64,000 nucleotides of DNA from a virus: IMG/VR virus record IMGVR_UViG_3300005529_001094, positions 1 to 64,000 of that record; one strand, 5' to 3'. A program made the position numbers and the translations under genes. The notes beneath the pieces are model-generated. The model had not been told where the DNA came from and did not search any database. It worked only from the letters and a program-made list of their open reading frames with translations. Positions 1 to 64,000 of this stretch are shown here, one piece after another (the first letter of the stretch is position 1; each line of letters begins with the position of its first letter).

Positions 1-189
1 ATGATGACGATTAGCCTGGGCGCAGTAACGTTACTGGCGATTGCTCTCCCATACATCGCGATCGGCCTGGCCTACGGGCCGGAGGCGGGTGTCGGCGCGT
101 TTCTTTGCACGGCCCTGGGCGGAGTCGTCTTGATGATCTTTTACATGACAGGGACGCTCGTCAGGGTCGCCCTGGGGTGGGATGGGTGA
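1..189 (+). CDS. small two-helix membrane protein
   Basis: A 62-residue protein with two hydrophobic stretches, roughly residues 3-26 and 31-58, and almost no charged residues, so it should span the inner membrane twice. It begins with two ATG codons at the very edge of the window, so an upstream start cannot be excluded. Its TGA shares a base with the ATG of the next gene, marking the start of a tightly coupled run of five small genes. No family recognised. A holin-like or accessory membrane role is possible but unsupported. Confidence 0.55.
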   Translation: MMTISLGAVTLLAIALPYIAIGLAYGPEAGVGAFLCTALGGVVLMIFYMTGTLVRVALGWDG

Positions 190-446
190 TGGGGGAGGCT
201 CGAGCACGAGCGCAGCGCAGTTTGTCGACGGCCCTGGGCGAGCGTCCGGGCGCGACGTTCTTGCGCGATCGGAAGTGGTACGTCGAGGGGGACATCTATC
301 CGCTGGCGCGCTCGAAGACGAAGCGCGGCCAGGTGATCACCGTCCGCCGGCGCATGACGTCGCGCGCGGGCCCGTTCGACTCGTGGCAGGCGGCGAAGGC
401 GACGCGCGGGCGGCGCTCCGCGGGGCAAAGGATCGTGGCGGCATGA
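189..446 (+). CDS. small basic hypothetical protein
   Basis: An 85-residue protein, rich in Arg and Lys, with a short region (about residues 20-60) that alternates charged and hydrophobic residues as in a small beta-rich fold. The start at 189 is chosen because its ATG overlaps the previous TGA. It ends in an ATGA overlap with the next gene. Position before the recombination genes suggests an early nucleic-acid-associated accessory protein. No family recognised. Confidence 0.5.
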   Translation: MGEARARAQRSLSTALGERPGATFLRDRKWYVEGDIYPLARSKTKRGQVITVRRRMTSRAGPFDSWQAAKATRGRRSAGQRIVAA

Positions 447-730
447 ACGACCTGCGAGATCTCCTGCGGCGCCGGGCGAAGTGCGCCGAGATCCAGCGAT
501 GCAGCGCGGTGACCCAAAGCGACGTGCTGGGGCAGCTCGATCGCGAGCTCGACTCCGTGCGCGATGAATTGATCCTGCGCTTCGCGATCGCACTGACCGC
601 AGGGTTTCAGGCGCGACCGGTGTCCGATCGCGGTGAGGCCGCGGATCCGGAAGTCTTCTTCGTCGCAGCCGAGGCAATGGTAGCCGAACACGAGCGCCGG
701 ATCCGTGCGCAGTTGGCGGTGTCGGCATGA
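443..730 (+). CDS. hypothetical helical protein
   Basis: A 95-residue, mostly helical, acidic protein (many Glu, Asp, Arg, Leu) that looks soluble and possibly coiled coil over residues 1-60. The start at 443 overlaps the preceding stop by ATGA, and its own stop overlaps the next ATG at 727. No recognised domain. The same start-stop coupling links it to its neighbours, so it is probably translated from the same message. Confidence 0.5.
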   Translation: MNDLRDLLRRRAKCAEIQRCSAVTQSDVLGQLDRELDSVRDELILRFAIALTAGFQARPVSDRGEAADPEVFFVAAEAMVAEHERRIRAQLAVSA

Positions 731-933
731 ACGCCACCGGCGACTGCTCGGTCGCGGTGGAGACGGTCGTGTTCTGCGACGAAGAGTGCGCGCGCCTGAC
801 TCTTGCATTCGAGGCAACCGGGACGCGCCTTACTTGCACCTTGACGCCCCAGGGCGTCGCCAAGCTCTCGACCGTACTGAAAGCCTGGAGCGAGGGGCGA
901 CCCGGCGCGTCCAGGAAGAAGAGCCGGGCATGA
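727..933 (+). CDS. small hypothetical protein
   Basis: A 68-residue protein with an N-terminal half rich in Val, Thr, Glu and Cys (beta-prone) and a basic tail ending in KKSRA. ATGA overlaps at both ends place it firmly in the small-gene operon. Two Cys residues near positions 7 and 17 are not in a metal-binding arrangement that I recognise. Function unknown. Confidence 0.5.
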   Translation: MNATGDCSVAVETVVFCDEECARLTLAFEATGTRLTCTLTPQGVAKLSTVLKAWSEGRPGASRKKSRA

Positions 934-1094
934 TGCGACTCTGCGTCGCCTGCGGCCGCGAGACTGAGCACGAGATGGTGGAGCTTGTCGCCGCACCGCG
1001 GCCGGATGGCAGCAAGACGCGCGTCTTCGTCTGGCGCTGCCCGAATCAGGACCAGCACACGAAGAGGATGATCGCGACCGAGTGTCGCGCGTAG
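930..1094 (+). CDS. zinc-ribbon microprotein
   Basis: A 54-residue protein with a CVAC knuckle near the N-terminus and a second Cys/His cluster (C-P-N-Q-D-Q-H) about 30 residues later. That is the layout of a small zinc ribbon. It is encoded by an ATG at 930 overlapping the previous TGA. Phages carry many such ribbons, usually DNA- or RNA-binding or modulators of host enzymes. Nothing here identifies the target. It is the last gene before a hairpin-rich gap. Confidence 0.55.
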   Translation: MMRLCVACGRETEHEMVELVAAPRPDGSKTRVFVWRCPNQDQHTKRMIATECRA

Positions 1095-1100
1095 GCGACC

Positions 1101-1170
1101 GCGCCCCAACGTCCCGGGGCGCGGGAACGGGGCCCGGCGGGAGGTTTCCTCCTTTTCCTCCTGCCGGGCC
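1101..1170. promoter_or_regulatory. two tandem hairpins between small-gene operon and nuclease gene
   Basis: The first hairpin pairs GCGCCCC (1101-1107) with GGGGCGC (1116-1122). The second pairs GGCCCGGCGGGAGG (1131-1144) with CCTCCTGCCGGGCC (1157-1170): 14 base pairs with a single G-U, and a 12-nt pyrimidine loop. No U-tract follows, so they are more likely attenuators or processing/stability elements than simple terminators. Confidence 0.5.
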
Positions 1171-1179
1171 GCCCGTGCG

Positions 1180-2205
1180 GTGGAGGTGGTGGTGGAGTTG
1201 TTGTCGAACCTACTCACGAACTCGAGGCTCTCCGACGCGCGCGCTTGTCAGCGGCTGCATTACATCAAGTACCTGCTGGGCTACCGCTCCGTTCGTGAGC
1301 GCCGCGAGCTTCGTGTTGGTCACCTCGTTCACGCCGGCCTCGAAGCCTGGTGGCTCGCGTGGCGCCTCGGAGGCAGCGACGAACGTCTCGACCTCGCGCT
1401 CGCGGCCGTCGCCGGCGAGGAGGTGGATCCATACGATCGCGCGCTCGTCGAGGTTCTGCTCGAGGGCTACCACTTCCGGTGGTCCGAGGATCCGAGCGAG
1501 CAGTACGAGACGCTTGGCGCCGAAGAGGAGTTCCGCGCCGCGCTTCGCAACCCGAAGACCGGTCGCCCGTCTCCGATCTGGGAGATCGCCGGCAAGCTCG
1601 ACGTGCGCACGCGCGACCTGAACGACGGACTTCCGAAGATCGTCGAGCACAAGACGGCGGCGTCCGACATTTCGCCGGGCTCGGACTACCTGAAGCGCCT
1701 GCGGATGGACAGCCAGATCTCGCTCTACTTCGATGGCGGCCTGGCACTCGGCGAACAGCCGGCGACCGTCGTCTACGACGTCCTGAAGAAACCGGGCATT
1801 CGTCCACTGAAGGCGACGCCCATCGAGGCCCGGAAGTACAACAAGAAAACGGGCGAGCTGTACGCGAACCAGCGCGATCACGACGAGACCCCCGAGGAGT
1901 TCAAGGATCGCCTGCGCGGCTACATCGCCGAGCGTCCAAATGAGATCTACGTGCGAAGCGAAGTTGTCAGGCTCGAACGCGAACTCGAAGAAGCGCGCCA
2001 CGATATATGGCAGGTCGCTACGCAGGTCAGGGAATCGATCAAGGCCAACCGCTTCCCTCGTAACAGCGATTCCTGCTGGCGGTACGGATCGCTCTGTCCG
2101 TTTTTCGGCGTTTGCGCAGGAGAGGCATCGCTCGACGATCCGACGCTATATGTGAAGGTCTCAAACGTTCATCCGGAACTTAGCGAGGTGAACATTGGCC
2201 AGTAA
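1180..2205 (+). CDS. Cas4/RecB-like PD-(D/E)XK exonuclease with predicted 4Fe-4S site
   Basis: A 341-residue nuclease of the PD-(D/E)XK superfamily. With numbering from 1180, the metal-binding core is Asp141 (GKLD) followed by Glu156-His-Lys158 (the E-x-K signature). One Cys at residue 23 and three at 299, 306 and 312 reproduce the spaced Cys layout of AddB/Cas4-type nucleases that hold a 4Fe-4S cluster. It lies upstream of an HNH gene, a Sak4-like ATPase and a probable ssDNA-binding protein, so a role in end resection for phage recombination or replication is likely. The start is uncertain: the 1180 GTG has no obvious ribosome site, whereas GTG 1192 or TTG 1198 follow GGAGGTGG. Confidence 0.82.
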   Translation: MEVVVELLSNLLTNSRLSDARACQRLHYIKYLLGYRSVRERRELRVGHLVHAGLEAWWLAWRLGGSDERLDLALAAVAGEEVDPYDRALVEVLLEGYHFRWSEDPSEQYETLGAEEEFRAALRNPKTGRPSPIWEIAGKLDVRTRDLNDGLPKIVEHKTAASDISPGSDYLKRLRMDSQISLYFDGGLALGEQPATVVYDVLKKPGIRPLKATPIEARKYNKKTGELYANQRDHDETPEEFKDRLRGYIAERPNEIYVRSEVVRLERELEEARHDIWQVATQVRESIKANRFPRNSDSCWRYGSLCPFFGVCAGEASLDDPTLYVKVSNVHPELSEVNIGQ

Positions 2206-2716
2206 GGGGTACGATTTCACCGGTCGTCGGTTTGGTCGCTTAACCGTCGTGCAACGCTCGGGCTCGCAGCTAACCAGCAGGGCGATTCTCTGGCTCTGCA
2301 AGTGCGACTGTGGCGCCGAGCATCACGTGACATCGAGCGCCCTGCTGCGAGGTACCAAGTCGTGCGGGTGCCTACGGAGAGAAATCGGCACTGTCAAGAC
2401 GCTTTCGCACGGCCACTCGCGGAGGGGGCGCTGGTCGCGCACGTATCACTCGTGGGCGTCCATGATCGAGCGGATCACCTCTGCGAATCCGCGCACCGCT
2501 CCGTACTACCGGGACCGCGGCATTTCAGTATGTGAGCGCTGGCGATCGTTCGAGAATTTCCTTTCCGACATGGGCGAGCGTCCCGCCGGCAGGACTCTCG
2601 ATCGCATCGACCCTAACGGCAACTACGAACCCGGCAATTGCCGCTGGGCTACACCCAGCGAGCAAAGCCGCAACCGCCGCCCGCGCGCGAGGCGGCGAAC
2701 CGAGGAGGCAGCATGA
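2195..2716 (+). CDS. free-standing HNH-type homing endonuclease with N-terminal zinc module
   Basis: A 173-residue protein in two parts. Residues about 5-60 have FTGRRFGRLTVV, then CKCDCG and SCGC, a Cys-rich DNA-binding module. Residues about 85-160 have YHSWASMIERI and LDRIDPNGNYEPGNCRWAT, the HNH-like nuclease core common in phage endonucleases often labelled AP2/HNH. The TTG start at 2195 follows GAGGTG with good spacing and overlaps the end of the nuclease gene. The N-terminal module closely resembles one nested in the terminase intein at 5961-7205. It is probably a selfish homing gene inserted between recombination genes. Confidence 0.85.
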   Translation: MASKGYDFTGRRFGRLTVVQRSGSQLTSRAILWLCKCDCGAEHHVTSSALLRGTKSCGCLRREIGTVKTLSHGHSRRGRWSRTYHSWASMIERITSANPRTAPYYRDRGISVCERWRSFENFLSDMGERPAGRTLDRIDPNGNYEPGNCRWATPSEQSRNRRPRARRRTEEAA

Positions 2717-3669
2717 CGACAGCAGCAGCAGCGGCGCCGCCGGCGCCCCGCCAGAGTCGAATGAAGCTGGCGAACGTCACCAAGGGGCCGCTCCAGCGTC
2801 CGCACCGGATCGCGATCCATGGGGTCGAGGGCATCGGCAAGACGACGTTCGGGGCATGCGCGCCGAACCCCATCTTCCTCGCGTCCGAAGACGGAGCGAG
2901 CCAGCTCGACGTGCAGCGTTTCCCGCAGCCCGAGACCTGGCGCGACGCCCTCGATGCGGTCGCAGAACTCACGAACGAGAAGCACGATCGCCAGACGCTT
3001 GTCGTCGACACGCTCGACTGGCTCGAGCCGATGGTGTGGGCGCATATCTGCTCCGGCACCGACAAGAAGTCGGTCGAGGATTTTGGCTACGGGAAGGGCT
3101 ACGTCAAGGCCGTCGACGAGTGGCGCATCTTCCTCGCTGCGCTGGAGCGAATGCGCGCCGCGAAGCCGATGCACGTCATCCTACTCGCGCACACGAGCGT
3201 CAAGGCGTTCAACAACCCCGAGGGCGAGAACTACGACCGCTATCAGATGAAGCTTCACGCGAGCGCCGCTGCCCTCATTCGGGAGTGGGCCGATGCGGTC
3301 TTCTTCGCGAATCACGAGACCGTCACGCGGAAGGAAAAAGACGAGCGGAAGGCGAAGGGCCTGAGCACCGGCGCGCGGCTGCTTTACACCGAGCGGAGCG
3401 CGGCCTGGGACGCCAAGAACCATTACAACTTGCCGCCCACCCTGCCGCTCTCGTGGGACGACTTCATCTCGGCTGTCGAGAAGCGCGAGGTCGCCGATCC
3501 CGCAGAGATGATCGCGGCGATCACGCAGAACGCCGACCTGCTGCCCGACAGCGTCAAGGCCGACACCCTCGCATCACTCGAGCGCGCCGGCACGGATCCC
3601 ATCAAGCTCGCCCGTCTTCACTCCTGGGTGCTCTCGAAGGTCGCCCAGCGTAACCGCGCGGCGGCGTAG
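2713..3669 (+). CDS. Sak4-like RecA-fold ATPase (single-strand annealing/recombination)
   Basis: A 318-residue AAA/RecA-fold NTPase. Walker A is GVEGIGKT at residues 37-44, and Walker B is LVVDT around 96-100. Downstream come ILLAHTSVK and a conserved region leading to a short helical tail. The length and placement beside a RecB-like nuclease and a probable ssDNA-binding protein match phage Sak4-type recombinases. ATG 2713 is chosen because it follows CGAGGAGGC and overlaps the HNH stop. It likely drives ssDNA annealing or strand exchange in phage replication. Family assignment is from motifs and context, so Sak4 is likely rather than certain. Confidence 0.8.
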   Translation: MTTAAAAAPPAPRQSRMKLANVTKGPLQRPHRIAIHGVEGIGKTTFGACAPNPIFLASEDGASQLDVQRFPQPETWRDALDAVAELTNEKHDRQTLVVDTLDWLEPMVWAHICSGTDKKSVEDFGYGKGYVKAVDEWRIFLAALERMRAAKPMHVILLAHTSVKAFNNPEGENYDRYQMKLHASAAALIREWADAVFFANHETVTRKEKDERKAKGLSTGARLLYTERSAAWDAKNHYNLPPTLPLSWDDFISAVEKREVADPAEMIAAITQNADLLPDSVKADTLASLERAGTDPIKLARLHSWVLSKVAQRNRAAA

Positions 3670-3722
3670 GTCGCCCGCCAAACCCGGGGCGCTGCCCCAA
3701 TAGCGAAAGGAAGAGGAAAGGT

Positions 3723-4190
3723 ATGAGCGTTCCCAACGGAAGACTTACCGGCCGCGCGTGCGCGGTCGGCCTCGGCCTCACTGGCACCGGCAAGGAGCAG
3801 GTCGCGGTCCAGTTCAACTTCACCGACCACCCCGGCGAGTCGCTGACGTGGTATGGGTTCTTCACCGAGGACGCCTTCGACATCTGCCTGCGAGCGCTCC
3901 GGGCGTGCGGCTGGAAGGGCCAGAGCATCCTCGACTTCCAGAACGGCGATCTTTGCGGCCTCGACACGAACGAGGTGCAGCTCGTCGTCGCCACGGAGCC
4001 CGACCTCGAGGGCACTCCGCGCCAGCGAATCAACTTCGTGAACGAGCTCGGCGGCCTCGCACTCAAGGAGCGTCTCGACGACGCGCAGGCGAAGAGCTTC
4101 GACGCCCGCATGCGGGATCGGATCAAGGCCTACGACCTGAAGAAGGCGGGCGGCAGCAATACCGCCGTGAGCGATCGGCCGCCGGTCTGA
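3723..4190 (+). CDS. probable ssDNA-binding protein (DUF669-like) partner of the Sak4 ATPase
   Basis: A 155-residue protein with a beta-rich N-terminal 100 residues (VQFNFTDHPGESLTWYGFFT, then an ALRACGWKG segment) and a charged, flexible C-terminal tail. This resembles the DUF669-type proteins that sit next to Sak4/RecA-like genes in many phages and are thought to bind ssDNA. The gap before it holds a short hairpin (GGGGC/GCCCC, 3686-3698) and a purine-rich ribosome site (GGAAGAGGAAAGG). The family call rests on the pattern and neighbours, with no catalytic motif to confirm it. Confidence 0.6.
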   Translation: MSVPNGRLTGRACAVGLGLTGTGKEQVAVQFNFTDHPGESLTWYGFFTEDAFDICLRALRACGWKGQSILDFQNGDLCGLDTNEVQLVVATEPDLEGTPRQRINFVNELGGLALKERLDDAQAKSFDARMRDRIKAYDLKKAGGSNTAVSDRPPV

Positions 4191-4223
4191 GCGCGGACGC
4201 TGGGTGCGGCGGCGGGGGTGGAG

Positions 4224-4535
4224 ATGACGACGACTAGGGATATCGCGAAGGTTCGAATTCTGACCTTACCGGGGATCCACTGGCGTCGGATCGCCCTCCA
4301 CGCCGCCGCGCTCGTGGCAACATTCGCGCTCGGCGCGGGGTCTGCGACCTACGCGCTCCTGGCGCACGGAGACGCCATCGGCGGCCCGGTCATGCTGCTC
4401 GGCGCGAAGCTCGTACAGGCGGCAGATCCGGCAGTCATCCAAAAACAGGACACGATCGCTCCACTGAAGGGGGAGCTCGACGAGCGGCCGGAGCCACCGC
4501 CGCCGGCGCGTCCGACGAAGCGGAAGGGAAGGTAG
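4224..4535 (+). CDS. single-pass membrane protein with proline-rich tail
   Basis: A 103-residue protein with one transmembrane helix at about residues 20-45 (LHAAALVATFALGAGSATYALLA). A polar segment and a Pro/Arg/Lys-rich C-terminus (PEPPPPARPTKRKGR) follow. ATG 4224 is preferred over GTG 4218 because it follows a GGGGGTGG ribosome site. The downstream gene starts immediately after its stop. No family recognised. Confidence 0.5.
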   Translation: MTTTRDIAKVRILTLPGIHWRRIALHAAALVATFALGAGSATYALLAHGDAIGGPVMLLGAKLVQAADPAVIQKQDTIAPLKGELDERPEPPPPARPTKRKGR

Positions 4536-4787
4536 ATGGACGAGGCAATCTTGAGGGCGCTTCACCAGGCGACCGATCTCGCGCGCGAGATCCACGGCTG
4601 GACGACGTGCGTGAACGTCGGGACGACCGCTCGCATCAAGGGTCGTGACACAAAATTCAAGGCCGTGGTCACTCACTCCGACACCGAACACGAGGTCTCG
4701 TTCGGTGAGACGCCGCTGATCGCCCTTCGGAAGCTCGTCGTGGCGCTCGAGGCGGAGAAGCTCCTCAAGGACCGGGCGGCGGCATAG
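4536..4787 (+). CDS. small hypothetical protein
   Basis: An 83-residue soluble protein with an amphipathic N-terminal helix, a central beta-prone part (TTARIKGRDTKFKAVVTHSD) and a helical C-terminus rich in Leu, Ala, Glu. It starts directly on the base after the preceding stop, so it is probably co-translated. The ordering resembles a small dsRNA-binding-like alpha-beta-alpha fold only loosely. Function unknown. Confidence 0.5.
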   Translation: MDEAILRALHQATDLAREIHGWTTCVNVGTTARIKGRDTKFKAVVTHSDTEHEVSFGETPLIALRKLVVALEAEKLLKDRAAA

Positions 4788-4806
4788 GGGCGGTGATGGG
4801 GGTGGG

Positions 4807-5151
4807 GTGGACGAGTCATTCACGCCGGATCCAAACGACGCAGTAGTCGAGCCTCGGCAGCAGCAGCCAGGTCACATTCGGCTGATGATTGGGCTCCTCG
4901 AGGATGCCTGGTACGGCGCGCTCCGCGGTGATCCGGACGACATCGCGTGGCTCCACTCGGATGACGAGGGCTCCATCTTCTCGTTCGTCGTGATCTGCGA
5001 GAACCTCACTCACCACACGCCCGAAACCTTCGATCCGATCGCTATCAGAGCCGCGTTCGCGACTGCGGAGCCGGCGAAGAGAAAGAGGTCATCGTTGATC
5101 GCGCGCGAGGTTAAGCCGCGCGTGAGAATCAAGCGTCAGAGAGCGGCATGA
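4807..5151 (+). CDS. hypothetical protein with basic tail
   Basis: A 114-residue protein, acidic in the first 80 residues and strongly basic in the last 30 (KRKRSS, KPRVRIKRQ), a charge split typical of small nucleic-acid-associated proteins. The start is GTG, preceded by GGGGGTGG. It overlaps the ATG alternative of the next gene at 5148. No domain recognised. Confidence 0.5.
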   Translation: MDESFTPDPNDAVVEPRQQQPGHIRLMIGLLEDAWYGALRGDPDDIAWLHSDDEGSIFSFVVICENLTHHTPETFDPIAIRAAFATAEPAKRKRSSLIAREVKPRVRIKRQRAA

Positions 5152-5201
5152 GGCGCCGCACGGCAGCGCGCCCGGTTGCGCGCAAACAGGAGAGAGCGAA
5201 G

Positions 5202-5360
5202 ATGAAACGTTCAGTCACCGACAGGCAGGCGGCGCGCATCCAGGCCGACGTGCAGAAGGCTCGCGAGTCCGGCCGGCGCGGCGCCATCGGCAAGACGGTC
5301 ATGAAGTACGCCGACAAGCTCGGCGTCAGCGAGCGCACCATCTGGAAGTACGCGGCCTAG
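5202..5360 (+). CDS. small helix-turn-helix protein
   Basis: A 52-residue basic protein ending in a recognisable helix-turn-helix: YADKLGVSERTIWKYAA. ATG 5202 is chosen because it follows AGGAGAG with 7-nt spacing. An upstream ATG at 5148 (ATGA overlap with the preceding gene) would add 18 Arg-rich residues. It is the last gene before the terminase region, so it could be a late-gene regulator or a minimal small-terminase-like DNA-binding protein. Neither role is demonstrated. Confidence 0.55.
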   Translation: MKRSVTDRQAARIQADVQKARESGRRGAIGKTVMKYADKLGVSERTIWKYAA

Positions 5361-5448
5361 AGCCGCACGAGCTCGGCCGACGCTCGCAGGGGCGACGTCG
5401 GTCGAAGGCGGGCTGGTCCCTAATCCCGACCCGGCGCCGCTCAGTAGG

Positions 5449-5525
5449 CCCGGAAGCGCCCCTGCTGGCGCACGGAATTGTCCGTGATGTTGGCTGTCGC
5501 CCCCGCGACGAGGGGCGCTTCCGGG
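5449..5525. ncRNA. three-way-junction RNA structure upstream of the terminase gene
   Basis: A perfect 14-bp stem, CCCGGAAGCGCCCC (5449-5462) with GGGGCGCTTCCGGG (5512-5525), closes a 49-nt interior. The interior holds two further perfect hairpins: CACGGA-ATTG-TCCGTG (5471-5486) and GTCGC-CCCC-GCGAC (5496-5509). The outer stem is followed within 4 nt by a ribosome site and a short basic ORF. There is no U-tract, so it is not a classic terminator. Possible roles are a structured leader, an attenuator, a packaging-related site or a small RNA. Confidence 0.6.
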
Positions 5526-5540
5526 ATTGAGGAGTTAAGG

Positions 5541-5606
5541 ATGAAGCGAATTCGATTCGCGGTGCGCCGCGCGCTTCGCCGCGTGCGGCAGGCGTGGGCG
5601 TCCTAG
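5541..5606 (+). CDS. 21-residue arginine-rich peptide
   Basis: A 21-residue ORF, MKRIRFAVRRALRRVRQAWAS, with nine Arg and one Lys. It has a strong ribosome site (GAGGAG, 6 nt from ATG) immediately after the RNA structure. It would form an amphipathic basic helix able to bind RNA or membranes, reminiscent only in composition of phage N-like RNA-binding peptides. It is too short to judge by coding statistics. The ribosome-site spacing is the main support. Confidence 0.4.
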   Translation: MKRIRFAVRRALRRVRQAWAS

Positions 5607-5648
5607 TATTTCTTCAGTAAGCCGGTTTCGTGGTACAAGCCGGCAGCG

Positions 5649-8375
5649 ATGGCACGGATTGCCACCGCTCGGTCCAAGATCGACCTCGGACCGTCAATCA
5701 TCGGCGTCATGGAGAACAAGCTTCTCCTGGCGCCGTTCTTCCAGCCCGTCGAGGCGTGGAGGCCTTGGAAAATCTGCCTCTCGGCGATGTTCGGCTTGCC
5801 ACCGCCGAACTACAGCGTCATCGACGCGATCGATGGGAGTGACGAGCCCGAGCGGCTGATCAGCGCGCTCGAGTTCTACCAGAAGCACACCGGCCGGTCG
5901 CAGTGGCCGACGAAGCAGGCGTCGGAGGCCTGGATTCCGACTGGAGTCCGCGGGGGGAAAGCACTCGCGCTTGACACCCCGGTTCCGACACCCGGCGGAT
6001 GGACGACAATGGGCGACATCGCCGTCGGTGACGTCGTCTACGGTCGGGACGGCGCCCCGACGCGAGTCATCGCCACGACCCCCGCCCAGTACGATCGGCC
6101 TTGTTACGAGGTGGAGTTCTCCAACGGGGAAGTGATCGTTGCCGATGCCGAGCATGAGTGGGTCGTCGAGGACTACCGCACGAGGAAGGCCGGGTATCGA
6201 CGACTGCAAGCTCCGCCTAGCCAGGTCGACATCTCGACCCTGAAACCCATTCCCCTCGGGCCGGTCGCGAAAAATCTGACCGGCCAGAAGTTCGGCAAGC
6301 TCACTGCCCTCTACCCGGTCGGCAGGCGAAACCACATGCTCTGGGCAGCACGATGCGAGTGTGGCGGAGCCTGCGTGATCGCCTCGAACAACCTTCAGGC
6401 GCGCAAGCACACATGCGGTTGCGCGGGGCGTGACGCAACGATCGGCGAGCGGACGGTGGTAACCCGCGAGCTGTTCTCGGGGCTACGTGCCCGGAACGGA
6501 CACCAGGGCAACTTCGCCGTCCGACTGCCCGCGGCTCTGCGGTCACCCGAGGCCGAACTACCGATCGATCCCTACGTTCTCGGTGCGTGGCTTGGCGATG
6601 GTCATTCTGCGGGTGGATGTATCACTTCGGCAGACCCCGAGCTGATTGCGGAGATAGGAGCTCGTGGATTTCGCACCACGAAGTGGGCGGCGAAGTACGG
6701 GTACGGGATTCTCGGCCTACACGCCAAGCTCCGCCTGGCTGGACTACTGAAGAACAAGCACGTCCCGCCGGCATACTTGCGCGCTTCAGAGAATCAGAGA
6801 CTCGACCTTCTTCGCGGCCTGATGGACACCGACGGATACTGCTCCGCCGACGGCAAGTGTTCGTTCTCGTCTACGTCGTCCATTCTCGCCGATCAGGTCA
6901 ACGAGCTTGCCTGTAGCCTGGGGTGGCGGTCCGCGGTTTCGGAGGGTGTCGCCAAGCTGAACGGGCGCGTGATCGGTCCCAAGTTCACCGTACACTTCGC
7001 ACCCAAGAAGCCCGTGTTCCTGCTGCCGCGCAAGGCTGCTCGCCAGGTCGTGGGTATGGCACGGTCAGCGAAACGAAGCGGCGCGCGCGACTTCCTGCAT
7101 GTCGTGGAGGTGCGCCCGTGCCCATCGGTGCCGGTCCGCTGTATTCAGGTCGAAAACGACGAGGGGGTTTTCCTGGCGGGCCGGTCCATGGTCCCGACGC
7201 ACAACTCCAGAATCTCCGCAACGATCGCGACGTTCCTCGCGCGCTTCCGCGACTACAGCCCGTTCCTGGCGCCCGGCGAGTACGGCACTGTCATGGTCGT
7301 CGCTGCCGACCGCAAGCAGGCGCGAACGGTCTTCGGGTACATCCGCGCGTTCTTCATGGAGAACGAGCTCCTGCGCGACGAGGTCGAGAGCGAAACGCAG
7401 GAGTCGATCACCCTCAAGAACCGGATCCGGATCGAGGTCCACACCGCAAGTTTCAAGAGCATTCGCGGGTACACCGTGGTCGCCGCGGTCCTCGACGAGA
7501 TCGCGGTCTGGAATTCGGAGGGCGCGAACCCCGACGGCGAAATCGTGACGGCGGTCCGGTCGCGCTTCGCGACGATCCCGTCCGCGATCTTCATGGCGAT
7601 CTCGTCGCCCTACGCGCGCGTCGGCGAGCTGTGGAACGTCTACGACCGCCACTTCGGGGAGAAAGGCGATCCGGACGTGTTCGTCTGGCAGTCGAACACG
7701 CGCTCGATGAACCCGACGGTCACGAAGGAGTTCGTCCGCAAGCAGTACGAGCGCGACCCGGCGCGCGCACGCGCCGAGTACGGCGGCGAGTTCAGGACGG
7801 ACATCGAGAAGTTCGTCCCGCTCGAGATCGTGCGCGAGTGCATGGCGGTCGGGCAGACGCAGATCCCGCCGGCGGCGTCGTGCACGTACCGAGCGTTCGT
7901 CGATCCATCTGGCGGCCGCGGCGATCCGATGGTGATGACGATCGGGCATCGGAGCGGGGACACCGCAATTCACGACGCCACCCTGTCCGTTTCGCCGCCG
8001 TTCGTGCCGCGCGAGGTCGTCAAGCGAATGGTGGAGTTCGCGCGCCCGTACCGCATCCACAAGGTCTACGGCGACCGGTTCGCTGGCGAGTGGCCGCGCG
8101 ACGAGTTCAGGCAGAACGGCATGGAGTACGAGCTGTACTCCAAGTCGAAGTCGGAGCTCTTCGTCGACTGCCTGCCGCACCTGTTCTCGAAGACCGTGAG
8201 GCTGCTCGATGACCCAGAGCTCGCCGTGCAGTTCTCGCAGCTCGAGCGGCGATCGTCACCTTCGGGGAAGGAAATCATCGACCATCCGCCCCACGGACAT
8301 GATGACAAAGCAAATGCAGTTGCAGGTATGGTGCGCCTTCTAATGGGGGAGTCTGCGGTTAGTTGCGTCTGGTGA
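5649..8375 (+). CDS. terL: terminase large subunit interrupted by an intein
   Basis: A 908-residue precursor; removing residues 105-519 leaves a 493-residue terminase, a normal TerL size. The spliced ATPase P-loop reads GVRGGKS, with the intein sitting between the catalytic Lys and Ser. Walker B is VLDE (Asp616-Glu617) and the coupling motif is MAISSP. The nuclease carboxylates are Asp752 (FVDPSGG), Asp809 (YGDRF) and Asp885-Asp886 (HGHDD). The protein cuts and pumps DNA into proheads at the portal encoded next. ATG 5649 has only a weak ribosome site. No classical small subunit lies beside it. The 52-residue HTH protein at 5202 or the KHG-motif protein at 53049 are candidates. Confidence 0.95.
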   Translation: MARIATARSKIDLGPSIIGVMENKLLLAPFFQPVEAWRPWKICLSAMFGLPPPNYSVIDAIDGSDEPERLISALEFYQKHTGRSQWPTKQASEAWIPTGVRGGKALALDTPVPTPGGWTTMGDIAVGDVVYGRDGAPTRVIATTPAQYDRPCYEVEFSNGEVIVADAEHEWVVEDYRTRKAGYRRLQAPPSQVDISTLKPIPLGPVAKNLTGQKFGKLTALYPVGRRNHMLWAARCECGGACVIASNNLQARKHTCGCAGRDATIGERTVVTRELFSGLRARNGHQGNFAVRLPAALRSPEAELPIDPYVLGAWLGDGHSAGGCITSADPELIAEIGARGFRTTKWAAKYGYGILGLHAKLRLAGLLKNKHVPPAYLRASENQRLDLLRGLMDTDGYCSADGKCSFSSTSSILADQVNELACSLGWRSAVSEGVAKLNGRVIGPKFTVHFAPKKPVFLLPRKAARQVVGMARSAKRSGARDFLHVVEVRPCPSVPVRCIQVENDEGVFLAGRSMVPTHNSRISATIATFLARFRDYSPFLAPGEYGTVMVVAADRKQARTVFGYIRAFFMENELLRDEVESETQESITLKNRIRIEVHTASFKSIRGYTVVAAVLDEIAVWNSEGANPDGEIVTAVRSRFATIPSAIFMAISSPYARVGELWNVYDRHFGEKGDPDVFVWQSNTRSMNPTVTKEFVRKQYERDPARARAEYGGEFRTDIEKFVPLEIVRECMAVGQTQIPPAASCTYRAFVDPSGGRGDPMVMTIGHRSGDTAIHDATLSVSPPFVPREVVKRMVEFARPYRIHKVYGDRFAGEWPRDEFRQNGMEYELYSKSKSELFVDCLPHLFSKTVRLLDDPELAVQFSQLERRSSPSGKEIIDHPPHGHDDKANAVAGMVRLLMGESAVSCVW
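5961..7205 (+). other. intein with LAGLIDADG endonuclease and nested zinc module
   Basis: A 415-residue intein (precursor residues 105-519) that begins with Ala rather than Cys/Ser and ends in VPTHN before Ser520. Splicing block A is LDTPVPTPGGWTTMGDI, and block B lies around ADAEHEWVV. The homing endonuclease has two LAGLIDADG helices: YVLGAWLGDG (residues 309-318) and LLRGLMDTDG (387-396). Between block B and the endonuclease, residues 210-258 form a separate module, LTGQKFGKLTAL with CEC (236-238) and CGC (256-258). The same module heads the free HNH endonuclease at 2195. An Ala1 intein usually needs the variant splicing path that bypasses the first acyl shift. Confidence 0.92.
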
Positions 8376-8376
8376 T

Positions 8377-8400
8377 TAGGTCGATCGATTGACCGAATCG
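8377..8400 (+). repeat. late-operon intergenic repeat, copy 1
   Basis: TAGGTCGATCGATTGACCG plus AATCG, lying 5 nt before the portal ATG. Related copies occur at 11183 and 20476, all in gaps of the late operon and in the same orientation. The core CGATCGATTGA contains the palindrome CGATCG. It is a candidate phage promoter or operator. The portal ATG has no visible ribosome site, so a transcript starting within or just after this repeat would be nearly leaderless. Confidence 0.5.
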
Positions 8401-8404
8401 TGAT

Positions 8405-9895
8405 ATGGGTCGCCGATCAATGAGTCGTCGTCGCGGAGCCGGGAAGCGAATTCTGAGTGGGCGCGCCGCGCTCGATGTCCTTGGATCGATGTGGGAGTAC
8501 TTCCGCACGTTCGGGGGCGAGCGCGACTACGCGTGCGTGCTCGGCTACAAGCGCGACCTCACGTACGTCGACTACCTCGCGCGCTATGCGCGCGGTGGCA
8601 TCGCGGGGCCGATCGTCGACGTGCCAGCGCGCGCAACGTGGGACACCTTGCCGCGCCTGACGGACGACGAGCTCGGCACCGAGAACGCGCTCTCGAAGAA
8701 GTTCGCCAAGATCGCAAAGGACATCGATCTCCGCCAGAACCTCGAGAAGGTCGATCGACTCGCCGGCATCGGGCGCTACGCCGTGTTGCTGCTCGGATTC
8801 CGCGACGGCAAGAGGCTCGAGGAGCCAGTCGATGAGGACGGCGCACGCGATGGCGGAATGCTCTACGTCGCGCCGTTCAGCGAGGCGAACGCGCGCCCCG
8901 TCGAGATCAATCTCGACTCGCAATCTCCGGAGTTCGGACGTCCGCTGCTCTACGAGATCGACTTCGCGCGCGGCGCGCTCGACATGGACCCGCTGATCAA
9001 GGCGACGTTCCTTCAGCGGCTGACCGGGACGGGTGGCTCCAACCGGATGACGCAGAAGGTTCACGCCTCGCGCATCGTGCACATCGCCGAGGGCACGCTC
9101 GAGGACAACCTCTACGGAACGCCGCGCCTCCGTCGCGTGTGGGATCGCCTCGACGACCTCGACAAGATCTCCGGTGGAAGCGCCGAGGTGTTCTGGTTGG
9201 TCGCGAATCGCGGCCTGCAATTCGACGTGAGTCCAGAGGTCGCGTTCGGCGAGACCGAGAAGGAAGCTCTCCGCGAGCAGATCGAGTCCTATCGCCACGG
9301 TCTCAGCCGCGAGATCCGGACGCGCGGCGTGACAATCAAAGGATTGAACGAGCTCGGCGCGGGCAATGTTAATCCGTTCGCCGTGTTCCGCGTGCTCGCC
9401 GCGCTGATCACGGGGACGACCGGCTTGCCGTATCGAATGATCTTCGGCACCGAGCGCGGACAGAACACGACGAGCCAGGATCGTCGCTCGTGGCTAGAGG
9501 ACGTCTGGTCGCGCCGCGAGACGTACGGCAACGAGGTCGTGCTCACGCCCCTCGTCCGCCGCCTCGTACATGCCGGCGTACTTCCAGTGAAGGCGCTCGA
9601 TGCGCAGGTGATCTGGCCGCCGGTTCACGACGATATGTTCCAGGCCGAGGTCGCCGACACCTACGCGCGCGCCGACTTCAACCGCAGCAAGGCGAAGAGC
9701 TCGCCGGGCGGATCGTCGATCGGCGAGGGCGAGTGGCGCGAGAAGTTCCTCAACCTTCCGCGCGAGATGCCGAAGGGCGACAGCCGCGAGGACGTCTCGA
9801 CTCCGACGCCAGAGCCCGTGGCGCCGGCTTCTACGTCGCCCGGAGCGCCCCCCGGAGCGCCCACGGCCCAGGAGGACCAGCGTGCTGCCGCGTGA
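8405..9895 (+). CDS. portal protein (DUF1073 family)
   Basis: A 496-residue portal. The DUF1073-type core is seen in GYKRDLTYVDYLARYARGGIAGPIVD near residue 45, HASRIVHIAEG near 222, and a long helical clip region. The conserved GLPYRMIFGTERGQNTTSQDR segment lies near 340-360. The last 60 residues are a Pro/Ala-rich linker. Portals form the dodecameric DNA gate at one capsid vertex and dock the terminase encoded upstream. Start 8405 or 8420 are equally possible because neither has a ribosome site. The 3' end overlaps the next gene. Databases often associate this family with Acb1-like 2H phosphoesterases, and the next gene begins with a 2H domain. Confidence 0.9.
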   Translation: MGRRSMSRRRGAGKRILSGRAALDVLGSMWEYFRTFGGERDYACVLGYKRDLTYVDYLARYARGGIAGPIVDVPARATWDTLPRLTDDELGTENALSKKFAKIAKDIDLRQNLEKVDRLAGIGRYAVLLLGFRDGKRLEEPVDEDGARDGGMLYVAPFSEANARPVEINLDSQSPEFGRPLLYEIDFARGALDMDPLIKATFLQRLTGTGGSNRMTQKVHASRIVHIAEGTLEDNLYGTPRLRRVWDRLDDLDKISGGSAEVFWLVANRGLQFDVSPEVAFGETEKEALREQIESYRHGLSREIRTRGVTIKGLNELGAGNVNPFAVFRVLAALITGTTGLPYRMIFGTERGQNTTSQDRRSWLEDVWSRRETYGNEVVLTPLVRRLVHAGVLPVKALDAQVIWPPVHDDMFQAEVADTYARADFNRSKAKSSPGGSSIGEGEWREKFLNLPREMPKGDSREDVSTPTPEPVAPASTSPGAPPGAPTAQEDQRAAA

Positions 9896-11126
9896 CCCCG
9901 TCGAGGCCGCGATCGAGTCGGCGATGTACTATCGCCTGACGCACGCGGACGCCGACGTGGAGCACACCGGCGTCATGGTCGCGCTCGTGCCCCGCGCCGA
10001 GGACGCCGCGCGTCTCGCGCTCGACGGCGGCGAGGCGGCCGAGGATCTCCACGTGACGCTGTTCCACTTCGGGGACGCGAGCGCGATGCCGATCGAGGCG
10101 CGACGCGACCTGATCGACACTGTCCGAATGGAGGCTTCGCAGTTTACGCCGCTCCTCGGCGCCGCGTTCGGGGCGGGCGTCTTCAATCCGACGGGTCCAA
10201 CCCCGTGCCTCATCCTCAACATCGGCGGCGAGGCCATCGAGCAGTTCCACCGGGCGCTCTGGTGGATGCTCCCCGAGTCGCCTGACCAGCACCGTCCGTG
10301 GGCCGCGCACCTAACGCTCAAGTACTTGACCGAAAAGGACAACGTGCAGGTCTTCCCGGCCACCGAGAAGATGGTCCCGCGCATGGGCGAGCTCGTCTTC
10401 GACCGCGTGCGGGTCGCGTTCGCGGGCGCAGCGATCGACATCCCGTTCGCGACGGAGTCGCCCGAGGTGCTCGCGGCCCAGCGGTCAGCAGACGTCTACC
10501 GGGCCACGCGGACGCTGCTCGCTGCGCGCGGCGCGGCCCCGCCGGCACCGATGCCGCGCGTGGTGTCGTTCCGGGTCGCGTCCGCCGTCAAGGTCGACGG
10601 CGACCAGATGACGTTCCCGGTCGTCGCTGCGGTCGAGGGTGTGCGTCGGCCGATGGGCTCGCTCGGCCCCGAGCTCGTGCTCGCGAGCCAGCTCGCAGCC
10701 GGGCTCGATAGCGCCCAGGAGATGCCGGTCGTGTTCGACCACCCAGCACTGGCGGACGGCAATCCCGAGGTGGTCTCTGTCGACGACGAGCGGCCGTTTC
10801 GGGAGGGGACGGGCGTCCGGGTCGGGACCGTCGCCAACGCACGGATCGAGGGCGACCGCATGATGGTCGATGCGACCGTGAGCATCTCCGCTCTGCGGTC
10901 TGCGGGCCCCGGGAGTTCGGCGATCGCCGACGCGCTTCTCGCCGGCCAGCAGACGGAGGTCTCTGTCGCGTACGCCGCGCGCATCGTAGCCGCCAACAGC
11001 ACCTTCGGCGGGGTCGCCTACACGGGCGTCCACATGGACATCACGTTCGACCACCTAGCGCTTCTGCCGCCGGGCGTGCCGGGGGCGTGTAGCCTCGGTG
11101 ACGGCTGTGGCGCGGCGCGCACCTAG
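9882..11126 (+). CDS. 2H phosphoesterase fused to DUF2213 prohead protease
   Basis: A 414-residue two-domain protein. Residues about 25-180 carry two HxT motifs, His57-Val-Thr59 and His143-Leu-Thr145, each followed by hydrophobic residues. This is the defining pair of the 2H phosphoesterase superfamily, whose members cut cyclic or 2'-5'-linked nucleotides and include phage anti-CBASS Acb1 and LigT/ThpR. Residues about 230-410 resemble DUF2213 capsid maturation proteases: VVFDHPA, GTGVRVGTVANARI, QQTEVSVAYAARIV, DITFDHLALLPPGVPGA. A GGAGGA ribosome site precedes the GTG start inside the portal gene. Cleavage during prohead maturation could release the 2H domain. The substrate of the 2H domain is unknown. 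Confidence 0.82.
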   Translation: MLPRDPVEAAIESAMYYRLTHADADVEHTGVMVALVPRAEDAARLALDGGEAAEDLHVTLFHFGDASAMPIEARRDLIDTVRMEASQFTPLLGAAFGAGVFNPTGPTPCLILNIGGEAIEQFHRALWWMLPESPDQHRPWAAHLTLKYLTEKDNVQVFPATEKMVPRMGELVFDRVRVAFAGAAIDIPFATESPEVLAAQRSADVYRATRTLLAARGAAPPAPMPRVVSFRVASAVKVDGDQMTFPVVAAVEGVRRPMGSLGPELVLASQLAAGLDSAQEMPVVFDHPALADGNPEVVSVDDERPFREGTGVRVGTVANARIEGDRMMVDATVSISALRSAGPGSSAIADALLAGQQTEVSVAYAARIVAANSTFGGVAYTGVHMDITFDHLALLPPGVPGACSLGDGCGAART

Positions 11127-11182
11127 CGAAACATCAAACACCGTTTGCTGCAAAGTTGGAATCGCGATAAAGGCCCTGGTGT

Positions 11183-11221
11183 TAGGTCGATCGATCGATT
11201 CAATCGAACGACCGTTTGAAC
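11183..11221 (+). repeat. late-operon intergenic repeat, copy 2
   Basis: TAGGTCGATCGATCGATTCA followed by AATCGAACGACCGTTTGAAC. It matches copy 3 at 20476 at both ends (TAGGkCGATCGATTGA and CGTTTGAAC) and copy 1 at its left part. It sits 35 nt before the ATG of the scaffold-like gene. It has the same orientation as the genes, so it is a candidate promoter or operator. Confidence 0.5.
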
Positions 11222-11256
11222 GGCGCGGGACGCGCGGGACGAGGGAGAGACGGCAC

Positions 11257-11919
11257 ATGGACAAGGCGGGCACGATCGATCGGCTGATCGCCTCGGGGAA
11301 GTACAAGGACGAAGCACGCGACTGGCTGAGCAAGCTCGCCGACGGGCAGCTCGCCGAGATCGCTTCGGCGTCCGGTTGCAGCTGCGAGGGGGCGCCCGCG
11401 GGCGCTTCCGCTTCCGGCGACGGCAAGCCCGCGCCGGTGGCGGCCGCGTCTGCGGGCGGCGACAAGACGCCCGAGACTCAGGCGACGCCGACTGCGGCCG
11501 CGGCATCGACCGCGACGCCCGCGCCGGCGACAGCAGCGGCCGAGGCGCCGGCGACGTCGGCGCCCGCCGCTGCATCCACGCAGACTCCGGTCGCGGCCGC
11601 GAAGCCGCTGACCGATGCGGAGTGGCTCGCCGCGGCGCCGGCTGGCGTTCGTGAGGAGCTCGAGGATCTCCGCCGGGAGCGCGCCGCGAAGGAGAACACG
11701 CTCCGCGAGAAGATCGCCGCCAACAGCGGCGGCAAGCTCTCGAAGGAGTTCCTCGCGAGCAAGGGCCTCAAGGAGCTCGAGGTGCTCTACGCCGCGACGA
11801 TCCCGGTCGACCAGAGCGGGCGCGGCACGTCCGGCGATGCCATGACGGCGGCCGCCGCGGGCGACAAGAACAAGAACGAGACGCCGCCGATGCCGGCGTG
11901 CGACTTCAGCAAGGCCTGA
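11257..11919 (+). CDS. probable scaffolding protein
   Basis: A 220-residue protein with a helical N-terminus (residues 1-45), a long low-complexity Ala/Pro/Thr region (about 55-120) and a charged coiled-coil-prone C-terminal third (ELEDLRRERAAKENTLREKIA). It lies between the prohead protease and the capsid genes, the usual place for a scaffold. ATG 11257 follows GAGGGAGAG and is the natural start. Scaffolds hold capsid subunits during prohead assembly and are then degraded or expelled. The assignment is by position and composition, not by homology. Confidence 0.6.
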   Translation: MDKAGTIDRLIASGKYKDEARDWLSKLADGQLAEIASASGCSCEGAPAGASASGDGKPAPVAAASAGGDKTPETQATPTAAAASTATPAPATAAAEAPATSAPAAASTQTPVAAAKPLTDAEWLAAAPAGVREELEDLRRERAAKENTLREKIAANSGGKLSKEFLASKGLKELEVLYAATIPVDQSGRGTSGDAMTAAAAGDKNKNETPPMPACDFSKA

Positions 11920-11984
11920 ACGGATCCCGGAGAGGGAGATCATCGGCGGCCTAGTGGCCGCGCGGAGTGGAGGCGGAGGCGGAT

Positions 11985-12458
11985 ATGGCAGCGAGGAAGG
12001 TCGTTCTCTACGGGATCGCGACGCAGGTCGGCGAAGGCACGGTCGCGGGTGGCACCATCACCCCGGGCGATCTCCTTGCGCGCTCGTCCGCGACGCAGAT
12101 GATTCGCCACGGGAACGCCGGGCGAAACCACGCGTTCCTTTTCGCGGACAACGTTCCGGACCGGAACAAGGGCATCGACGACGACTACAGCGCGAACGAC
12201 AACGTCCGGGTAGTCGTGCCGACGCGCGGCGCGATCATGAACGCGAACCTCGCCGCGAACGCGGCCGCGGTCGCGATCGGCGACGCACTCGAGTCGAACG
12301 GCAACGGCAAGCTCCGCAAGCACACGCCGCAGGCCGTCAACGAGGGCGGCGCCGCGTCCTACACGATCTACGCCGAGGCGATCGTCGGGTACGCGCTCGA
12401 GGCCATCGACAACTCGGCCAACGGCTCGCCCGTTCGGATCCGCGTCGAGATTCGCTGA
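11985..12458 (+). CDS. probable capsid decoration/head-fibre protein
   Basis: A 157-residue, beta-rich, Ala/Gly/Asn-rich protein with GEGTVAGGTITPGDLL at the N-terminus and ALEAIDNSANGSPVRIRVEI at the C-terminus. The pattern resembles DUF2190-like capsid decoration proteins that precede major capsid genes. ATG 11985 follows GGAGGCGGAGG. An in-frame GTG at 11967 would add six residues. It should bind the outside of the capsid lattice and stabilise it. Confidence 0.6.
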   Translation: MAARKVVLYGIATQVGEGTVAGGTITPGDLLARSSATQMIRHGNAGRNHAFLFADNVPDRNKGIDDDYSANDNVRVVVPTRGAIMNANLAANAAAVAIGDALESNGNGKLRKHTPQAVNEGGAASYTIYAEAIVGYALEAIDNSANGSPVRIRVEIR

Positions 12459-12477
12459 GTTCAGCTTGCCCGCGGTG

Positions 12478-12490
12478 TTGACAATGTCCA
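12478..12490 (+). promoter_or_regulatory. TTGACA-type operator-like element upstream of the capsid gene
   Basis: TTGACAATGTCCA, one of about twelve related elements in the window. The centre ATG at 12484 opens a 14-codon ORF (MSTGPRGPLGRMGG) whose TGA overlaps the capsid ATG at 12525. There is no acceptable -10 box 16-18 nt downstream, so an operator or leader function is more likely than a sigma-70 promoter. Confidence 0.5.
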
Positions 12491-12524
12491 CAGGGCCGCG
12501 AGGTCCATTGGGGAGGATGGGAGG

Positions 12525-13592
12525 ATGATCGGGGACTTCAAGGCCCTCGCCGCTTCGGGCGGCATGGGCGGTTTCGGATCGAGGCTGCTCGCGCACGGCC
12601 TCAACGCCGAGAAGGCACTGCGCGCGAACTCGCCGCTTCTGATCGACGAGCAGGTCGTCGTCGACCAGCGTGTCATTCGGGAGTTCATGCCGCGGCTCGG
12701 CGTCATCGCGCGCCTGATCCAGAACGGGCAGTGGACGCGCCTGAGCAACCCCTTCGCCGTCGAGTCGCTCCGCCACTACACGATGAGCGACACGTCGGGT
12801 GCCACGCTCGATCGGAACCCGACGAAGCGGACCGAGGGCGACCTGCCGGACAAGACCCCGGTCTACACGCCGGTCTACTACGGCTTCGCCAACTTCCAGC
12901 TCGGCATCCAAGAGCTCCTCACTTCGCGCAAGGGTCTCCTGCCGCTCGACCTCACCCTCATCGGCCAGAAGGCGCGCGATCTCGCCGAGGCATTCGAGGA
13001 GTCGGTCATCCGCGGCACCGTCGGCGGCGTCGCGCTGCCGCAGTGGGGCTCGGCGGTCGCGAAGGGCATCCTCAACGCCCCGAACATCCACGGCGTCCAG
13101 TACGAGGGCGGCAAGCCGTGGGACGACCCGACGAAGACCGTCGCGGGCATCCTGACCGACGTCAAGGCGATGTTCGCCGCGCTCGACGCGGACTTCGCCT
13201 ACGGCGCGGTCGACCTGCTTGTGCCCCAGGCATGGTTCAACGCGCTCTCGTTCCTCACGAACACCGCCACCGACCGGACGGCGATGTCCTTCCTCAAGGA
13301 GCTCGAGCGCGGCGGACAGCCGCTCCACATCCAGGCGGCCGACAAGCTGCCGGCGAACACCGCCCTCATGTACGTTCGATCCTCTGACGTCTTCGAGGTC
13401 GTCGTTGGCGACTTCGGCGGCTCGGCGGACGATCCGATCAACGCGCCCGACAAGAACCCGGTCCCGATCACGGTCTTCCACTGGGACGAGCAGGCCGGGC
13501 TCATGCTCAATTTCAAGCTGCTGGGCTGCGTGATCCCGCGGGCGAAGGCCACGTACGGCAGCAAGAGCGGCATCGCCAAGCTCACGGCGTAA
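12525..13592 (+). CDS. major capsid protein (HK97-like fold)
   Basis: A 355-residue protein of the length and layout of an HK97-type coat protein. It has a helical N-arm (residues 1-60), an extended loop (SDTSGATLDRNPTKRTEGDLP, about 88-108), a spine-like helix (GQKARDLAEAFEESVIRG) and a C-terminal beta-sheet domain (DVFEVVVGDFGG to PITVFHWDEQAG). It follows protease, scaffold and decoration genes. The ribosome site GGGAGG precedes ATG 12525. A strong hairpin follows the gene, as expected for the most abundant protein. The exact capsid family is not resolved. Confidence 0.88.
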   Translation: MIGDFKALAASGGMGGFGSRLLAHGLNAEKALRANSPLLIDEQVVVDQRVIREFMPRLGVIARLIQNGQWTRLSNPFAVESLRHYTMSDTSGATLDRNPTKRTEGDLPDKTPVYTPVYYGFANFQLGIQELLTSRKGLLPLDLTLIGQKARDLAEAFEESVIRGTVGGVALPQWGSAVAKGILNAPNIHGVQYEGGKPWDDPTKTVAGILTDVKAMFAALDADFAYGAVDLLVPQAWFNALSFLTNTATDRTAMSFLKELERGGQPLHIQAADKLPANTALMYVRSSDVFEVVVGDFGGSADDPINAPDKNPVPITVFHWDEQAGLMLNFKLLGCVIPRAKATYGSKSGIAKLTA

Positions 13593-13620
13593 TAGCCGTC
13601 GTCGACGTCAAACCAGCGAC

Positions 13621-13648
13621 CGGGCCCCGCACTCGTGCGCGGGGCCCG
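13621..13648 (+). terminator. strong hairpin after the capsid gene
   Basis: CGGGCCCCGC (13621-13630) pairs perfectly with GCGGGGCCCG (13639-13648) around an 8-nt loop. The position 29 nt after the capsid stop suggests partial termination or 3'-end protection of the capsid message. There is no U-tract, so it is more an attenuator or processing hairpin than a full terminator. Confidence 0.6.
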
Positions 13649-13673
13649 CGATCGCCTGTCTGGAGGTCATTCT

Positions 13674-14030
13674 ATGTCCGAGCAGAAGGTCATCCGCGAC
13701 GCGTACTGCATCATGAGCGGTGGTTGCTCCCAGGCCGACCCCAAGCCGGGTCACGCGGGCAATCTGCGCGAGTTCGGAGTCGGCGAGACGATCTTCCTCA
13801 CTGAGGACGCCGCGAAGGCGCTTCAGAAGAGCGACGCGAACCCGGCGGGGCTCGAGCTCAAGCGCCTGGAGGGCGTGCCGTCGATCGAGGTGGTCGTCGA
13901 GCTCGCCGACGTCAACGAGGCCGCGATCGCGCCGCTCGAGGAGCTCGCCGCCGCCGCCGCCGCCCCGCCGCCCGTCGCGCCCGTCGCGCCGGTCGCGCCG
14001 CCGTCGTTCGTTCGCAGCGACGACGAGTAA
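13674..14030 (+). CDS. small structural protein with Ala/Pro-rich tail
   Basis: A 118-residue protein: a beta-prone first 85 residues (GNLREFGVGETIFLTEDAAKAL) and a flexible Ala/Pro/Val tail (APPPVAPVAPVAPP). It resembles the small capsid-associated or head-completion proteins placed directly after a capsid gene. GGAGGTC precedes ATG 13674. The gene sits behind the strong hairpin, so it may be expressed below capsid level. No family certain. Confidence 0.5.
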   Translation: MSEQKVIRDAYCIMSGGCSQADPKPGHAGNLREFGVGETIFLTEDAAKALQKSDANPAGLELKRLEGVPSIEVVVELADVNEAAIAPLEELAAAAAAPPPVAPVAPVAPPSFVRSDDE

Positions 14031-14054
14031 GCGGGCGGGCTCCGCGAGCCTGCC

Positions 14055-14840
14055 ATGCTCCTGATCACGGGCGCGGACGTCCGAGCGATCCACGACACGG
14101 GTCGCGACGACGCCGCGCTCGCGCCATTTCTGGCGGTCACCGACGCATTCGACGACGCGTACCTTGCCTCGGCCGGCCTGACGAACGCCGTGCGGAAACA
14201 GGTGCAGGCGTTCCTGACGCTGCACTGGACGTACGTCGCCGACGTCGGCGTGCATTCGTCTCTGCGGGTCGACGACGTCACCGAGACGTTCACGTCATCG
14301 AAGAAGGAGCCGGGGCTCCGCGATTCGAACTTCGGCCGGACCGCGATCCTGCTCGACTCGAGCGGCGTGCTGCGCGAGGTCTCCGACACCAGGCCCAAGG
14401 CAGAGATCGAGATCTTCGGCCGCCCGTGCGCGCCGTGCGCGCCCGCGGCCAAGCCGGTCGAGTTCGACATCGAGTTGCCCTCGATCAACACGATGCCCCC
14501 GGGCCCGCTTACGCTCTACCTCGGGCCGGGCGGCTGGTCGTCGAGCGAGGACGACGTCTGGACGCCGGCGACTTACGCCGGGTCCATCGTCGCGATGTTC
14601 GGCACGGTCGACCAGAACCCCGGCGCGGGCGGGGTCGCATACACGCTGCGCCGCGCGCCGTCCGGGCAGGTCGGCTCGGATCAGACGATCGCGACGACGA
14701 TCGCGAATTCGGTGCGTGATTTCGGGGTCGACGGATCGGTCTCCTATAACGCCGGCGATCGATATGCGGTGAAGGTCGTTCTGGGTACCGGCGTGCCCGG
14801 GATGAACATGAACTTGACGCTGCGGTTCCGCCGCGGGTGA
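14055..14840 (+). CDS. two-part head-tail region protein
   Basis: A 261-residue protein. Residues 1-125 are helical and rich in Asp/Ala (DDAYLASAGLTNAVRKQVQAF), as in head-tail adaptor proteins. Residues 140-261 are beta-rich (PPGPLTLYLGPGGWSS to NMNLTLRFRRG) and look like a separate jelly-roll-type domain. It could be an adaptor carrying an exposed domain. It is the last gene before the signal-peptide island and has no strong ribosome site. Confidence 0.45.
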   Translation: MLLITGADVRAIHDTGRDDAALAPFLAVTDAFDDAYLASAGLTNAVRKQVQAFLTLHWTYVADVGVHSSLRVDDVTETFTSSKKEPGLRDSNFGRTAILLDSSGVLREVSDTRPKAEIEIFGRPCAPCAPAAKPVEFDIELPSINTMPPGPLTLYLGPGGWSSSEDDVWTPATYAGSIVAMFGTVDQNPGAGGVAYTLRRAPSGQVGSDQTIATTIANSVRDFGVDGSVSYNAGDRYAVKVVLGTGVPGMNMNLTLRFRRG

Positions 14841-14853
14841 GGAGGGGGTGGCG

Positions 14854-15615
14854 ATGACGATCTGGGGAATGAGGCGGTGGGTGCGGCGTGCGCCGTTCGT
14901 GGCGGGGCTGCTGGTCGCGGTGTCAGTGCTCGGGAATCCGATGTCGGCGGCCGCGTTCGACATCACGTCGGGTGGCGGCCTGCGGCGGAACTCGAGCAAC
15001 CCCGAGAGGTACGAGGTCGACCCGACCGCGAACTTCACGTGGACCGGCACGCACAACTTTACGTCGGGCGTGCTCCGCGTACCCAACAGCACGACCCTCC
15101 CTGGCACATGCGCGGTTGGCGACGTCTACATGGACACCGACGCGACGTCGGGCCAGCGCATCTACGCCTGCGAGTCGACAAACACCTGGGTGCTGCAGGG
15201 TGACGGCACGAGCGCCGGACTGACGTCGGTCGCGATCCCGATTTCCTCGGAGACCCCGCTCGCTGGCATGGGGGCGAGTGCCACGCGGTACATGGACCTC
15301 ACTGGCCGCTTCTACACGAACGAGAGCGACTGCCGGCGGCCCCTCAAGGATCGCACGATCAATCGCCTCTCCCTGCTCATGACGACTGCGCAGACTGCCT
15401 CGAACGTCACGTTCCAAGTTGGCGCAGGCGCATGCACGGGCGCGCTCACCTACGACGGCTCGTCCGTGACGATCAACGCGACCGCGAACACGCCGACCGA
15501 GGGGAGCAATGCGGCCAAGACCACCACCGGTCTGCAATGCTTCTGCATCAAGATCACGAGCGGCGGCTCAGCTGTAACCGACGGCTACGTCGGGGGCTCG
15601 TACGTCGAGAGCTGA
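14854..15615 (+). CDS. secreted virion-region protein 1 (signal peptide)
   Basis: A 253-residue protein with a Sec signal: positive start MTIWGMRRWVRR, hydrophobic core PFVAGLLVAVSVLG, and likely cleavage after SAAA. The mature part is beta-rich with YMDTDATSGQRIYACESTNTW, a fragment seen in phage and bacterial surface proteins, and paired Cys residues that suggest disulfides. ATG 14854 follows GGAGGGGG. It is first of four consecutive exported proteins placed between capsid and head-tail joining genes. Role unknown: host surface, decoration or receptor masking. Confidence 0.6.
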   Translation: MTIWGMRRWVRRAPFVAGLLVAVSVLGNPMSAAAFDITSGGGLRRNSSNPERYEVDPTANFTWTGTHNFTSGVLRVPNSTTLPGTCAVGDVYMDTDATSGQRIYACESTNTWVLQGDGTSAGLTSVAIPISSETPLAGMGASATRYMDLTGRFYTNESDCRRPLKDRTINRLSLLMTTAQTASNVTFQVGAGACTGALTYDGSSVTINATANTPTEGSNAAKTTTGLQCFCIKITSGGSAVTDGYVGGSYVES

Positions 15616-15618
15616 TGC

Positions 15619-17271
15619 GTGCGTTTCGCAGCCATCATCACAGCGCTGGCGCTGGGCCTCTGCTCGGCGCCAGCGCTGGCGCTCGAAGACTCCGTCTACG
15701 TCAAGACGATCGCGAAGGGTCTTCAGGTCACCGGGCTCGACGACACCCGCACCGACTCTAGCGTTGCGTCGCAGCTGACGGGTGGCGTCGACGAGACGAT
15801 CGACAACACCTACGAGGCCTTCCGGTTCGCCACCGGCACGAGCGGCACCGCGGGCTCGAAGTACAACGGCGTCCGCATCTGGGTGAAGAAGACCGGCTCG
15901 CCGGCCGCTACCGACTACATCGAGCTCCGCGTCTACACGAACTCGGGCAGCAGCAAACCGAACACCGAGGTCACGGCGAACTTCGCGGTCGCGCGGCCGC
16001 GCCTCTCGATGGCGAACGTTTCGACGTCGCTCGCGTCGTTCGACTTCGGCCTTCCGTACGCGCTCTCCGACTCGACCACCTACTGGGTCGTCATCAAGAA
16101 GAGCCTCACCGCGGGCACTGTCGTCATCGACCGGCGCTCGAGCGGGACCGGGCTCTATGCGTTCTCGTCGGACGCCTCCACGTGGACGCTCGAGAACTCC
16201 AAGGAGCCGGCCTACGCGTTCCTGACGGCGCCGAGCACGATCGTCAAGCCGACGACGGACATCGGGTACGCGATCGACGCCGCTGGCGCCGGGCTCACCG
16301 TGCGCGCGACGGGCACCCGTCTACCGGCGGTCGCCGGCATCGGGACGGACAGCTACGGACTCTTCGCGCAGTCGACCAACGGCTCGCCGCTCGCCGCAGT
16401 AACCGCGGCCGGCGCCGGCGTCGAGGTTGATGCGACCGGTCTCCTGCAGTCGATCGGCGGCGGCGGGATCCTCGCCACCAAGATGAACGGCACGGCGGTC
16501 GATGACGACCGCTACTACCAGTGGGACTGCAACACCAACGGGCCGGGGACACCCGGCGCCGACAAGATGAGCGGCTACTGCGTCGTCGGTAGCCCGGACC
16601 GCTGGTACGTCAAGAACGACGCCGGGACGCTCTTCGCGCCGCCGCCGGCGTGCTCGACGGTCACGCAGGGGTCGGGCGAGACCTGCCTCACGACGAAGGG
16701 GCAGTTCGCAACCGGCCGCGGGAGCACGACAGCCGCGGGGACAACGTCACCGGGCGCGGACGGCACGTACAAGCAGGCCGACTCCTCGGCGGGCGATGGC
16801 TGGGCGGACAAGCTGCCGTACATTCTCGACACCGTCAAGCAGCGCACGGTGGCAACGAACCGCGGCGGCACATCCACGGCCTCCGACGACGACGACGGCG
16901 GCGCCGGTCCCGACCTGACCTTCAGCGCCGCCGCGAACACCACGTACATCGTCGAGCTCGATGCCCTGTACACCGCCGCCGGCACCACGACGGATCTCAA
17001 GCTCGGGTGGAACATCCCGGCCAGCGCCACGGTCGAGGGCGTCGCCTTTGGAACGACTGGAACCGCGAACGACGGCGGCCGCACCAACTCCGACAGCGGG
17101 ACGGTGGTGATCCAGCTGCTGAACGGCACGAACGGCGTGCGCGCCAAGGCGAAGATCGTCATCGCGGGAACGAGCGGAACGGTCGCGCTCTTCTGGTCAG
17201 GCAACTCCGGCTCCGGCACGTGCCAGATCGAGGCGGGCTCGACCCTGACCGTCTACCGGGTGCAGTCGTGA
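15619..17271 (+). CDS. secreted virion-region protein 2, large beta-sandwich protein
   Basis: A 550-residue protein with a short signal (MRFAAIITALALGLCSAPALA). A beta-sandwich region (residues about 45-200: TDYIELRVYTNSGSSKPN, TTYWVVIKK) resembles lectin or carbohydrate-binding folds. A repetitive Gly/Ala region and a C-terminal beta domain (residues about 420-550) that looks like a TNF/C1q-like or tail-fibre head follow. The start is GTG, just after the preceding TGA. The domain order is that of a fibre or adhesin, but the export signal is unusual for a virion protein. Confidence 0.55.
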   Translation: MRFAAIITALALGLCSAPALALEDSVYVKTIAKGLQVTGLDDTRTDSSVASQLTGGVDETIDNTYEAFRFATGTSGTAGSKYNGVRIWVKKTGSPAATDYIELRVYTNSGSSKPNTEVTANFAVARPRLSMANVSTSLASFDFGLPYALSDSTTYWVVIKKSLTAGTVVIDRRSSGTGLYAFSSDASTWTLENSKEPAYAFLTAPSTIVKPTTDIGYAIDAAGAGLTVRATGTRLPAVAGIGTDSYGLFAQSTNGSPLAAVTAAGAGVEVDATGLLQSIGGGGILATKMNGTAVDDDRYYQWDCNTNGPGTPGADKMSGYCVVGSPDRWYVKNDAGTLFAPPPACSTVTQGSGETCLTTKGQFATGRGSTTAAGTTSPGADGTYKQADSSAGDGWADKLPYILDTVKQRTVATNRGGTSTASDDDDGGAGPDLTFSAAANTTYIVELDALYTAAGTTTDLKLGWNIPASATVEGVAFGTTGTANDGGRTNSDSGTVVIQLLNGTNGVRAKAKIVIAGTSGTVALFWSGNSGSGTCQIEAGSTLTVYRVQS

Positions 17272-18167
17272 TCGCGCATGTGCTGCGAGCCATCTTCGCG
17301 GTGCTCGTCGGTGCCGGCGTCGTGGCGGCCGCCGTAGCGCAAGGCGGGGTGGCGCAGGGCGGACGCACCGGAGACCAGAAGCGCGGTGTGCTTGCGAAGG
17401 ACTGGTGCCAGAGCTCACTGACGGTCATGTGCCAGCCGCTCGAGGAGGACACGACGGCGACGCGCGTGAACGTCGCGCCCAGCGGCTCGAATTATAACCT
17501 GACGCCCAACGGCTCGATTTCACGCGACGGGACGCTTTTCGTCGAGGGGTCGTATTCGAACGTCTTCCCGGCCGCCCCGATGCGGTACTTGTCGTGCACC
17601 GACGCAACGTGCTCCAACCTCGACTTCTCGGGCGCCTTCTCCGCGGGCGCCGCGTTCCGCTCTACGCTCCTCGGCCAGTCCCACGTCATCATGGGAAAGT
17701 GGAACAACAGCGACGGCACGGGGTGGGCCCTCGTCGTTGGAATGACCACGCTCGGCAAGGTGCAGAGCTTCATCGGCAACACCACCGACCAGCACTCGAC
17801 CGTCCTCGCGAGCGGACGCTGGTACGAGCTCGGGATGTCGTTCAGCGGGTCTGTCGTCAAGACGTACGTGGATGGGTCCGGGACGAGTGGCACGTCCGCC
17901 ACGATCACCACGAACAGCCTCGACTTCGAGGCCGGCGACGACGGCCGGACCGGAACCGGGCTCGCGGCCAACCTCGACATCCTGTGGGCGGCCTCGGTTA
18001 ACATGAGCGCTGCGGGCCAGTGTCGCGTCGCGTCATGTGGCTACCGGAATCAATACGGTTGCTTGTGTGACGCCGGCAATACCGCCTCTTTCCTCTTCAA
18101 GGGTCGCAATGCAGATGCCGGTGGGTGTACACTCCCCGGCGACTGTTACGCCGACGACCCGGCATAG
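17268..18167 (+). CDS. secreted LamG-like lectin-fold protein 3
   Basis: A 299-residue protein with a hydrophobic N-terminal signal (HVLRAIFAVLVGAGVVAAAVA). The mature part has the alternating pattern of a concanavalin/LamG fold: HVIMGKWNNSDGTGWALVVG, GRWYELGMSFSGSVVKTYVDG, then a Cys-rich end with at least eight Cys that would form disulfides. The GTG start overlaps the previous TGA (GTGA). Carbohydrate binding at a cell or virion surface is the most reasonable guess. Confidence 0.55.
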   Translation: MIAHVLRAIFAVLVGAGVVAAAVAQGGVAQGGRTGDQKRGVLAKDWCQSSLTVMCQPLEEDTTATRVNVAPSGSNYNLTPNGSISRDGTLFVEGSYSNVFPAAPMRYLSCTDATCSNLDFSGAFSAGAAFRSTLLGQSHVIMGKWNNSDGTGWALVVGMTTLGKVQSFIGNTTDQHSTVLASGRWYELGMSFSGSVVKTYVDGSGTSGTSATITTNSLDFEAGDDGRTGTGLAANLDILWAASVNMSAAGQCRVASCGYRNQYGCLCDAGNTASFLFKGRNADAGGCTLPGDCYADDPA

Positions 18168-18176
18168 GAGGAAGCG

Positions 18177-19202
18177 ATGAGGCTGTTTCTTGCATTGATG
18201 CTATTGACACTGTCCACTGCCGCGCACGCAGCGGCGACGTGCTCTGCGCGCATCGACCACAAGACGGGCGTCGTCAAGGTCAGTGCCAGCGGTGTTTCCG
18301 GCACCTCGGTCACGTGGGGCGAGGCGCCCGGCGGCCCGTACCCGAACTCCTTCTACGTCAGTGCTGGACAGGTCAGCTGCTTTGCGCCGGCGGCCGACGG
18401 CAAGGGGGTTATGGGCAGCTGTCAGATCGACCAGCTGGATGCCGACGCACGGATTCCGACGGTCGACTGCATGATCTACGTCAAGGATGCCGGCGCCGAG
18501 TGCGCGGCGCACATCAAGTTCTGCTCGCCGCAGCTCGATGGACTCGGCGGCGCGGACGGCGCGAAGCTCGACTACGTACTAGCGCACACCGAGACCGGTC
18601 CCGACCCCATCACCGGCGTCCCGACCGTCAAGCTCAAAGGGGCGAATCTTCAGATCGTCAACAATGTCGGCGAAACCGAGTCGTCTGACGGCACGGGGAA
18701 CCTGATTCTGGGCGGCAACGGGTGGGACAAGCAAGGAACGCCCGTGCGCAACGGCTCGCATTCCCTGATCATCGGCGAAAACGCGCAGTGGTCGGGGTGG
18801 ACAAACCTCAACGTCGGCGACAACAACCGGACCTTCGGCGACACCTCGGTCGGTATCGGCCTCGATCACGTCGTCACTGGCTTCTACAACACGCAGGTTG
18901 GCGGCATCGGGAACACCGTTGGCGGCGCGCCGATTGATGGCGGCGGCCCGATTGGGGTTACCGGCGTCGGCGGGTCGGGCAATACGTGCATGTCGTACGT
19001 CGGCGGCTGCATTCTCTCGCGCAACTCGACCACGACCGGGATCCAGGCCGGCGTGTACAACTCCGACAGCACAACGGTCGCGGCCGAGGGTGCGGCGACC
19101 TTCAACACCAAGAACGTGACCGTCGCGGCCAGCGCGACCGGGGCCACCGTCAAGGGCAAGGTCGGCGGCGCGCCGATCACGCAGGCGTTTCTCAACCAAT
19201 GA
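18177..19202 (+). CDS. secreted YadA-head-like beta-roll protein 4
   Basis: A 341-residue protein with a clear signal (MRLFLALMLLTLSTAAHA, cleavage before AATC). An N-terminal Cys-containing domain is followed, from about residue 180, by tandem N-x-x-x-G-x-x-x-x-G turns (GSHSLIIGENAQWSG, NLNVGDNNRTFGDTSVGIG). These match the left-handed beta-roll of YadA/Hia trimeric adhesin heads. Such proteins form host-surface adhesins in bacteria. In phages similar repeats occur in fibres. The signal-coding part contains a TTGACACTGTCC match to the operator-like element. Confidence 0.6.
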   Translation: MRLFLALMLLTLSTAAHAAATCSARIDHKTGVVKVSASGVSGTSVTWGEAPGGPYPNSFYVSAGQVSCFAPAADGKGVMGSCQIDQLDADARIPTVDCMIYVKDAGAECAAHIKFCSPQLDGLGGADGAKLDYVLAHTETGPDPITGVPTVKLKGANLQIVNNVGETESSDGTGNLILGGNGWDKQGTPVRNGSHSLIIGENAQWSGWTNLNVGDNNRTFGDTSVGIGLDHVVTGFYNTQVGGIGNTVGGAPIDGGGPIGVTGVGGSGNTCMSYVGGCILSRNSTTTGIQAGVYNSDSTTVAAEGAATFNTKNVTVAASATGATVKGKVGGAPITQAFLNQ

Positions 19203-19564
19203 GCAGTTACCTCGGATCATCGATCGAGCGCCTCCGCCGCCGGACGGGGTTCACCATCACCGTCAAGCGGAAGACGGGGGCGTTCAATCGCGTGACGGCG
19301 ACGCGGGCGTCGGGCGAGCAGTCTGTCTCGACGCCCGCGACGTACACCCGCGGGCTGCAGCGGAGCATCAAGGGAGACCCGCTCACGAGCGCGCAGGCGT
19401 ACTATGGCGTCCCGTCCGCGCCGTTCGTCGGCGTCTTCGAGCCGCGTGACTCGGACCTCGTGGTCGACGGCTCGAGCGAGTACCGCATCCTGTCCGTCGA
19501 GCCGCAGCGGCGCGGCGCGGACGTCGTCGGCTACCGGCTGTACGTCGGCGGAGTGGTGAGCTGA
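19199..19564 (+). CDS. head-tail joining protein
   Basis: A 121-residue protein with a basic N-terminal helix (SSIERLRRRTGFTITVKRKTG) and a beta-rich remainder ending in YRILSVEPQRRGADVVGYRLYVGG. It resembles head-closure/stopper proteins (gpFII or gp16 type) found before gp10-like and tail-terminator genes. ATG 19199 overlaps the previous stop, and its stop overlaps the next ATG. Function inferred from order and fold pattern. Confidence 0.55.
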   Translation: MSSYLGSSIERLRRRTGFTITVKRKTGAFNRVTATRASGEQSVSTPATYTRGLQRSIKGDPLTSAQAYYGVPSAPFVGVFEPRDSDLVVDGSSEYRILSVEPQRRGADVVGYRLYVGGVVS

Positions 19565-20022
19565 TGCCGACGATCGGCCTGGCAAAGTTCATCCGCGAGT
19601 CCGAAGCGATCAAGGTCGAGGGGCCCGAGCTCGTCGCCGAGGGATTCCGCGAGCTCGTCCGATTCTCGTTCGACCGCGTCGTGGAGAACTCGCCGACGGC
19701 CGACCCGGACGCGCCGGGCTCGGGGCGCCTCCGCGCTTCGTGGACGGCCGCGGCCGGCGCCCCCGACTACGAGTTCGCGCCGCTGCCGGCGGCCGGCGGC
19801 CGGATCCCGGCGCCCAGGACGCCCGCACTCGCCGACGTCGACCTCGGCGACGAGGTGTTCATCGCCAACGGGTCGCCGTGCGTCTCGACGGTGAACGACC
19901 GGACCGCGTTCGTGGACGCGAACATCGAGGCGACCCAGGCGAAGGCGGAAGAGATCGCGGCGCGGCTCTCGAACCGCGAGATCTCCGGCGCGCGCGCGAT
20001 CCAGCGTGCGAAGGCGGCCTGA
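19564..20022 (+). CDS. HK97 gp10-like neck/tail completion protein
   Basis: A 152-residue protein with a helical start (FIRESEAIKVEGPELVAEGFRELV) and VENSPTADPDAPGSGRLRASW, the typical V-x-x-T-P-V-D-T-G-x-L-x-x-S-W pattern of gp10-like proteins. The helical end is RLSNREISGARAIQRAKAA. This family completes the neck or tail terminator region. It is coupled to both neighbours by overlap or a 3-nt gap. Confidence 0.7.
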   Translation: MPTIGLAKFIRESEAIKVEGPELVAEGFRELVRFSFDRVVENSPTADPDAPGSGRLRASWTAAAGAPDYEFAPLPAAGGRIPAPRTPALADVDLGDEVFIANGSPCVSTVNDRTAFVDANIEATQAKAEEIAARLSNREISGARAIQRAKAA

Positions 20023-20025
20023 GCC

Positions 20026-20454
20026 ATGGCAGACACGCAACGCATCCAGCAAGCGATTCGCTCACGCATCGAAACGCTCGTAGTCGCGCCGAACCCGAGC
20101 ATTCTCTGGTTCTACCGCTGGCAGCAGCGCGAGTACGCCGGCCTCACGGTCTCGCACGTGATCACCGACATCGTGCCATCCGAGTCGAAGCAGGTCGCCA
20201 TGGGATCACCGCGGCTGTTCCGGACGCGGGGCATTCTGGCGTTCCGGATCGCGACGCCGCTCGACTCGGGCTCCGGTCCGAACGAGGCGATCGGCGACCT
20301 GATCGAGCCGCATTTCCTTGCTCTGGTGGACACGAGCACCGACCCGCCGATCCGGTACCGGAAGCCGTACTGGTCGCCGTGGGAGGTGCCGGACGAGTCC
20401 ATGTACATCGGGCGCCTCGTCGTGCCCTGGCAAGCCGACACGAACGAGCCGTAG
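20026..20454 (+). CDS. probable tail terminator protein
   Basis: A 142-residue alpha-beta protein (IQQAIRSRIETLVVAPNPSI to YIGRLVVPWQADTN) of the size of gpU-like or DUF4128 tail terminators. Its place, directly after the gp10-like gene and before the major tail protein, is the classical place for the ring that caps the tail tube. No catalytic motif is expected. A 140-nt regulatory gap follows it. Confidence 0.6.
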   Translation: MADTQRIQQAIRSRIETLVVAPNPSILWFYRWQQREYAGLTVSHVITDIVPSESKQVAMGSPRLFRTRGILAFRIATPLDSGSGPNEAIGDLIEPHFLALVDTSTDPPIRYRKPYWSPWEVPDESMYIGRLVVPWQADTNEP

Positions 20455-20475
20455 CCGCGAAGCGCGGCCGGGAAA

Positions 20476-20510
20476 TAGGGCGATCGATTGATCTAATCGG
20501 TCGTTTGAAC
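20476..20510 (+). repeat. late-operon intergenic repeat, copy 3
   Basis: TAGGGCGATCGATTGATCTA followed by ATCGGTCGTTTGAAC. It shares its left half with copies 1 and 2 and its right end (CGTTTGAAC) with copy 2. It lies 86 nt before the major tail protein gene and 15 nt before a perfect palindromic operator-like element. Confidence 0.5.
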
Positions 20511-20524
20511 TAGAGGTAGGTAGG

Positions 20525-20543
20525 CCGTTGACAGTGTCAACGG
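20525..20543 (+). promoter_or_regulatory. perfect 19-bp palindrome of the TTGACA family
   Basis: CCGTTGACAGTGTCAACGG, a perfect palindrome around one central base. It is the most symmetric member of the TTGACAnTGTCAA family in this window and lies 52 nt before the major tail protein start. Symmetry of this kind usually marks a site for a dimeric repressor. Confidence 0.6.
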
Positions 20544-20595
20544 AGAAAGGAGCGGAAATCAACGCGCCTCGGGTGGGCGGCGGGGGAGTGGGGAG

Positions 20596-21777
20596 ATGGC
20601 AGAGGCGGATACCTCAAACAGCAGATTCGCGATCGTCAAGGAGTCCTCGATCGGGGTGAATCCCGGGACGGGCGCGAAGTACATGCGGGGCACCTCCTTC
20701 TCCGGCCAGGAGAAGCAGAACCGCACCACCTCCGCGGAGGTGAACGGCAACCGCAATCCGCGCGAGAACGTGCGGACAAGCGCGAACCCCGAGGTCTCCG
20801 TCGACTTCGAGTTCTCGCCGAACAACCTCGACAACATCCTCGAGGGCGCGATGATGAGCGCCGCGTTCGCGGCCGCTCCGTCGCTCTTGACCGGCAACAT
20901 CCAGGCGGTCGCCGCCGGCCCCTCCTTCACCACGTCGGGCACGCCGTCGCTCGCGGGGATCGCGAAGGGTCAGTGGTTCCAGACTTCGACCTTCACCAAC
21001 GCAGCGAACAACGGATGGTTCCGCGCCGCCGCGGCCTCCACCTCCACCTCCGTCACGGTCGAGGCGGGCTCGGGTATCGTCGACGAGGCGAGCGCCTCCC
21101 GCAAGCTGCAGGTCTCCTCGCTGATCACGATCGGCACCACGCGCGTCAGCTTCTCCGCAGAGAAGCAGTTCCCCGACGTCAGCGTGTTCGAGCAGTTCAA
21201 CGGCCTCGTGATTGACCAGCTCTCGATGCGGTTCTCCGACGAGCAGATCATCACCGGCAGCATCAATTTCATGGGCACCAACTCGGTCGCCGCTGCGACC
21301 TCCACCGGCATGGGCACGGTGGCCGCGGCGGGCACCGAGCTGATCGCGGCGGCGGTCGACACTCTGCGCGGCCTGAAGGAGGGCTCGCTCGGCGCCGACG
21401 CCACGCACAAGCTCACCGAGCTCTCGCTGCAGATCTCGAACAAGGCTCGCGTGAAGCGCCAGATCACCGCGCTGAACCCCTTCGACATCGGAATCGGCGT
21501 CGCGGAAATCACGCTCCAGGCGACCCTCTACCTTCGCGACAAGAGCGTCATCGACAAGTTCCGGAACAACACGGTGACGCCGTTCTCGTGGCGGATCATC
21601 GGCCGCTCGGCGACCGACCCGTCCTACGTCTTCACCGTGCCGCAGGGCCGGATCACCGTCCTCGACGACCCGATCCCCGGCAACAGCCAGGACGCCTACC
21701 AGAACGTCACGATCGTCGCGGAGACGGACGCGAACAACATCGGGTTCCAGATCGACAAGATCATCGCGATCCCCTGA
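20596..21777 (+). CDS. major tail (tube) protein
   Basis: A 393-residue beta-rich protein that begins AEADTSNSRFAIVKESSIGVNPGT and contains PEVSVDFEFSPNNLDNILEGAM, the pattern of Phage_tail_tube_2-type proteins. A second part with AEKQFPDVSVFEQFNGLVIDQLSMRF is typical of long tail-tube proteins. It is followed by the chaperone pair and tape measure. It forms the stacked rings of the non-contractile tail. GGAGTGGGGAG precedes the ATG. Confidence 0.85.
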   Translation: MAEADTSNSRFAIVKESSIGVNPGTGAKYMRGTSFSGQEKQNRTTSAEVNGNRNPRENVRTSANPEVSVDFEFSPNNLDNILEGAMMSAAFAAAPSLLTGNIQAVAAGPSFTTSGTPSLAGIAKGQWFQTSTFTNAANNGWFRAAAASTSTSVTVEAGSGIVDEASASRKLQVSSLITIGTTRVSFSAEKQFPDVSVFEQFNGLVIDQLSMRFSDEQIITGSINFMGTNSVAAATSTGMGTVAAAGTELIAAAVDTLRGLKEGSLGADATHKLTELSLQISNKARVKRQITALNPFDIGIGVAEITLQATLYLRDKSVIDKFRNNTVTPFSWRIIGRSATDPSYVFTVPQGRITVLDDPIPGNSQDAYQNVTIVAETDANNIGFQIDKIIAIP

Positions 21778-21856
21778 TCGCGGCTGACTCGCTGCCGGCT
21801 ACTCGTCGCGGGGGCGGCGTGCGGCTCGGGTAGCAGCAGACCAAGAAGGTCAATCC

Positions 21857-22261
21857 ATGAATATCGGCATGCTGAAGTCCCCCATCTCGGACGAGGGCAC
21901 GATGACGGACCTCCCGGATTTCCCGGGGGTCCGCGTGTCCGTCCGGACCACGGACCATCCAGACTACCAGGGCTACATCGCGCGCGCGATCGAGCGCGAG
22001 CAGGCCGGCTCGCGGAACGGCAAGGTCGAGCCGAAGGTCCGCGACGAGATCGTCGCGAAGGCGACCGCGAAGCACCTCCTGATGGACTGGGAGGGCGTCA
22101 CGAGCGAGAGCGGCGAGGTTCTCCCGTTCGACCGGAAGCTGGTCACCGGCTGGGCGGAAGACCTCAAGAACTACGGTCGCTTCTTCGACCGCGTGCTGAG
22201 CGCGTCGGTCAAGGTCACGAACAGGATCGCCCAGGAGCGTGAAGATCTGGGAAACGACTGA
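21857..22261 (+). CDS. tail assembly chaperone (G-like)
   Basis: A 134-residue helical protein in the position of lambda gpG, between major tail protein and tape measure. It contains DLPDFPGVRVSVRTTDHPDYQGY and a helical second half (HLLMDWEGVTSESGEVLPF, FFDRVLSASVKV), the usual tail-chaperone pattern. Near its 3' end the in-phase heptamer G GGA AAC (22249-22255) allows a -1 shift into the next frame. The chaperone coats the tape measure while the tube polymerises. Confidence 0.82.
   Translation: MNIGMLKSPISDEGTMTDLPDFPGVRVSVRTTDHPDYQGYIARAIEREQAGSRNGKVEPKVRDEIVAKATAKHLLMDWEGVTSESGEVLPFDRKLVTGWAEDLKNYGRFFDRVLSASVKVTNRIAQEREDLGND
22249..22255 (+). promoter_or_regulatory. programmed -1 frameshift site GGGAAAC
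   Basis: The zero frame reads CTG GGA AAC GAC TGA, so the slippery heptamer is exactly in phase (X XXY YYZ). A -1 slip continues as CGA CTG ACG GAA into the downstream frame without meeting a stop, giving a fusion of 133 + 122 residues. This reproduces the lambda G/GT arrangement (GGGAAAG). Confidence 0.85.
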
Positions 22262-22623
22262 CGGAATGGGTCGAGCGCGTGCTGGAGCGATCCAGCATGA
22301 CGCCGGCCCAGCGTCGCAACACCGACAAGAGGGTCAGGGAAGGGCTCCCAGCTGAGCTGGGAGTCGTTCCGAAGCTCGACGGCGTTGCGGCGTACTACGC
22401 GAGACTCTGGACCGACCTTAGATCACACACCCCCTCCGAGCACCCCCTCTCCCTCAACGACCTCATCTCCTTCGTCGGTCGCGACGGTGCGTTCCACGTG
22501 CTCCCGCTCCTTCAGGCGATGGACGGGGCCCGCTTCGAGTTCATCGGCCGCAAGCGCGAAGCGGACATGAAGAGGCAGGAGGCGAGAACGAAGGCGGCCA
22601 GGTCGCGGGGACGGCGGAGGTAG
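22255..22623 (+). CDS. T-like extension of the tail chaperone (frameshift product GT)
   Basis: The 122-codon -1 frame reads RLTEWVERVLERSSMTPAQRR and ends in a very basic tail (KREADMKRQEARTKAARSRG). It is probably made only as a fusion to the preceding protein. A GTG at 22279 with no good ribosome site is the only internal start. It contains LSLNDLISFVGRDG and is helical, like other T domains that recruit the tail tube protein to the chaperone-tape complex. Confidence 0.8.
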   Translation, partial: RLTEWVERVLERSSMTPAQRRNTDKRVREGLPAELGVVPKLDGVAAYYARLWTDLRSHTPSEHPLSLNDLISFVGRDGAFHVLPLLQAMDGARFEFIGRKREADMKRQEARTKAARSRGRRR

Positions 22624-22660
22624 GGGGCGTGGCGGCGCGCGGCGAGGAGCGGCAGGTCTA

Positions 22661-25600
22661 ATGCCCTCCGTACAATATAGTATTGACGCCAGGGGCTCCG
22701 AACAGGGCGCCGCGCGCTTCTCCGCCTCCGTCGACAAGATCATCGCCGACGCCACGCGCGCCGCGAATGCGATCGCCGTCGTCGACAAGGCGATGGCGGC
22801 CGCCGGCCAAACGGCGACCTCGAGCGCCTCGCAGATCGCGCAGATCCTCACGCCGCTCCGGCAGGTCGCCAGCGGCGCCACGCCCGCGCGTTCCCAGGTC
22901 ACCGGCCTCACGGTCGCCATGCGCGATCTCGGCAGCGCGAGCGTGCTGGCCTTCGGGCCCCTGTCCGGCATCGGCTCGCGGTTCACCGCCGTCGGCGCGC
23001 TCGCAGGTAGGGCGAACCTCGCCCTGGGCGCGAGCATCGCCGTCGTCACGGGCGTCGGCGTCGCTTTCTTCGGGAGTGTCAAGGCCGCGGCGGACTTCGA
23101 AGAGGCGATGATCCGCGTGGCGAAGGTCACGAACGACACACCGGCGCAGCTGCGCGCCATGAGCGCCCAGGTACTCCAGCTGTCAGCGACGCTCGGCGTG
23201 CCGGCCACCGAGCTCGCGAAGATCGAGCAGGGTGCGGCCCAGCTCGGGGTCAGGGGATCCGCGAACCTCGCGGCCTTCGCGGCCCAGGTCGGGATGCTGA
23301 CGCGCACCACCGACCTGACGGCCGAGGCGGCAACGAACTCCCTCGGTCGCCTGATCGCGCTCACGCACGAGTCGGTCTCGAACGTCGCAGGGATGGCGGC
23401 GTCGCTCACGGCGCTGGGCAACAACTCGAAAACCACGGAGTCGTCGATCCTCACGATGACGGAAACGCTCGCGCGCGCGACCGCGGCGTTCCACGTCAAC
23501 TCGCAGACCCTCCTCGCCGTCGGCGGCGCGCTCGCGGACGTCGGCGCGAAGAACCAGAGCAGCGCGACGGCCCTCAGCCAGATCTTCGTCAAGATCACGC
23601 AGGCGGCGGCCACCGGAAAGGATCTGCAGAAGTTTGCGGACGTCGTCGGGATCACCGCCGACGAGTTCCAGCGGCTCGGCAAGGTCAACCCGGCGGACGT
23701 TTTCCTGAAGTTCCTCGGCGCCCTGGCGCAGCAGGGCCCGCGCGCGGTCGACACGCTCCAGCAGCTCCACATTGGCAGCACCCGCAATACCGCGGTGATG
23801 CTCTCGCTCGGCCAGGTGCTGGGTACCGTCAATCGCAATCTGGCCATGGTCGCCGACCAGTACAAGAACCCGACGGCGACCGCGAGCGAGTTCGAGCGCA
23901 TGAACGACGCGCTCAACCGGCAGCTGGAGATCTCCGGTGTCCGGCTCCACGACTTGGCCATCAGCGCCGGCAGCGAGTTCGTGCCGCCTATCACGCAAGC
24001 GACGAAATCGCTGAACGACTTCCTGGGTGTCCTGCTCGGCGTCGAGAAGGTGGACCCGAACAGCCTCGGGACGACGCTCGGACAGGGCGCAAAGCTCGCT
24101 GCCGACGCGTGGCACGCACTCGAGACGGCAATCATTCCCGTCCTCGGTCTAATGAACGACGCGGCCAAGGCTGCTGCGTCAGGCGACTTCGACAAGGGCA
24201 CGCATGACCTGATCGACAACCTCATCAAGCGCCTCTCTGATGCCGGCGTCGAAATCGACGACTTCTGGGAGAAGCTCAAGCACGGCGGCGCCGAGCTGCC
24301 GTCGACGTCGACGGAGGTCGCCGATTTCACCGACTCGCTCGACAACGCAAGTCAGGGAGCCCGCGTCTGTTCCGATGAGTTCGCAAATCTCTCATCGGAA
24401 GTGCTGGACCTGAACGCGGCGTTTGGCGCTAGCGACGTCGACAAGTTCACGCAGAAGCTCAGGGATCAGATCGCCGTCCTGCGGATTCGGAACACGCAGG
24501 GCGATGCGGCCGCCAACACCGAGCAGTTCGTCCGGGATCAGGATCGGAAGGGCAAGGTCGTAACGGACGACGAGAAGAAGGACATCCTCGATCTCGAGCG
24601 CACCCTCGTCGGCCTCCAGAACGCGCACAAGGGCCTCGCCAGAGAGACCGCCAGCACCGCGCGCGAAACGGACAACTTCTCCAAGAAGATGGCGAACGAG
24701 ACCGCCGCCGCGAACGCGCAGACGGCGATCTGGGAGCAGGTCTCCGCCGGCACGCTGTCGTTCTCGGAGGCCGAGGTCCGCGCCGCCGCCGCGAGCGATT
24801 CGCTCGGCAAGGGCATGCGGACGGAGGCGGAGATCCAGGCCGCGCTCGCCGCAAACAAAGCGAAGGCAACCGCGGCCACCGAGAAGGAGATCGCCGTCGG
24901 CACGCAGACGCTGGCTGGGATCGAGGCCCAGATCAAGGCGTACGACGAGGCCGCGGCAGCCGGACTGTCGAAGGCGGACGCCGACCTGAAGGCCGCGGAC
25001 GCGCTCCTGAAGGTCCAGGCCGCGGAAAAAGCGCGCGACGTCGGCGAGGACCGCGCGCGCCGCTGGCTCGTCGAGAAAGAGGCGATTGACGCCGCTACTG
25101 ACGCGCTCGAGCGACGCAGGGCGGTCCAATCGCAACTCGACGAGACGAGCAAGCTTCAGCTCGAGCTCCAGCTCACGCAACAGGTCAACCAGGGCCTGAT
25201 CACCGAGCTCGACAAGAAAATCGCCATCGCGCGCCAGCAGGCGGAAATCAATCACCAGAGCGCCGACGAGGCGGAGCACCAGGCCAGGATCACTGATGCG
25301 ATCGAGCGCGAGAACCTCGCGTACATTCACCTCGGTTCGACCATCAAGGACTCGTTGAGTCAGGTCGGCGACGCGCTGATCAGCGGCACGCTCAAGTGGG
25401 GTGAGGCGGGGAAGTCCTTCGGCCTGGCAATGGGCAAGCGCTGGGTCGAGGGGATGATCGACAGCAAGCTCCATGACTTCGACCCTACTGTCAAAGCAAA
25501 CTTTCTCGACCTCGCAGGCGAGGGCAATTCGATCTTCAAGACGCTGTTCTCGGGCGTTTCCGACGGCTCAACTCCCACCGGCGGCACCGGCGGCATCAAT

Positions 25601-28600
25601 GTCGGCGGGTTCTTCCAGAAGGCCATTAACTGGGTCGGCGGGCTTTTCTCCTCTGGGACGCCCGCAAGTAACCTCCCGACGTCATATGTACTCCAGCCGG
25701 GGTTCGTTGACGAGGCGGGTGGATTCCAGGGCCCGCCGGCCGGCGATACCGGCGGTTGGTCGTTCGGCAGCGGGGTTGCCGGCGCCGGAATCGGCTTCAG
25801 CCTCGCGAGTCTCGGCAACTCGCTCCTATTGAAGAAGGGCGCGACCGGGCTCAACGGTATCCTTCAGTCGGCCGTCGAGCCGGGCGTTCTCAGTAAGACG
25901 GCGAACATCAACCTGCTCGTCAGCACGGTGCTCGGCGCCGTGCTCGGGCCGCTTGGCGGCCTGATCGGCGGCGTCGTGTCGAACATCATGGCGCCGCTGT
26001 TCGCCGGCTCCGTCAACCGCGGTACGCTCCTCGGCCACGGATTCGGCGGGCTCGTCGGCGCCCAGCAGTACTTCGATCCCGCGAGCGCGGCCCTCTACGG
26101 CGCGATCCTCGGACTGCCGACCCTCGGCACCGCGCTTCGTCGCGGCGGCGAGTCGATCATCGACTCCTCGAAGATCTTCGGCGGCGAGGACGGCCGTGGC
26201 GGACTGCAGGGCCTCTTCGGCGACTGGACTCGCACGGCGTGGAAAACCGGCCCGCAGACCGCGCTCGACCGCGGCTTCACCCCCGAGCAGATCAAGCAAA
26301 TCGAGGGCATGACCCAGGCGCTCTTCGGCACGATGGGGGGCGAGGGCGGCAAGGCGGAGCACACGAAGGGCAGCGATCTCGCCTCGCTTGCGGAGCAGCA
26401 GGGCCAGATCATGGCGGAATTTTTGTCGAGGGGCTTAGCCAAGGGCCTAAGTTTCGACGAGCTCTTCGCGAACCTCGGCAAGCTCGCGCAGGAGTCCGGC
26501 ATCACGCTGATGGACGCGCTGAATGCGCTGCCCAAGCAGCTCTCCGGAATCACGGACGCCGCGAAGGAGCTCGGCGGAAAGGATCAGTTCACCGCGGCGC
26601 GGGAGGGCGCCGACTCGTTTGCTCTCAGCCTCTACGGCATCTCGAAGGGATTCGCGGATCAGGTTCCGCAGGGTGTTTCGATTGCCGAGATCGCGCTGCA
26701 GGAGCTCGAGAGAAACGGCACCAAGGCCTTCGAGAACCTCGACGACAAGACGAAGGACTGGCTCCGCGTCCTCGCGAACAACCCGGAGGAGTTCCGGAAG
26801 CAGGTCGCTGACCTGGCCTCGCAGGGCTTCACGATCGACACTGCGGAGTTCAAGAACGCGCTGGCCGACATCTCCGCGAGCGCGTCATTCATCGGCGGGA
26901 ATCTTGGCGACATCTTCACCGCGCCTAACATGGTCGACGGCATTGATGCGCTCGGCCAGAAGCTGAAAGATACCGTCACGCAAGCCGTCCAGGCGTCCGG
27001 GCTGAAGGATCTCTTCAACAACACACGCATTGCTGAGTCGTTTCAGGGTACCTTCGGTCTGCTGCGTCAGCTTGACGCTGGCGAAATCAAGGTGACCGAC
27101 TCCGACTTCGCCCTGAAGATGGCGCAGTCGATCGCGGAAGGGAAAGCGACCCTTGAGGACTACATCCCCGAGCTCCGCGCCATTCGCGACGCGGCGAAGG
27201 ATGTCGACAAGACCATCGAAGACGCCTTCAAGCCGACGGACGAAGAGGCCCGGTGGACCTGGCTCGAGGAGCAGCTGAAGAAGAACACGGACGCGGCCAA
27301 GCAATTCGCCGGGTCTTTGTTTGACGTTGCTGCCGCGGCCGAGGCAGTCAACCCGGGCAGCGGGAAGGCGGCTGCACGAGCTGCGGCGAAGTCCTCGATC
27401 GACCAGTCCCTGCGTCAAAGCGCCGTGAATCTGATCGGCGAGGCGGCCGCCGAATCCGTTCAGGGGAGGGCCTTCGCGCGGGCACAGACCGAGTGGGAGG
27501 CCGCATTCAAGGCCGCAACGAAGGACGGAGTTATCACCGCCGAGGAGGAACTGAAGCTCAATACCCTCCGAGCCAAGCTCGAGAAGGCGGGCGAGGGCCT
27601 CGCCGATTCAATGGCAGCGTCGGCCGAGGTCATCGGCAAGATGTTCTCGGTGCAGCTCGAGAACGCTCGTCAAGCCGCACAGGACATCTTTGGTGGCGCC
27701 CTCGGAAAGTTTTTCGCCAACATCAAGGACGGCAAGACAGTCGTCGAGGCCAAGGTCGAGTTCAAGAAGGACTTCATCGAGGGGATCTTCGACTCCCTGA
27801 TCGGCGGGATGCAGCAGGCCATGGTCAACGCGATTATGGCCGGTCAAGTAATGGCGCCGCTGATGGCAACGTTCTCGACGGAGTTCGCGAAGGCGATCGA
27901 GGACGGCAAGATCGACGCGAACGAGCGCAGCCGACTCGACGCAATCATGCAGCTGATCTTCGAGCGCGGCGGTGCCCTCGCCGAGATGCTGGCCGACGTG
28001 CTGGGCGATGCCGGTCACATCGCTAAGACGGCGTTCGACTATGCGAAGGAGGTCGACAAGCGTCACGGCGTGCCGTCGAATGACCGGGGCAAAGGAACGG
28101 ACGAGGGTTCCGTCGGGAGCAGGCACTACACAGCGAAAGAGATCACCGAATTCGCCCAGCTCGCCGGCATCAAGACTGAGCGCGATAAGTGGACGCTGCT
28201 GCAGCAGATTCAGGCGGGCAAGAGCCTGTGGCAAATCTACGAAGATCTCGGAAAGCTCGGCGCGTTCGACAAGGACGCGACGCGCGAACATCGAGACACC
28301 ACCGTCAAGAGCGGTGATGCAATCGGCGACATGGGGCGCGCCGCGATCGGTGCGGCGAATGCCCTCAACGCGCTCGCCGGGGCGGCGTCGCGCCTCGATG
28401 GCGCGGGCGTTCTCGATCTCGGCGGCAGCGGGGATGGTAGGCGTGGGATTGGCAGCGGCGCGGGCGACGGCCGTGCGCCGATCGGCGGCCGCGCCGCCGG
28501 CGGCCCGATCCACGCCGGCACGATGGCGATCGTCGGCGAGCGTGGCCCGGAGCTATTCATCGCGCACGCGGGCGGGGGCGCATCGATCATTCCGCTCGGA

Positions 28601-30718
28601 GCGTCGACGGCAAGCATGATGCTGGGCCACGGAGTGGCCGGCTATGCCATGGGCGCGGGCCGTACCGGACAGGGCGGCCAGACCGGCAACCCGCGCGGAG
28701 GCAACCCGCGCACGGGGGGACTCCCGTCGGTGTCGCCGGACGTGCTCCGGCTGCTCCAGGGCCTCGGTGATGCCGACCAAACCGAGGCGCCCGGGTTCGC
28801 GTCCGCCGTCGCCGAGGCGCTCAAGGCCGCGTTCGAGAAGGGGAAGGACTTCGCCGCCGACTTCGCGAAGGGCCTAGGCGACGACGTCAACGAGCAGCTC
28901 GTCACCTCGATCATCAAGGGCTTCACGGAGTCGCGCGGCGTGCGCGCGGCCGAGGAGAACATTCAGCACCTGATCGATGGCGCTGAGAAGCTCGCCGGCG
29001 CTGGCAAGCTCACCCCCGAGAATCTCGAGAAGATCCGAGAGCAGATCAAGACCCAGACGGACTACATCGAGAAGCAAGCCAAGGATCTAGACGATCTGCT
29101 CGAGCCACTGCGCCAGGCGCAGACGATCGCGAAGGACATCGGAAACATCGACTTCGGCGGGCTCCTGAAGTCCATGGCGGAGCTCGACTTCTCAGATTCC
29201 GGTGCCGTCAAGGACTGGGCACACTCCGTTCGCGACGCAACCAAGGAGGCCGTGCTTCAGGCGGTCATTGACTCCCTGCTCCTCACCGGCCCACTCAAGA
29301 CCGCGATCGATGCGTTCAGCGACCAGATGAGCACGGCCCTGAAGGCCGCATTCGATCCGGATGGGCCGGGCGGCTCGGAGATCACGAAGGACGAGGCGAA
29401 GGCGCTCGCGAAGGGTGCGCGGCTGGGGGCCAAGGAGATCCGGCGCGCAATGCGCGCGCTGGAGCCGGTGTTCGAGGCGCTTGGCATCCACATGACCCGC
29501 AGGGTCGCCAAGGGAGCGAAGGCGGCCGCGGACATCATGAAGCAATCGCTCTCTCAGGCGTTCAGCGACCCGACGAAGAGGCCTAGCTTCGCCGAGTTCA
29601 TGAAGATCCTGAAAACGAACATCTACGAGCACCTGAAGGAGGGGCTCATCCAGGCGTTCGTTGACAGCGCGCTGATCCAGGGCGCGCTCGCTCCGATGCT
29701 CGGCGAGATCCAGCACATCTTCGACATGATCGCGAAGCATCAGATCGAAACGGCGAACGCGAACTCGGCGATCGCGCAGCAGATCGCCCTCATGCTCGGC
29801 GTGCTGAACGACCCCGCGTTCCAGCAGGCGTTCAATGCGATCGCGAACGGGATCGCGCAGCTCGCCAATTCCCTCGGCCAGAGCGCTGTCGCCATCACCG
29901 ATGCCGGCGACCAGATCTCCGAGGCCGGTAACGCCGCCGAGCAGGCGGAGTGCACGAACTGCGAGCTCGAACAGCGTCTCGCGCGGATCCAGCTGACCAA
30001 CGCTGCGCTCGATGTCTTCGGTCGTGGCGGCTCGGGCTATCTCGACGTGCTCATCCCAGAGAAGCCGCCGGTGCCCGACACGGCGAGCGGCGGCGACGGC
30101 GGATCGGACGATGACATCCAGGCGAAGTCGCGATACCTGCGCGGCGTCGCAGGGGCAGTCGGCAACAACCTGATCGACGAGATCCTGAAGGATCATCCCA
30201 GCATGAGCCGGGACTCCGTCGCTGGCCTCGGGTTCGGGCTCACGCAGGGAATCATCGGAAACTCGGTGGCCTTGGCGCAGATGGGCCGGGAAGGCGCCCT
30301 CGCTCAGATTTACAACGCGAACATCGCGGGCAAGTGGTTCGCGTCGTCTGTCACGCGCGACGAACTCGCTAGCTGGCTCCCGGGCCTCGCCGCCGGCGGC
30401 CTCCTGACTCGTCCGCAGGTCGTCAACTTCGCCGAGCATAGGCCCGAGGTCGCGATGGATCTCGAGCACCTCCACCGCTTCGTGGAGGCCGGTCTCGACG
30501 CCGGCGGGCACGACGACGAGGAGCTCGAGCGCCGAATCTCGCGCGTCGAGCAGGAGCAGAAGAAGACCAATGCGCTCCTCGAGCGCCTTGTCCGGGCCGC
30601 CGAGAAGGGTGGCGGCGGAAACCCGGTGGGCGCGCTGCTCACCGCGCAGAGCAAGGCGGCCCCGTATACCTCGCGTACCCGCGCCCGCACCGCGTCGCCG
30701 ACCAACGTGAGGCCCTGA
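22661..30718 (+). CDS. tape measure protein
   Basis: A 2,685-residue protein that starts SVQYSIDARGSEQGAARFSAS. A PhageMin_Tail/TP901-like core over about residues 130-400 includes FEEAMIRVAKVTNDTPAQL and LATELAKIEQGAAQLGV-type repeats. Long Ala/Lys/Glu coiled-coil stretches follow, with a membrane-like Gly-rich region near 1060-1140. Two separate GG-x-E-x-P-E segments (GPIHAGTMAIVGERGPELFI near 1947 and LLTRPQVVNFAEHRPEVAM near 2570) resemble the C-terminal tape-measure signature, so the protein may be a tandem of two modules. At about 1.5 angstrom per residue the tail would be close to 400 nm. Confidence 0.93.
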   Translation: MPSVQYSIDARGSEQGAARFSASVDKIIADATRAANAIAVVDKAMAAAGQTATSSASQIAQILTPLRQVASGATPARSQVTGLTVAMRDLGSASVLAFGPLSGIGSRFTAVGALAGRANLALGASIAVVTGVGVAFFGSVKAAADFEEAMIRVAKVTNDTPAQLRAMSAQVLQLSATLGVPATELAKIEQGAAQLGVRGSANLAAFAAQVGMLTRTTDLTAEAATNSLGRLIALTHESVSNVAGMAASLTALGNNSKTTESSILTMTETLARATAAFHVNSQTLLAVGGALADVGAKNQSSATALSQIFVKITQAAATGKDLQKFADVVGITADEFQRLGKVNPADVFLKFLGALAQQGPRAVDTLQQLHIGSTRNTAVMLSLGQVLGTVNRNLAMVADQYKNPTATASEFERMNDALNRQLEISGVRLHDLAISAGSEFVPPITQATKSLNDFLGVLLGVEKVDPNSLGTTLGQGAKLAADAWHALETAIIPVLGLMNDAAKAAASGDFDKGTHDLIDNLIKRLSDAGVEIDDFWEKLKHGGAELPSTSTEVADFTDSLDNASQGARVCSDEFANLSSEVLDLNAAFGASDVDKFTQKLRDQIAVLRIRNTQGDAAANTEQFVRDQDRKGKVVTDDEKKDILDLERTLVGLQNAHKGLARETASTARETDNFSKKMANETAAANAQTAIWEQVSAGTLSFSEAEVRAAAASDSLGKGMRTEAEIQAALAANKAKATAATEKEIAVGTQTLAGIEAQIKAYDEAAAAGLSKADADLKAADALLKVQAAEKARDVGEDRARRWLVEKEAIDAATDALERRRAVQSQLDETSKLQLELQLTQQVNQGLITELDKKIAIARQQAEINHQSADEAEHQARITDAIERENLAYIHLGSTIKDSLSQVGDALISGTLKWGEAGKSFGLAMGKRWVEGMIDSKLHDFDPTVKANFLDLAGEGNSIFKTLFSGVSDGSTPTGGTGGINVGGFFQKAINWVGGLFSSGTPASNLPTSYVLQPGFVDEAGGFQGPPAGDTGGWSFGSGVAGAGIGFSLASLGNSLLLKKGATGLNGILQSAVEPGVLSKTANINLLVSTVLGAVLGPLGGLIGGVVSNIMAPLFAGSVNRGTLLGHGFGGLVGAQQYFDPASAALYGAILGLPTLGTALRRGGESIIDSSKIFGGEDGRGGLQGLFGDWTRTAWKTGPQTALDRGFTPEQIKQIEGMTQALFGTMGGEGGKAEHTKGSDLASLAEQQGQIMAEFLSRGLAKGLSFDELFANLGKLAQESGITLMDALNALPKQLSGITDAAKELGGKDQFTAAREGADSFALSLYGISKGFADQVPQGVSIAEIALQELERNGTKAFENLDDKTKDWLRVLANNPEEFRKQVADLASQGFTIDTAEFKNALADISASASFIGGNLGDIFTAPNMVDGIDALGQKLKDTVTQAVQASGLKDLFNNTRIAESFQGTFGLLRQLDAGEIKVTDSDFALKMAQSIAEGKATLEDYIPELRAIRDAAKDVDKTIEDAFKPTDEEARWTWLEEQLKKNTDAAKQFAGSLFDVAAAAEAVNPGSGKAAARAAAKSSIDQSLRQSAVNLIGEAAAESVQGRAFARAQTEWEAAFKAATKDGVITAEEELKLNTLRAKLEKAGEGLADSMAASAEVIGKMFSVQLENARQAAQDIFGGALGKFFANIKDGKTVVEAKVEFKKDFIEGIFDSLIGGMQQAMVNAIMAGQVMAPLMATFSTEFAKAIEDGKIDANERSRLDAIMQLIFERGGALAEMLADVLGDAGHIAKTAFDYAKEVDKRHGVPSNDRGKGTDEGSVGSRHYTAKEITEFAQLAGIKTERDKWTLLQQIQAGKSLWQIYEDLGKLGAFDKDATREHRDTTVKSGDAIGDMGRAAIGAANALNALAGAASRLDGAGVLDLGGSGDGRRGIGSGAGDGRAPIGGRAAGGPIHAGTMAIVGERGPELFIAHAGGGASIIPLGASTASMMLGHGVAGYAMGAGRTGQGGQTGNPRGGNPRTGGLPSVSPDVLRLLQGLGDADQTEAPGFASAVAEALKAAFEKGKDFAADFAKGLGDDVNEQLVTSIIKGFTESRGVRAAEENIQHLIDGAEKLAGAGKLTPENLEKIREQIKTQTDYIEKQAKDLDDLLEPLRQAQTIAKDIGNIDFGGLLKSMAELDFSDSGAVKDWAHSVRDATKEAVLQAVIDSLLLTGPLKTAIDAFSDQMSTALKAAFDPDGPGGSEITKDEAKALAKGARLGAKEIRRAMRALEPVFEALGIHMTRRVAKGAKAAADIMKQSLSQAFSDPTKRPSFAEFMKILKTNIYEHLKEGLIQAFVDSALIQGALAPMLGEIQHIFDMIAKHQIETANANSAIAQQIALMLGVLNDPAFQQAFNAIANGIAQLANSLGQSAVAITDAGDQISEAGNAAEQAECTNCELEQRLARIQLTNAALDVFGRGGSGYLDVLIPEKPPVPDTASGGDGGSDDDIQAKSRYLRGVAGAVGNNLIDEILKDHPSMSRDSVAGLGFGLTQGIIGNSVALAQMGREGALAQIYNANIAGKWFASSVTRDELASWLPGLAAGGLLTRPQVVNFAEHRPEVAMDLEHLHRFVEAGLDAGGHDDEELERRISRVEQEQKKTNALLERLVRAAEKGGGGNPVGALLTAQSKAAPYTSRTRARTASPTNVRP

Positions 30719-30720
30719 CC

Positions 30721-31605
30721 ATGGCGACGGAACTACTCCCGAGCGGCACTGGCTCGTTCGCTGGCTACTCCACGATCTGGACGAAGAACCTCCTGTGGCA
30801 GCCCGGCGCGTCGCTCGTCGGCGTCGGCACCGAGGATGAGTTTCATCCTGCCTCGTACGTCATGGACCCGGCGCGCCATCTCCGGTGCTGGCCGATCACC
30901 GGCGGAGCCTTCTACTTCGACTTCGACCTCGGCACCGCGCAAACGTGGAAGGGACTCTCCCTGATCGACTGCAACCTGGCCGCGAGCCAGGGGTCGGCCG
31001 TCGAGCTCTGGGCACACAACACTTTCGCGAACCTCGGAACGACCACCGGAACGTACAGGAAGTGGACGTACGGCACCCGCACCGTGGTTCCGGACCGCGG
31101 CGTCGACCGGTGGTTCATCGGCGCCGACGACACGAGCCAGGCGAACAATACCGCCTTCCGGTACGCGCGCGTCAAGATCATCGGCACCAAAATCTCGACC
31201 GACATATCCCCCTGGCTCGCCGCGCCGTGGCTCGGCGACTGGTACCAGATCCCGGTCGGAAGCATTCAGGTCTCGGCCGTCGAGACATCCCAGATGGAGG
31301 AGAGCTTCAACCGCACTCCGTATGTCGACTCGCTTCCCGTCAAGCTGGACCTGAACTTCTCGACGGACCCCATCGACGAGTCCGTCTTCTGGGCCCTTCG
31401 CCGCGAGCTTCTCCGGATTGGCGGCTCGCAGCACGTGATCTTCGACCGATTCTCGCAGTCGACGGACGACAACCGTCGCGCAGCGTCGGGTCACTATGGC
31501 CTGCTGTCGATTGCTGGCCCGTGGGAGGAAACGGTCGAGGCTCCGAACACGGTCAGCCTGTCGATGAAGTTCAACGAGCACCCGCTCCCTATCGGTCCGG
31601 TCTGA
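30721..31605 (+). CDS. distal-tail-like protein
   Basis: A 294-residue beta-rich protein (TGGAFYFDFDLGTAQTWKGLSLIDCNLA, FRYARVKIIGTKI, NTVSLSMKFNEHPL). The first half looks like a discoidin-type or jelly-roll domain and the rest like a tail-tip ring protein. It lies directly after the tape measure, where Dit-like proteins that nucleate the tail tube are encoded. It is coupled to the tape measure by a 2-nt gap and to the next gene by an overlapping ATGA-type junction. Confidence 0.6.
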   Translation: MATELLPSGTGSFAGYSTIWTKNLLWQPGASLVGVGTEDEFHPASYVMDPARHLRCWPITGGAFYFDFDLGTAQTWKGLSLIDCNLAASQGSAVELWAHNTFANLGTTTGTYRKWTYGTRTVVPDRGVDRWFIGADDTSQANNTAFRYARVKIIGTKISTDISPWLAAPWLGDWYQIPVGSIQVSAVETSQMEESFNRTPYVDSLPVKLDLNFSTDPIDESVFWALRRELLRIGGSQHVIFDRFSQSTDDNRRAASGHYGLLSIAGPWEETVEAPNTVSLSMKFNEHPLPIGPV

Positions 31606-34600
31606 TGCGGGACAACGACTACAACGTCTTCTACGCCTGCCGCGACGAGCTCCCCACCGACGTCCCGTACTTCTCCGCGAACCCGTCGAGCGGCTTCACT
31701 GCGTCGCCCGTTGGGTTCGACGTCACCTTCTCGTCTGCTTCAGCCATCCGCGTTAACTACATCTATAAGATCTCCGAGGGCTCGCACGCTTTCTATGCGC
31801 GCGCAATCAGGAAGACGGCGACCGTGGTCACGTTCGTACCGATCTGGTCGACGGCGGACAGCGCGACCGCATTCTCGACCGCGACGTACACAACCTCGGC
31901 CACCGTCGTCGTCGTCGAGCAGTCGCACGTCACCTTGCCGCTCGACCTCCGCGAGGCCCCGGTCGGCGGCACCTACGACTATCTGCTCATCGGATCGGCT
32001 GCGGTCAGCTGCGACACCACGGCCCAGCGGGTCACCGCGAACCTCTGGACGAAGTGCCCGAGCGGCGATCGGCCGGGCGGAACCGATCGCTCCGTCGCGC
32101 TGATGACCGTCGGCAACGCTTCCTTCGCCGACAACGAGCCGTGGAACTGCGCTTGCGTCCTGACAGACCTGAAGCCGGGGACGCTCTGGGAGCATCATCT
32201 TGCGATCGCGCCGACGGGCAGCGCCGGCACGGCCCGCATGAGCTACGGGCACCTCGCCGCGATCCGCGTCCGGGAAAGATATACGGTCGGAAACGCGAAC
32301 CTGAACTCGGTCTCGTCAGCGAGCGCTACCCTGGTCACCGATGCTAACCACTCGTTCGACCTCCCTAACGAGGCGTTCTCGAGCGTCAATCCCACATGGA
32401 TCATCGTCGCCACCGGGGTGATCTCAAACGACGCGGCTTCGAATGGACGGGTCGTGGTCGACGTCGTGGGGGCGTCGAGCGTAACACTGCTTGACGCAAC
32501 CCTTCCACTTCGCACTGCAACCGACCGGAGAAGTTTTGGAATCGTAGCCATGGTCTCGGCCCTACCGAACGGTGCGACGGCGCCGAAGGTATCAATCAAG
32601 GTCGCAGCACCTAACGGCGGCACGTCGACTATCCGACGTGCCTTCCTGGGGGCGTTTCGGGTCTTCGAGGATGCCTACGTTCCAAATGCGTCACTTCCGT
32701 TCGAGGACGTGTTTTCGTCCCTGCGTTCAGGCGATGTTGCGGGCACAACGGGCACGTCGTTTGTTGCAACGTCCGGAACGGACGAGCAGCCCATCACTGG
32801 GCTGATTTCTGGTCAGAACATCGAAGACACAGTACCCGACTGGAACAACCAGCGACTCGAATTCATCTCGCTCGACGTACGGAAGGCGGGGAACGGTCGC
32901 TGGGAGGCGCGGCCGCTCTGGGGCGGACCGCGCGTGCCGCAGCAGAGCGCCCACGGGCTCTGGGGTCCGTCGCAGCGCGGCTGCGGCTTCTTCATGCACC
33001 GCGTACCTGCGTCGCCCGTGGACTCGAGCCCGCAGGTCAACGTCAATAAAGTCGAAAACCGAGCGGTCGTAAATGACGGCAACCCTGTCCTTGTACGTAA
33101 TACGGGGTACGTCAGGCTGCAGGAGCTCACGCCGCCGCGAGAGAACTCCGACTCCGATGTCGAGCTGCTGGCCGAGGTCGAGCATGGCGTGCTTCTGCAG
33201 GACTGGACGCAGGTCTCCGGTGATCTCTACAAGATTCCGCTCGGCACGGGGGTCGGCCGCGCAAACATCGACGACGTCGGGCGTGTCCTGATCAATGGCG
33301 TTGAGGCGACCGAAATCTTCAAGAAGCCGAGCGCCGCGAGCACGTGGTACTTCAACCCGGAGAAGGACGGACTTCCGGCTATCGACCTCACGCTCGCTTC
33401 TACCTTCACTTTCGACCAGTTCAACTCGACTGACGTGCCGCTGTCCGCATCCACGAACGTGGCGATCGGTCGGATCGTCGTTCTGGAAGACAGCGCAACC
33501 GGGAACATTGCGCACGCGCGCGTCGAGGCGAACACCTCCGGCAATACCTGGCAGATGTCCGTTCTCACGCGCTACCCCGGCGACAAGGGATTCAAGTTCG
33601 CGTCGGCCACGACGACCGTGCGCGCGACCGAGGGCCATTATCTCTACCTCCAGATGCCCACCGGGAAGACGCCATACCCGCAGACTTCGGACCAGCGGGT
33701 CGTGATCGTCGCGCGCGAGCGCCTGGGCCGTCGTCTCTTCGATCTTCAGGACTACCGCGGTCGCACCGTTCCGTACTTCCCGCGCATCTCCAAAGTGCCG
33801 GACATCAGCGAAGACTTCGATGTCAGGGTGAGCGGATCTCAGGTCCAGAGCTCGTACGGGACGATCGAGGTCGCCAACGGCGACGGATACTACGACGGGC
33901 TGCCGGCACGCCGGTTCATGGAAGGACTGCCGGTTACGCTGAAGCGACTCGTCTGGGATCACCGCCGCATGGCGCAATTTCCGTGGGAACCGAAGGACCG
34001 CGCAGAGTTCGTCGAGGTGCTCGCGCGGGCGTTCGGATCGCTCCCCGAAGTGAGCGCGGCGGCCCTGGCGATCGGGCTCTTTCCGCGGGGCGTCAACCTC
34101 AATCGCCCGCTTACCGCGGTGCGTAACACGGCCTTCGGCGGCAACAGCAACGAGACCGCGGAGCGCGGGGTAGGCATCCCCATCGTGATGGGGCCGGCTG
34201 ACCGCGTGCGCGGCCGCCGCATTTCGCGTCGCACGGGCGTGGCGGTGAACCAGTACCGCGTCTCGGCGGCGATGCTCAAGCAGGTTCGCGCTGGCTACCT
34301 GACGCCCACGACAGCGCAGACCATCACGATCGCGGCGCCTTCGAACAACGCGCTCCTGCTCTCCCGTGGCATCGTGTCGGTCAACAACGACCAGAACGGC
34401 AACAATCCTGCCGACGAGCTCTACTTCGACGTCGATGGCATCACCGACGACGGAACGCCCACGGGGAACCTCATCCAGGCGCATGGGTCGATTCTTTCGT
34501 ACGTGCTGAAGAATTTCCCGTGGGTTCCCGATGCCACCGTTGCTGGGTCTACCACGACGAATGCGAACCACACGCCGACAGCGAACACCGTGATCAGCGT

Positions 34601-36107
34601 GGGCATCTCCCCCGTCCCGAGCATCATCTACGAGGGCGCGCGCGTCCGTATCACCGCGGCCAACGGCAATCGTTGGCACGGCCACATCACGACGCTGGGC
34701 CTTACGGCGAGCGTCTGGCCGGCGCTCGAGCCCGGGGACACGCTCGACGTGCAGTACGTCACCGGCAGCACGTTCGAGATTCTGGAATCTGCGCCACTAG
34801 GCTTCGCCGACACCGATCTCGACGCCGAGGTGATGCGCCTGATCGATAGGGTGTGGCGCTGCCAGTCGACCTCGAAGAGCGGCCTCCTCATGCCCGTGCC
34901 CGGTCTCGCGCAGAGGATCTCGCACGTCTTCGAGCCGGAGACCACGATCCAGGAAGCTGTCGAGAAGATCGGCAAGGACGGCTTCTTCGCGCCCTACGTC
35001 AACCGACAGGGGCGCATGAGCGCGGTCGCGCCAGACTTCGACGTGGACGGTCTCCTCCCGAACTCGAGCGGCGAGGAAGATCGCGTCTCCGCCGACGGAA
35101 CCGCGGGCGTGCGCCCGTGGACCGCCGAGGCGGGCTCCGATCCGACCGGGCAGGGCGCGCCCACGATCGAGGTCGAGGCCGGCGGTACCGCGCTCTTCGG
35201 AACGCGATGCATGCGACTCGTGAGTCCGGCGGCATCGGGCGGCAACGTCTCGACGACCGGGTATGCCTGGTACGCCGTCCCGTGTCCGTCGTCGGGCTGG
35301 TATCAGTTCGTCATCTACATCCTGAACGACTCGTCGATCGCGACGCCGGCCGATTTCACTATCACGGTCACGAAGCCCGGCATCGGCGTGCAGACGGTCG
35401 CTAAGTCCTATGTCGTCGGCACTGATGTCTTCACGAACCGCTGGGTACGCCAGGAGGTGCTCTTCTACGTCGCGCCGGGCAATGTCGGAACCGCGATCAT
35501 CAAGCTTTGGCCGACCACAATCTCCGGGAGCCTCGGCACGACCACGACCACGAAGCGCGCGGCGTGGTGGATCGATGGGTGGCAGCTCTACCCGGTCGCG
35601 GCCGTGCTCGATGACTACAACTCCGACTTCGGGAAAATCGAGTTCGAGGACGAAAATTTGATCGAGGCCCGCGTGTCGTACCTGATTCGACGCGAGAACT
35701 CGGGATACGCCTTCTACGCCGGCGCCGTCGACAACGACGCGCGCGGTCTCGCGCCGACGCTCTTCTCCGAGGCGCGGTATACGCTCTTCACCGCGGGCGT
35801 CGGGCAGATCGACGATGCCGGCTACGCCGACGCCGATTCCGCGTTCGGTACTGCGTCGGCGGTCATGCGCTATGGCGGCCGCGGCCGTCAGCGGATGAAC
35901 AGTTCGTCGTTTGGCTTGACGCGCATTCCGCGCATGGGCGAGCGTGTCGTCGTCAATCTCTCGCGCGAGAGCAGCCCGAGCGATCGCGACACGACGTGGA
36001 TCGTCCGCAGCGTCGAGGCGGACGGTGGGCACCTGAAGACACTCCGACTCGGCCTGCGGCGTCAAAACGACCCGCTCTTCGACAGGGTCCGAAGAGTCAC
36101 TCGGTGA
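31605..36107 (+). CDS. tail tip/receptor-associated protein
   Basis: A 1,500-residue protein. Residues about 1-330 are beta-rich, with fibronectin-like SSASAIRVNYIYKISEGS. A middle region (about 640-960) contains DISEDFDVRVSGSQVQSSYGTIEVANGDG, resembling the hub/attachment domain of tail-tip proteins. Residues about 1160-1310 form a carbohydrate-binding-like jelly roll (VSTTGYAWYAVPCPSSGWYQFVIYI). The C-terminus, EADGGHLKTLRLGLRRQNDPLF, is typical of baseplate hub tails. ATG 31605 overlaps the previous TGA. Together with the preceding gene it should make the tail tip that meets the host surface. Confidence 0.65.
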   Translation: MRDNDYNVFYACRDELPTDVPYFSANPSSGFTASPVGFDVTFSSASAIRVNYIYKISEGSHAFYARAIRKTATVVTFVPIWSTADSATAFSTATYTTSATVVVVEQSHVTLPLDLREAPVGGTYDYLLIGSAAVSCDTTAQRVTANLWTKCPSGDRPGGTDRSVALMTVGNASFADNEPWNCACVLTDLKPGTLWEHHLAIAPTGSAGTARMSYGHLAAIRVRERYTVGNANLNSVSSASATLVTDANHSFDLPNEAFSSVNPTWIIVATGVISNDAASNGRVVVDVVGASSVTLLDATLPLRTATDRRSFGIVAMVSALPNGATAPKVSIKVAAPNGGTSTIRRAFLGAFRVFEDAYVPNASLPFEDVFSSLRSGDVAGTTGTSFVATSGTDEQPITGLISGQNIEDTVPDWNNQRLEFISLDVRKAGNGRWEARPLWGGPRVPQQSAHGLWGPSQRGCGFFMHRVPASPVDSSPQVNVNKVENRAVVNDGNPVLVRNTGYVRLQELTPPRENSDSDVELLAEVEHGVLLQDWTQVSGDLYKIPLGTGVGRANIDDVGRVLINGVEATEIFKKPSAASTWYFNPEKDGLPAIDLTLASTFTFDQFNSTDVPLSASTNVAIGRIVVLEDSATGNIAHARVEANTSGNTWQMSVLTRYPGDKGFKFASATTTVRATEGHYLYLQMPTGKTPYPQTSDQRVVIVARERLGRRLFDLQDYRGRTVPYFPRISKVPDISEDFDVRVSGSQVQSSYGTIEVANGDGYYDGLPARRFMEGLPVTLKRLVWDHRRMAQFPWEPKDRAEFVEVLARAFGSLPEVSAAALAIGLFPRGVNLNRPLTAVRNTAFGGNSNETAERGVGIPIVMGPADRVRGRRISRRTGVAVNQYRVSAAMLKQVRAGYLTPTTAQTITIAAPSNNALLLSRGIVSVNNDQNGNNPADELYFDVDGITDDGTPTGNLIQAHGSILSYVLKNFPWVPDATVAGSTTTNANHTPTANTVISVGISPVPSIIYEGARVRITAANGNRWHGHITTLGLTASVWPALEPGDTLDVQYVTGSTFEILESAPLGFADTDLDAEVMRLIDRVWRCQSTSKSGLLMPVPGLAQRISHVFEPETTIQEAVEKIGKDGFFAPYVNRQGRMSAVAPDFDVDGLLPNSSGEEDRVSADGTAGVRPWTAEAGSDPTGQGAPTIEVEAGGTALFGTRCMRLVSPAASGGNVSTTGYAWYAVPCPSSGWYQFVIYILNDSSIATPADFTITVTKPGIGVQTVAKSYVVGTDVFTNRWVRQEVLFYVAPGNVGTAIIKLWPTTISGSLGTTTTTKRAAWWIDGWQLYPVAAVLDDYNSDFGKIEFEDENLIEARVSYLIRRENSGYAFYAGAVDNDARGLAPTLFSEARYTLFTAGVGQIDDAGYADADSAFGTASAVMRYGGRGRQRMNSSSFGLTRIPRMGERVVVNLSRESSPSDRDTTWIVRSVEADGGHLKTLRLGLRRQNDPLFDRVRRVTR

Positions 36108-36114
36108 GGTAGTG

Positions 36115-37479
36115 ATGGTGAGGTGGTGGCTTGCCGCGGCTGCGGCGCTGGTATTGACAATGTCCATCGACGCACGTGCGGTGGACCTGCCGCTCGACTG
36201 CCGTCGAGGTCCGATGATCTTCGGCGACGTCGGCTGCGGCAAGCTCGTCTGGCGGCGCGCGAAACGGCAGTGGGAGCTCCGCGGCTGCGACTCGCTCGAG
36301 GCCGTTGCGCGCGAGGGGGCATGCCCCGCGGGCACCACGCCGCGCGTGGTGTGTGAGACGGTCGTCACGCCGACGCCCATTCCGACGCGAACGCCGGTCC
36401 CGACACCGAGCGCGACGCCGACGTGCGTGCCAGGCAAGGTCCGCAACCCGGACTGCGGCGTGTTCGGCTACCCCGGCTCGTGCGACTGCATGCAGCGGTC
36501 GAGCGGCGTCGACAAGTGGAGCGTCCTGGCTTTCATGGGCCTCGGGAGCTTCCGCAACGTGGGGCACCCGAAACCAACCCCGGTCCCCACGCCGACACCA
36601 CTCCCCCGCGGCCCGGCCGCGTTCGCTGGCATCTGGTGGCCGGCACCAGAGCAGGCAGGCCTCATTCCTGCAGCGTTCGGGCACCCCTACAACCCCGACC
36701 TCGTTTACGCCGAGCACGAGTGGCCATACGCGGTTCCCGACCGTGCGAGCAACGACGAGGTGCACACTGCGGTCGAGGGCATGAAAGCGCGCGGCCAGAT
36801 GCCGCGATTTTTCGTGGGCGAGCCAGCACCACAGTTCTGGTTCCGCTGGAACCCGGCGGGTGATCCACTCGGCGGCACGCCCGGCGCGGCGGAGCGGGTC
36901 GCGAACCTCCTCGCGTGGGGCGTCGAGCCGGGTAACGCGATCATGGTCGCGCCGTACATTTTCGGCTGCACGCACGAGATGCCGCGCGACGAGCAGGACG
37001 CAATGCTCGCGCGCCTCGGTCTCACGCGGCCACCGGGCTACGAGTTCCGGCCGATCGGCGCGCCCCTGGTCGCGGCCGATGGCCAGTGCCTGCCCGATTA
37101 TCCCGATGCGTTCGAGGTAAAGGTCGCGGCGCGGATCTTCGAGGTCTGGCTCGAAGCTCTCATGCAGAGCCACCCCGAGGTCGGCCTCGTGGTCGTGCAG
37201 ATGTCGAACGGGTCGAACGCCTTCAGCTACGACGGCCACGGCTACGCAATTGCCCGCCGGATTACACGCATCCTTCGCAAGCACGGCTTCCCGCCAGCTC
37301 TCCAGATCGAGGACCGATCCTGCCAGGCGTCGGGTGCGCGCACTTTCTGGGAAGCGCCACCGTCGGCCGACTGCCGAATGCTCCGCGCCGTCAGGGTAGC
37401 CGGCGCGCAGTGGTCGGTGTTCTGGGGATTTAGCTTCGGGCCGAACCCGGGCGACGAGCTCGTCGAGGCGTGCCCATGA
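36115..37479 (+). CDS. secreted Cys-rich protein with Pro/Thr linker and hydrolase-like domain
   Basis: A 454-residue protein with a signal peptide (WWLAAAAALVLTMSIDARA). A Cys-rich domain (residues 25-85) is followed by a PTPIPTRTPVPTPSATPT linker, a second Cys cluster (CGVFGYPGSCDCM) and another PTP linker. The C-terminal 270-residue domain (FAGIWWPAPEQAGLIPAAFGHPYNPD to GAQWSVFWGFSF) looks alpha-beta, possibly a glycosidase-type barrel. This modular architecture is that of extracellular enzymes. It precedes the transglycosylase, so degradation of an envelope polymer is possible. GAGGT sits before ATG 36115. An internal TTGACAATGTCC lies in the signal-coding part. Confidence 0.5.
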   Translation: MVRWWLAAAAALVLTMSIDARAVDLPLDCRRGPMIFGDVGCGKLVWRRAKRQWELRGCDSLEAVAREGACPAGTTPRVVCETVVTPTPIPTRTPVPTPSATPTCVPGKVRNPDCGVFGYPGSCDCMQRSSGVDKWSVLAFMGLGSFRNVGHPKPTPVPTPTPLPRGPAAFAGIWWPAPEQAGLIPAAFGHPYNPDLVYAEHEWPYAVPDRASNDEVHTAVEGMKARGQMPRFFVGEPAPQFWFRWNPAGDPLGGTPGAAERVANLLAWGVEPGNAIMVAPYIFGCTHEMPRDEQDAMLARLGLTRPPGYEFRPIGAPLVAADGQCLPDYPDAFEVKVAARIFEVWLEALMQSHPEVGLVVVQMSNGSNAFSYDGHGYAIARRITRILRKHGFPPALQIEDRSCQASGARTFWEAPPSADCRMLRAVRVAGAQWSVFWGFSFGPNPGDELVEACP

Positions 37480-37991
37480 GCGCCGTAGCCGAGTGCGTGC
37501 GCCCGTGGGTGCCGCTGATTCGCCTCGAGGCACCGCGCTGGAATCTGAAGCCGAACCTCGTGGCGGCCGTCGTAGCCCAAGAGAGCTCGGGCAACCCGTG
37601 GGCGCAGCGCCCGGAGCCGTCATTCTACCAGCGGTACAAGGCCGGCATCCTCGCGCTCGTCAAGCGCACCGCCTTCAAAGCAGACGACTACTGGGCGCGG
37701 TACCCCGACATCTTCTCGTCGAGCTACGGCCTCATGCAGGTTCTCCTGACGGTCGCGATCGAGCATGGCTTCACGTTCGAGTTCCCCACAGAGCTCTGCG
37801 ACCCGCCCCGCAACCTCGCGATCGGCTGCAAGGTGCTTCGTTCCAAGATCAACGCTGCCAGCGGAAACCTGCGCGACGGACTGCTCCGCTGGAACGGCGG
37901 GTCGAACAAGAGCTACCCGGATGAGGTTCTCGCGAAGCTGGGCGAGATCAACGACTCGGGCGTCTTCGGGGCGGGTGATGCCTTCTCCTGA
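37476..37991 (+). CDS. lytic transglycosylase (SLT-like) endolysin candidate
   Basis: A 171-residue protein with the SLT fold pattern. LVAAVVAQESSGNPWAQ holds the catalytic Glu in Q-E-S. SSSYGLMQVLLTVA is the G-L-M-Q element, and a later segment, RDGLLRWNGGSNKSYPDEVL, corresponds to the N-A/G-G-x-x-x-Y region. It would cleave peptidoglycan between MurNAc and GlcNAc. It has no signal peptide, so it needs the membrane proteins encoded next (holin) or works as a virion lysin. ATG 37476 overlaps the previous stop. Confidence 0.82.
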   Translation: MSAVAECVRPWVPLIRLEAPRWNLKPNLVAAVVAQESSGNPWAQRPEPSFYQRYKAGILALVKRTAFKADDYWARYPDIFSSSYGLMQVLLTVAIEHGFTFEFPTELCDPPRNLAIGCKVLRSKINAASGNLRDGLLRWNGGSNKSYPDEVLAKLGEINDSGVFGAGDAFS

Positions 37992-38229
37992 ACTCACACC
38001 AGCACCCGCTGGGGTCGACTCGTTCATCGCCGAGTTCTGGCGATGGATATTCGGCATCATAGGCGCGGTGGGCGGCATCTTCTTGACGCGACTTACGGGC
38101 CGATACTCGCTCATCGTCGAGAAGGTCACGAGGCTCGAGACGCAGATGGAGGGAATCAAGGAGCAGCTCGATCGGCTCGAGAACCGGCTGACCATTCTCC
38201 TCGAGAACAAGGGGGTCGGCCGTGGCTGA
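37978..38229 (+). CDS. membrane-anchored coiled-coil protein (lysis cassette)
   Basis: An 83-residue protein with one transmembrane helix (about 17-40: FWRWIFGIIGAVGGIFLT) followed by a heptad-patterned coil (VEKVTRLETQMEGIKEQLDRLENRLTILL). It resembles XhlA-like hemolysin/holin helpers or phage membrane coils. The start overlaps the transglycosylase end. Together with the next gene it forms a pair of one-helix coil proteins. Confidence 0.55.
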   Translation: MPSPELTPAPAGVDSFIAEFWRWIFGIIGAVGGIFLTRLTGRYSLIVEKVTRLETQMEGIKEQLDRLENRLTILLENKGVGRG

Positions 38230-38578
38230 CGAGCTCCCGAAGATGTCGCATGTCGGTCGCGCCGCCGGTCCGATCATCACCGCGGTGTGTGTTGCGATGG
38301 TCCTGTCCGGCGGCGTCGACCGGGTGCTCCTAATTCGGAACTACGCGACCACGGAGGCTCGGATAGAGCGCGCGCGCAGTGATCTGGTGCACCTGACCAA
38401 GCGCGTTGCCGACATGAAGGAGCGCGTCACGCGGTCTCGGCTAACGCTCAACACCGTACGACGAGATCTCGGAGCGGTCCGCGCACGTCTAGCTCTACTG
38501 ATGCAATGGACGAGGTCGGACCTCGAGAAAGAACTTCAGAAACAGAACATCGAGAAGGGCAAGGGGAAGAGACGATGA
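38222..38578 (+). CDS. single-pass coiled-coil membrane protein, i-spanin candidate
   Basis: A 118-residue protein with one hydrophobic helix (about 13-36: AAGPIITAVCVAMVLSGGVD) and a long charged coil (ARIERARSDLVHLTKRVADMKERV). The layout fits an inner-membrane spanin, but no outer-membrane lipoprotein partner is visible inside or after it. The start is GTG, overlapping the previous gene by 8 nt. Confidence 0.5.
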   Translation: MADELPKMSHVGRAAGPIITAVCVAMVLSGGVDRVLLIRNYATTEARIERARSDLVHLTKRVADMKERVTRSRLTLNTVRRDLGAVRARLALLMQWTRSDLEKELQKQNIEKGKGKRR

Positions 38579-38850
38579 AGACGTGGCTCGAAAAGGTTTG
38601 GACCGACCAGGCGTACTTCATGGGCGCCGTGCGCGGCGCCATGACGCTGATCGCGCTGCTCGTCTTCCAGGCATGCAGTGACAACATGCTCCACGGCTGG
38701 TGGTGCACGGTAGCAAAGGTCGTCGTCGGCGGCGGTCTCGTGACGTCGGTCATGTTCCCCGCCGGGCAAACCAACCCGCCGAAGAAGAACGGGACGCTCG
38801 TTGCCCTGGACGAAAAGCGCGTCACGCCGAGCGGCCCGAGCATCGGGTGA
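38575..38850 (+). CDS. holin-like two-helix membrane protein
   Basis: A 91-residue protein with two transmembrane segments (about 14-33 and 43-62: MGAVRGAMTLIALLVFQAC and TVAKVVVGGGLVTSVMFPAG) and a polar C-terminus. This is the class II holin layout. It lies directly downstream of the transglycosylase and coil proteins. ATGA overlap with the previous gene. It would permeabilise the inner membrane at lysis. Confidence 0.6.
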   Translation: MKTWLEKVWTDQAYFMGAVRGAMTLIALLVFQACSDNMLHGWWCTVAKVVVGGGLVTSVMFPAGQTNPPKKNGTLVALDEKRVTPSGPSIG

Positions 38851-39011
38851 ACTGCCCCGACGACAAAGAGGTCGAGCGCGCCGAGGAGTTTCGGCGCGAG
38901 GATCACGAAGGACTGCGCGTGCCGATCGTGACCGCGCAGAGCGATGGGAACGGATGGCGCATCGGCGGGCCGGTGGGGGCCCTCGTGCGTCTCCTGGGGT
39001 GGAGGAAGTGA
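38847..39011 (+). CDS. small acidic hypothetical protein
   Basis: A 54-residue protein starting at a GTG that overlaps the holin-like stop (GTGA). Acidic helix EVERAEEFRREDHEGL, then a glycine-rich end. The existing coupling at both ends supports translation. Function unknown. Confidence 0.45.
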   Translation: MNCPDDKEVERAEEFRREDHEGLRVPIVTAQSDGNGWRIGGPVGALVRLLGWRK

Positions 39012-39325
39012 TGGAAGCGACGGACGCAATCAAGGTCGCCGCGGCACTCGCGCCGATCGTCTCGCAGTTCGTGAAGGAGGTCGAGCACACCGACGCGTCG
39101 AGCGAGGAGAAGAAGGCCGCCGTCATGGGTCTGACCGAGACCGTATACCGAGGCGCGCAGGCCCTCGGCACGCTCGACGGCGTGAAGGAGCTCCGCGGGG
39201 TCGATTTCTCGACGCTGGCGCCCCTCTTCGCGATCCTCGTCGACGGGGTCGTGGCACTCTTCAAGGCGGTCAGGATCTTCGTCTCCAAGCGCAAGGCGGC
39301 GCCGGCGGCCGCCCCCGCCAAGTGA
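39011..39325 (+). CDS. second holin-like membrane protein
   Basis: A 104-residue protein with a helical N-terminal domain (ATDAIKVAAALAPIVSQFVKEVEHT) and one long hydrophobic segment (FSTLAPLFAILVDGVVALFKAVRIFV) before a basic/Ala-rich tail. GGAGGAAGTG precedes ATG 39011. It may be a holin partner or antiholin for the protein at 38575. No family recognised. Confidence 0.5.
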   Translation: MEATDAIKVAAALAPIVSQFVKEVEHTDASSEEKKAAVMGLTETVYRGAQALGTLDGVKELRGVDFSTLAPLFAILVDGVVALFKAVRIFVSKRKAAPAAAPAK

Positions 39326-39765
39326 TCTTCGGGACGCTCTGGAGCGCCGCGAAGGCGACGCTCGAGACATCGCACGCGTTCGCGGCGGCCAAGAAGGCCT
39401 ACGACGACGGCGGGGGACTGCCGGCGATCGTGTCTGCGTGGGCCGCCGAGACGAGCTCGGCTGGCGACGACCTGTACGCGACGAAGGTCGAGGCGGCGCT
39501 TCGCATCGTCGCCGGATGGGTGCGGAGCGCAGCCGTGCTGGGCGTCAAGGCGGCGATCCGGGTTGAGCACTACGTGCCGGCCTGGGTCGACCGCGCGGAG
39601 GGCGGCGTGGCGTGGCTCGAGCGCACGGCGCTTCGCGTCCGCGCCGGCATGAATCGCCTGCGCACCCTGGTGCCGCCAGCGACGGCCGGCGCGCGGCGCG
39701 TGTCCTCGGCCCTGTCCGGGGTGGCCGCCAAGCTCGACCGGTTGCGCGACGGCGAGTCCCGCTAG
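39322..39765 (+). CDS. helical hypothetical protein
   Basis: A 147-residue Ala-rich, probably all-helical protein with basic amphipathic stretches (ALRIVAGWVRSAAVLGVKAAIRV). The GTG start overlaps the previous TGA. It ends the lysis cassette and is followed by a 49-nt gap. It could associate with membranes peripherally. Function unknown. Confidence 0.45.
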   Translation: MIFGTLWSAAKATLETSHAFAAAKKAYDDGGGLPAIVSAWAAETSSAGDDLYATKVEAALRIVAGWVRSAAVLGVKAAIRVEHYVPAWVDRAEGGVAWLERTALRVRAGMNRLRTLVPPATAGARRVSSALSGVAAKLDRLRDGESR

Positions 39766-39814
39766 TCTGACGCGCCGCGGGGGCGGCGGTCTTCTTCGAG
39801 GTGGGGTGGACTGA

Positions 39815-40573
39815 ATGAACATCTCTCCGCTGTACGAGCTTCCGAAGTCTGGGATCCTAATCCCAACGAGCGACTGGCACATCGGGGCAGAGGAGCACGA
39901 CGAGCCGCACTTCGATGACATGCTCCGGTTCGCCAAAGAAGAGAGGGCCGGGATGGTCCTCGGTGGCGACCACATCGAGAACGCCGTGGCGGCAGGTAAG
40001 GCCCCGGGCGAAAAGCTCCTCGGACAATCGAAGTGGCCGACGGAGCAGTTCAAGATCTTCATCGACAAGATGCTCCCGTTTGCCAAGCGCGGACAAATCA
40101 TCGGAATCATCCGCGGCAATCACGACGCGCGCACCCGCCGCGAGGCCCTCGTCGATCTCTGCGAGATCGCGGCGCACTCACTGGGCGTCCCGTACTTCGG
40201 CGTCGGCGTGATCGCCCGCGTCAAGCACGGCTCCCAAGTCTACACTACCGCGTGGCAACACGGTCGTGCCGGCGCCCGGAACTACTTCATGGAACTCGAC
40301 AGAATGATGCACCGCTATCCGACGGCCGAGGTCGTCGGACTCGGCCACATCCACGTGCTCGACGCGCGCCGCGTGGCCCATCTCGAGGTCGACCCCGAGG
40401 GCCGCGAGTCGGTGGGAATGAAGCATCAAGTCCGCACCGGGTGCTTCCTCAAGCTCGCCGAGTACGCACGCGAGGCGCTCTACGCCCCGCCGGTGATTGG
40501 CGCTCCGGTGATCCGGTTCGGTCGCAAGGAGCACGCGATCGACGTCGACACGAAGACGCTCTCATGGATCTGA
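39815..40573 (+). CDS. calcineurin-like metallophosphoesterase 1
   Basis: A 252-residue protein with the full metallophosphoesterase signature: SDWHIG (D-x-H), GGDHIEN (G-D-x-x-x-x), RGNHDAR (G-N-H-D), AWQHG and GHIHV (G-H-x-H). These ligate two metal ions for phosphodiester or phosphomonoester hydrolysis. Phage members process DNA ends, cyclic nucleotides or proteins. The substrate cannot be told from sequence. GAGGTGGGG precedes the ATG. A second, different metallophosphoesterase is encoded at 58617-59216. Confidence 0.9.
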   Translation: MNISPLYELPKSGILIPTSDWHIGAEEHDEPHFDDMLRFAKEERAGMVLGGDHIENAVAAGKAPGEKLLGQSKWPTEQFKIFIDKMLPFAKRGQIIGIIRGNHDARTRREALVDLCEIAAHSLGVPYFGVGVIARVKHGSQVYTTAWQHGRAGARNYFMELDRMMHRYPTAEVVGLGHIHVLDARRVAHLEVDPEGRESVGMKHQVRTGCFLKLAEYAREALYAPPVIGAPVIRFGRKEHAIDVDTKTLSWI

Positions 40574-40830
40574 CGGGGACGGGCGGCGTGCGCCGCAGGC
40601 AGCTGCAGCTTGATCAGGTCGAGGTCATCAAGCGCGGGCGCATCCGGACCACGAGGCGCGACAAGCAGTCGCCGGACGTACGGACGATCACCCGAAGCGT
40701 CACATTCAGCGTCGAGTGTCTCGACATCATCCACCGATGGGAGCTGGCGCGTAACGCCGGCCGCTCCGAGATCGTGCGTCAGGCGCTCCGGATCGCTGAC
40801 GCCGAGTGGTCGAAGCAGCGCGGGGAGTAG
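40564..40830 (+). CDS. ribbon-helix-helix DNA-binding protein
   Basis: An 88-residue protein whose second half has the RHH pattern: RTITRSVTFSVECLDIIHRW, then NAGRSEIVRQALRIADAEW. A beta strand is followed by two helices with the G-x-S-E-x-V-R-x-A turn. RHH dimers bind short palindromes in DNA. The ATG lies inside the end of the phosphoesterase gene. Since twelve palindromic operator-like elements occur in the window, this is one of two plausible binders, the other being the XRE protein at 41453. Confidence 0.65.
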   Translation: MDLTGTGGVRRRQLQLDQVEVIKRGRIRTTRRDKQSPDVRTITRSVTFSVECLDIIHRWELARNAGRSEIVRQALRIADAEWSKQRGE

Positions 40831-40834
40831 CGCC

Positions 40835-41149
40835 ATGCCGACGGACGTCTTCCTGAATCGCGAGGGATGGACGGTCGAGCACGTCGACGACCCGGCGACG
40901 CGCGTGTCGGAATACGGCGAGCACAGCGAGTTTCGCAATCACAAAGATGGCGTTGCGATTAAGCCCGAGAACGTCATCCTGATCAACGAGGATCTCCCGG
41001 GCCCCGATCGCCTCGAGATGGAGATTCACGAGATGCTCCACGTGCTCGACTGGGACCGGCCCGAAGACCAGATCCACGCGCGCGCCGAGGAGCTCGCGGC
41101 CGCCCTGTGGCGCCTCGGCTGGCGCCCCCGGAAGCGCGTGCGGCAGTGA
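40835..41149 (+). CDS. small HExxH metalloprotease-like protein
   Basis: A 104-residue protein with MEIHEMLHVLDW near residue 62, an HExxH zinc-protease motif on a predicted helix, followed by an acidic residue cluster that could give the third ligand. The family is not recognised. Small phage HExxH proteins of this type exist in many GC-rich phages. It sits in a regulatory neighbourhood (RHH before, XRE after). A repressor-cleaving role like ImmA would be a guess. Confidence 0.6.
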   Translation: MPTDVFLNREGWTVEHVDDPATRVSEYGEHSEFRNHKDGVAIKPENVILINEDLPGPDRLEMEIHEMLHVLDWDRPEDQIHARAEELAAALWRLGWRPRKRVRQ

Positions 41150-41151
41150 TG

Positions 41152-41164
41152 TTGACAAAATCAA
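41152..41164 (+). promoter_or_regulatory. TTGACAAAATCAA operator-like element before the XRE operon
   Basis: TTGACAAAATCAA, identical (as reverse complement) to the element at 44527-44539. It lies 28 nt upstream of the GTG at 41193, in front of the two-gene unit that encodes an XRE regulator. This is a natural place for autoregulation. Confidence 0.55.
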
Positions 41165-41192
41165 TAGGCTTGCTAGGGCAGTGGAGGTTGGT

Positions 41193-41456
41193 GTGACGGA
41201 CGAGCAGGAGCTGGAAGTCCGTCGTCGCGCGACAAGAGCCGAGACGCTCACCTTCCGGATCGCGCGACTGGGGGTGAAGAGGGACGCGGCGTCGCGCGCC
41301 GCGTGGGACGCACACAGGGCCGCGCTCGAGGCACAGCGCGAGGCCGCACGCGCCGAGGAGGAGTTCCGCACCGCGATGCAGGAACTCCGTGACGAGCTCG
41401 GGGACGGAGCGGCGATTGCCAGCGAACGCGCGGCCGCAGCTGGAGGACGAGCATGA
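41193..41456 (+). CDS. coiled-coil hypothetical protein
   Basis: An 87-residue, almost fully helical protein (ELEVRRRATRAETLTFRIARLG, HRAALEAQREAARAEEEFR). GTG 41193 is chosen because GGAGG lies 5 nt upstream. It overlaps the XRE gene by ATGA and is likely co-expressed with it. Function unknown. A structural partner of the regulator is possible. Confidence 0.5.
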   Translation: MTDEQELEVRRRATRAETLTFRIARLGVKRDAASRAAWDAHRAALEAQREAARAEEEFRTAMQELRDELGDGAAIASERAAAAGGRA

Positions 41457-41656
41457 AGAAGCGAATCGACATCAAGGATCTCCGGAAGAAGCTCAAGCTC
41501 ACGCAAGAAGAGCTCGCCCGCGAGCTCGCGGTCACGGTCTCGACCGTGAACCGGTGGGAGAACGGACACTCCGGTCCGAGCAAGCTCGCGCTCCGCTCGA
41601 TCGATGCCCTGTGCGACAAGCACAAGGTCGTGCCGACGGAGCTTCCGGCGGCGTAA
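41453..41656 (+). CDS. XRE-family helix-turn-helix regulator
   Basis: A 67-residue Cro/CI-type HTH: LRKKLKLTQEELARELAVTVSTVNRWENGHSGPSKLALRSI. The T-Q-E-E-L-A turn and S-T-V-N-R-W-E-N-G recognition helix are visible. It consists of the DNA-binding domain alone, without a dimerisation or protease domain, so it is Cro-like rather than CI-like. The element TTGACAAAATCAA lies upstream of its operon. Confidence 0.8.
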   Translation: MKKRIDIKDLRKKLKLTQEELARELAVTVSTVNRWENGHSGPSKLALRSIDALCDKHKVVPTELPAA

Positions 41657-41669
41657 CGAGGAGGTGGTG

Positions 41670-42971
41670 ATGATGTGGGTGCCACGGACGGCACTTCTGG
41701 CGGCGGTGGCGATCGCGCTCATGGGCGCACGCACGCCGACGAACGACGAGTACGCGCTGCTGGTTCTGGCGAATCAGTCGCGCGCGAACCCCGCAGCGGA
41801 CGGCGGCACCGAACCGGTCGTCCCGCCGATGCGATGGAGCGATCAGCTCGCGGCAGCCGCACAGGCTCACACCGACGACATGGTCGCGCACACCTACCCC
41901 GGGCACACGTGCTTTCAGCATAACTCCTGCAACGGACAGCTCTGGTCGACGCGCGTCGGGAGCTTCTATCCTGGCTGGGCCTGGCTCGGCGAGAATATCG
42001 GCTCCGGGCTGAACGACCCGCGCTACATGCACACCGGATGGATGCGATCGCCCGACCACCGAGCGAACCTGCTCTCGGGTGCGTTCAACGACTTCGGCTC
42101 CGCGTTCGGCTCGGCCACGGACAACTTTGGGCCGCTCCCGCTCGCGACAGAGGATTTCGGCAGCAAGGGCCTCCTGTCGCTCGGCTCGAGCGCGTACCCG
42201 ACAATCCCGGCCGGCGCGGCCGTGCTCGGGGCTGGTGCCGGCACGCACGAGCTGATCGTCAACTACTGGCACTACCACGGCGGCCCGCCACAGATGGTCG
42301 TCGCGATCCTCGGCGACGAGTGCGTGCCGATGGCGCTCAATCAGGGCACACCGACGCACGGCACCTATCACGCGTTCCGGACATGGTTCGACTGCACGCC
42401 GTTCGCCTTCCAGGCGGTGCGCTCGGACGGCGTGGTGGTCCGCTGGCCCGCGGTCGGCGGTATCATTGCGGGCGACAGCGACGCGAGCTGCGTGCCCTAC
42501 AGCGCGACCCGGCCAACGAAGGACTGCTTAGGGCCCAGCTCCACGCCGGCGCCCGGCGCCACGCCGACCCCGACGCCCGTCCCGATGCTCGGGCACGTGC
42601 GCTTCACCGCCCGCGATCACGACACGACAGGCCGCGACTACGTGCGCCTGGTGGTCGACCTCCCGAGGTTCGACCCGGCGGGCGTGAGCATCGGCCTCTT
42701 CGTCAAGCTCAACGGCACCGACTACTGGAGCGCACAGATGCCGGTCCTCGCGCCCGACCAGAAGCGCCGCGCGTGGCGCACGAGGGGCGCGTCGCTGCGG
42801 CCCACGGGGGCTGGCTATCGCCTGTACGTCACCCAGACCGCGGCCGAGGTCGCCAGGCCGCGCCCCGGCGTGGTCGATCTCACCGTGTCGCTCCCGATGG
42901 GTGATCTCACTGCGCGCGCCGCGGCGATCGTTCACGGACACTCCGTCACCGCCTCGAGGGCCGTGTTGTGA
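41670..42971 (+). CDS. secreted CAP/SCP-domain protein with Pro/Thr linker
   Basis: A 433-residue protein with a signal peptide (VPRTALLAAVAIALMGA). A CAP domain occupies about residues 25-200: ALLVLANQSRANPAA, AQAHTDDMVAHTYPGH, WLGENIGSGLNDP and GWMRSPDHRANLLS carry the conserved His/Glu residues. A beta-rich middle follows, then a linker of TPAPGATPTPTPVP and a C-terminal beta domain (about 310-433). Bacterial CAP proteins are extracellular and may act on envelope or host molecules. In a phage this is unusual and could be a lysogenic-conversion or superinfection factor. GAGGAGGTGG precedes the ATG. Confidence 0.8.
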   Translation: MMWVPRTALLAAVAIALMGARTPTNDEYALLVLANQSRANPAADGGTEPVVPPMRWSDQLAAAAQAHTDDMVAHTYPGHTCFQHNSCNGQLWSTRVGSFYPGWAWLGENIGSGLNDPRYMHTGWMRSPDHRANLLSGAFNDFGSAFGSATDNFGPLPLATEDFGSKGLLSLGSSAYPTIPAGAAVLGAGAGTHELIVNYWHYHGGPPQMVVAILGDECVPMALNQGTPTHGTYHAFRTWFDCTPFAFQAVRSDGVVVRWPAVGGIIAGDSDASCVPYSATRPTKDCLGPSSTPAPGATPTPTPVPMLGHVRFTARDHDTTGRDYVRLVVDLPRFDPAGVSIGLFVKLNGTDYWSAQMPVLAPDQKRRAWRTRGASLRPTGAGYRLYVTQTAAEVARPRPGVVDLTVSLPMGDLTARAAAIVHGHSVTASRAVL

Positions 42972-43477
42972 CCGAAGATGAGGTCGTCCGGCAGTACATG
43001 CCGCTCGTGCGCGGCATGGCGTACCGGCTCAAGAGACACCCGAGCGTGAGCCGCGACGACCTCATCAGCTGGGGGCTCGCGGGGCTGATCGACGCCCACC
43101 GCCGATATGACCCCGCGAAGCTCCCGTTCGTTTCCTATGCCTCCTGGCGCGTCCGGGGTGCCATGATCGACGGGGTGCGCGAGTCGCAGCGCGGCCAGCA
43201 CGAGCTCGCCGAGAACGTCGACGTGCTGGATCCCGAGTGGCGCGACCCGGCGGACGAGGCCGCACGCCGCGAGCTCGGAGCGATCGCGCGCCGCGCCCTC
43301 GCGACACTGCCGGCAAAGGAGCGACAGGCGCTCCTGCTGATCTACTTCGGCGACCTTTCCCTGCGTGAGGCCGGCGAGCGCATGGGGCTCAGCGAAGCCC
43401 GCGCGTGCCAGCTGCGGGCGCAGGCGTTCGCGCGGCTACGACCAGTCCTCGCCGACGTCGCCGAGGTCGCGGCCTAG
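42968..43477 (+). CDS. FliA/WhiG-like sigma factor
   Basis: A 169-residue sigma-70 family protein. Region 2 is YMPLVRGMAYRLKRHPSVSRDDL to FVSYASWRVRGAMIDGVRE (residues 10-72), closest to flagellar-type sigma factors. Region 4 is LPAKERQALLLIYFGDLSLREAGERMGLSEARACQLRAQA (112-152). Region 3 is much shortened, so it is smaller than FliA. It starts with a GTG overlapping the CAP-protein stop, so the two are co-translated. It could switch host RNA polymerase to phage late promoters, for which the repeats at 8377, 11183 and 20476 are candidates. Its stop lies in a 43-bp tandem duplication. Confidence 0.88.
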   Translation: MTEDEVVRQYMPLVRGMAYRLKRHPSVSRDDLISWGLAGLIDAHRRYDPAKLPFVSYASWRVRGAMIDGVRESQRGQHELAENVDVLDPEWRDPADEAARRELGAIARRALATLPAKERQALLLIYFGDLSLREAGERMGLSEARACQLRAQAFARLRPVLADVAEVAA

Positions 43478-43554
43478 CCCCTGGCCCGGACCTCGTGCCG
43501 AATCGGCCGGGGCGGCCTAGCCCCTGGCCCGGACCTCGTGCCGAATCGGCCGGG
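43469..43554. repeat. 43-bp perfect tandem duplication at convergent gene ends
   Basis: Bases 43469-43511 are repeated exactly at 43512-43554. The unit contains the last codons and stop of the sigma factor (rightward) and also supplies the last codons of the leftward gene ending at 43517. The second unit runs into CGGGC-TTT-GCCCG (43551-43563), a short hairpin. The duplication separates two convergent transcription units and is recent, since no base differs. Confidence 0.85.
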
Positions 43555-43783
43555 CTTTGCCCGCATCATTGAACAGCATGCGAGCGCCGCCGAGTAGGCG
43601 CCCGACGCGCACGTGCTTGCAGTTCCAGGCGTACCCATAGCCGTCAGAGACGGTGTAAAGCGCCGTCTCCGTCTCGACGTAGGCGCGCGACGAGAAAAAT
43701 CCCGTCTCCCAGCACTGCTTGACGGGTTGCCAGTCCGTCTCCCACGACGTCAACCCGAACAGCCGGCCGATTAGCCTCCTCAC
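43517..43783 (-). CDS. hypothetical protein
   Basis: An 88-residue protein that begins at a GTG overlapping the stop of the upstream gene (GTGA). It has an aromatic-rich, beta-prone centre (VETETALYTVSDGYGYAWNCKHVRVGRLL) and a basic C-terminus encoded by the tandem repeat. A longer in-frame extension upstream is ruled out by the well supported gene at 43780. Function unknown. Last gene of the leftward operon. Confidence 0.5.
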   Translation of the reverse strand: MRRLIGRLFGLTSWETDWQPVKQCWETGFFSSRAYVETETALYTVSDGYGYAWNCKHVRVGRLLGGARMLFNDAGKARPIRHEVRARG

Positions 43784-44139
43784 CGGTCCACCGTATTTCG
43801 GTCCTGAACGCAGGTCATCTCCTCGCGCTTGCGGTGGCCCGTGTTCTGATCGAATGTCTGATCGAACGTCATCGCCCCCCGACAGACGAAGAGCAGGTTC
43901 GGAGCTTTGTACTTCATCCACGGCGCGGCGAGCTTGAAGCGACAGCTTCGCGGGTAGCAGTCCGCATTCGCGAAGAGGTTGCGGAGCGCGTTCAGGCGCG
44001 CCGCGCAGCGTTCACAAACGTAGCCCGTCTGGTACTGCCCGGTCGGATCGTAGAGGTAGGGGTTGATCGCACGGTTGGCGAGGGCGGGGGTCGCGAGCGC
44101 GAACGTCAGGGCCGCCGCGGTTAGCAGTCGTTTCATCAT
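43780..44139 (-). CDS. exported Cys-rich small protein
   Basis: A 119-residue protein with a signal peptide (KRLLTAAALTFALATPALA). The mature part has six Cys, including CERC near residue 42 and CYPRSC near 61, that could form disulfides or bind metal. Tandem ATG codons at 44139 and 44136 follow GGGAGGTCGGGG. No known family. It resembles small periplasmic proteins, which suggests expression during lysogeny or modification of the envelope. Confidence 0.6.
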   Translation of the reverse strand: MMKRLLTAAALTFALATPALANRAINPYLYDPTGQYQTGYVCERCAARLNALRNLFANADCYPRSCRFKLAAPWMKYKAPNLLFVCRGAMTFDQTFDQNTGHRKREEMTCVQDRNTVDR

Positions 44140-44333
44140 CCCCGACCTCCCGCGATAGCCCGGAGCGGCATCGCGTCCGGCGCATCCGGCAGCGCGGTCT
44201 TCCGCGCCCCGCGTGCGATCGTCACCTGGCTCCGCAGCGACGCGACCTCGCGCTCGAGCTCGGCGACCTCGCGCTCCAGGCGCCCGGCGACGCGGGGAAG
44301 CTTCTCGACGGCGGCTTCGTAGGCGTGGTCCAC
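44136..44333 (-). CDS. small coiled-coil protein
   Basis: A 65-residue protein whose first 45 residues form a clear heptad coil (LPRVAGRLEREVAELEREVASLRSQV). The start is GTG, 3 nt after the previous stop. It overlaps the next gene's ATG. Probably oligomeric. Function unknown. Confidence 0.5.
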   Translation of the reverse strand: MDHAYEAAVEKLPRVAGRLEREVAELEREVASLRSQVTIARGARKTALPDAPDAMPLRAIAGGRG

Positions 44334-44336
44334 GGC

Positions 44337-44501
44337 CTACTCTCCCACCCGCACATGATCCGGCAGCTTTGCCTCGAGGCGATCCAATTGCAGGCTGGCA
44401 ACCCTTGCCTGGTCCGTGGTGAGCGCGAGGCTCGTTCGAGCGTTCAGGATCACCGCCATCGTCAGGCGGTCGACAGCGGCAACTAGACTCTCCATATGCA
44501 T
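44337..44501 (-). CDS. 54-residue helical protein
   Basis: Begins MHMESLVAAVDRLTMAVILN, with a TAGGAG ribosome site 9 nt upstream. Helical throughout, with a second helix rich in Leu and Ala (DQARVASLQLDRLEAKL). The operator-like element 44527-44539 lies about 26 nt upstream, so this gene may begin a separately controlled sub-operon. An internal ATG two codons in is also possible. Confidence 0.5.
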   Translation of the reverse strand: MHMESLVAAVDRLTMAVILNARTSLALTTDQARVASLQLDRLEAKLPDHVRVGE

Positions 44502-44526
44502 GGTCCCGGTCTCCTACGCCCCTCTG

Positions 44527-44539
44527 TTGATTTTGTCAA
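44527..44539 (-). promoter_or_regulatory. TTGACAAAATCAA operator-like element (leftward)
   Basis: On the minus strand this reads TTGACAAAATCAA, the same 13-mer as at 41152 on the plus strand. It lies between two leftward genes and points toward the 44501 start. No -10 box is visible at the expected distance. Confidence 0.5.
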
Positions 44540-44566
44540 TGCCTTTGTCATAGGAAAACTGAAGAT

Positions 44567-44812
44567 TCACGCCTTCAGCGACTCCAGAAACCGAGTCGCC
44601 GCCGCCACCATCTCGTCCTCGAATCGCTGCGACTCCTCCGCCGTGAGTGGCCGCGGCACCTGAACGTCCATCGAGAAGTTCCACGCCTGGATGCCGCGGA
44701 CGATCGCATCGCGGACGTCGTCCGGAATGACCGGCACCATGGGCTCAAGCGATGGTCGAACGCCGAACTGCGTCTCGGGCACGAAGAGAATCTTTGCCTT
44801 GTCGCGGCTCAT
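44567..44812 (-). CDS. hypothetical protein
   Basis: An 81-residue protein (SRDKAKILFVPETQFGVRPSL) with a Pro-rich middle (EPMVPVIPDDV) and a helical C-terminus (EESQRFEDEMVAAATRFLESL). ATG 44812 overlaps the preceding TGA (TGATG). No domain recognised. Part of the short operon using GGAGGCAAAGGC leaders. Confidence 0.5.
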   Translation of the reverse strand: MSRDKAKILFVPETQFGVRPSLEPMVPVIPDDVRDAIVRGIQAWNFSMDVQVPRPLTAEESQRFEDEMVAAATRFLESLKA

Positions 44813-44997
44813 CACAGCACCACCCGCAGCCGAACCCCGACCGCGCGGCCCTCCTCCGGCACAAACCCCTGCGTGCGCAGTAGCTCGATACTCTCGATTC
44901 GCATGCCGTGTTCTTCCTGAAAGCGCTGTACCCTACCGAGGATCTCGGCTTCGAGTATCTCGCGCGCAACCCGAATCTTAAGAAGTGTCTCATTCAT
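44812..44997 (-). CDS. small protein, paralog of 45026-45235
   Basis: A 61-residue alpha-beta protein (AREILEAEILGRVQRFQEEHG then a strand ending VGVRLRVVL). The gene upstream at 45026 encodes the same pattern: ARE, E, I-Q, I-E/Q, F-x-P-E, VRLR. So the pair arose by tandem duplication. The ribosome leader GGAGGCAAAGGC is also shared. Function unknown. Confidence 0.55.
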   Translation of the reverse strand: MNETLLKIRVAREILEAEILGRVQRFQEEHGMRIESIELLRTQGFVPEEGRAVGVRLRVVL

Positions 44998-45025
44998 CGG
45001 CCTTTGCCTCCTCCGCAGCGCAGGA

Positions 45026-45235
45026 TTACCTGCACCACAGATTCTCCAGTCGCGGCCGCAGCCTCACGTCGAGCACGCGGTCGGCCTCGGGCCCGAAGTC
45101 GTGCGGCCGGTTCAGCTGGACCTGCTCGATTAGCAGGCCCGGAAAGTCGGCCTCGTAGTCGTAGATCAGCTGCTGAATCTTCTTCTCGACCTCGCGGCAT
45201 GCCTCCCGCGCGTCCCTGATTGTCTGATCGTTCAT
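45026..45235 (-). CDS. small protein, paralog of 44812-44997
   Basis: A 69-residue protein (AREACREVEKKIQQLIYDYEAD, HDFGPEADRVLDVRLRP) sharing spacing and key residues with its downstream neighbour. GGAGGCAAAGGC sits directly before the ATG. The C-terminal eight residues are an extension not present in the paralog. Confidence 0.55.
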   Translation of the reverse strand: MNDQTIRDAREACREVEKKIQQLIYDYEADFPGLLIEQVQLNRPHDFGPEADRVLDVRLRPRLENLWCR

Positions 45236-45255
45236 GCCTTTGCCTCCAGAGATTT

Positions 45256-45531
45256 TTAGTCGAGCGCAGCCCGGAATCGCTCGCGCATCTCTTGATAGCC
45301 ATCGTCGCCCGAGTAGAGTAGATCGGGGTCGTCGGCCCCCGATCCCAGCTCGCGCCCGTAGTCGATCGCCTCCTCGTCGTCCGCGATGGGGTAGGCGCCG
45401 TACATTGACGGACCACCTTCACCGCACGGCGAAACGCGGATGACCACGGTCTCCGCGCTCTCGCGCCGGACCTCGACGTCATAGCCGAAGCTGAGATCCG
45501 TTCCGTTGAATAGCTCAGCGATCACCGACAT
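45256..45531 (-). CDS. acidic hypothetical protein after a repeated leader
   Basis: A 91-residue acidic protein (SVIAELFNGTDLSFGYDVEVRRES, then YPIADDEEAIDYGRELGSGADD). ATG 45531 follows four tandem copies of a ribosome-site leader. The frame stays open upstream to a GTG at 45726 that overlaps the integrase stop (GTGA), so a 156-residue version translated through the repeats is possible. The shorter form is preferred because its leader matches those of the neighbouring genes. Confidence 0.5.
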   Translation of the reverse strand: MSVIAELFNGTDLSFGYDVEVRRESAETVVIRVSPCGEGGPSMYGAYPIADDEEAIDYGRELGSGADDPDLLYSGDDGYQEMRERFRAALD

Positions 45532-45619
45532 GGCCTTTGTCCCCCGAATTTTGGCCTTTGCCTCCCGAAAATCAGGCCTTTGCCCCCTGGAATTTTGGCC
45601 TTTGCCTCCCGGAAAATCA
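45532..45619 (-). repeat. four tandem 21-23-nt leader repeats with ribosome sites
   Basis: On the minus strand each unit is close to AAATTC-GGGAGGCAAAGGCC, giving four potential Shine-Dalgarno cores in a row (GGGAGG, GGGGG, GGGAGG, GGGGG). Unit lengths are 23, 22, 22 and 21 nt. Single copies of the same leader precede the genes starting at 45235 and 44997. It looks like local amplification of a translation-initiation cassette. Confidence 0.7.
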
Positions 45620-45722
45620 CGCGCGTCGATCACGCGGACCCTCTCGCTCTCATCGTCGGGGATCATCACAACCGCGGGTCGGCCGCCGAGCGTCCAGTGC
45701 TCAATACGTCCCGTGCGCCGTC

Positions 45723-46805
45723 TCACCGGAGCCCCACGACTTCGGCGCGCCGCTCTCCGCCGACCTGCTGCACGCGAGCGGCGGCGTCCCGGAGATCCTG
45801 CTCGCTCACGATGTTGTACCGGTCCAGAATCGACCGCGTCCGCTGGCCGAGCACGTCCTGCACGACGCGCTCCGGGACGCCCGACCGCACGTATGCGCGC
45901 GCGGCCGACCGCCGGAGGTCGTGGAGCATGAGGCCCGGCAGCCCAGCCCGGACGCACGCGGACCGCCACGCGCTGTAGTGGTCGCGGATCTGCTGACCGT
46001 CCCGGTGGCAGACCCAGCGGACGATCATCCCGCGCTCGCGCTCGACGCGATCGGTCTCGGCGCGCCACGCCCGAAGCTCCTCGAGCGCCTCGGGCGGGAG
46101 GTAGGCAACCCGACCCTCGCGGTTCTTCGTCGTCCCGACGTCGAGGCGGACCTCGCCGGTGACCAGGCTCACCTGGCGCCACTCGAGTCCCAGGAGCTCG
46201 CTCCGGCGCCAGCCGAGCCAGCAGCCGAGCACCGCGAGCGGCCGGAGGTGGGGCGGGAGCTCCGCGAGCAGGCGCACGTAGCCCTCGGCCTCGAGGAAAC
46301 CGGTCCGGACGTTCTCCACCTTGATCGAGGGGAAGACGGGCACGCGCGTGACGCGCCCGGCCTCGAGGCCGAGCGTGAACGCGCGCCGCAGGACGGCGAG
46401 CTCGAGCCGGGCGGTCGCCGGCGCGGCGCCAGCGGCGAGCCGTCGGCGCACGTACCCCCGGAGCCGCGGCGTCGTCACGTCCACGGCGCGATCGCGGCCG
46501 AAGACCGGCTCGAGGTGCTTCCAGGCCTTCGCCAGATTCTCGATATGGCGGCCGTTCACCTCGTAGTCGACCCGGAGGTCCGCCCAGAGCTCCGCGACGC
46601 GCGTACGGGCCGCATCGGGCGCGCTGCGCCCCGCCTCGTAGTCCGCCAGCAACGCGCGCCCCACCGCCTCGGCCTCGGCACGGGAGGTAGCGTCCGTGGG
46701 GATCTCCGGCCGCTGGCCACGGAATGAGACCCGTACGTACCAGCGCGCGCCACGCTGCCGCGCGTGGACTCCCGTCCGCTGCGATGTCACTCTGTCGCTA
46801 GCCAT
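45723..46805 (-). CDS. int: tyrosine integrase
   Basis: A 360-residue phage integrase. There is an N-terminal arm-binding region, a SAM-like core-binding domain (about residues 62-160) and a catalytic domain with Arg200 (GWRRSELLGL), Lys227 (TTKNREGR) and His295-x-x-Arg298 (HDLRR). The nucleophile is Tyr330 (RTRSILDRYNIVSE). The usual second His of L-G-H is Gln321 here (VLGQRTRS), a tolerated but uncommon change. ATG 46805 follows AAGGGAG. It integrates phage DNA at a host attachment site. A repeat-rich 200-nt gap beside it is the natural place for attP. Confidence 0.92.
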   Translation of the reverse strand: MASDRVTSQRTGVHARQRGARWYVRVSFRGQRPEIPTDATSRAEAEAVGRALLADYEAGRSAPDAARTRVAELWADLRVDYEVNGRHIENLAKAWKHLEPVFGRDRAVDVTTPRLRGYVRRRLAAGAAPATARLELAVLRRAFTLGLEAGRVTRVPVFPSIKVENVRTGFLEAEGYVRLLAELPPHLRPLAVLGCWLGWRRSELLGLEWRQVSLVTGEVRLDVGTTKNREGRVAYLPPEALEELRAWRAETDRVERERGMIVRWVCHRDGQQIRDHYSAWRSACVRAGLPGLMLHDLRRSAARAYVRSGVPERVVQDVLGQRTRSILDRYNIVSEQDLRDAAARVQQVGGERRAEVVGLR

Positions 46806-46818
46806 TCCCCATCTCCCT

Positions 46819-46935
46819 TCGAAAAAAGTTGGGTCCGCCGGCCGCACCTAGCGGCCGAAAAGTTGGGGTCGCCCGGGGGGGCGTAGCGCGACCCCCTGAC
46901 GCGGTGCGTCGGGGGCATTCCACCGCACGGCGTCA
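46819..46935. other. repeat-rich gap beside the integrase, attP candidate
   Basis: AAAAGTTGGG occurs at 46824-46833 and 46858-46867, flanking the hairpin CGGCCGC-ACCTA-GCGGCCG (46839-46857). A second inverted repeat, GGGGTCGC/GCGACCCC, spans 46865-46895. Direct arm-like repeats next to the integrase start fit attP, but a core identical to a host tRNA end cannot be seen without the host. The rest of the gap to 47010 has no coding sequence and one T6 run. Confidence 0.4.
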
Positions 46936-47010
46936 TTGGTGCACCGCGTCATGGCACAGATCATGCTGTTGACGCGTCGCGCCACGCTGCGGCACCTGGC
47001 ATGTTTTTTG

Positions 47011-47301
47011 TCATGACGCCGGCCGTTTCCGACCCCATCGCGCGGCGGCCGCCATGCGCGCGATGCGCTTGCGCGCGGCCGCGGACACGGGTCCGCGTTT
47101 CTTCAGCCCGGCGCGCCCGAGGCACGATGGACATCGCAGCGGGCGGCCGCAGTCGGGGCACGCGGGCGCGGACGGCGGCGCGCCTAGCGCTCGCTCGATT
47201 TGATCCAACACGTCGGGCGCGAGCGCGTCCGCAATGGCGCGCGCGCGCACGCGGGTGATTACCGCAAGCGCAGCGCGCACACGGTCGTCTTGATCATTCA
47301 T
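47011..47301 (-). CDS. small zinc-ribbon protein with basic C-terminus
   Basis: A 96-residue protein. The N-terminal half is helical (RVRAALAVITRVRARAIADAL), followed by CPDCGRPLRCPSC, a compact four-Cys zinc ribbon, and a basic end (KKRGPVSAAARKRIARMAA). ATG overlaps the upstream stop. It resembles small DNA-binding accessory proteins. Being next to the integrase it might be an excision or directionality factor, but there is no direct support. Confidence 0.55.
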   Translation of the reverse strand: MNDQDDRVRAALAVITRVRARAIADALAPDVLDQIERALGAPPSAPACPDCGRPLRCPSCLGRAGLKKRGPVSAAARKRIARMAAAARWGRKRPAS

Positions 47302-47539
47302 CGTCTGGGGAGCCTCCCTTCCGCGGCAACGGACCGTCGATAGCGAACCCGTGTCCATCGGCGCGCGCCTGCATCTCTAGCTCACGTGCGAACGCGGCCG
47401 GGTCGGCCGTTTCCACGTCAGCTACATACTTGCCGTCCGATTCCACGCGCAGCAATGGGAATCCGTGCGGACCCGTGCCGACGTGCCGAACCGTCATTTT
47501 CGCCCGGCGAGCGGGCGGACCCCGCTTGTCGTTCGACAT
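47294..47539 (-). CDS. small hypothetical protein
   Basis: An 81-residue protein with a basic N-terminus (KRGPPARRAK) and a beta-hairpin-rich body (MTVRHVGTGPHGFPLLRVESDGKYVADVET). A second in-frame ATG lies at 47497. It overlaps the next gene by 8 nt. Function unknown. Confidence 0.45.
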   Translation of the reverse strand: MSNDKRGPPARRAKMTVRHVGTGPHGFPLLRVESDGKYVADVETADPAAFARELEMQARADGHGFAIDGPLPRKGGSPDDE

Positions 47540-47610
47540 CTAGCCTCGCAATCTCCCGCAAGGGTGCGGGCGGACGGGCGCGCCGCGGGGCGTGCCCTAC
47601 CGTCCGGACC

Positions 47611-47808
47611 CTACCGTGCGCCGCACGCGCGGCACGGTAGCGCCGAGTCTCGTGTTGCGGCACGCATGGCGCAGTCGCGCGTCGGATGGCGCACGGTCCC
47701 GCCCGCGTCGCACGTCGCGCAAACCACGCGATAGTCACTAGTCCCGCGGCGTACCACGGCGCGCGTTCCGATGGCGTAACGGTCCCCGGGCTCTGTGCGC
47801 GTGTCCAT
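47611..47808 (-). CDS. two-knuckle zinc-binding protein
   Basis: A 65-residue protein with CATCDAGG near residue 30 and CRACG at the C-terminus, plus His and Cys between them (VRHPTRDC). This suggests one or two zinc sites. The ribosome site GGAGGG is formed by the last codons of the upstream gene. One of many small Cys-containing proteins in this array. Confidence 0.55.
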   Translation of the reverse strand: MDTRTEPGDRYAIGTRAVVRRGTSDYRVVCATCDAGGTVRHPTRDCAMRAATRDSALPCRACGAR

Positions 47809-47812
47809 TCGT

Positions 47813-48496
47813 TCAACCCTCCGCGCGCTTGACGGCAGCGCGCGCCTTCGGCGCCCCGCTACCGTGCGCCTCGAAAGCGATCGCCGCGCGCCGCGCCTGC
47901 AGCGCGTCGGCATTCCAGCACAATCGACAGTCAGTGCAACGGATGTCGTCGCGCGCCTGAGCGGGGCAGGGGATCACGCGGACCCCGTCGACCACGGCGG
48001 CGCGGTCCGAACCGAACCGCGAGACCACGATTGCCGGCGCGTATCCACGGTTCAACGCGCGCTTGGCATCGCCGATCGATTCCACGCTCGCGAGCACGCT
48101 AGTCGCGCCCCATGCCTCGCGCGGGACGTCGCGCCAGGCGTGCGTATACGTCCACACGGGCGCGCCGCTGCGCAGCTGGTAGCGGTCGACGGCGCGCGCG
48201 AGCGTACGCGCGGCGGATGTCGTCGCGGCGTCGCCAACCACGCGCAGCCGTAGCGGGCGCTTGCCGCTCAGCTGGTCGATGGCGCGCGCCTCTTCGCGTG
48301 CGAGCTCTCGCCGATCGGCGCGCCCGGCGGCGCGATTGAGACGCGACGTATGAATGCCCTGCACGCCTTGCTCGGCGTAGCAACCTGACTTGAGAAGCGG
48401 ACAAGTGGCGGGGCACGTCGCCTGCGTGGCGTGCGTCACGCTCACCGGGCCCGTCTTGCGGTTGGCGGTTCGTTCGACTGCGATTGCCCTGGTCAT
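47813..48496 (-). CDS. Cys-rich phage protein, Gp88/DUF7227-like
   Basis: A 227-residue protein. The N-terminus reads RTANRKTGPVSVTHATQATC, then CPATCPLLKSGCYAEQG, a Cys pattern like the C-P-x-x-C-x-x-x-x-x-x-C-Y-A of the Gp88/DUF7227 phage families. The middle is alpha-beta (RLRVVGDAATTSAARTLARAV, TYTHAWRDVPREAWG), and near the end comes CPAQARDDIRCTDCRLCWN. The seven or more conserved Cys probably bind a metal or Fe-S cluster. Function of the family is unknown. The C-terminal AEG encodes the ribosome site of the next gene. ATG overlaps by ATGA with 48493. Confidence 0.65.
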   Translation of the reverse strand: MTRAIAVERTANRKTGPVSVTHATQATCPATCPLLKSGCYAEQGVQGIHTSRLNRAAGRADRRELAREEARAIDQLSGKRPLRLRVVGDAATTSAARTLARAVDRYQLRSGAPVWTYTHAWRDVPREAWGATSVLASVESIGDAKRALNRGYAPAIVVSRFGSDRAAVVDGVRVIPCPAQARDDIRCTDCRLCWNADALQARRAAIAFEAHGSGAPKARAAVKRAEG

Positions 48497-48693
48497 TTCG
48501 CCCTCCGCGTTCTGTCGCGCAGTAGCTTCGCCTTATTGCTTGCCGACCGCATTGCATCGGCGACGCGCCGAATCTCGGCCTCGCTGCGCTCGCCCTCTAA
48601 TGTCGCGTCCACGTCACCCGCCAGGAGAAACTCCAACGCTTCGACGATTCCGTCTAATTCACGCTTACTGAAACGAATTCGCGTTATGCCCAT
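48493..48693 (-). CDS. small helical protein
   Basis: A 66-residue charged helical protein (RFSKRELDGIVEALEFLLAGD, SEAEIRRVADAMRSASNKAKLL). TGA overlaps the ATG of the following gene. Function unknown. It is separated by 72 nt without visible features from the upstream gene. Confidence 0.5.
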   Translation of the reverse strand: MGITRIRFSKRELDGIVEALEFLLAGDVDATLEGERSEAEIRRVADAMRSASNKAKLLRDRTRRAK

Positions 48694-48765
48694 AGCCCCC
48701 TCCGGTTGCCTTAGTGCGACCGCGGAACGGCGCTCGCGCGCGGCGAACGCCGAACCGTGGGCGCG

Positions 48766-48984
48766 CTAGCCCTCCGGCAGTAGCGCCCGCGCCATTGCCT
48801 CGATCCGAGAGAACCGAGCGTAGCTCAGCGCGTGGCGTTCCATAGCCTCGCGGTCGCCCGAGAGCGCCGCCGACTGCATGCGGCGCGCGGCGCGACGGAC
48901 CGCGACGCGTAGGCGCGCGTGCAATCGCTCGCGGCGCGTCGGATACATAAGCCGGCCGTAGCAGGCTGCAGTATGTGTGTGCAT
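48766..48984 (-). CDS. small basic helical protein
   Basis: A 72-residue protein rich in Arg (RRERLHARLRVAVRRAARRM), predicted helical, and therefore likely to contact nucleic acid. ATG 48984 follows GGAGGG, which is supplied by the GCG-GAG-GGC-TAA end of the upstream gene. It ends in LLPEG. No family recognised. Confidence 0.5.
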   Translation of the reverse strand: MHTHTAACYGRLMYPTRRERLHARLRVAVRRAARRMQSAALSGDREAMERHALSYARFSRIEAMARALLPEG

Positions 48985-48988
48985 CGGG

Positions 48989-49618
48989 TTAGCCCTCCGC
49001 GCCGCCCGCGAGTAACCGCGCGATCGCGCACGCCATATCGATCGAAAGCGACCGAATGTTGATTGACACACTGTCGCCGCTTACCTGTACGTCGGCCGCG
49101 TTGTCGCCGCGCGTCCAGTAGGACGAACCGCCCGCGCGATGCTGCGGTTGGTAGAGGTCCAACCCCGCAGCGCGCAGGCGCGCGACGTTCGCCGCTACCT
49201 TCGCGGCGTAGCTGTCAGACCGCGCGCGCCGTGCACGGAACTTCGCCATGGCATCGTCGAGCGCCGGGAGCAACCGCCGCTTGATTTCCGAAGCGACGCG
49301 GTCCGGCGCGGCGTCGAGCGCAACCGTGATCACGGGACGCGCAACGCCCGATGGCCATAGGTCGCGATGGCGAGTCAGGTCCGCGGGGTCCGGCGCGACG
49401 TCGCCGCGAACGATCAAGCGGCGCCTGTAGCCGTCGACACTGAAAGTCAATTCGCATTCGTTCGCGTCGGTCAATTCACAGGCGCGCCAAGCGCGATCGC
49501 CGTCCGCATCCGGCTTACCTTGCGTCCATTTGCGGTCGCCGATCGACAATATTTCGCCGATGGTTGCGACGCGCGCCGGTAGCGCCCGCTCGGATACTTG
49601 CTGGTTTTCGTATGACAT
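48989..49618 (-). CDS. hypothetical protein
   Basis: A 209-residue protein. The first 80 residues are beta-rich (EILSIGDRKWTQGK, ECELTFSVDGYRRRLIVRGDVAPDP). A long helical stretch (ASEIKRRLLPALDDAMAKFRAR) follows, with a C-terminal beta/helix part. One of the largest genes of the accessory array, with no recognised domain. ATG 49618 lies 3 nt after the preceding stop. It ends in GGAEG, feeding the next ribosome site. Confidence 0.5.
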   Translation of the reverse strand: MSYENQQVSERALPARVATIGEILSIGDRKWTQGKPDADGDRAWRACELTDANECELTFSVDGYRRRLIVRGDVAPDPADLTRHRDLWPSGVARPVITVALDAAPDRVASEIKRRLLPALDDAMAKFRARRARSDSYAAKVAANVARLRAAGLDLYQPQHRAGGSSYWTRGDNAADVQVSGDSVSINIRSLSIDMACAIARLLAGGAEG

Positions 49619-49621
49619 AGC

Positions 49622-49916
49622 TCAACCCTCCGCGCGGCGCGCCGGGCGTGACCGCTTGAATAGCTCGCGCCCGTCGACAGTTTCGACGATGCGAGCGCCA
49701 ACCTTGGCCAGCGCGTCGCCGGGCGTGAGCTTATCGGCGCACGCGGCGCACATAACGTTTTCCGAGCGATTGCCGCTCGCGTGCTCGACGGTCAGGATGA
49801 CCGTGCGCCGGCAATCGAGAATGCTGCCACAGTGACGGCAAGTGATGGAGTAGCCGGCCGCCCATTTCAGCAGATTGCGGTTGAGTGTTGGCGCGATGCC
49901 TAAGGTGTCTTCCATG
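49622..49916 (-). CDS. zinc-ribbon protein
   Basis: A 97-residue protein with CRHCGSILDC near residue 26 and CAACADK near 56, the paired knuckles of a zinc ribbon, and a C-terminal helix. ATG 49916 follows AGGAGATACC. The operator-like element ATTGACAATGTC ends directly at this ribosome site. Its own ATG (49929) is in frame and would add four residues (MSGDT). So the element may control translation or initiation here. Confidence 0.6.
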
Positions 49917-49924
49917 GTATCTCC

Positions 49925-49937
49925 TGACATTGTCAAT
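49925..49937 (-). promoter_or_regulatory. ATTGACAATGTCA operator-like element abutting a ribosome site
   Basis: On the minus strand ATTGACAATGTCA runs straight into GGAGATACC-ATG. It is too close to the start codon to serve as a -35 box for this gene, which argues that the element is bound by a protein or acts in the RNA. Confidence 0.55.
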
Positions 49938-49950
49938 GCGCGCGACGCAG

Positions 49951-50181
49951 CTATGGACGCTGCAGCGCGCGACGGAACACCGTCTGCCGATTGCCGTCCG
50001 CATCCTCTACGACTGCGAAGGTATGCGACCAACCGCGCATATTGGGACCGTAGTAACGCGTGACGCCACGCACGCGCGCGTTGCGCTCGATTGCGCGGCC
50101 GCGCGGACAGCCGTGCGTCAACGGTTCGCACAAGTCCAGTACGCCGGGGCGGTAGATCCAAGGGAATCGAGGGCGCGCCAT
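49951..50181 (-). CDS. small hypothetical protein
   Basis: A 76-residue protein (PRFPWIYRPGVLDLCEPLTHG, RGVTRYYGPNMRGWSHTFAVVEDADGNRQTVF). It is beta-rich, with an SH3-like feel (paired strands around G-x-x-H-T-F-x-V). Basic overall. Function unknown. Confidence 0.5.
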   Translation of the reverse strand: MARPRFPWIYRPGVLDLCEPLTHGCPRGRAIERNARVRGVTRYYGPNMRGWSHTFAVVEDADGNRQTVFRRALQRP

Positions 50182-50185
50182 GGTC

Positions 50186-50392
50186 CTAGCCCTCCGCGGC
50201 CGCGCGCTGCGCCGCGCGAATGCGGCGAAGTAGCTCGCGCGCGAATTGCGGGCTGACGCGACCGCGCCAGAATGGACCCCGGCCGCCTCGCCTTACTTCG
50301 CGCGGCCCGCATCCGGCGGGTCCGTCGTAGAACCAACCTTCGGCGTCGCGGGTTAGTGTCAGCATGCCAAAACGGTAGACCGTGGCGTCCAT
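50186..50392 (-). CDS. small hypothetical protein
   Basis: A 68-residue protein: an N-terminal beta-hairpin (ATVYRFGMLTLTRDAEGWFYDG) and a basic C-terminal helix (FARELLRRIRAAQRAA) ending AEG. The final codons create the GGAGGG ribosome site region for the next gene. Function unknown. Confidence 0.5.
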   Translation of the reverse strand: MDATVYRFGMLTLTRDAEGWFYDGPAGCGPREVRRGGRGPFWRGRVSPQFARELLRRIRAAQRAAAEG

Positions 50393-50418
50393 AGCTCAAC
50401 CCCCTCCGCGCCGCGCGC

Positions 50419-50691
50419 CTAGCGCCCGCCCGTGGCCAGAAGCGACCACGTCCCGTCATCTTCCGCGCAGTAGATCGCGAGCACGATGCCGCGCGGCGCG
50501 TCGACCACGAATCGCACGGCGCGGCCGCAGCCGACATCCACGCTCGGTACCGCGCTGTAGGCGACCACGCCCGTCGCGGCGTCATGGGTAACGGGGTCCA
50601 GCTCGCCGAACGTCCAGCGAGCGGGAGTGTCGGGAAACGACTGTGAACCGATCAAGCTAATGAAAGCGGCAACTGCAGTAAGCATTTTCAT
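50419..50691 (-). CDS. small exported protein
   Basis: A 90-residue protein with a short signal-like N-terminus (KMLTAVAAFISLIGSQSF), followed by a beta-rich domain with two Cys (VGCGRAV and AIYCAED) likely to form a disulfide. ATG 50691 overlaps the previous TGA, but the second ATG at 50685 has better spacing to GGAGG. Another periplasm-directed product in a phage accessory array. Confidence 0.5.
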   Translation of the reverse strand: MKMLTAVAAFISLIGSQSFPDTPARWTFGELDPVTHDAATGVVAYSAVPSVDVGCGRAVRFVVDAPRGIVLAIYCAEDDGTWSLLATGGR

Positions 50692-50846
50692 TCCTCCACA
50701 AGTCCGGTATGCGATTCACAATCTTCGCACCATGTGTCGTCCGCATCGTCCGCCGGTTGAACTACTGCGTTCGTATTTGGGTCCACCCAAACGTGAGCGC
50801 GCACGTGGCGGCCGCCGCACTTCGCGCAAACAGGTCTAGTCGGCAT
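50688..50846 (-). CDS. 52-residue zinc-ribbon microprotein
   Basis: Starts MPTRPVCAKCGGRHVRAHVW and ends with CEDCESHTGLVEE: two CxxC knuckles 30 residues apart, a typical zinc ribbon. GGAGG precedes the ATG and the stop overlaps the next start by ATGA. A 16-bp palindromic hairpin lies 17 nt upstream of the start codon. Confidence 0.6.
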   Translation of the reverse strand: MPTRPVCAKCGGRHVRAHVWVDPNTNAVVQPADDADDTWCEDCESHTGLVEE

Positions 50847-50863
50847 TATTCCTCCAGGTTGGT

Positions 50864-50879
50864 GGCGCCCGCGGGCGCC
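50864..50879 (-). promoter_or_regulatory. GC palindrome in a gene leader, copy 1
   Basis: GGCGCCCGCGGGCGCC, a perfect 16-bp palindrome 17 nt before the 50846 start codon. A near-identical element sits at 51094-51109, 16 nt before the next gene's start. The shared placement suggests a leader hairpin controlling translation or RNA stability. Confidence 0.5.
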
Positions 50880-50882
50880 GGG

Positions 50883-51077
50883 TTAGGGCGTTACTTCGTA
50901 TCGTCCGATCGCGTTGCCGTTGACGTCCAGTAATTGCCGGGCGCCGACCGTGCACCGCTGGCGAATGGCAAGTTGAATCTCGCCCGGCGCAATGCTGCGC
51001 AGGATTCGACAGGCCTCACGCGCGGGATTAGGCTCGAATGCTGCGTTGTCCATTTCGATTGTGACGGTGAGTGTCAT
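50883..51077 (-). CDS. small hypothetical protein
   Basis: A 64-residue protein: strand (MTLTVTIEMDN), helix (PAREACRILRSIA), then strands (IQLAIRQRCTVGARQLLDVNGNAIGRYEV). A compact alpha-beta fold. It is preceded by a leader hairpin (51094-51109) and the TTGACAATGTT element, an unusually complete regulatory leader for such a small gene. Confidence 0.5.
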   Translation of the reverse strand: MTLTVTIEMDNAAFEPNPAREACRILRSIAPGEIQLAIRQRCTVGARQLLDVNGNAIGRYEVTP

Positions 51078-51093
51078 TGTCGCGCCTTCCTAT

Positions 51094-51109
51094 GGCGCCC
51101 GCAGGCGCC
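51094..51109 (-). promoter_or_regulatory. GC palindrome in a gene leader, copy 2
   Basis: GGCGCCCGCAGGCGCC, one base different from the perfect palindrome at 50864-50879 and in the same position relative to its gene. It lies between the operator-like element at 51116 and the start at 51077. Confidence 0.5.
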
Positions 51110-51115
51110 GTTGCG

Positions 51116-51126
51116 AACATTGTCAA
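51116..51126 (-). promoter_or_regulatory. TTGACAATGTT operator-like element
   Basis: Leftward TTGACAATGTT overlapping the stop of the upstream gene, 39 nt before the 51077 start. No -10 box follows at 16-18 nt. Confidence 0.5.
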
Positions 51127-51356
51127 TCGCGAACGCCCGGAAAGACCACGGGTCCGGTGATCGGGCAACCGCGCCAATGCGACTGGCCCGTCCTTACCGC
51201 GTCGAGAAAATCGGCCAGCGAGCGCAGGTTGATCGCGGCGGTTCCGGCAACGTCCTGCCATGATGCATTGCCGGGTCCGACGACATCACCCGCGAGGATG
51301 TCGAGGTCGCCGATAGCGTCAAGGTAAAGCTTCTGCACAGTGTCGTAGATGTCCAT
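51123..51356 (-). CDS. small hypothetical protein
   Basis: A 77-residue helical protein (DIYDTVQKLYLDAIGDLDILAGD, RSLADFLDAVRTG). ATG 51356 follows the GGAGGG that ends a 13-codon leader ORF at 51360-51401. Function unknown. Confidence 0.5.
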   Translation of the reverse strand: MDIYDTVQKLYLDAIGDLDILAGDVVGPGNASWQDVAGTAAINLRSLADFLDAVRTGQSHWRGCPITGPVVFPGVRD

Positions 51357-51359
51357 CGG

Positions 51360-51401
51360 TCAGCCCTCCGCGAGCGCCGTACGCTCGTCTGTTGTCGACA
51401 T
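51360..51401 (-). CDS. 13-codon leader ORF starting inside an operator-like element
   Basis: MSTTDERTALAEG; its ATG is the centre of TTGACAATGTCGACA, and its last codons GAG-GGC-TGA form the ribosome site for the 51356 start. An analogous 14-codon ORF (MSTGPRGPLGRMGG) arises at 12484 before the capsid gene. It could be a leader peptide coupling translation to the next gene. Too short for coding evidence. Confidence 0.3.
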   Translation of the reverse strand: MSTTDERTALAEG

Positions 51402-51407
51402 TGTCAA
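51397..51407 (-). promoter_or_regulatory. TTGACAATGTC operator-like element
   Basis: Leftward ATTGACAATGTCGACA between two genes, 41 nt before the 51356 start. Same family as the elements at 49925, 51116 and 60889. Confidence 0.5.
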
Positions 51408-51412
51408 TGCCC

Positions 51413-51751
51413 CTAGCGCGCGACGGCGCCGCTGCGCCGGTAGACGCGCACGGCCCCGCGACGGTCCCGCAGCGTTCGCACGAATGCCGTTGCCATGGCC
51501 CGCTCGCAACGGCGGTTGTCCCGAGCGATGGCCAGTAACCGCACGCCATGCCGATAGCGGCGTCGGCGCTCGATTGCGCTCGCAGCGGTCAGGAGCCAAC
51601 GGCCGGCGCGCCCGGCGAGCGTAGCCAGCGGCGAGCGTGGCGCATAGCGGTAGGCGAGGGTGCCCTCGCACGCGACCGGCGACGTGCGCGCCATGTCGGG
51701 CGCGAGCGCGATGCGGGCGCGATCGGATAGCTGTAGGGTTGCGGTTGTCAT
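51413..51751 (-). CDS. basic hypothetical protein
   Basis: A 112-residue, very basic, Arg/Ala-rich protein (TTATLQLSDRARIALAPDMA, YRYAPRSPLATLAGRAGRWLL). ATG 51751 follows GGAGGGTCGC. Its first six codons, ATGACAACCGCAACCCT, are shared with an internal ATG of the next upstream gene, so the two initiation regions are duplicates. Function unknown. Confidence 0.5.
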   Translation of the reverse strand: MTTATLQLSDRARIALAPDMARTSPVACEGTLAYRYAPRSPLATLAGRAGRWLLTAASAIERRRRYRHGVRLLAIARDNRRCERAMATAFVRTLRDRRGAVRVYRRSGAVAR

Positions 51752-52113
51752 GCGACCCTCCGCGTCCGCCGGGTGATTCCGCGGTCGGTCCATTCGAGCT
51801 TGTCGAGATGCACGCCCTCACGCGGCGATCCGAGGTCGCTGCGGTCGACGTACCAAATCTTGCGACATGATGGACACGTGCGGTCGTATGTCTCGCGCGG
51901 GACGTCTGCGATCGCAGTGAACAATGCGAGACGGCCGCAACACGGGTACTTCGCGCGCAGCGTGCGCCGTGGCAGGGTTGCGGTTGTCATGGCGTCACCC
52001 GGCGGGCGCCGCTCGCCCGCGGTCGCACCGAACAGGACCGGGCATCCGCAGCGGCGGCAACCGGCATCGTGGTCAACGTCGATCAACGGCGTTTCGCATT
52101 CGCAGTACAGCAT
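51748..52113 (-). CDS. double zinc-knuckle protein
   Basis: A 121-residue protein. The N-terminal part has CECETPLIDVDHDAGCRRCGC (CxC and CRRCGC knuckles). The C-terminal part has YPCCGRLALF and CPSCRKIWYVDR, a second zinc ribbon. ATG 52113 follows GGAGGTCTGACGCC. An internal in-frame ATG at 51990 begins the MTTATL sequence duplicated in the following gene, so the protein may be a fusion of two small ribbon genes or have two starts. Confidence 0.55.
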   Translation of the reverse strand: MLYCECETPLIDVDHDAGCRRCGCPVLFGATAGERRPPGDAMTTATLPRRTLRAKYPCCGRLALFTAIADVPRETYDRTCPSCRKIWYVDRSDLGSPREGVHLDKLEWTDRGITRRTRRVA

Positions 52114-52117
52114 GGCG

Positions 52118-52540
52118 TCAGACCTCCTCTGAGCGCAGCACCTCGGCCACCGCGTCGACCGTGCCGTTGTCGCGACCGGCGCAGACGAGCGCACCCGTGC
52201 GCTGGCCAGTCGGCACGTCGCGAGGCGTCGGACGCTCCCAGCAACGCCCGATCGCGTACCCGTAGGCGAACGCGGTCGCCTCGCGCTGGTAGCGGCGCCC
52301 CTCGCGCGCCTGGGCGAGCTCGTCATAGGTCGCGAGATACATCGGCGCAGTGCGGTCGGGCGCCGCGTCCGCGTCGGCCGCGTTGTACTGCACCCAGCCC
52401 AGTGCGCCGTCGACCTGCGGCGCGCGGCCGTGCGTCGCGTGGTCGATTTCCCATCCGTCGCAGATCCGCAGTGCGGTGCGGAGCGATTCCTCGCGCGCCT
52501 CGCGATCCCAGAAAGCCAAGTACGCTTCGCCGAATGCCAT
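52118..52540 (-). CDS. hypothetical protein, first gene of the leftward operon
   Basis: A 140-residue alpha-beta protein (AFGEAYLAFWDREAREESLRT, GALGWVQYNAADADAAPD, TAFAYGYAIGRCWER). ATG 52540 follows GGGGGAG. Two promoter candidates with TTGACA boxes lie 70-145 nt upstream, so it heads the leftward early/accessory operon. No domain recognised. Confidence 0.55.
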   Translation of the reverse strand: MAFGEAYLAFWDREAREESLRTALRICDGWEIDHATHGRAPQVDGALGWVQYNAADADAAPDRTAPMYLATYDELAQAREGRRYQREATAFAYGYAIGRCWERPTPRDVPTGQRTGALVCAGRDNGTVDAVAEVLRSEEV

Positions 52541-52585
52541 CGTCTCCCCCTTCGTGCTGTGCACAATGTCGCTAACCACGATGCC

Positions 52586-52614
52586 GTTATGCAATGGGCC
52601 TGCAGCACTGTCAA
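52586..52614 (-). promoter_or_regulatory. leftward sigma-70-type promoter candidate (proximal)
   Basis: On the minus strand TTGACA (52614-52609), a 17-nt spacer and CATAAC (52591-52586). The -35 is part of an operator-like TTGACAGTGC, so repressor binding would block it. It is 46 nt upstream of the 52540 start. Confidence 0.5.
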
Positions 52615-52657
52615 CGACCTTCTGAGAGATTTCTGAAAAACGTAGCGCTGGCGCGGG

Positions 52658-52685
52658 AAAATAGTTGCGACAATGTCAATGTCAA
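52658..52685 (-). promoter_or_regulatory. leftward sigma-70-type promoter candidate (distal) with tandem operator
   Basis: TTGACA (52685-52680), a 16-nt spacer and TATTTT (52663-52658). The -35 box is followed at once by a second TTGACATTGTC, so two overlapping operator-like elements cover it. With the proximal promoter this would drive the leftward array. Confidence 0.55.
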
Positions 52686-52776
52686 GCAATGGACGAAGGC
52701 GTAGCTACCCGAGCGTAAGTTACGGTGGCGTAGCGTAGGCGTGCGGGGCGAGGGGGCGGCGAGGGCTGACGTCTAA

Positions 52777-52943
52777 TTGAAAACGATTCTCAATTTCATG
52801 TCGGCCACCGCGGCGCTCGGAAGGCAGACCGACTGGCCTGGCGCAGTGCGGCAACCAGATGTGGTTCAACGCGGTGCGGCTGGTTCAAATGAACCAGGCA
52901 ACGGGCCGACGCTGACCGTCGGTCAGTGATTTTGATAATCACT
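52777..52943. promoter_or_regulatory. palindrome cluster in the divergent control region
   Basis: Four different inverted repeats: TTGAAAACGATTCTCAA (52777-52793, resembling half of a Fur box), TGGTTCAAATGAACCA (52881-52896, perfect), CTGACC-GTC-GGTCAG (52912-52926, perfect) and AGTGATT-TTGAT-AATCACT (52925-52943, perfect, with a Fur-like GATAATC core). They lie between the leftward promoters and the rightward promoter of the 53049 gene. Such density is typical of a switch region. Confidence 0.5.
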
Positions 52944-52975
52944 TTCAATTGGACTTCCACCGCAATGCGTTGTGT

Positions 52976-53004
52976 TTGACCTAGGCGCCGCTCTGTTCTA
53001 TTTC
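52976..53004 (+). promoter_or_regulatory. rightward sigma-70-type promoter candidate
   Basis: TTGACC, a 17-nt spacer and TATTTC, ending about 45 nt before the ATG at 53049. It would drive the only rightward gene in this part of the genome. Confidence 0.5.
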
Positions 53005-53048
53005 TGGGCCTTGCCGAAGCAATTCGTTATTGCTTGGGGGTCAGAAAA

Positions 53049-53645
53049 ATGAGCGAAAACGTAGACTTACAGGGGAATTCCCCGGATTTGCCCCGGTTCT
53101 CGGACGTGGCCAACCAGCTAGCGGCGCCGCTTCCGGTGCCCGCATCCGAGACGGTCAAACGACGGCCGGGCGCGCCCAAGGGAAATCAGAACGCGCGCAA
53201 GCACGGGTTGCGGACGCGCAACTTTCGGGCATTCGATCGGCGGAAGGGTGCCGATCGGCGAGCGCTCGAAACCGTGGCCGCGATCGAGCGAGCGCTAGGC
53301 GAGAAGCGCGCGACGCCCCAGCGCTTGCTCATTCTAGCCAACGTCGCGCGACGTCTGCGCGACCTCGCAAAGGTCGACGGCTACCTAGCCCGCACGGGCG
53401 AATTCATTGGCAAGTCAAAGGGGATGCCCACGCCCACGCCGCTCGTGGAGTACCGCCTGCGGTTGCTCGAATCGATCGACCGGGCGATGGAGCGCATCGG
53501 GCTAGACGCCGGCGCGCCGGCGCGCGCGACCCTCGCCGATGTCGTCGCATCGTTCAGCGCGGTCGACACCGACGACGATGGGTCTAGCGACCCCGGAGAC
53601 GAGAGCTCCGGCGGCGCGGCACCCGCGGTACCGCCCGCGGCGTGA
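53049..53645 (+). CDS. KHG-motif DNA-binding protein, possible small terminase-like
   Basis: A 198-residue protein with RRPGAPKGNQNARKHGLRTRNF near residue 40. The G-A-P-x-G-N-x-N-A-x-K-H-G motif is frequent in small phage proteins near terminases. A helical centre (ALETVAAIERALGEK, LLILANVARRLRDLAKV) and an acidic, Pro/Ala-rich tail follow. It is transcribed alone, against all its neighbours, from a palindrome-rich control region. It is followed by a terminator-like hairpin. It could be a regulator or a displaced small terminase subunit. The motif alone does not decide. Confidence 0.55.
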   Translation: MSENVDLQGNSPDLPRFSDVANQLAAPLPVPASETVKRRPGAPKGNQNARKHGLRTRNFRAFDRRKGADRRALETVAAIERALGEKRATPQRLLILANVARRLRDLAKVDGYLARTGEFIGKSKGMPTPTPLVEYRLRLLESIDRAMERIGLDAGAPARATLADVVASFSAVDTDDDGSSDPGDESSGGAAPAVPPAA

Positions 53646-53725
53646 TCGCGCGCCTCGCGGGCGCCTGGCGCGTTGGCGGGGCAGCCTCGCGGGGGTCGCG
53701 ACTACCCATGGGGACCCCCCGCTTG

Positions 53726-53747
53726 AGCGGTCGCGGCCGCTTTTGTT
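53726..53747 (+). terminator. intrinsic terminator after the 53049 gene
   Basis: AGCGG (53726-53730) pairs with CCGCT (53737-53741) and is followed by TTTTGTT. About 80 nt after the stop, it ends the single-gene rightward unit and faces the oncoming leftward operon. Confidence 0.55.
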
Positions 53748-53836
53748 GCGCGTAAATCCCGCCGCAATCCTGGGACTTTTTCCGACGCGACGCGTCACCG
53801 CGGGGCGCCAGCACGTGTGCCTACCGGCCCGAGCCG

Positions 53837-54043
53837 CTACCCAAGGAGCGCCGAGAGCACGTCGACGAGTTCGCGGGCCATGTCCGGCGTAAGGGTGAGG
53901 CTGGGGATCCGGGCCGTCGGTGCCGAAATCGTGATCGCCGCACTGGCCCCCTCCTCCTTGACCATCTTGACCTGGCCGCCGACTCTCCGCCTGACCAGCT
54001 GCGGACCGCGGAGATACCCGCGCTGCGCGCGCTCGATGCTCAT
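53837..54043 (-). CDS. small hypothetical protein
   Basis: A 68-residue protein (a basic N-terminus, IERAQRGYLRGPQLVRRRVGG, then strand-helix TLTPDMARELVDVLSALLG). The start overlaps the preceding TGA. The C-terminal pattern S-L-T-L-T-P-D-M-A-R-E-L resembles the same region of the next gene (SPEAARELWEMLGA), so the two may be distant paralogs. Function unknown. Confidence 0.5.
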   Translation of the reverse strand: MSIERAQRGYLRGPQLVRRRVGGQVKMVKEEGASAAITISAPTARIPSLTLTPDMARELVDVLSALLG

Positions 54044-54225
54044 CGCCCCTCCCCCGGGACCGCCCCGAGCATCTCCCAGAGCTCCCGGGCGGCCTCGGGT
54101 GAATGGAGATAGGTGATGGGTCCGTTGCCGAAGTCCTCATGCGGGGTCACCTCGATGCACGTCGTCGGCTCCGTCGAGGGACGCCGGACCCTGTAGAACT
54201 TCCCCTCGAGCTCCACGACCCTCAC
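54040..54225 (-). CDS. small hypothetical protein
   Basis: A 61-residue alpha-beta protein (RVVELEGKFYRVRRPSTEPTTC, SPEAARELWEMLGAV). The GTG start overlaps the upstream TGA (GTGA). It shares a C-terminal helix pattern with the downstream neighbour. Function unknown. Confidence 0.5.
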   Translation of the reverse strand: MRVVELEGKFYRVRRPSTEPTTCIEVTPHEDFGNGPITYLHSPEAARELWEMLGAVPGEGR

Positions 54226-54518
54226 TGGGGCACCTCCGTCGCCGGCGTGGCCTCGGCGAGCTTCATTCGCTCCGAGACCACCTTCGCGAGCGTGGCGATC
54301 TGGGCCGTGACGTCACGGACGAACGTGACCGAGGTCGCCGGGATCGCGTACATGGGCTTCCGGTGGTCGTCGAGGAAGGTGACCCACCCCTCGCTCGTTC
54401 GCATGTCGTGCACACCTTGAAGGTAGAGCTCCGGGAGCACCTTCCCGTCCTCGCCCCGGACCTCGCACCCTGGCCTAAGGGAAACGACCCAGATATGTCC
54501 TTGCGCCCTGCTATCCAT
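54222..54518 (-). CDS. hypothetical protein
   Basis: A 98-residue protein with a beta-rich body (HIWVVSLRPGCEVRGEDGK, GWVTFLDDHRKPMYAIPATSVTFV) and a C-terminal helix (TAQIATLAKVVSERMKL). ATG 54518 follows TAGGAGG. It is the first gene left of the iteron-like block. Function unknown. Confidence 0.5.
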   Translation of the reverse strand: MDSRAQGHIWVVSLRPGCEVRGEDGKVLPELYLQGVHDMRTSEGWVTFLDDHRKPMYAIPATSVTFVRDVTAQIATLAKVVSERMKLAEATPATEVPQ

Positions 54519-55019
54519 TTCGCCTCCTACCCCCCATTTTGGCACCACCCGCACCACCCTTGGCACCACCCTTTTCTGAAGGTTGGTGACACTTTTTCTG
54601 AGCCAGGTCGTGGACTTACGCGATTGTCACCACGGCACCACCAAAAACCGGTCCCTATACTACCAGGGGGGTTGGTGGGCCTTGGCATATGCCATATTCC
54701 TACTCCCCCTATTTACCTTCCATTACTAAAATGGTGGTGACAGGTAGTGACAAGCTGTAACTGCCCGGCGAGACAGGAGAAAGTTGTCACACCGCAGTGC
54801 GTCATGGGGTGGTGCCGGCACCACCCTGGGGCGGTGACGCGGCAGGCCCCCCCCACGGCCCTCGCGGGCAACGTGCTTGACGCCCGTCGGGGCCCGTGCT
54901 ATTCGTGCGCCTGCCGACCGGGCCCCCGGGGCTCCGGTCGGAGAGCTCGCCCGCCACGTGCGGAAGGAGTAAGGGCGGCGTCGGGTAGCGGTCGGGCCGC
55001 CCCGGCGCCGTCAACTTGC
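54519..55019. repeat. 500-bp non-coding block with iteron-like repeats, origin candidate
   Basis: GGCACCACC occurs at 54541, 54562 and 54634, with a variant at 54551. The inverse GGTGGTGCC is part of a perfect 20-bp palindrome at 54807-54826. A second family, GTGACA/TGTCAC, occurs at 54586, 54625, 54737, 54747 and 54784. The centre (54640-54730) is the most AT-rich part of the region and contains the palindrome TGGCATATGCCA (54683-54694). Repeats, an AT-rich core and a position inside the replication-side array fit a replication origin. From 54850 to 55019 I see nothing distinctive. Confidence 0.5.
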
Positions 55020-55319
55020 TCACGGCGCCCCCCGCGCGGCCCGCTCCGCCCCGTCCAGGGCTTCCCACACCGCGTTCAGCACGCGCTCGAACCGCGGTCG
55101 CCACGGCGCCGCGCGGTCGAGGCGGACCGTATATCTTCCGCCCCCGAGCGCGAGGACGTAGCCGTCCCGCCCCGCCCGAACCACCCGCAGGGCCCGGGTC
55201 TCAACGAACGGTGCTCTCGGGGCTTCGACGAGCGCCGGCGACAGGAAGAGGGGGCACTCGCGCGGGAAGTGGATGAAGTCGCCCTCGCGCTGCCGGAGGA
55301 GCTCGGCCCAGGGGCTCAC
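55020..55319 (-). CDS. hypothetical protein
   Basis: A 99-residue protein (SPWAELLRQREGDFIHFPREC, RALRVVRAGRDGYVLALGGGRYTV) of alpha-beta character with a C-terminal helix (RFERVLNAVWEALDGAERA). The GTG start overlaps the upstream TGA. Last gene before the non-coding block. Function unknown. Confidence 0.5.
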   Translation of the reverse strand: MSPWAELLRQREGDFIHFPRECPLFLSPALVEAPRAPFVETRALRVVRAGRDGYVLALGGGRYTVRLDRAAPWRPRFERVLNAVWEALDGAERAARGAP

Positions 55320-55594
55320 GGGCGCACCCGCAGCCACATCAGCGCGCGCTCGTAGAGAGACGGCCGGATCGCCTGGGGGTCGATGGCCTGCTGCAGTGCG
55401 GCGAGCTTTCGGAGCGCCTCGGCCGTGTCGCTCATCGCCCAGTCGACGTAAAACGCCTCGTATCCGTACTCGCACACCTTCGGGCCGCGGTACGCAGCAC
55501 GCGCGTCGCGGAGGGCGTGCTCCAGCAGGCCGATCGCCTCGCGGTGGAGTGCGTCGACACCCTCGAGCTGCGCTGCCGCCGGGTCGGGCGTCAC
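55316..55594 (-). CDS. helical hypothetical protein
   Basis: A 92-residue helical protein (LEGVDALHREAIGLLEHALRD, AMSDTAEALRKLAALQQAIDP). The GTG start follows GAGGAGGTTGCC and overlaps the upstream TGA (GTGA). Soluble. Function unknown. Confidence 0.5.
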   Translation of the reverse strand: MTPDPAAAQLEGVDALHREAIGLLEHALRDARAAYRGPKVCEYGYEAFYVDWAMSDTAEALRKLAALQQAIDPQAIRPSLYERALMWLRVRP

Positions 55595-55920
55595 GGCAAC
55601 CTCCTCACGAACTCGAGGCACCGGCCGACCTCGTCGTCCGAACGCTCGAGCGCCTCGCGGCAGAGTCGGGCAGGCCCGCCGGCCGGGGCCCGGGAGAGGG
55701 TGGCGTCGAGCTCTGCGCGTCGCTCGCACGCCGTCGGCGGGCGCGGTGGGTGTGGGTCTGCCGGCGGCGCCCCGACGGCCGCGGCGAGCACCAGGAGCAG
55801 GATCGCCAGGATGCCGCCGATCACAGCGAGGTCGGGGTGCCCTCGTTCGACGCAGTCACCGATCCGCCAGATCACCGAGGCGGCCACGCCGAGAAGCACG
55901 AGGGCAACGAGCGTGCTCAC
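55591..55920 (-). CDS. two-helix membrane protein
   Basis: A 109-residue protein with two transmembrane segments, residues about 3-18 (STLVALVLLGVAASVIW) and 30-52 (LAVIGGILAILLLVLAAAVGA). A soluble Pro- and Arg-rich tail with two Cys follows. The GTG start overlaps the previous TGA. Perhaps a superinfection or membrane accessory factor. No family recognised. Confidence 0.5.
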   Translation of the reverse strand: MSTLVALVLLGVAASVIWRIGDCVERGHPDLAVIGGILAILLLVLAAAVGAPPADPHPPRPPTACERRAELDATLSRAPAGGPARLCREALERSDDEVGRCLEFVRRLP

Positions 55921-56429
55921 GACGCCCCCTTCGCGGCGCGGAGCATTGCCAGCGCCTCCTTCTGGCTGATGAGCCCCGCGACGAAGTCCACGATCGCGCG
56001 GTCGGAGTACCCGTACAGAAGCCCCTCGCGGATGGCATGGTCGGCCAGCTCCTCGGACAACTTGGAGCGCGGGAGCGGCGGCGCGCCCTCGCCCCACTCG
56101 ACGCGGGGTCCGTAGCCGCGGGACGCGCGCACGAGTCGGACATCGGGAAAGCCGCGCCGCCCGGCGAGTTCGCCGAGGATCCGCCGCCCGTCGGCCGCAC
56201 CGTACGACCAGCACCAACCCGCCCGCCGCCGGCCGCCGCAGGGCACGGCGAGCGTGCCGACGCGCCCGACCGCCACGGCGCGCTTGAGAAGTCTGGGGTC
56301 ATGGAGGCGTTCGGCAAACCAGACGTACTCGTAGGTCGCGAGGCCGGGCAGCTCGTGGGCTCCATGGAGGCGTTCGGCAAACCAGACGTACTCGTAGGTC
56401 GCGAGGCCGGGCAGCTCGTGGGCTTTCAC
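55917..56429 (-). CDS. hypothetical protein with a duplicated 21-residue segment
   Basis: A 170-residue protein that begins with KAHELPGLATYEYVWFAERL and then repeats AHELPGLATYEYVWFAERLH in frame. This comes from a 63-bp tandem duplication in the DNA. The remainder is alpha-beta (RILGELAGRRGFPDVRLV) with a helical C-terminus (KLSEELADHAIREGLLYGYSD, DFVAGLISQKEALAML). The GTG start overlaps the DUF2493 stop. The duplicated start probably gives a longer N-terminal strand-helix unit or is neutral. Family unknown. Confidence 0.55.
   Translation of the reverse strand: MKAHELPGLATYEYVWFAERLHGAHELPGLATYEYVWFAERLHDPRLLKRAVAVGRVGTLAVPCGGRRRAGWCWSYGAADGRRILGELAGRRGFPDVRLVRASRGYGPRVEWGEGAPPLPRSKLSEELADHAIREGLLYGYSDRAIVDFVAGLISQKEALAMLRAAKGAS
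56300..56425. repeat. 63-bp in-frame tandem duplication
   Basis: Bases from 56300 repeat from 56363 with only edge differences. In the leftward gene this duplicates 21 residues at the N-terminus. The near identity marks a recent event, comparable in kind to the 43-bp duplication at 43469. Confidence 0.8.
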
Positions 56430-56800
56430 CCGACACCTCCCCACTCGCCCTCCGGCCCGACCACGATCACCGGCAGCCCCGCGCGCCGCGCCCTCGCCAC
56501 CATGTCCCGGGTGCCCGCGGTGAGCGCCGGGTACTTGGTCGAGAACGCGAGCACGTCGGTGGGGCGGCCCTCGTCGAGCATCCGCTGGTTGCGGATCGCG
56601 CCGGCCGAGCGCCCGTAGCGCTGCCAGTCGGCGGGAAAGATCATGGTCGAGATCCCGCGCTCGACGGCCGCGTCCGCTGCGATCGCGTCCGCGCCGCGCG
56701 CCCCGCCGGAGATCACCAGCGAGGGGGTCAGCTTCACGAGCCACTCGCGCATGAGCCGAGCGTCGGTCCACGTGCGGCTGCCGCAAACGAGGAGTCTCAC
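56426..56800 (-). CDS. DUF2493/SLOG-fold protein
   Basis: A 124-residue Rossmann-like protein with RLLVCGSRTWTDARLMREWL, then SLVISGGARGADAIAADAA (the G-G-A-x-G-A-D nucleotide loop) and FPADWQRYGRSAGAIRNQRML. This is the hallmark order of DUF2493 proteins of the SLOG superfamily, predicted to bind nucleotides or nucleotide-derived ligands. In phages and defence islands the fold often senses or processes signalling nucleotides. The GTG start overlaps the upstream stop. Confidence 0.88.
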   Translation of the reverse strand: MRLLVCGSRTWTDARLMREWLVKLTPSLVISGGARGADAIAADAAVERGISTMIFPADWQRYGRSAGAIRNQRMLDEGRPTDVLAFSTKYPALTAGTRDMVARARRAGLPVIVVGPEGEWGGVG

Positions 56801-57141
56801 AGCGCGACCCCGGGCTCGCGGATCACTGCCACGCGACAGGCGATCCCGTCTTTTATGCCGCGGCGCACCTCGGGGGAGTCGATGGGGTCCATGGGTGGCA
56901 CACAGTCAAAACCAGACGTGAAGCCGTCGAGGTACTCCGGATAGGCCTGTCGGCCGATCGACCAGGCCTGCCATCTTCCGCGCGCGTCGCCACCGCCGCC
57001 GAGGGCGAAGAGAATCGCTCCCGCGGCACAGCCGCACCACCCGTGCCCGTCGTAATGGTACAGCTCTCCCCGCATCGGACGCATCCCCGTCGCGCGGTAC
57101 GCGCTCACGACGAGCTCGGGGGTGATCTCGAGGCTAGCCAC
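56797..57141 (-). CDS. hypothetical protein with Cys pair
   Basis: A 114-residue protein (ASLEITPELVVSAYRATGMRP, HGWCGCAAGAILFALGGGGD). The G-W-C-G-C-A segment is the most distinctive feature. A C-terminal domain contains FDCVPPMDPIDSPEVRRGI. GTG 57141 with GGAG 7 nt upstream. Function unknown. Confidence 0.5.
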   Translation of the reverse strand: MASLEITPELVVSAYRATGMRPMRGELYHYDGHGWCGCAAGAILFALGGGGDARGRWQAWSIGRQAYPEYLDGFTSGFDCVPPMDPIDSPEVRRGIKDGIACRVAVIREPGVAL

Positions 57142-57391
57142 GGGTAAGCTCCAGCCCACCCAGCGCCGTTGCGCTCTCGATCGCCGCCGAGAAGACCTCC
57201 GCGCACGCGAACGGGTCCGTCTCGCCCAAGTCGCACTTCGCGTCCAGGGCGGCGCACGCTGCCCGCAGGCAGTCTGAGCACACGTGCTCGTCGAGCCAAT
57301 CGAAGAGCTCCTCGTCCGTAAGGCCGCTGGGCATCGCGCGAATACCCCGGTTTAGAAGCTCGATCGCTTCGGCCTGCGTCATTTCACACAT
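57134..57391 (-). CDS. small Cys-rich helical protein
   Basis: An 85-residue protein rich in Glu, Ala, Leu with six Cys, including HVCSDCLRAACAAL near residue 38. ATG 57391 lies after GGAGGTCAAATAAA. The Cys spacing suggests a metal site or redox pair. Function unknown. Confidence 0.5.
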   Translation of the reverse strand: MCEMTQAEAIELLNRGIRAMPSGLTDEELFDWLDEHVCSDCLRAACAALDAKCDLGETDPFACAEVFSAAIESATALGGLELTRG

Positions 57392-57392
57392 T

Positions 57393-57587
57393 TTATTTGA
57401 CCTCCTCCACGGTGACCGTTACCCGTGCGACGCGCGCCTGCTCCACGCGGAGTCGCCCAAGCTCATTTCTCACCGCATCGGCCGCGACCCTGGTGCGAAA
57501 CAGCGCCACGCCGCCCAGGACGTCCATCGCGAACCGTTCGCGCTCGTCGCCGACGACCACTGCCCAAAATTCATCGACCTGCTTCAC
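57393..57587 (-). CDS. small protein, paralog of 57584-57781
   Basis: A 64-residue protein, KQVDEFWAVVVGDERERFAM, then GGVALFRTRVAADAVRNELG and RVARVTVTVEEVK. The upstream gene has D-E-L-Y-A-V-I-I, G-G-P-A-L-F-R and K-V-A-R-V-T-V-T-V at equivalent positions, so they are tandem paralogs. The GTG start overlaps the upstream TGA. Confidence 0.55.
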   Translation of the reverse strand: MKQVDEFWAVVVGDERERFAMDVLGGVALFRTRVAADAVRNELGRLRVEQARVARVTVTVEEVK

Positions 57588-57781
57588 TGCGCCTCCGTCA
57601 CGGTGACTGTTACCCGGGCGACTTTGCACGGCATGCCGTGGCGTCGGAGCGCGCCCGCGAATCCGCTGGCCTCTGAGTGATGGCGAAAGAGCGCCGGGCC
57701 GCCAGATCCGCTCAGCGCTAACATAGGTGCGCGCGGTCCCTCTGTGATGATCACGGCGTAGAGTTCATCTGTTGCTGACAC
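57584..57781 (-). CDS. small protein, paralog of 57393-57587
   Basis: A 65-residue protein (SATDELYAVIITEGPRAPML, GGPALFRHHSEASGFAGALRR, CKVARVTVTVTEAQ). Strand-helix-strand order with conserved ends matching its neighbour. GTG 57781 follows GGAGGTGACGCC. Function unknown. Confidence 0.55.
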   Translation of the reverse strand: MSATDELYAVIITEGPRAPMLALSGSGGPALFRHHSEASGFAGALRRHGMPCKVARVTVTVTEAQ

Positions 57782-58008
57782 GGCGTCACCTCCGCTTCCG
57801 CCACGGCGAGATCCCACGCCGGCAGCCAGGTCTCGAGAGCCTCGAGCGCGGCCGCGGCGCGCGCATCGGCCGTGGGTCCGCCGACGTCGAGCGCCGGCGT
57901 CCGAATGAACGGCGACGCGAAGACGAGGAGCCGCTCGCCGTCGTCCCAGACGACCGCCTTCGGCCAGCGCCGCTGGGCGAGGGCGCAGACGTCGGCCGGG
58001 AGGCTCAT
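57751..58008 (-). CDS. small hypothetical protein
   Basis: An 85-residue protein (SLPADVCALAQRRWPKAVVWDDGERLLVFASP), then a helix rich in Ala (ARAAAALEALETWLPAWDLAV). ATG 58008 overlaps the stop of the preceding gene (ATGA). It overlaps the next gene by about 30 nt. Function unknown. Confidence 0.5.
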   Translation of the reverse strand: MSLPADVCALAQRRWPKAVVWDDGERLLVFASPFIRTPALDVGGPTADARAAAALEALETWLPAWDLAVAEAEVTPCQQQMNSTP

Positions 58009-58202
58009 GGGGCTGCCGATCGGCGAGCTTCGAAGAATCGATCCCACGCGCCGACGCCCCACCGCCGGAAGATCCGCTCGCCCCGCGTCTCGCCGAAGAG
58101 CGCTACGAGCTTGCGACGAGTCTTGTCCTGACGCTTCAGCTCGACGAAGAGCCACCGTGGAATCTCAAGCGGCGAGTCGATTGGCTTCGCGTGCCTGGTC
58201 AA
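58005..58202 (-). CDS. small basic protein
   Basis: A 65-residue basic protein (IPRWLFVELKRQDKTRRKLVALFGETRGERIFRRWGV). The only available start is TTG 58202, inside the end of the 41-residue ORF at 58165-58290. The helix-rich basic body suggests nucleic-acid contact. Function unknown. Confidence 0.45.
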   Translation of the reverse strand: MTRHAKPIDSPLEIPRWLFVELKRQDKTRRKLVALFGETRGERIFRRWGVGAWDRFFEARRSAAP

Positions 58203-58290
58203 TCAGGTTGCGCGTCTCCTGAACGGAGAGGCGCCCGCGATAGGTCATGATGGTGAGCAGGATGTCGAGCTGCTCGTCAGTGTACGTCAC
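58165..58290 (-). CDS. 41-residue helical protein
   Basis: VTYTDEQLDILLTIMTYRGR at the start, then LSVQETRNLIDQAREANRLAA. GTG 58290 follows GGGGGACGGGC. A helical hairpin is likely. The ORF overlaps the following TTG start by 38 nt, which is more than the operon norm, so one of the two may be mis-assigned. Confidence 0.4.
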   Translation of the reverse strand: MTYTDEQLDILLTIMTYRGRLSVQETRNLIDQAREANRLAA

Positions 58291-58317
58291 GCCCGTCCCC
58301 CGGATCCGCGTTCGGAT

Positions 58318-58608
58318 TCATGCCGCAGCTTCCTCGGGCGCCGGCGACGACGCCTGGCGGAGCGCGGAGACCGCGTACCCCTGGCCTTCGCTGAGCTTGT
58401 AGGCGGTGATCAGTAGGTCGTCGTCGCACCAGATCGAGTAGCGTTCACCCGCCTTGCCGTTGGTGGGCCACAGGAGATCGCCAAGCTCGTTCTCGAGGGC
58501 CGAGCGCGCGTGGCGCGCCGCATCGAGGTCGCGCTTTGCCTGCTCGATGCGCCTGTCGGCACGCTCGATCTCTTCGAACTTCAGCTTCGCCTTCCATGAA
58601 CGATTCAT
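58318..58608 (-). CDS. coiled-coil hypothetical protein
   Basis: A 96-residue protein with a long coil (KAKLKFEEIERADRRIEQAKRDLDAARHARSALENEL) followed by a small beta part (GERYSIWCDDDLLITAYKLSEG). ATG 58608 follows TAGGAGATGCG. Function unknown. Confidence 0.5.
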   Translation of the reverse strand: MNRSWKAKLKFEEIERADRRIEQAKRDLDAARHARSALENELGDLLWPTNGKAGERYSIWCDDDLLITAYKLSEGQGYAVSALRQASSPAPEEAAA

Positions 58609-58616
58609 CGCATCTC

Positions 58617-59216
58617 CTAGTCGGCGCGCAGTCCTATCGCGTCGATGATCGCTGCCTCGAACCGGGCATACCAGTACGCCGGATCCGCAGCGCCGTGATG
58701 ATCGGTCGGCTCGAACATCTCCGTTGCCGCCTCGTCCCACAGCACGTCGAAGCGCACCGGGTGCAGACGCACGTCAGCGCCGACGTCGAAGCGGTGAGGG
58801 ATGTCGCGCCACAGCGACCCGTGCGAGTGTCCGTGGACCATGAGCGCGCCGCGGTGCGCAGCGCGCCATGATTCCATGGGGTAGTGGCAGAGCTCCGCGC
58901 GCATGCCCTCCTGCTTGAGGGTCAGGATTTGATTGGCACTCTCCCAGGGCAGGCTCAGGACGTGCTTCTTGTCGTGGTTGCCCCGGACAAGGTGTTTGTG
59001 GCCGTTGAGGCGCGCGAAGATGTCTGCGAGTGGCTCCTGCTTTTTCGACTGAAAGCCGAAGTCGCCGACGACGTAGATTGTGTCGTCCGGGCCGACGACG
59101 TAGTTCCAGCGCTTCACGAGCGCCTCGTTCATGCCGGCGACGTCGAGGTAGGGGCGCCCGTGGCGCAGCATGCCGGCATGATTGAAGTGAAGATCACTCC
59201 AGAAGAAGATATTCAC
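58617..59216 (-). CDS. calcineurin-like metallophosphoesterase 2
   Basis: A 199-residue protein with IFFWSDLHFNH (S-D-x-H), VVGDFGF (G-D), LVRGNHDKKH (G-N-H-D), LCHYPMESW and MVHGHSHGSLW (G-H-S-H). These are the complete di-metal site of the phage-type metallophosphoesterase family. It is distinct from the 252-residue enzyme at 39815 and lies in the replication-side array. The GTG start follows GGAGTGCTC. The substrate is unknown. Phage relatives act on nucleotides or DNA ends. Confidence 0.88.
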   Translation of the reverse strand: MNIFFWSDLHFNHAGMLRHGRPYLDVAGMNEALVKRWNYVVGPDDTIYVVGDFGFQSKKQEPLADIFARLNGHKHLVRGNHDKKHVLSLPWESANQILTLKQEGMRAELCHYPMESWRAAHRGALMVHGHSHGSLWRDIPHRFDVGADVRLHPVRFDVLWDEAATEMFEPTDHHGAADPAYWYARFEAAIIDAIGLRAD

Positions 59217-59532
59217 GAGCACTCCGTAGCGCGGCATCCCACAGCGGGCGCAGCTTGCGCTTCGGCCCCTGCTTGACCAGCGTTCCCGGCGCGACCATCG
59301 GCAACGGTGGCGGCGGATCGGGGATCAGCATTGGGCGTGTCGGCGCCCCGAGCATTTGCGCGATCTCCCCGGTCGATTGCCGCGTCAGGCGCTGCCGCCC
59401 CGTTCGCATCTCGATCCCCGCCCTGATCTTCGGCAGGCACAACACTTCGCAGGGCTCGATCACCGAGATCTCGTCGAGGTCGACCAAGAACGGACGATTC
59501 GACTCGTCTGTTAGCCAGGCCCAGCGCCTCAC
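59194..59532 (-). CDS. hypothetical protein
   Basis: A 112-residue protein (RRWAWLTDESNRPFLVDLDEI, CEVLCLPKIRAGIEMRTGRQR), a Pro-rich middle (PTRPMLIPDPPPPLPMVAP) and a helical end. The GTG start overlaps the GIY-YIG stop (GTGA). It overlaps the phosphoesterase start by 23 nt. Function unknown. Confidence 0.5.
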   Translation of the reverse strand: MRRWAWLTDESNRPFLVDLDEISVIEPCEVLCLPKIRAGIEMRTGRQRLTRQSTGEIAQMLGAPTRPMLIPDPPPPLPMVAPGTLVKQGPKRKLRPLWDAALRSAREYLLLE

Positions 59533-59930
59533 GCCGTCACCCCCAGCCCTGCCGCGATCTTCCGAATGCCATCGACCACTGGCGGTAGGATCTCGCGCGA
59601 CAGTGCGGCCGTCTTCGCGGCGCGTTTCCGGTAGCGCACGCGCCGCTTCGAGATCCGTTTCTCTGCAGCGCGCCACGCGCGACACTCCGGGCAGAGGTGC
59701 GCCCGGTCGCGCCGATTCTTGAGCTCACGTTCGAACGTGCGGGTGCCCTCGGGCCAGATTCGCACGACGCGCCGGTCGATGCCGGCGCGCGCGACCGCGG
59801 CCATGAGGCGCGAGCCGGTTCCCGCGCGGTGATGCTCGAGGCGTCGCCCGAGCGTCTCCTCATTCTCGGAGAACCCGAGGTAGTGCTGCGCGTGGGCGAG
59901 CGGCCGGTCGAAGTGGATCAGGTAGACCAT
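59529..59930 (-). CDS. GIY-YIG-like endonuclease
   Basis: A 133-residue protein that begins VYLIHFDRPLAHAQHYLGFSE, followed by RLEHHRAGTGSRLM and RIWPEGTRTFERELKNR. This is the GIY-YIG family order with Y, H-Y-x-G (in place of Y-I-G), Arg and Glu. A CPEC pair (about residues 80-83) lies in the middle and a basic tail follows (KRISKRRVRYRKRAAK). Such small GIY-YIG proteins occur in phages as structure-specific or restriction-like nucleases. Confidence 0.75.
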   Translation of the reverse strand: MVYLIHFDRPLAHAQHYLGFSENEETLGRRLEHHRAGTGSRLMAAVARAGIDRRVVRIWPEGTRTFERELKNRRDRAHLCPECRAWRAAEKRISKRRVRYRKRAAKTAALSREILPPVVDGIRKIAAGLGVTA

Positions 59931-59933
59931 TCT

Positions 59934-60860
59934 TCACCGAGAGGCGGCTGAGACGCTTCGTCCGCGGACGCGCAGGGGCTTGTCGGCCGGGCCTTTGACG
60001 TACGGCGCGATGTAGCGCGGCTCGTGGTCGCCCCTGCTGGGCAAGAACTGATTCCGCCAATGTGCGCCAACGAGCCAGCGGCAAGACCAGTCTCGAGCAG
60101 CCGAGCAGCCGTCCTCGTGAGCCTCGGGCTCTTCGAGTCGACGCAGCAGCCGAACTTGTGCCACCTCGCGCAGCGCTACCCCGCTTTTCTTTCGACGGCG
60201 CGCTGCTGCCTTCGTGGTGTGCGGGGGGTCAAGAATCTCCCGACGCGCGACCTTGGTTTTCAGGAACTGGGATGCGGCCCAAACGTCATTGCCCGACTGT
60301 GCGGTGTTGGTGCTGAAGATGACGGACGTGATTCGTAGTATCGGACAGCGGTTTTGGTGGGGCTCATTCAGTGGCGTTGGGCATATTCCGATGGTTGAAA
60401 CCGGGTGACTGCATTTAGTTTCTCCGGATGGTAGTACAGTAAGCCCGATCGCGAATCCTTCGCCGGGCGGCAGTCCGGAGTCGGCTAGGCAATCTCCGAG
60501 TCTCATCGGATTGCGAAACACCCAGCACTGAGTGCCCAGACCACGAACGTCGTTGTCTTTCCGTGTAACTTGCAAATCCTGCGCACCGCGCGTTGCGGCC
60601 CGGAAGATCTCAGATTCCCAAACGGTTACTGGAGCAGTAAGAAATGCCAGGTAATGCCCCTCTGTTATGTACTCAAGATCGGCCCGACCTCGCCCTATCC
60701 AGTCATTACCTGGGCATCTGGCAGCTTCGGAGGCTATACCGTTACCGGCGGCTGCTACGAAGTCTGACCAGAACCTCACCAGCTGATGAGGCTTGAAGTT
60801 GAGTAGGTGATCGACCGTTACGGTGTCGTCGTCGCGTACGGGTTGCCGCTCTCGGTCCAT
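59934..60860 (-). CDS. hypothetical protein with HWRNQ-PYVKGP C-terminus
   Basis: A 308-residue protein. The first 200 residues (VDHLLNFKPHQLVRFWSDFVA, HYLAFLTAPVTVWESEIF) look alpha-helical and partly membrane-like. The last 60 contain WLVGAHWRNQFLPSRGDHEP and IAPYVKGPADKPLRVRGR. This W-x-V-x-x-H-W-R-x-Q plus P-Y-V-K-G-P-x-D-K-P-L ending is a recurrent module in actinobacterial and phage proteins of unknown function. ATG 60860 follows GGAGGG. The operator-like element 28 nt upstream contains an in-frame ATG at 60893. Confidence 0.6.
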   Translation of the reverse strand: MDRERQPVRDDDTVTVDHLLNFKPHQLVRFWSDFVAAAGNGIASEAARCPGNDWIGRGRADLEYITEGHYLAFLTAPVTVWESEIFRAATRGAQDLQVTRKDNDVRGLGTQCWVFRNPMRLGDCLADSGLPPGEGFAIGLTVLPSGETKCSHPVSTIGICPTPLNEPHQNRCPILRITSVIFSTNTAQSGNDVWAASQFLKTKVARREILDPPHTTKAAARRRKKSGVALREVAQVRLLRRLEEPEAHEDGCSAARDWSCRWLVGAHWRNQFLPSRGDHEPRYIAPYVKGPADKPLRVRGRSVSAASR

Positions 60861-60888
60861 CCTCCACCCTCCGCTAGCCCACTCTGTG

Positions 60889-60899
60889 AACATTGTCAA
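60889..60899 (-). promoter_or_regulatory. TTGACAATGTT operator-like element
   Basis: Leftward ATTGACAATGTT in the 47-nt gap between the primase-helicase and the 59934-60860 gene. The internal ATG is in frame with the downstream ORF. Same family as the elements at 49925, 51116 and 51397. Confidence 0.5.
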
Positions 60900-60907
60900 T
60901 AGGCGAC

Positions 60908-63100
60908 CTACAGCAGCGGTTTCCCGACGAGCGACGCCGGCGAGTAGCCCCAGACGCGCACGCCCTCGATGCGCCGCTGGTAGCGCATCCACCCGAGTTC
61001 GCGCAGGCACGCCGCAACCGAGGTCATCGCGTTCTGCGTGATCTTGTCGCGATCCATCGCGATCTTCGATTCGGTCAGGATTTCGGCGACGGTCGCCCAC
61101 TCCTTCGCCCGCAGGTACTGCGCCACGAACGGGAGCCAGGGCTCCTGAACGCGCCGCGCCTGCTGCTCTTCGCCGGCGAGTTCCTGGCCTTCGCGGTCGA
61201 GCCACCATGGCTCGCGCGCGCGGTATCGAGCCACCGCCTCGGCCCACAGCTGATCGCGGTCCTTTTCCAGTGCCGCGAGATTCAGGCGTCGGCACCGGAC
61301 GGGCCAGAACCGCCGGTTGCCGGTATGGTCGCGGAGGTACGTGTCGTGGTTCGACGTGCCGACGAAGATGCACTGACGCGGATGATCGCCGGTGACGCGC
61401 TCGAACGGCGCGCGGTAGCGGTCGATCTGGATCGTGATGAACTGCTTGACGCGCTCGGCATCGTGCTTCGAGATGCCGGCGAGCTCGCCCCACTCGACGA
61501 TCCAGACACCGGAGAGTGTGAGCTGCGAGTCCTTCGACTCGAGCGACGGGAGGTGATCGGAGAACCAGGGGCCCGCGAGAATCCGGAGGGCCTGCGACTT
61601 GCCCTGACCCTGGTCGCCCTCCAGCACCGGCATCGTATCGACCTTGCAGCCGGGGTCGAAGACGCGCGCGACCGCCGCGATCATCCACGCCGCGCCGACG
61701 CGCTGGGTGTAGCCGGTGTGCTCAGCGCCGAAGTAGGCGGCCAGCATCGTGTCGAGCCTCGGCTCGCGGTCCCACTCGAGGGACGACAGATAGTCGCGGA
61801 CGGGGTGAAATGATCTCTCTTGCGATGCGGCGATCACCGCCTCGAGGACGGACTCCTTCGGGAGCGCTAGCTTCTTGAAGAGTGAGAGCCAGTGCTTGAC
61901 GTAGGTCGTATGCTTGTCTTCGTAGTAGCCGGGCGTGCGCGGCTTCCTCATGCCGATGATTGGCGGCGGCGCCTTTGTCCAGTACGCGCGGTCCGCGAAC
62001 TCACTCCAGGCAAAGACACCCTTCCACTCGTCGAGGTGCGCGAGCATAAGGGCGGCGTTGCCTGCCTCCTTCGTCACACGCCGCTCTTCATTTTGGCGGA
62101 GTGACTGACGCCAGTCAGGCTCGAGCTCCGTTGCGTCAGAATCCGAGGTGGCTTTTTGAGCTTGCGCCTGCGTCACTTCCGTCGCGATGCGCTTCGCGTG
62201 GGCGGGGAGCTGCTCGAGGACCTCGGCCTGCGTGCGGTGCGAGCAGTGGCTGTGGCTACAATGGAACCAGCCGCGGACCTCGCCGGCGTTCGGGGCGAAG
62301 ACGACCGTCGAGCCGTCGTACGCCTCGCCGACGGTGTGCTCGCTCAGCCAGGGGCAGAGGACCGCGGCGGTGCCGGGGGCCCTGTTGATTCCGAGCCAGC
62401 CGGCGGCCTGGAAGGCCTTTCCCATAAAGCCGTCGGTCACGGCGGAGAGCGAGGCCTCGAACTCGCGATCCTCCGAGGCGAGGCGATCGGTGACCCACGC
62501 CGGGCACTTCGCGATTTCGAGATCCTCGGGGTGGTGATCGGTCTCCCACTCGTAGTACTTGCCGCTCGCGTGCAGTGACGGCGGGGCGACGACGTACCCG
62601 CCCTCTCCGCGGATGTCGATCGCGCCCGGGACGAGCGCCTTCTGTTTCAGCTTGTCCTTGACGTTGTCCGGCTTCTTGAAAATGTAGTGCACGCCGCCGC
62701 CGCCAGTGAGCGATTGCACCGTCTCGGGCAGCTTGCCGTACTTCGCCTCGAGCTCGCGGAGCGCGGCCATGCCGTCGACGTTGTGCATGTCGACGTCAAG
62801 GACGACGAGGTTCTTGCACCAGATGCCGATGTTCGCGAACGGCCGCTTCTTCCAGAGAACCTTGATCTGGTCGGGGTCGATCGTGCCATCCTTGAATCCG
62901 TTCGGGGTCGCCGGGTGCTTCCCGGGGTTCGAGCACTTCCCGGTCTCCGCGCGCGTCTTCGAGTTGTGCGGGCACGTGCAGTCACCCTTCGCCTTGTCGT
63001 ACTCGAAGACCGGGAAGACGTAGAACCCGTATCGCTTCGCCAGCTCCGTCGCGAGGATCTCGGTACCGACCCTTCCCTTCGCCTCCTCACTCACTCGCAT
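60908..63100 (-). CDS. PrimPol primase fused to VapE-like SF3 helicase
   Basis: A 730-residue replication protein. The N-terminal 200 residues form a bifunctional primase/polymerase (PrimPol) domain: NIGIWCKNLVVLDVDMHNVDG with the D-x-D pair and GGGVHYIFKKP with the catalytic His, plus a Cys/His zinc region (CTCPHN, CSNPGKH) near residue 40. A linker with FHCSHSHCSH follows. The C-terminal 350 residues are a VapE/D5-type SF3 ATPase with Walker A EGDQGQGKS and GVWIVEWGELAG as the B motif region. It likely primes and unwinds phage DNA at the origin. It overlaps the VRR-NUC gene by 10 nt. Confidence 0.9.
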   Translation of the reverse strand: MRVSEEAKGRVGTEILATELAKRYGFYVFPVFEYDKAKGDCTCPHNSKTRAETGKCSNPGKHPATPNGFKDGTIDPDQIKVLWKKRPFANIGIWCKNLVVLDVDMHNVDGMAALRELEAKYGKLPETVQSLTGGGGVHYIFKKPDNVKDKLKQKALVPGAIDIRGEGGYVVAPPSLHASGKYYEWETDHHPEDLEIAKCPAWVTDRLASEDREFEASLSAVTDGFMGKAFQAAGWLGINRAPGTAAVLCPWLSEHTVGEAYDGSTVVFAPNAGEVRGWFHCSHSHCSHRTQAEVLEQLPAHAKRIATEVTQAQAQKATSDSDATELEPDWRQSLRQNEERRVTKEAGNAALMLAHLDEWKGVFAWSEFADRAYWTKAPPPIIGMRKPRTPGYYEDKHTTYVKHWLSLFKKLALPKESVLEAVIAASQERSFHPVRDYLSSLEWDREPRLDTMLAAYFGAEHTGYTQRVGAAWMIAAVARVFDPGCKVDTMPVLEGDQGQGKSQALRILAGPWFSDHLPSLESKDSQLTLSGVWIVEWGELAGISKHDAERVKQFITIQIDRYRAPFERVTGDHPRQCIFVGTSNHDTYLRDHTGNRRFWPVRCRRLNLAALEKDRDQLWAEAVARYRAREPWWLDREGQELAGEEQQARRVQEPWLPFVAQYLRAKEWATVAEILTESKIAMDRDKITQNAMTSVAACLRELGWMRYQRRIEGVRVWGYSPASLVGKPLL

Positions 63101-63573
63101 TCCCCAGCTCGCGCGCGACCGAGCGCCGCCATGGCCTCGTCAACGCTCCGCACCACCGCCCCAAAACCACCGTACCGCCGGACCAGCCGGAGGAACCGCT
63201 TCTGATCTTCTGTTGGATATTTTCCCGGTTGCTTGACCTCGAGCGCGATCCAGCGCGATAGCGTCACCTCCACCCCGTACAGGGTGACCTTCATCGCGAG
63301 CATGCCGACGAGGTCCGAGCCGCCCTTTCCGAGCCCGTACGGGACTCGGAATTCCCGGCCGGTGGTCGCGTCGACGTAGCGGGCGACGCCAGTCTGGTTC
63401 CGAAACACCGCTAGATCAACCTCCCGGCCGAGGGCGATCCGGATGTCGCGCTGGATCTTGCTCTCGAGCTCGTGTGCGAGGTCGCGCACGGCCCCCGCGG
63501 AGCCGTGCGCTTCGACGCCTCGCCGCCGGCGGGGTGGTCGCTTACTTTCGAGAGACTGCGACCGGCGGCCCAT
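63091..63573 (-). CDS. VRR-NUC family nuclease
   Basis: A 160-residue protein. After a basic 30-residue start comes ESKIQRDIRIALGREVDLAVFRNQTG, GLGKGGSDLVGML (the conserved G-x-S-D) and WIALEVKQPGKYPTEDQKRF (E-V-K catalytic strand). Then YGGFGAVVRSVDEAMAAL completes the VRR-NUC fold of the PD-(D/E)XK superfamily. It may resolve branched replication intermediates. ATG 63573 has a weak ribosome site. A shorter start is possible. Confidence 0.85.
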   Translation of the reverse strand: MGRRSQSLESKRPPRRRRGVEAHGSAGAVRDLAHELESKIQRDIRIALGREVDLAVFRNQTGVARYVDATTGREFRVPYGLGKGGSDLVGMLAMKVTLYGVEVTLSRWIALEVKQPGKYPTEDQKRFLRLVRRYGGFGAVVRSVDEAMAALGRARAGECE

Positions 63574-63588
63574 CCGAGCGACCTGCGG

Positions 63589-63834
63589 TCATCGTGCTGC
63601 CGCCACGCGTCGCCGAAACGGAACGAGGGCGGCCGTTTTGACGATCGCGCGCGACGCCTGGATCTTCGCCGCGAGCAAAGTGCTTTCGAATCCGCCGTCG
63701 ATGTCGACGTTGCCGATGACGTACCAGACGCGCCAGCTCCACCTCCGTCCTGGCCTTCGCCAGATCTCGATGCGACGGGAGTCAACCGCCCAGGCGTAGT
63801 GGCCGGGCTCGCGGATGATTCGGCGGGGCTTCAT
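63589..63834 (-). CDS. small basic hypothetical protein
   Basis: An 81-residue basic protein (KPRRIIREPGHYAWAVDSRRIEIWRRPGRRWSWRVWYVIG, IKTAALVPF) with beta-strands rich in Trp and Arg and a helical end. ATG 63834 overlaps the helicase stop (ATGA). Function unknown. Nucleic-acid contact is plausible. Confidence 0.5.
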   Translation of the reverse strand: MKPRRIIREPGHYAWAVDSRRIEIWRRPGRRWSWRVWYVIGNVDIDGGFESTLLAAKIQASRAIVKTAALVPFRRRVAAAR

Positions 63835-64000
63835 CGCGCCACCCACCACAGGCTCCGCTTCGCCCGTGTCGCCGCCGTGTACGTCCACCGCTCGTGCGTC
63901 CATCCCGGGATCCTCGGCGCCTCGATCACGACGACGTGGGGCCACTCCGAGCCCTGCGCCTTGTGACAGGTGATCGCGTACGCGTAGTCGAGCTTGACGA
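63831..64000 (-). CDS. SF1 helicase C-terminus (partial, cut by window edge)
   Basis: The visible 55 codons read VKLDYAYAITCHKAQGSEWP then HVVVIEAPRIPGW and RWTYTAATRAKRSLWWVAR. The AITCHKAQGSEW and YTAATRAK segments are motifs V and VI of superfamily 1 helicases of the RecD/Dda type. The start lies outside the window. It is the upstream-most visible member of the leftward replication operon and overlaps the next gene by ATGA. Confidence 0.82.
   Translation of the reverse strand, partial: VKLDYAYAITCHKAQGSEWPHVVVIEAPRIPGWTHERWTYTAATRAKRSLWWVAR

Follow-up and report, generated by a model that had tools for sequence, protein, structure and literature searches.

A viral gene joining a predicted 2H phosphoesterase domain to a putative DUF2213 head maturation protease domain

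In the window, i.e. the whole 64,000-nucleotide stretch analyzed here (positions 1 to 64,000 of a 71,302-base IMG/VR virus record), sequence comparisons confirmed a gene that joins a predicted 2H phosphoesterase domain to a putative head maturation protease domain of the DUF2213 family. The 2H domain of this gene and those of the other DUF2213 fusions do not make up a single clade, thus the pairing appears to have arisen at least twice. Such repeated joining is our main argument that the link between 2H domains and head proteases is functional; the recurrent pairing suggests that phages may package 2H enzymes in their particles.

The fusion gene among the head genes

The genes, domains and sites considered in the text are as follows.

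8405..9895, + strand: portal protein, Phage_portal_3 (formerly DUF1073); Pfam 96.9 bits (cut-off 33.8), PHROGs
9870..9875, + strand: Shine-Dalgarno sequence AGGAGG of the fusion gene, within the 3′-end of the portal gene
9882..11126, + strand: 2H phosphoesterase-DUF2213 fusion gene, 414 aa, GTG start; Pfam and PHROGs
9960..10445, + strand: predicted 2H phosphoesterase domain, residues 27-188; Pfam PF13563, AlphaFold (pLDDT 90.5), Foldseek against PDB, local HMM
10050..10058, + strand: first HxT motif, His57-Val-Thr59
10308..10316, + strand: second HxT motif, His143-Leu-Thr145
10446..10607, + strand: interdomain linker of ∼50 residues, Ala/Pro-rich in part; may be a cleavage region
10608..11123, + strand: DUF2213 head-maturation-protease-like domain, residues 243-414; Pfam PF09979 and alignments
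10740..10742, + strand: His287, invariant in DUF2213 relatives, candidate catalytic residue (alignments)
10962..10964, + strand: Ser361, invariant, candidate nucleophile (alignments)
11049..11054, + strand: Asp390-His391, invariant, candidate catalytic residues (alignments)
11257..11919, + strand: probable scaffold gene, ATG at 11257; blastp match (8e-5) to the C-terminal part of the DUF2213 protein of Brevundimonas phage StAshley
11967..12458, + strand: head decoration protein; PHROG 766, 2.6e-7
12525..13592, + strand: major capsid protein (MCP); PHROG 264, match to Brevundimonas phage MCP

An earlier note on this DNA, made from the letters alone, had placed the gene directly after a DUF1073 portal gene and had read it as a 2H domain followed by a DUF2213-like one. 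Coordinates, strand, frame and the length of 414 residues from the GTG at 9882 proved correct, as did the identity of the portal, and the two-domain layout is borne out by Pfam matches above the curated cut-offs in both halves: 2_5_RNA_ligase2 at residues 44-153 (29.3 bits, cut-off 27) and DUF2213 (PF09979) at residues 273-401 (30.2 bits, gathering cut-off 22). In PHROGs, residues 20-205 matched families named ‘RNA ligase’ (8e-27) and ‘head maturation protease’ (2e-18); the C-terminal half matched head-protease families.

We considered a chance ORF or a misread fusion and ruled both out by the independent homologues of each half, the uniform coding signature and the ribosome-binding site. GC content by codon position is 0.73/0.45/0.91 in one half of the gene and 0.75/0.55/0.88 in the other; the AGGAGG is situated six bases 5′ of the GTG start, which itself lies within the final codons of the portal gene, so that the two genes overlap. 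Relatives confirmed in IMG/VR numbered at least 293 for the 2H half and at least 42-73 for the protease half (the scans used motif patterns, and their locus counts are lower bounds), which places the fusion far beyond chance. A direct IMG/VR search with the whole fusion protein as query returned no close relative.

The order of genes in the window is portal, 2H-DUF2213 fusion, scaffold, decoration protein and MCP. One mark of a polyvalent protein is that a predicted effector domain is joined to a component of the virion and encoded among head genes, and this arrangement is found here. The nearest named head module belongs to Brevundimonas phages StAshley and MaInes (portal 36%, MCP 27%, DUF2213 30%). 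These phages have no 2H domain, and their protease and C-terminal scaffold make up one protein of 568 aa; by comparison, the window has a 2H domain added at the N terminus and a scaffold encoded by a separate gene.

In the protease half, His287, Pro288, Ser361, Asp390 and His391, along with several glycines, are invariant in 60 aligned DUF2213 relatives; the His, the Ser and the Asp-His pair probably constitute the catalytic set. Comparison of this half by hhalign with HK97 gp4 and with the XkdF domain of phage Salgado detected no similarity to either, hence the name ‘protease’ is putative and derives from the annotations in PHROGs, the place of the gene and its conserved residues.

Fold, active site and family of the 2H half

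An AlphaFold model of residues 1-205, built from 59 aligned 2H domains (that of the window and those of IMG/VR loci), had pLDDT 90.5 and pTM 0.83. The HxT pairs, present at the very residues named in the earlier note, stand in the model where strands 58-65 and 143-148 begin. The expectation of a 2H-like fold also held: Foldseek matches in PDB at E≤1e-3 were largely named 2H enzymes, among them Pyrococcus PH0099, human and yeast Usb1, Escherichia coli LigT, AKAP18 and a plant cyclic phosphodiesterase, as well as viral cyclic-nucleotide phosphodiesterases (the Burkholderia phage BCSR5 phosphodiesterase and the penguinpox cGAMP PDE). A few trypanosome mitoribosome chains among the matches are of AKAP7 type. 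By its two HxT motifs and its modelled fold the domain is a member of the 2H superfamily, with enzyme activity predicted.

Assignment to a family within the superfamily is a different matter. The earlier note had brought the domain close to Acb1, the 2H enzyme that includes T4 57B and the FBB1 protein, and the two do share the fold and the HxT/HxT tetrad; in Foldseek, ranks 5-6 went to the BCSR5 enzyme, which carries the name Acb1 in its PDB entry, and FBB1 Acb1 (7t26) was absent from the best 50 matches. At the sequence level, however, membership in Acb1 had to be rejected. Pfam Acb1 (PF23474) gave no match to the window protein at E≤1, hhalign against T4 57B gave a probability of 43%, and Acb1 entries were marginal in a profile search against solved sequences (9q2g, 0.013; 7t26, 0.073), in which the nearest entries were of LigT/2′-5′ RNA ligase type (1iuh, 1.1e-6; 1vdx, 8e-6; 5h7e, 1.6e-5). 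Acb1 is a small stand-alone protein. Some 2H relatives from phage heads do match Pfam Acb1 weakly. LigT and the RNA 2′,3′-cyclic phosphodiesterases are the closest matches by both fold and profile, yet the LigT equivalog model TIGR02258 scored the window protein at 21.4 bits, below its curated cut-off of 65.7, and the window domain differs from LigT also in being fused to a phage head protease. Given the fold matches and the marginal Acb1 scores, we describe the domain as a predicted 2H enzyme that is not an Acb1 by sequence and whose substrate is not to be read from similarity.

Almost no variation was seen at His57, Thr59 and His143 across 183 aligned 2H domains. All 90 loci of the later set have Thr or Ser at position 145; of 93 mostly actinophage loci, 36 have Cys there and 5 have Ala (∼40% substituted). 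The supposition that homologues keep both HxT pairs thus stands for the two histidines and fails, in many actinophage relatives, for the second threonine; where this residue is lost, catalysis may not be under selection. Two of the 2H scans had HxT in their search patterns, therefore the conservation counted is in part built in; no use of 2H was made in the DUF2213 and portal scans. Both HxT motifs were kept in 10 of the 10 2H-DUF2213 fusions from scans that did not use 2H.

Recurrence and separate origins of 2H fusions

The fusion in the window is not unique. While the first HMM passes found the window only, iterated profiles and more loci gave further fusions in two domain orders: 2H-DUF2213-scaffold (IMG/VR loci L169, L170 and L172-L175) and DUF2213-2H-scaffold (L157, L158, L159 and L216, along with L336 from the 2H scan). 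Pfam found both domains in the scanned fusion loci, the 2H match being below cut-off in L158 and L159. All these loci carry the two domain families of the window in one ORF with the HxT pairs intact; they differ from the window in that their 2H domain is of another clade, one set has the domains reversed, and the scaffold is still fused C-terminally. Among 141 DUF2213 ORFs obtained without the use of 2H, 10 had a 2H domain (4 of 86 upon removal of close copies). A scan of genome contigs found 8 DUF2213 loci, none of them with 2H.

Seen from the side of the 2H domain, fusion is the usual state: only 8 of the 183 ORFs in the 2H survey (some contigs were fetched twice) were both solo and shorter than 300 aa. 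Pfam partners in 55 further 2H representatives were Phage_portal (15), MuF (8), Mu-like protease I (7), Mu portal (5), Peptidase_S78 (4), capsid domains (a few) and DUF1073 portal (2). The association of DUF1073 portals with 2H, mentioned in the earlier note, takes a direct form in one such portal (L340), which has a 2H domain at its C terminus. The 2H-XkdF layout was present in another 12 ORFs, including Arthrobacter phage Salgado gp18 and Microbacterium phage ValentiniPuff gp7. These two proteins, members of PHROG 14859, resemble the window protein in size and in having the 2H domain N-terminal and the head protease C-terminal; here, however, the protease is XkdF/Peptidase_S78_2, and the annotation is only ‘RNA ligase’ or ‘capsid maturation protease’. 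Besides DUF2213, therefore, 2H domains are fused to at least three head-protease families (XkdF, S78 and Mu-I), also to portals and MuF, and the position of the 2H domain within the fusion proteins varies freely.

In the 2H tree the window fell into a mainly actinophage clade (support 100), apart from every other DUF2213-linked 2H domain. A single clade of all DUF2213-linked 2H domains including the window was rejected (p-AU 2.7e-5), which rules out a single origin for the window and the rest; one clade without the window was not rejected (p 0.16). All trees come from quick searches, with SH-aLRT as their only measure of support. In the protease tree the window is on a long branch, and this tree does not settle the number of origins. 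By identity, the nearest relatives of the window 2H domain (e.g. L017; also L025 and L037) are 2H domains within head maturation proteases of another family.

Proposed role and its alternatives

We tentatively propose, with a little less than even confidence, that the gene encodes a two-enzyme head protein with the 2H half as its cargo. The DUF2213 half would serve as a head maturation protease that is incorporated into the procapsid together with the scaffold, the product of a separate gene, and processes it; as a covalent part of the protease, the 2H half would enter the procapsid along with it. Cleavage in the linker could free the 2H half, which would be retained in the virion, reach the next cell with the DNA and there hydrolyze a nucleotide phosphodiester, most likely that of a host defence alarm signal. 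All of these steps, from packaging and cleavage to injection and catalysis, are inferred here, as is the alarm-nucleotide substrate.

Packaging is made plausible by Pa193 gp24, a protein with a DUF2213-profile match (residues 118-168, 4e-4), a scaffold segment and no reported 2H domain. It was detected inside mature virions by LC-MS and cryo-EM, partly resolved at the inner five-fold vertices; the authors were unable to say whether it is cleaved (PMC11042391). Together with the frequency of 2H-head protein fusions, this makes the idea of delivery, already raised in the earlier note, more plausible. Against the proposed role, most DUF2213 proteases have no 2H domain (131 of the 141 ORFs), and the loss of the second Thr in some actinophage relatives points to catalysis not being selected everywhere. 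The window protein is close to the polyvalent proteins of Iyer et al. (2017, PMC5512222), where, in the passages on 2H, domains fused to MuF or portal proteins were proposed to be packaged and injected effectors, acting as RNases or as degraders of alarm nucleotides. Those passages name only MuF and portal partners, whereas the partner in the window is a DUF2213 head maturation protease.

The choice of substrate is where the readings part. cGAMP is a substrate of HxT/HxT enzymes from phage and poxvirus (PMC9117128; PMC11410667), and these phage 2H domains are, according to the same passages of Iyer et al., never associated with RNA ligases; for these reasons we favour a nucleotide defence signal. 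RNA ends as the substrate are a serious rival, if a somewhat unlikely one: a virion-carried 2H domain could open the 2′,3′-cyclic ends left by host anticodon nucleases, or act as a Usb1-like RNase, with alarm nucleotides untouched. From sequence an RNA substrate is equally easy to argue, since the nearest solved sequences are 2′-5′ RNA ligases and RNA 2′,3′-cyclic phosphodiesterases, not Acb1; PH0099, Usb1 and LigT rank high in Foldseek, and RNase action is among the proposals of Iyer et al. for MuF- and portal-fused 2H domains. The lack of association with RNA ligases in that account and the LigT equivalog score, far below cut-off, speak against RNA.

The 2H half could also work late in the infected cell. 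The prohead protease of phage Bas13 was reported to activate a CBASS cyclase (Richmond-Buccola 2024, as cited in two later papers), from which one could speculate that the head protease sets off CBASS and the fused 2H domain destroys the signal at its source. Fusion to several unrelated protease families would fit; portals and MuF carry 2H domains just as often, though, so the fusion may have a reason other than the protease, and we regard this reading as improbable. Still more doubtful, in our judgement, is a non-enzymatic part in head assembly, such as binding of nucleic acid or of another head protein. The change of the second catalytic Thr to Cys or Ala in ∼40% of actinophage-type relatives and the free placement of the domain are in its favour, but both HxT motifs are preserved in the window gene, as in every DUF2213 fusion from the unbiased scans, and close relatives of the protease assemble heads without 2H.

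A broader conjecture, which we think unlikely but not far-fetched, is that unrelated head-protease families repeatedly captured 2H domains because the protease triggers a nucleotide-signalling defence (or offers the safest entry to the capsid); the window gene would then be an independent origin within a general class of enzymes that act against signalling and are either carried in virions or coupled to the trigger.

Fusion of 2H to MuF or portal proteins as an effector was already known as an idea (from the 2H passages of Iyer et al. 2017, PMC5512222), as was the 2H-XkdF layout in PHROG 14859 under the name ‘RNA ligase’; the passages found of the Microbacterium phage paper that describes ValentiniPuff do not discuss its 2H-protease fusion. 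With respect to the open literature, the DUF2213 fusion, the two domain orders and the evidence for separate origins are new here.

Should the 2H half prove to be active and packaged, a signal-destroying enzyme would enter the cell with the DNA, before any phage gene is expressed, and its route would be attachment to a protein whose entry into the head is required in any case. Two separate findings, the defeat of CBASS by 2H enzymes and the activation of CBASS by head proteases, would be linked. The recurrence over several protease families yields a defined set of proteins for testing, and two database labels that each cover only one half of such proteins, ‘RNA ligase’ and ‘capsid maturation protease’, would be corrected.

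Head-module genes and their relatives

The haloarchaeal virus Hardycor1 encodes relatives of both the portal protein (8405-9895) and the major capsid protein (12525-13592) of the window, at 35% and 23%, respectively; in the phage collection searched, the only other matches to the capsid protein were from Brevundimonas phages. In the Brevundimonas phages the same scaffold is joined to the protease in one protein, whereas in the window it has its own frame, which, being open upstream to 11098, overlaps the 3′-end of the fusion gene.

Window features
11098-11919: scaffold gene frame (open upstream to 11098; best start, ATG at 11257)
5649-8375: large terminase with an apparent intein (Pfam and PHROGs matches, sequence)
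41604-42971: 455-aa protein with a domain of the CAP/SCP family (cysteine-rich secretory proteins; Pfam PF00188)
60908-63100, − strand: Prim-Pol primase and VapE-like helicase in one protein, 730 aa

The large terminase appears to be interrupted, apparently at the Walker A motif, by an intein that carries a LAGLIDADG endonuclease domain; the junctions read ..GVRGGKA / LALDTPVPTPGG ... VPTHN / SRISA..

Context and variants of 2H domains

In phage T4 (73,591-74,410; 2592-3411 of the T4 segment L344), gene 57B, coding for Acb1, adjoins ipI, whose product is a packaged internal head protein.

A 2H domain closely related to that of the window was found joined to a zeta-toxin-like kinase domain (2.1e-19) in another locus (L022, 2842-4359). 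In one branch of MuF-type 2H domains, the second motif, H-x-T, is replaced by H-x-C (or H-x-A); this branch includes L002, L014, L020, L045 and others, mostly Streptomyces-type loci. Cys was present in the second motif in 36 of the 93 mostly actinophage loci with aligned 2H domains. Tyr148 is retained in the branch, where the chemistry may have changed or catalysis may have been lost.
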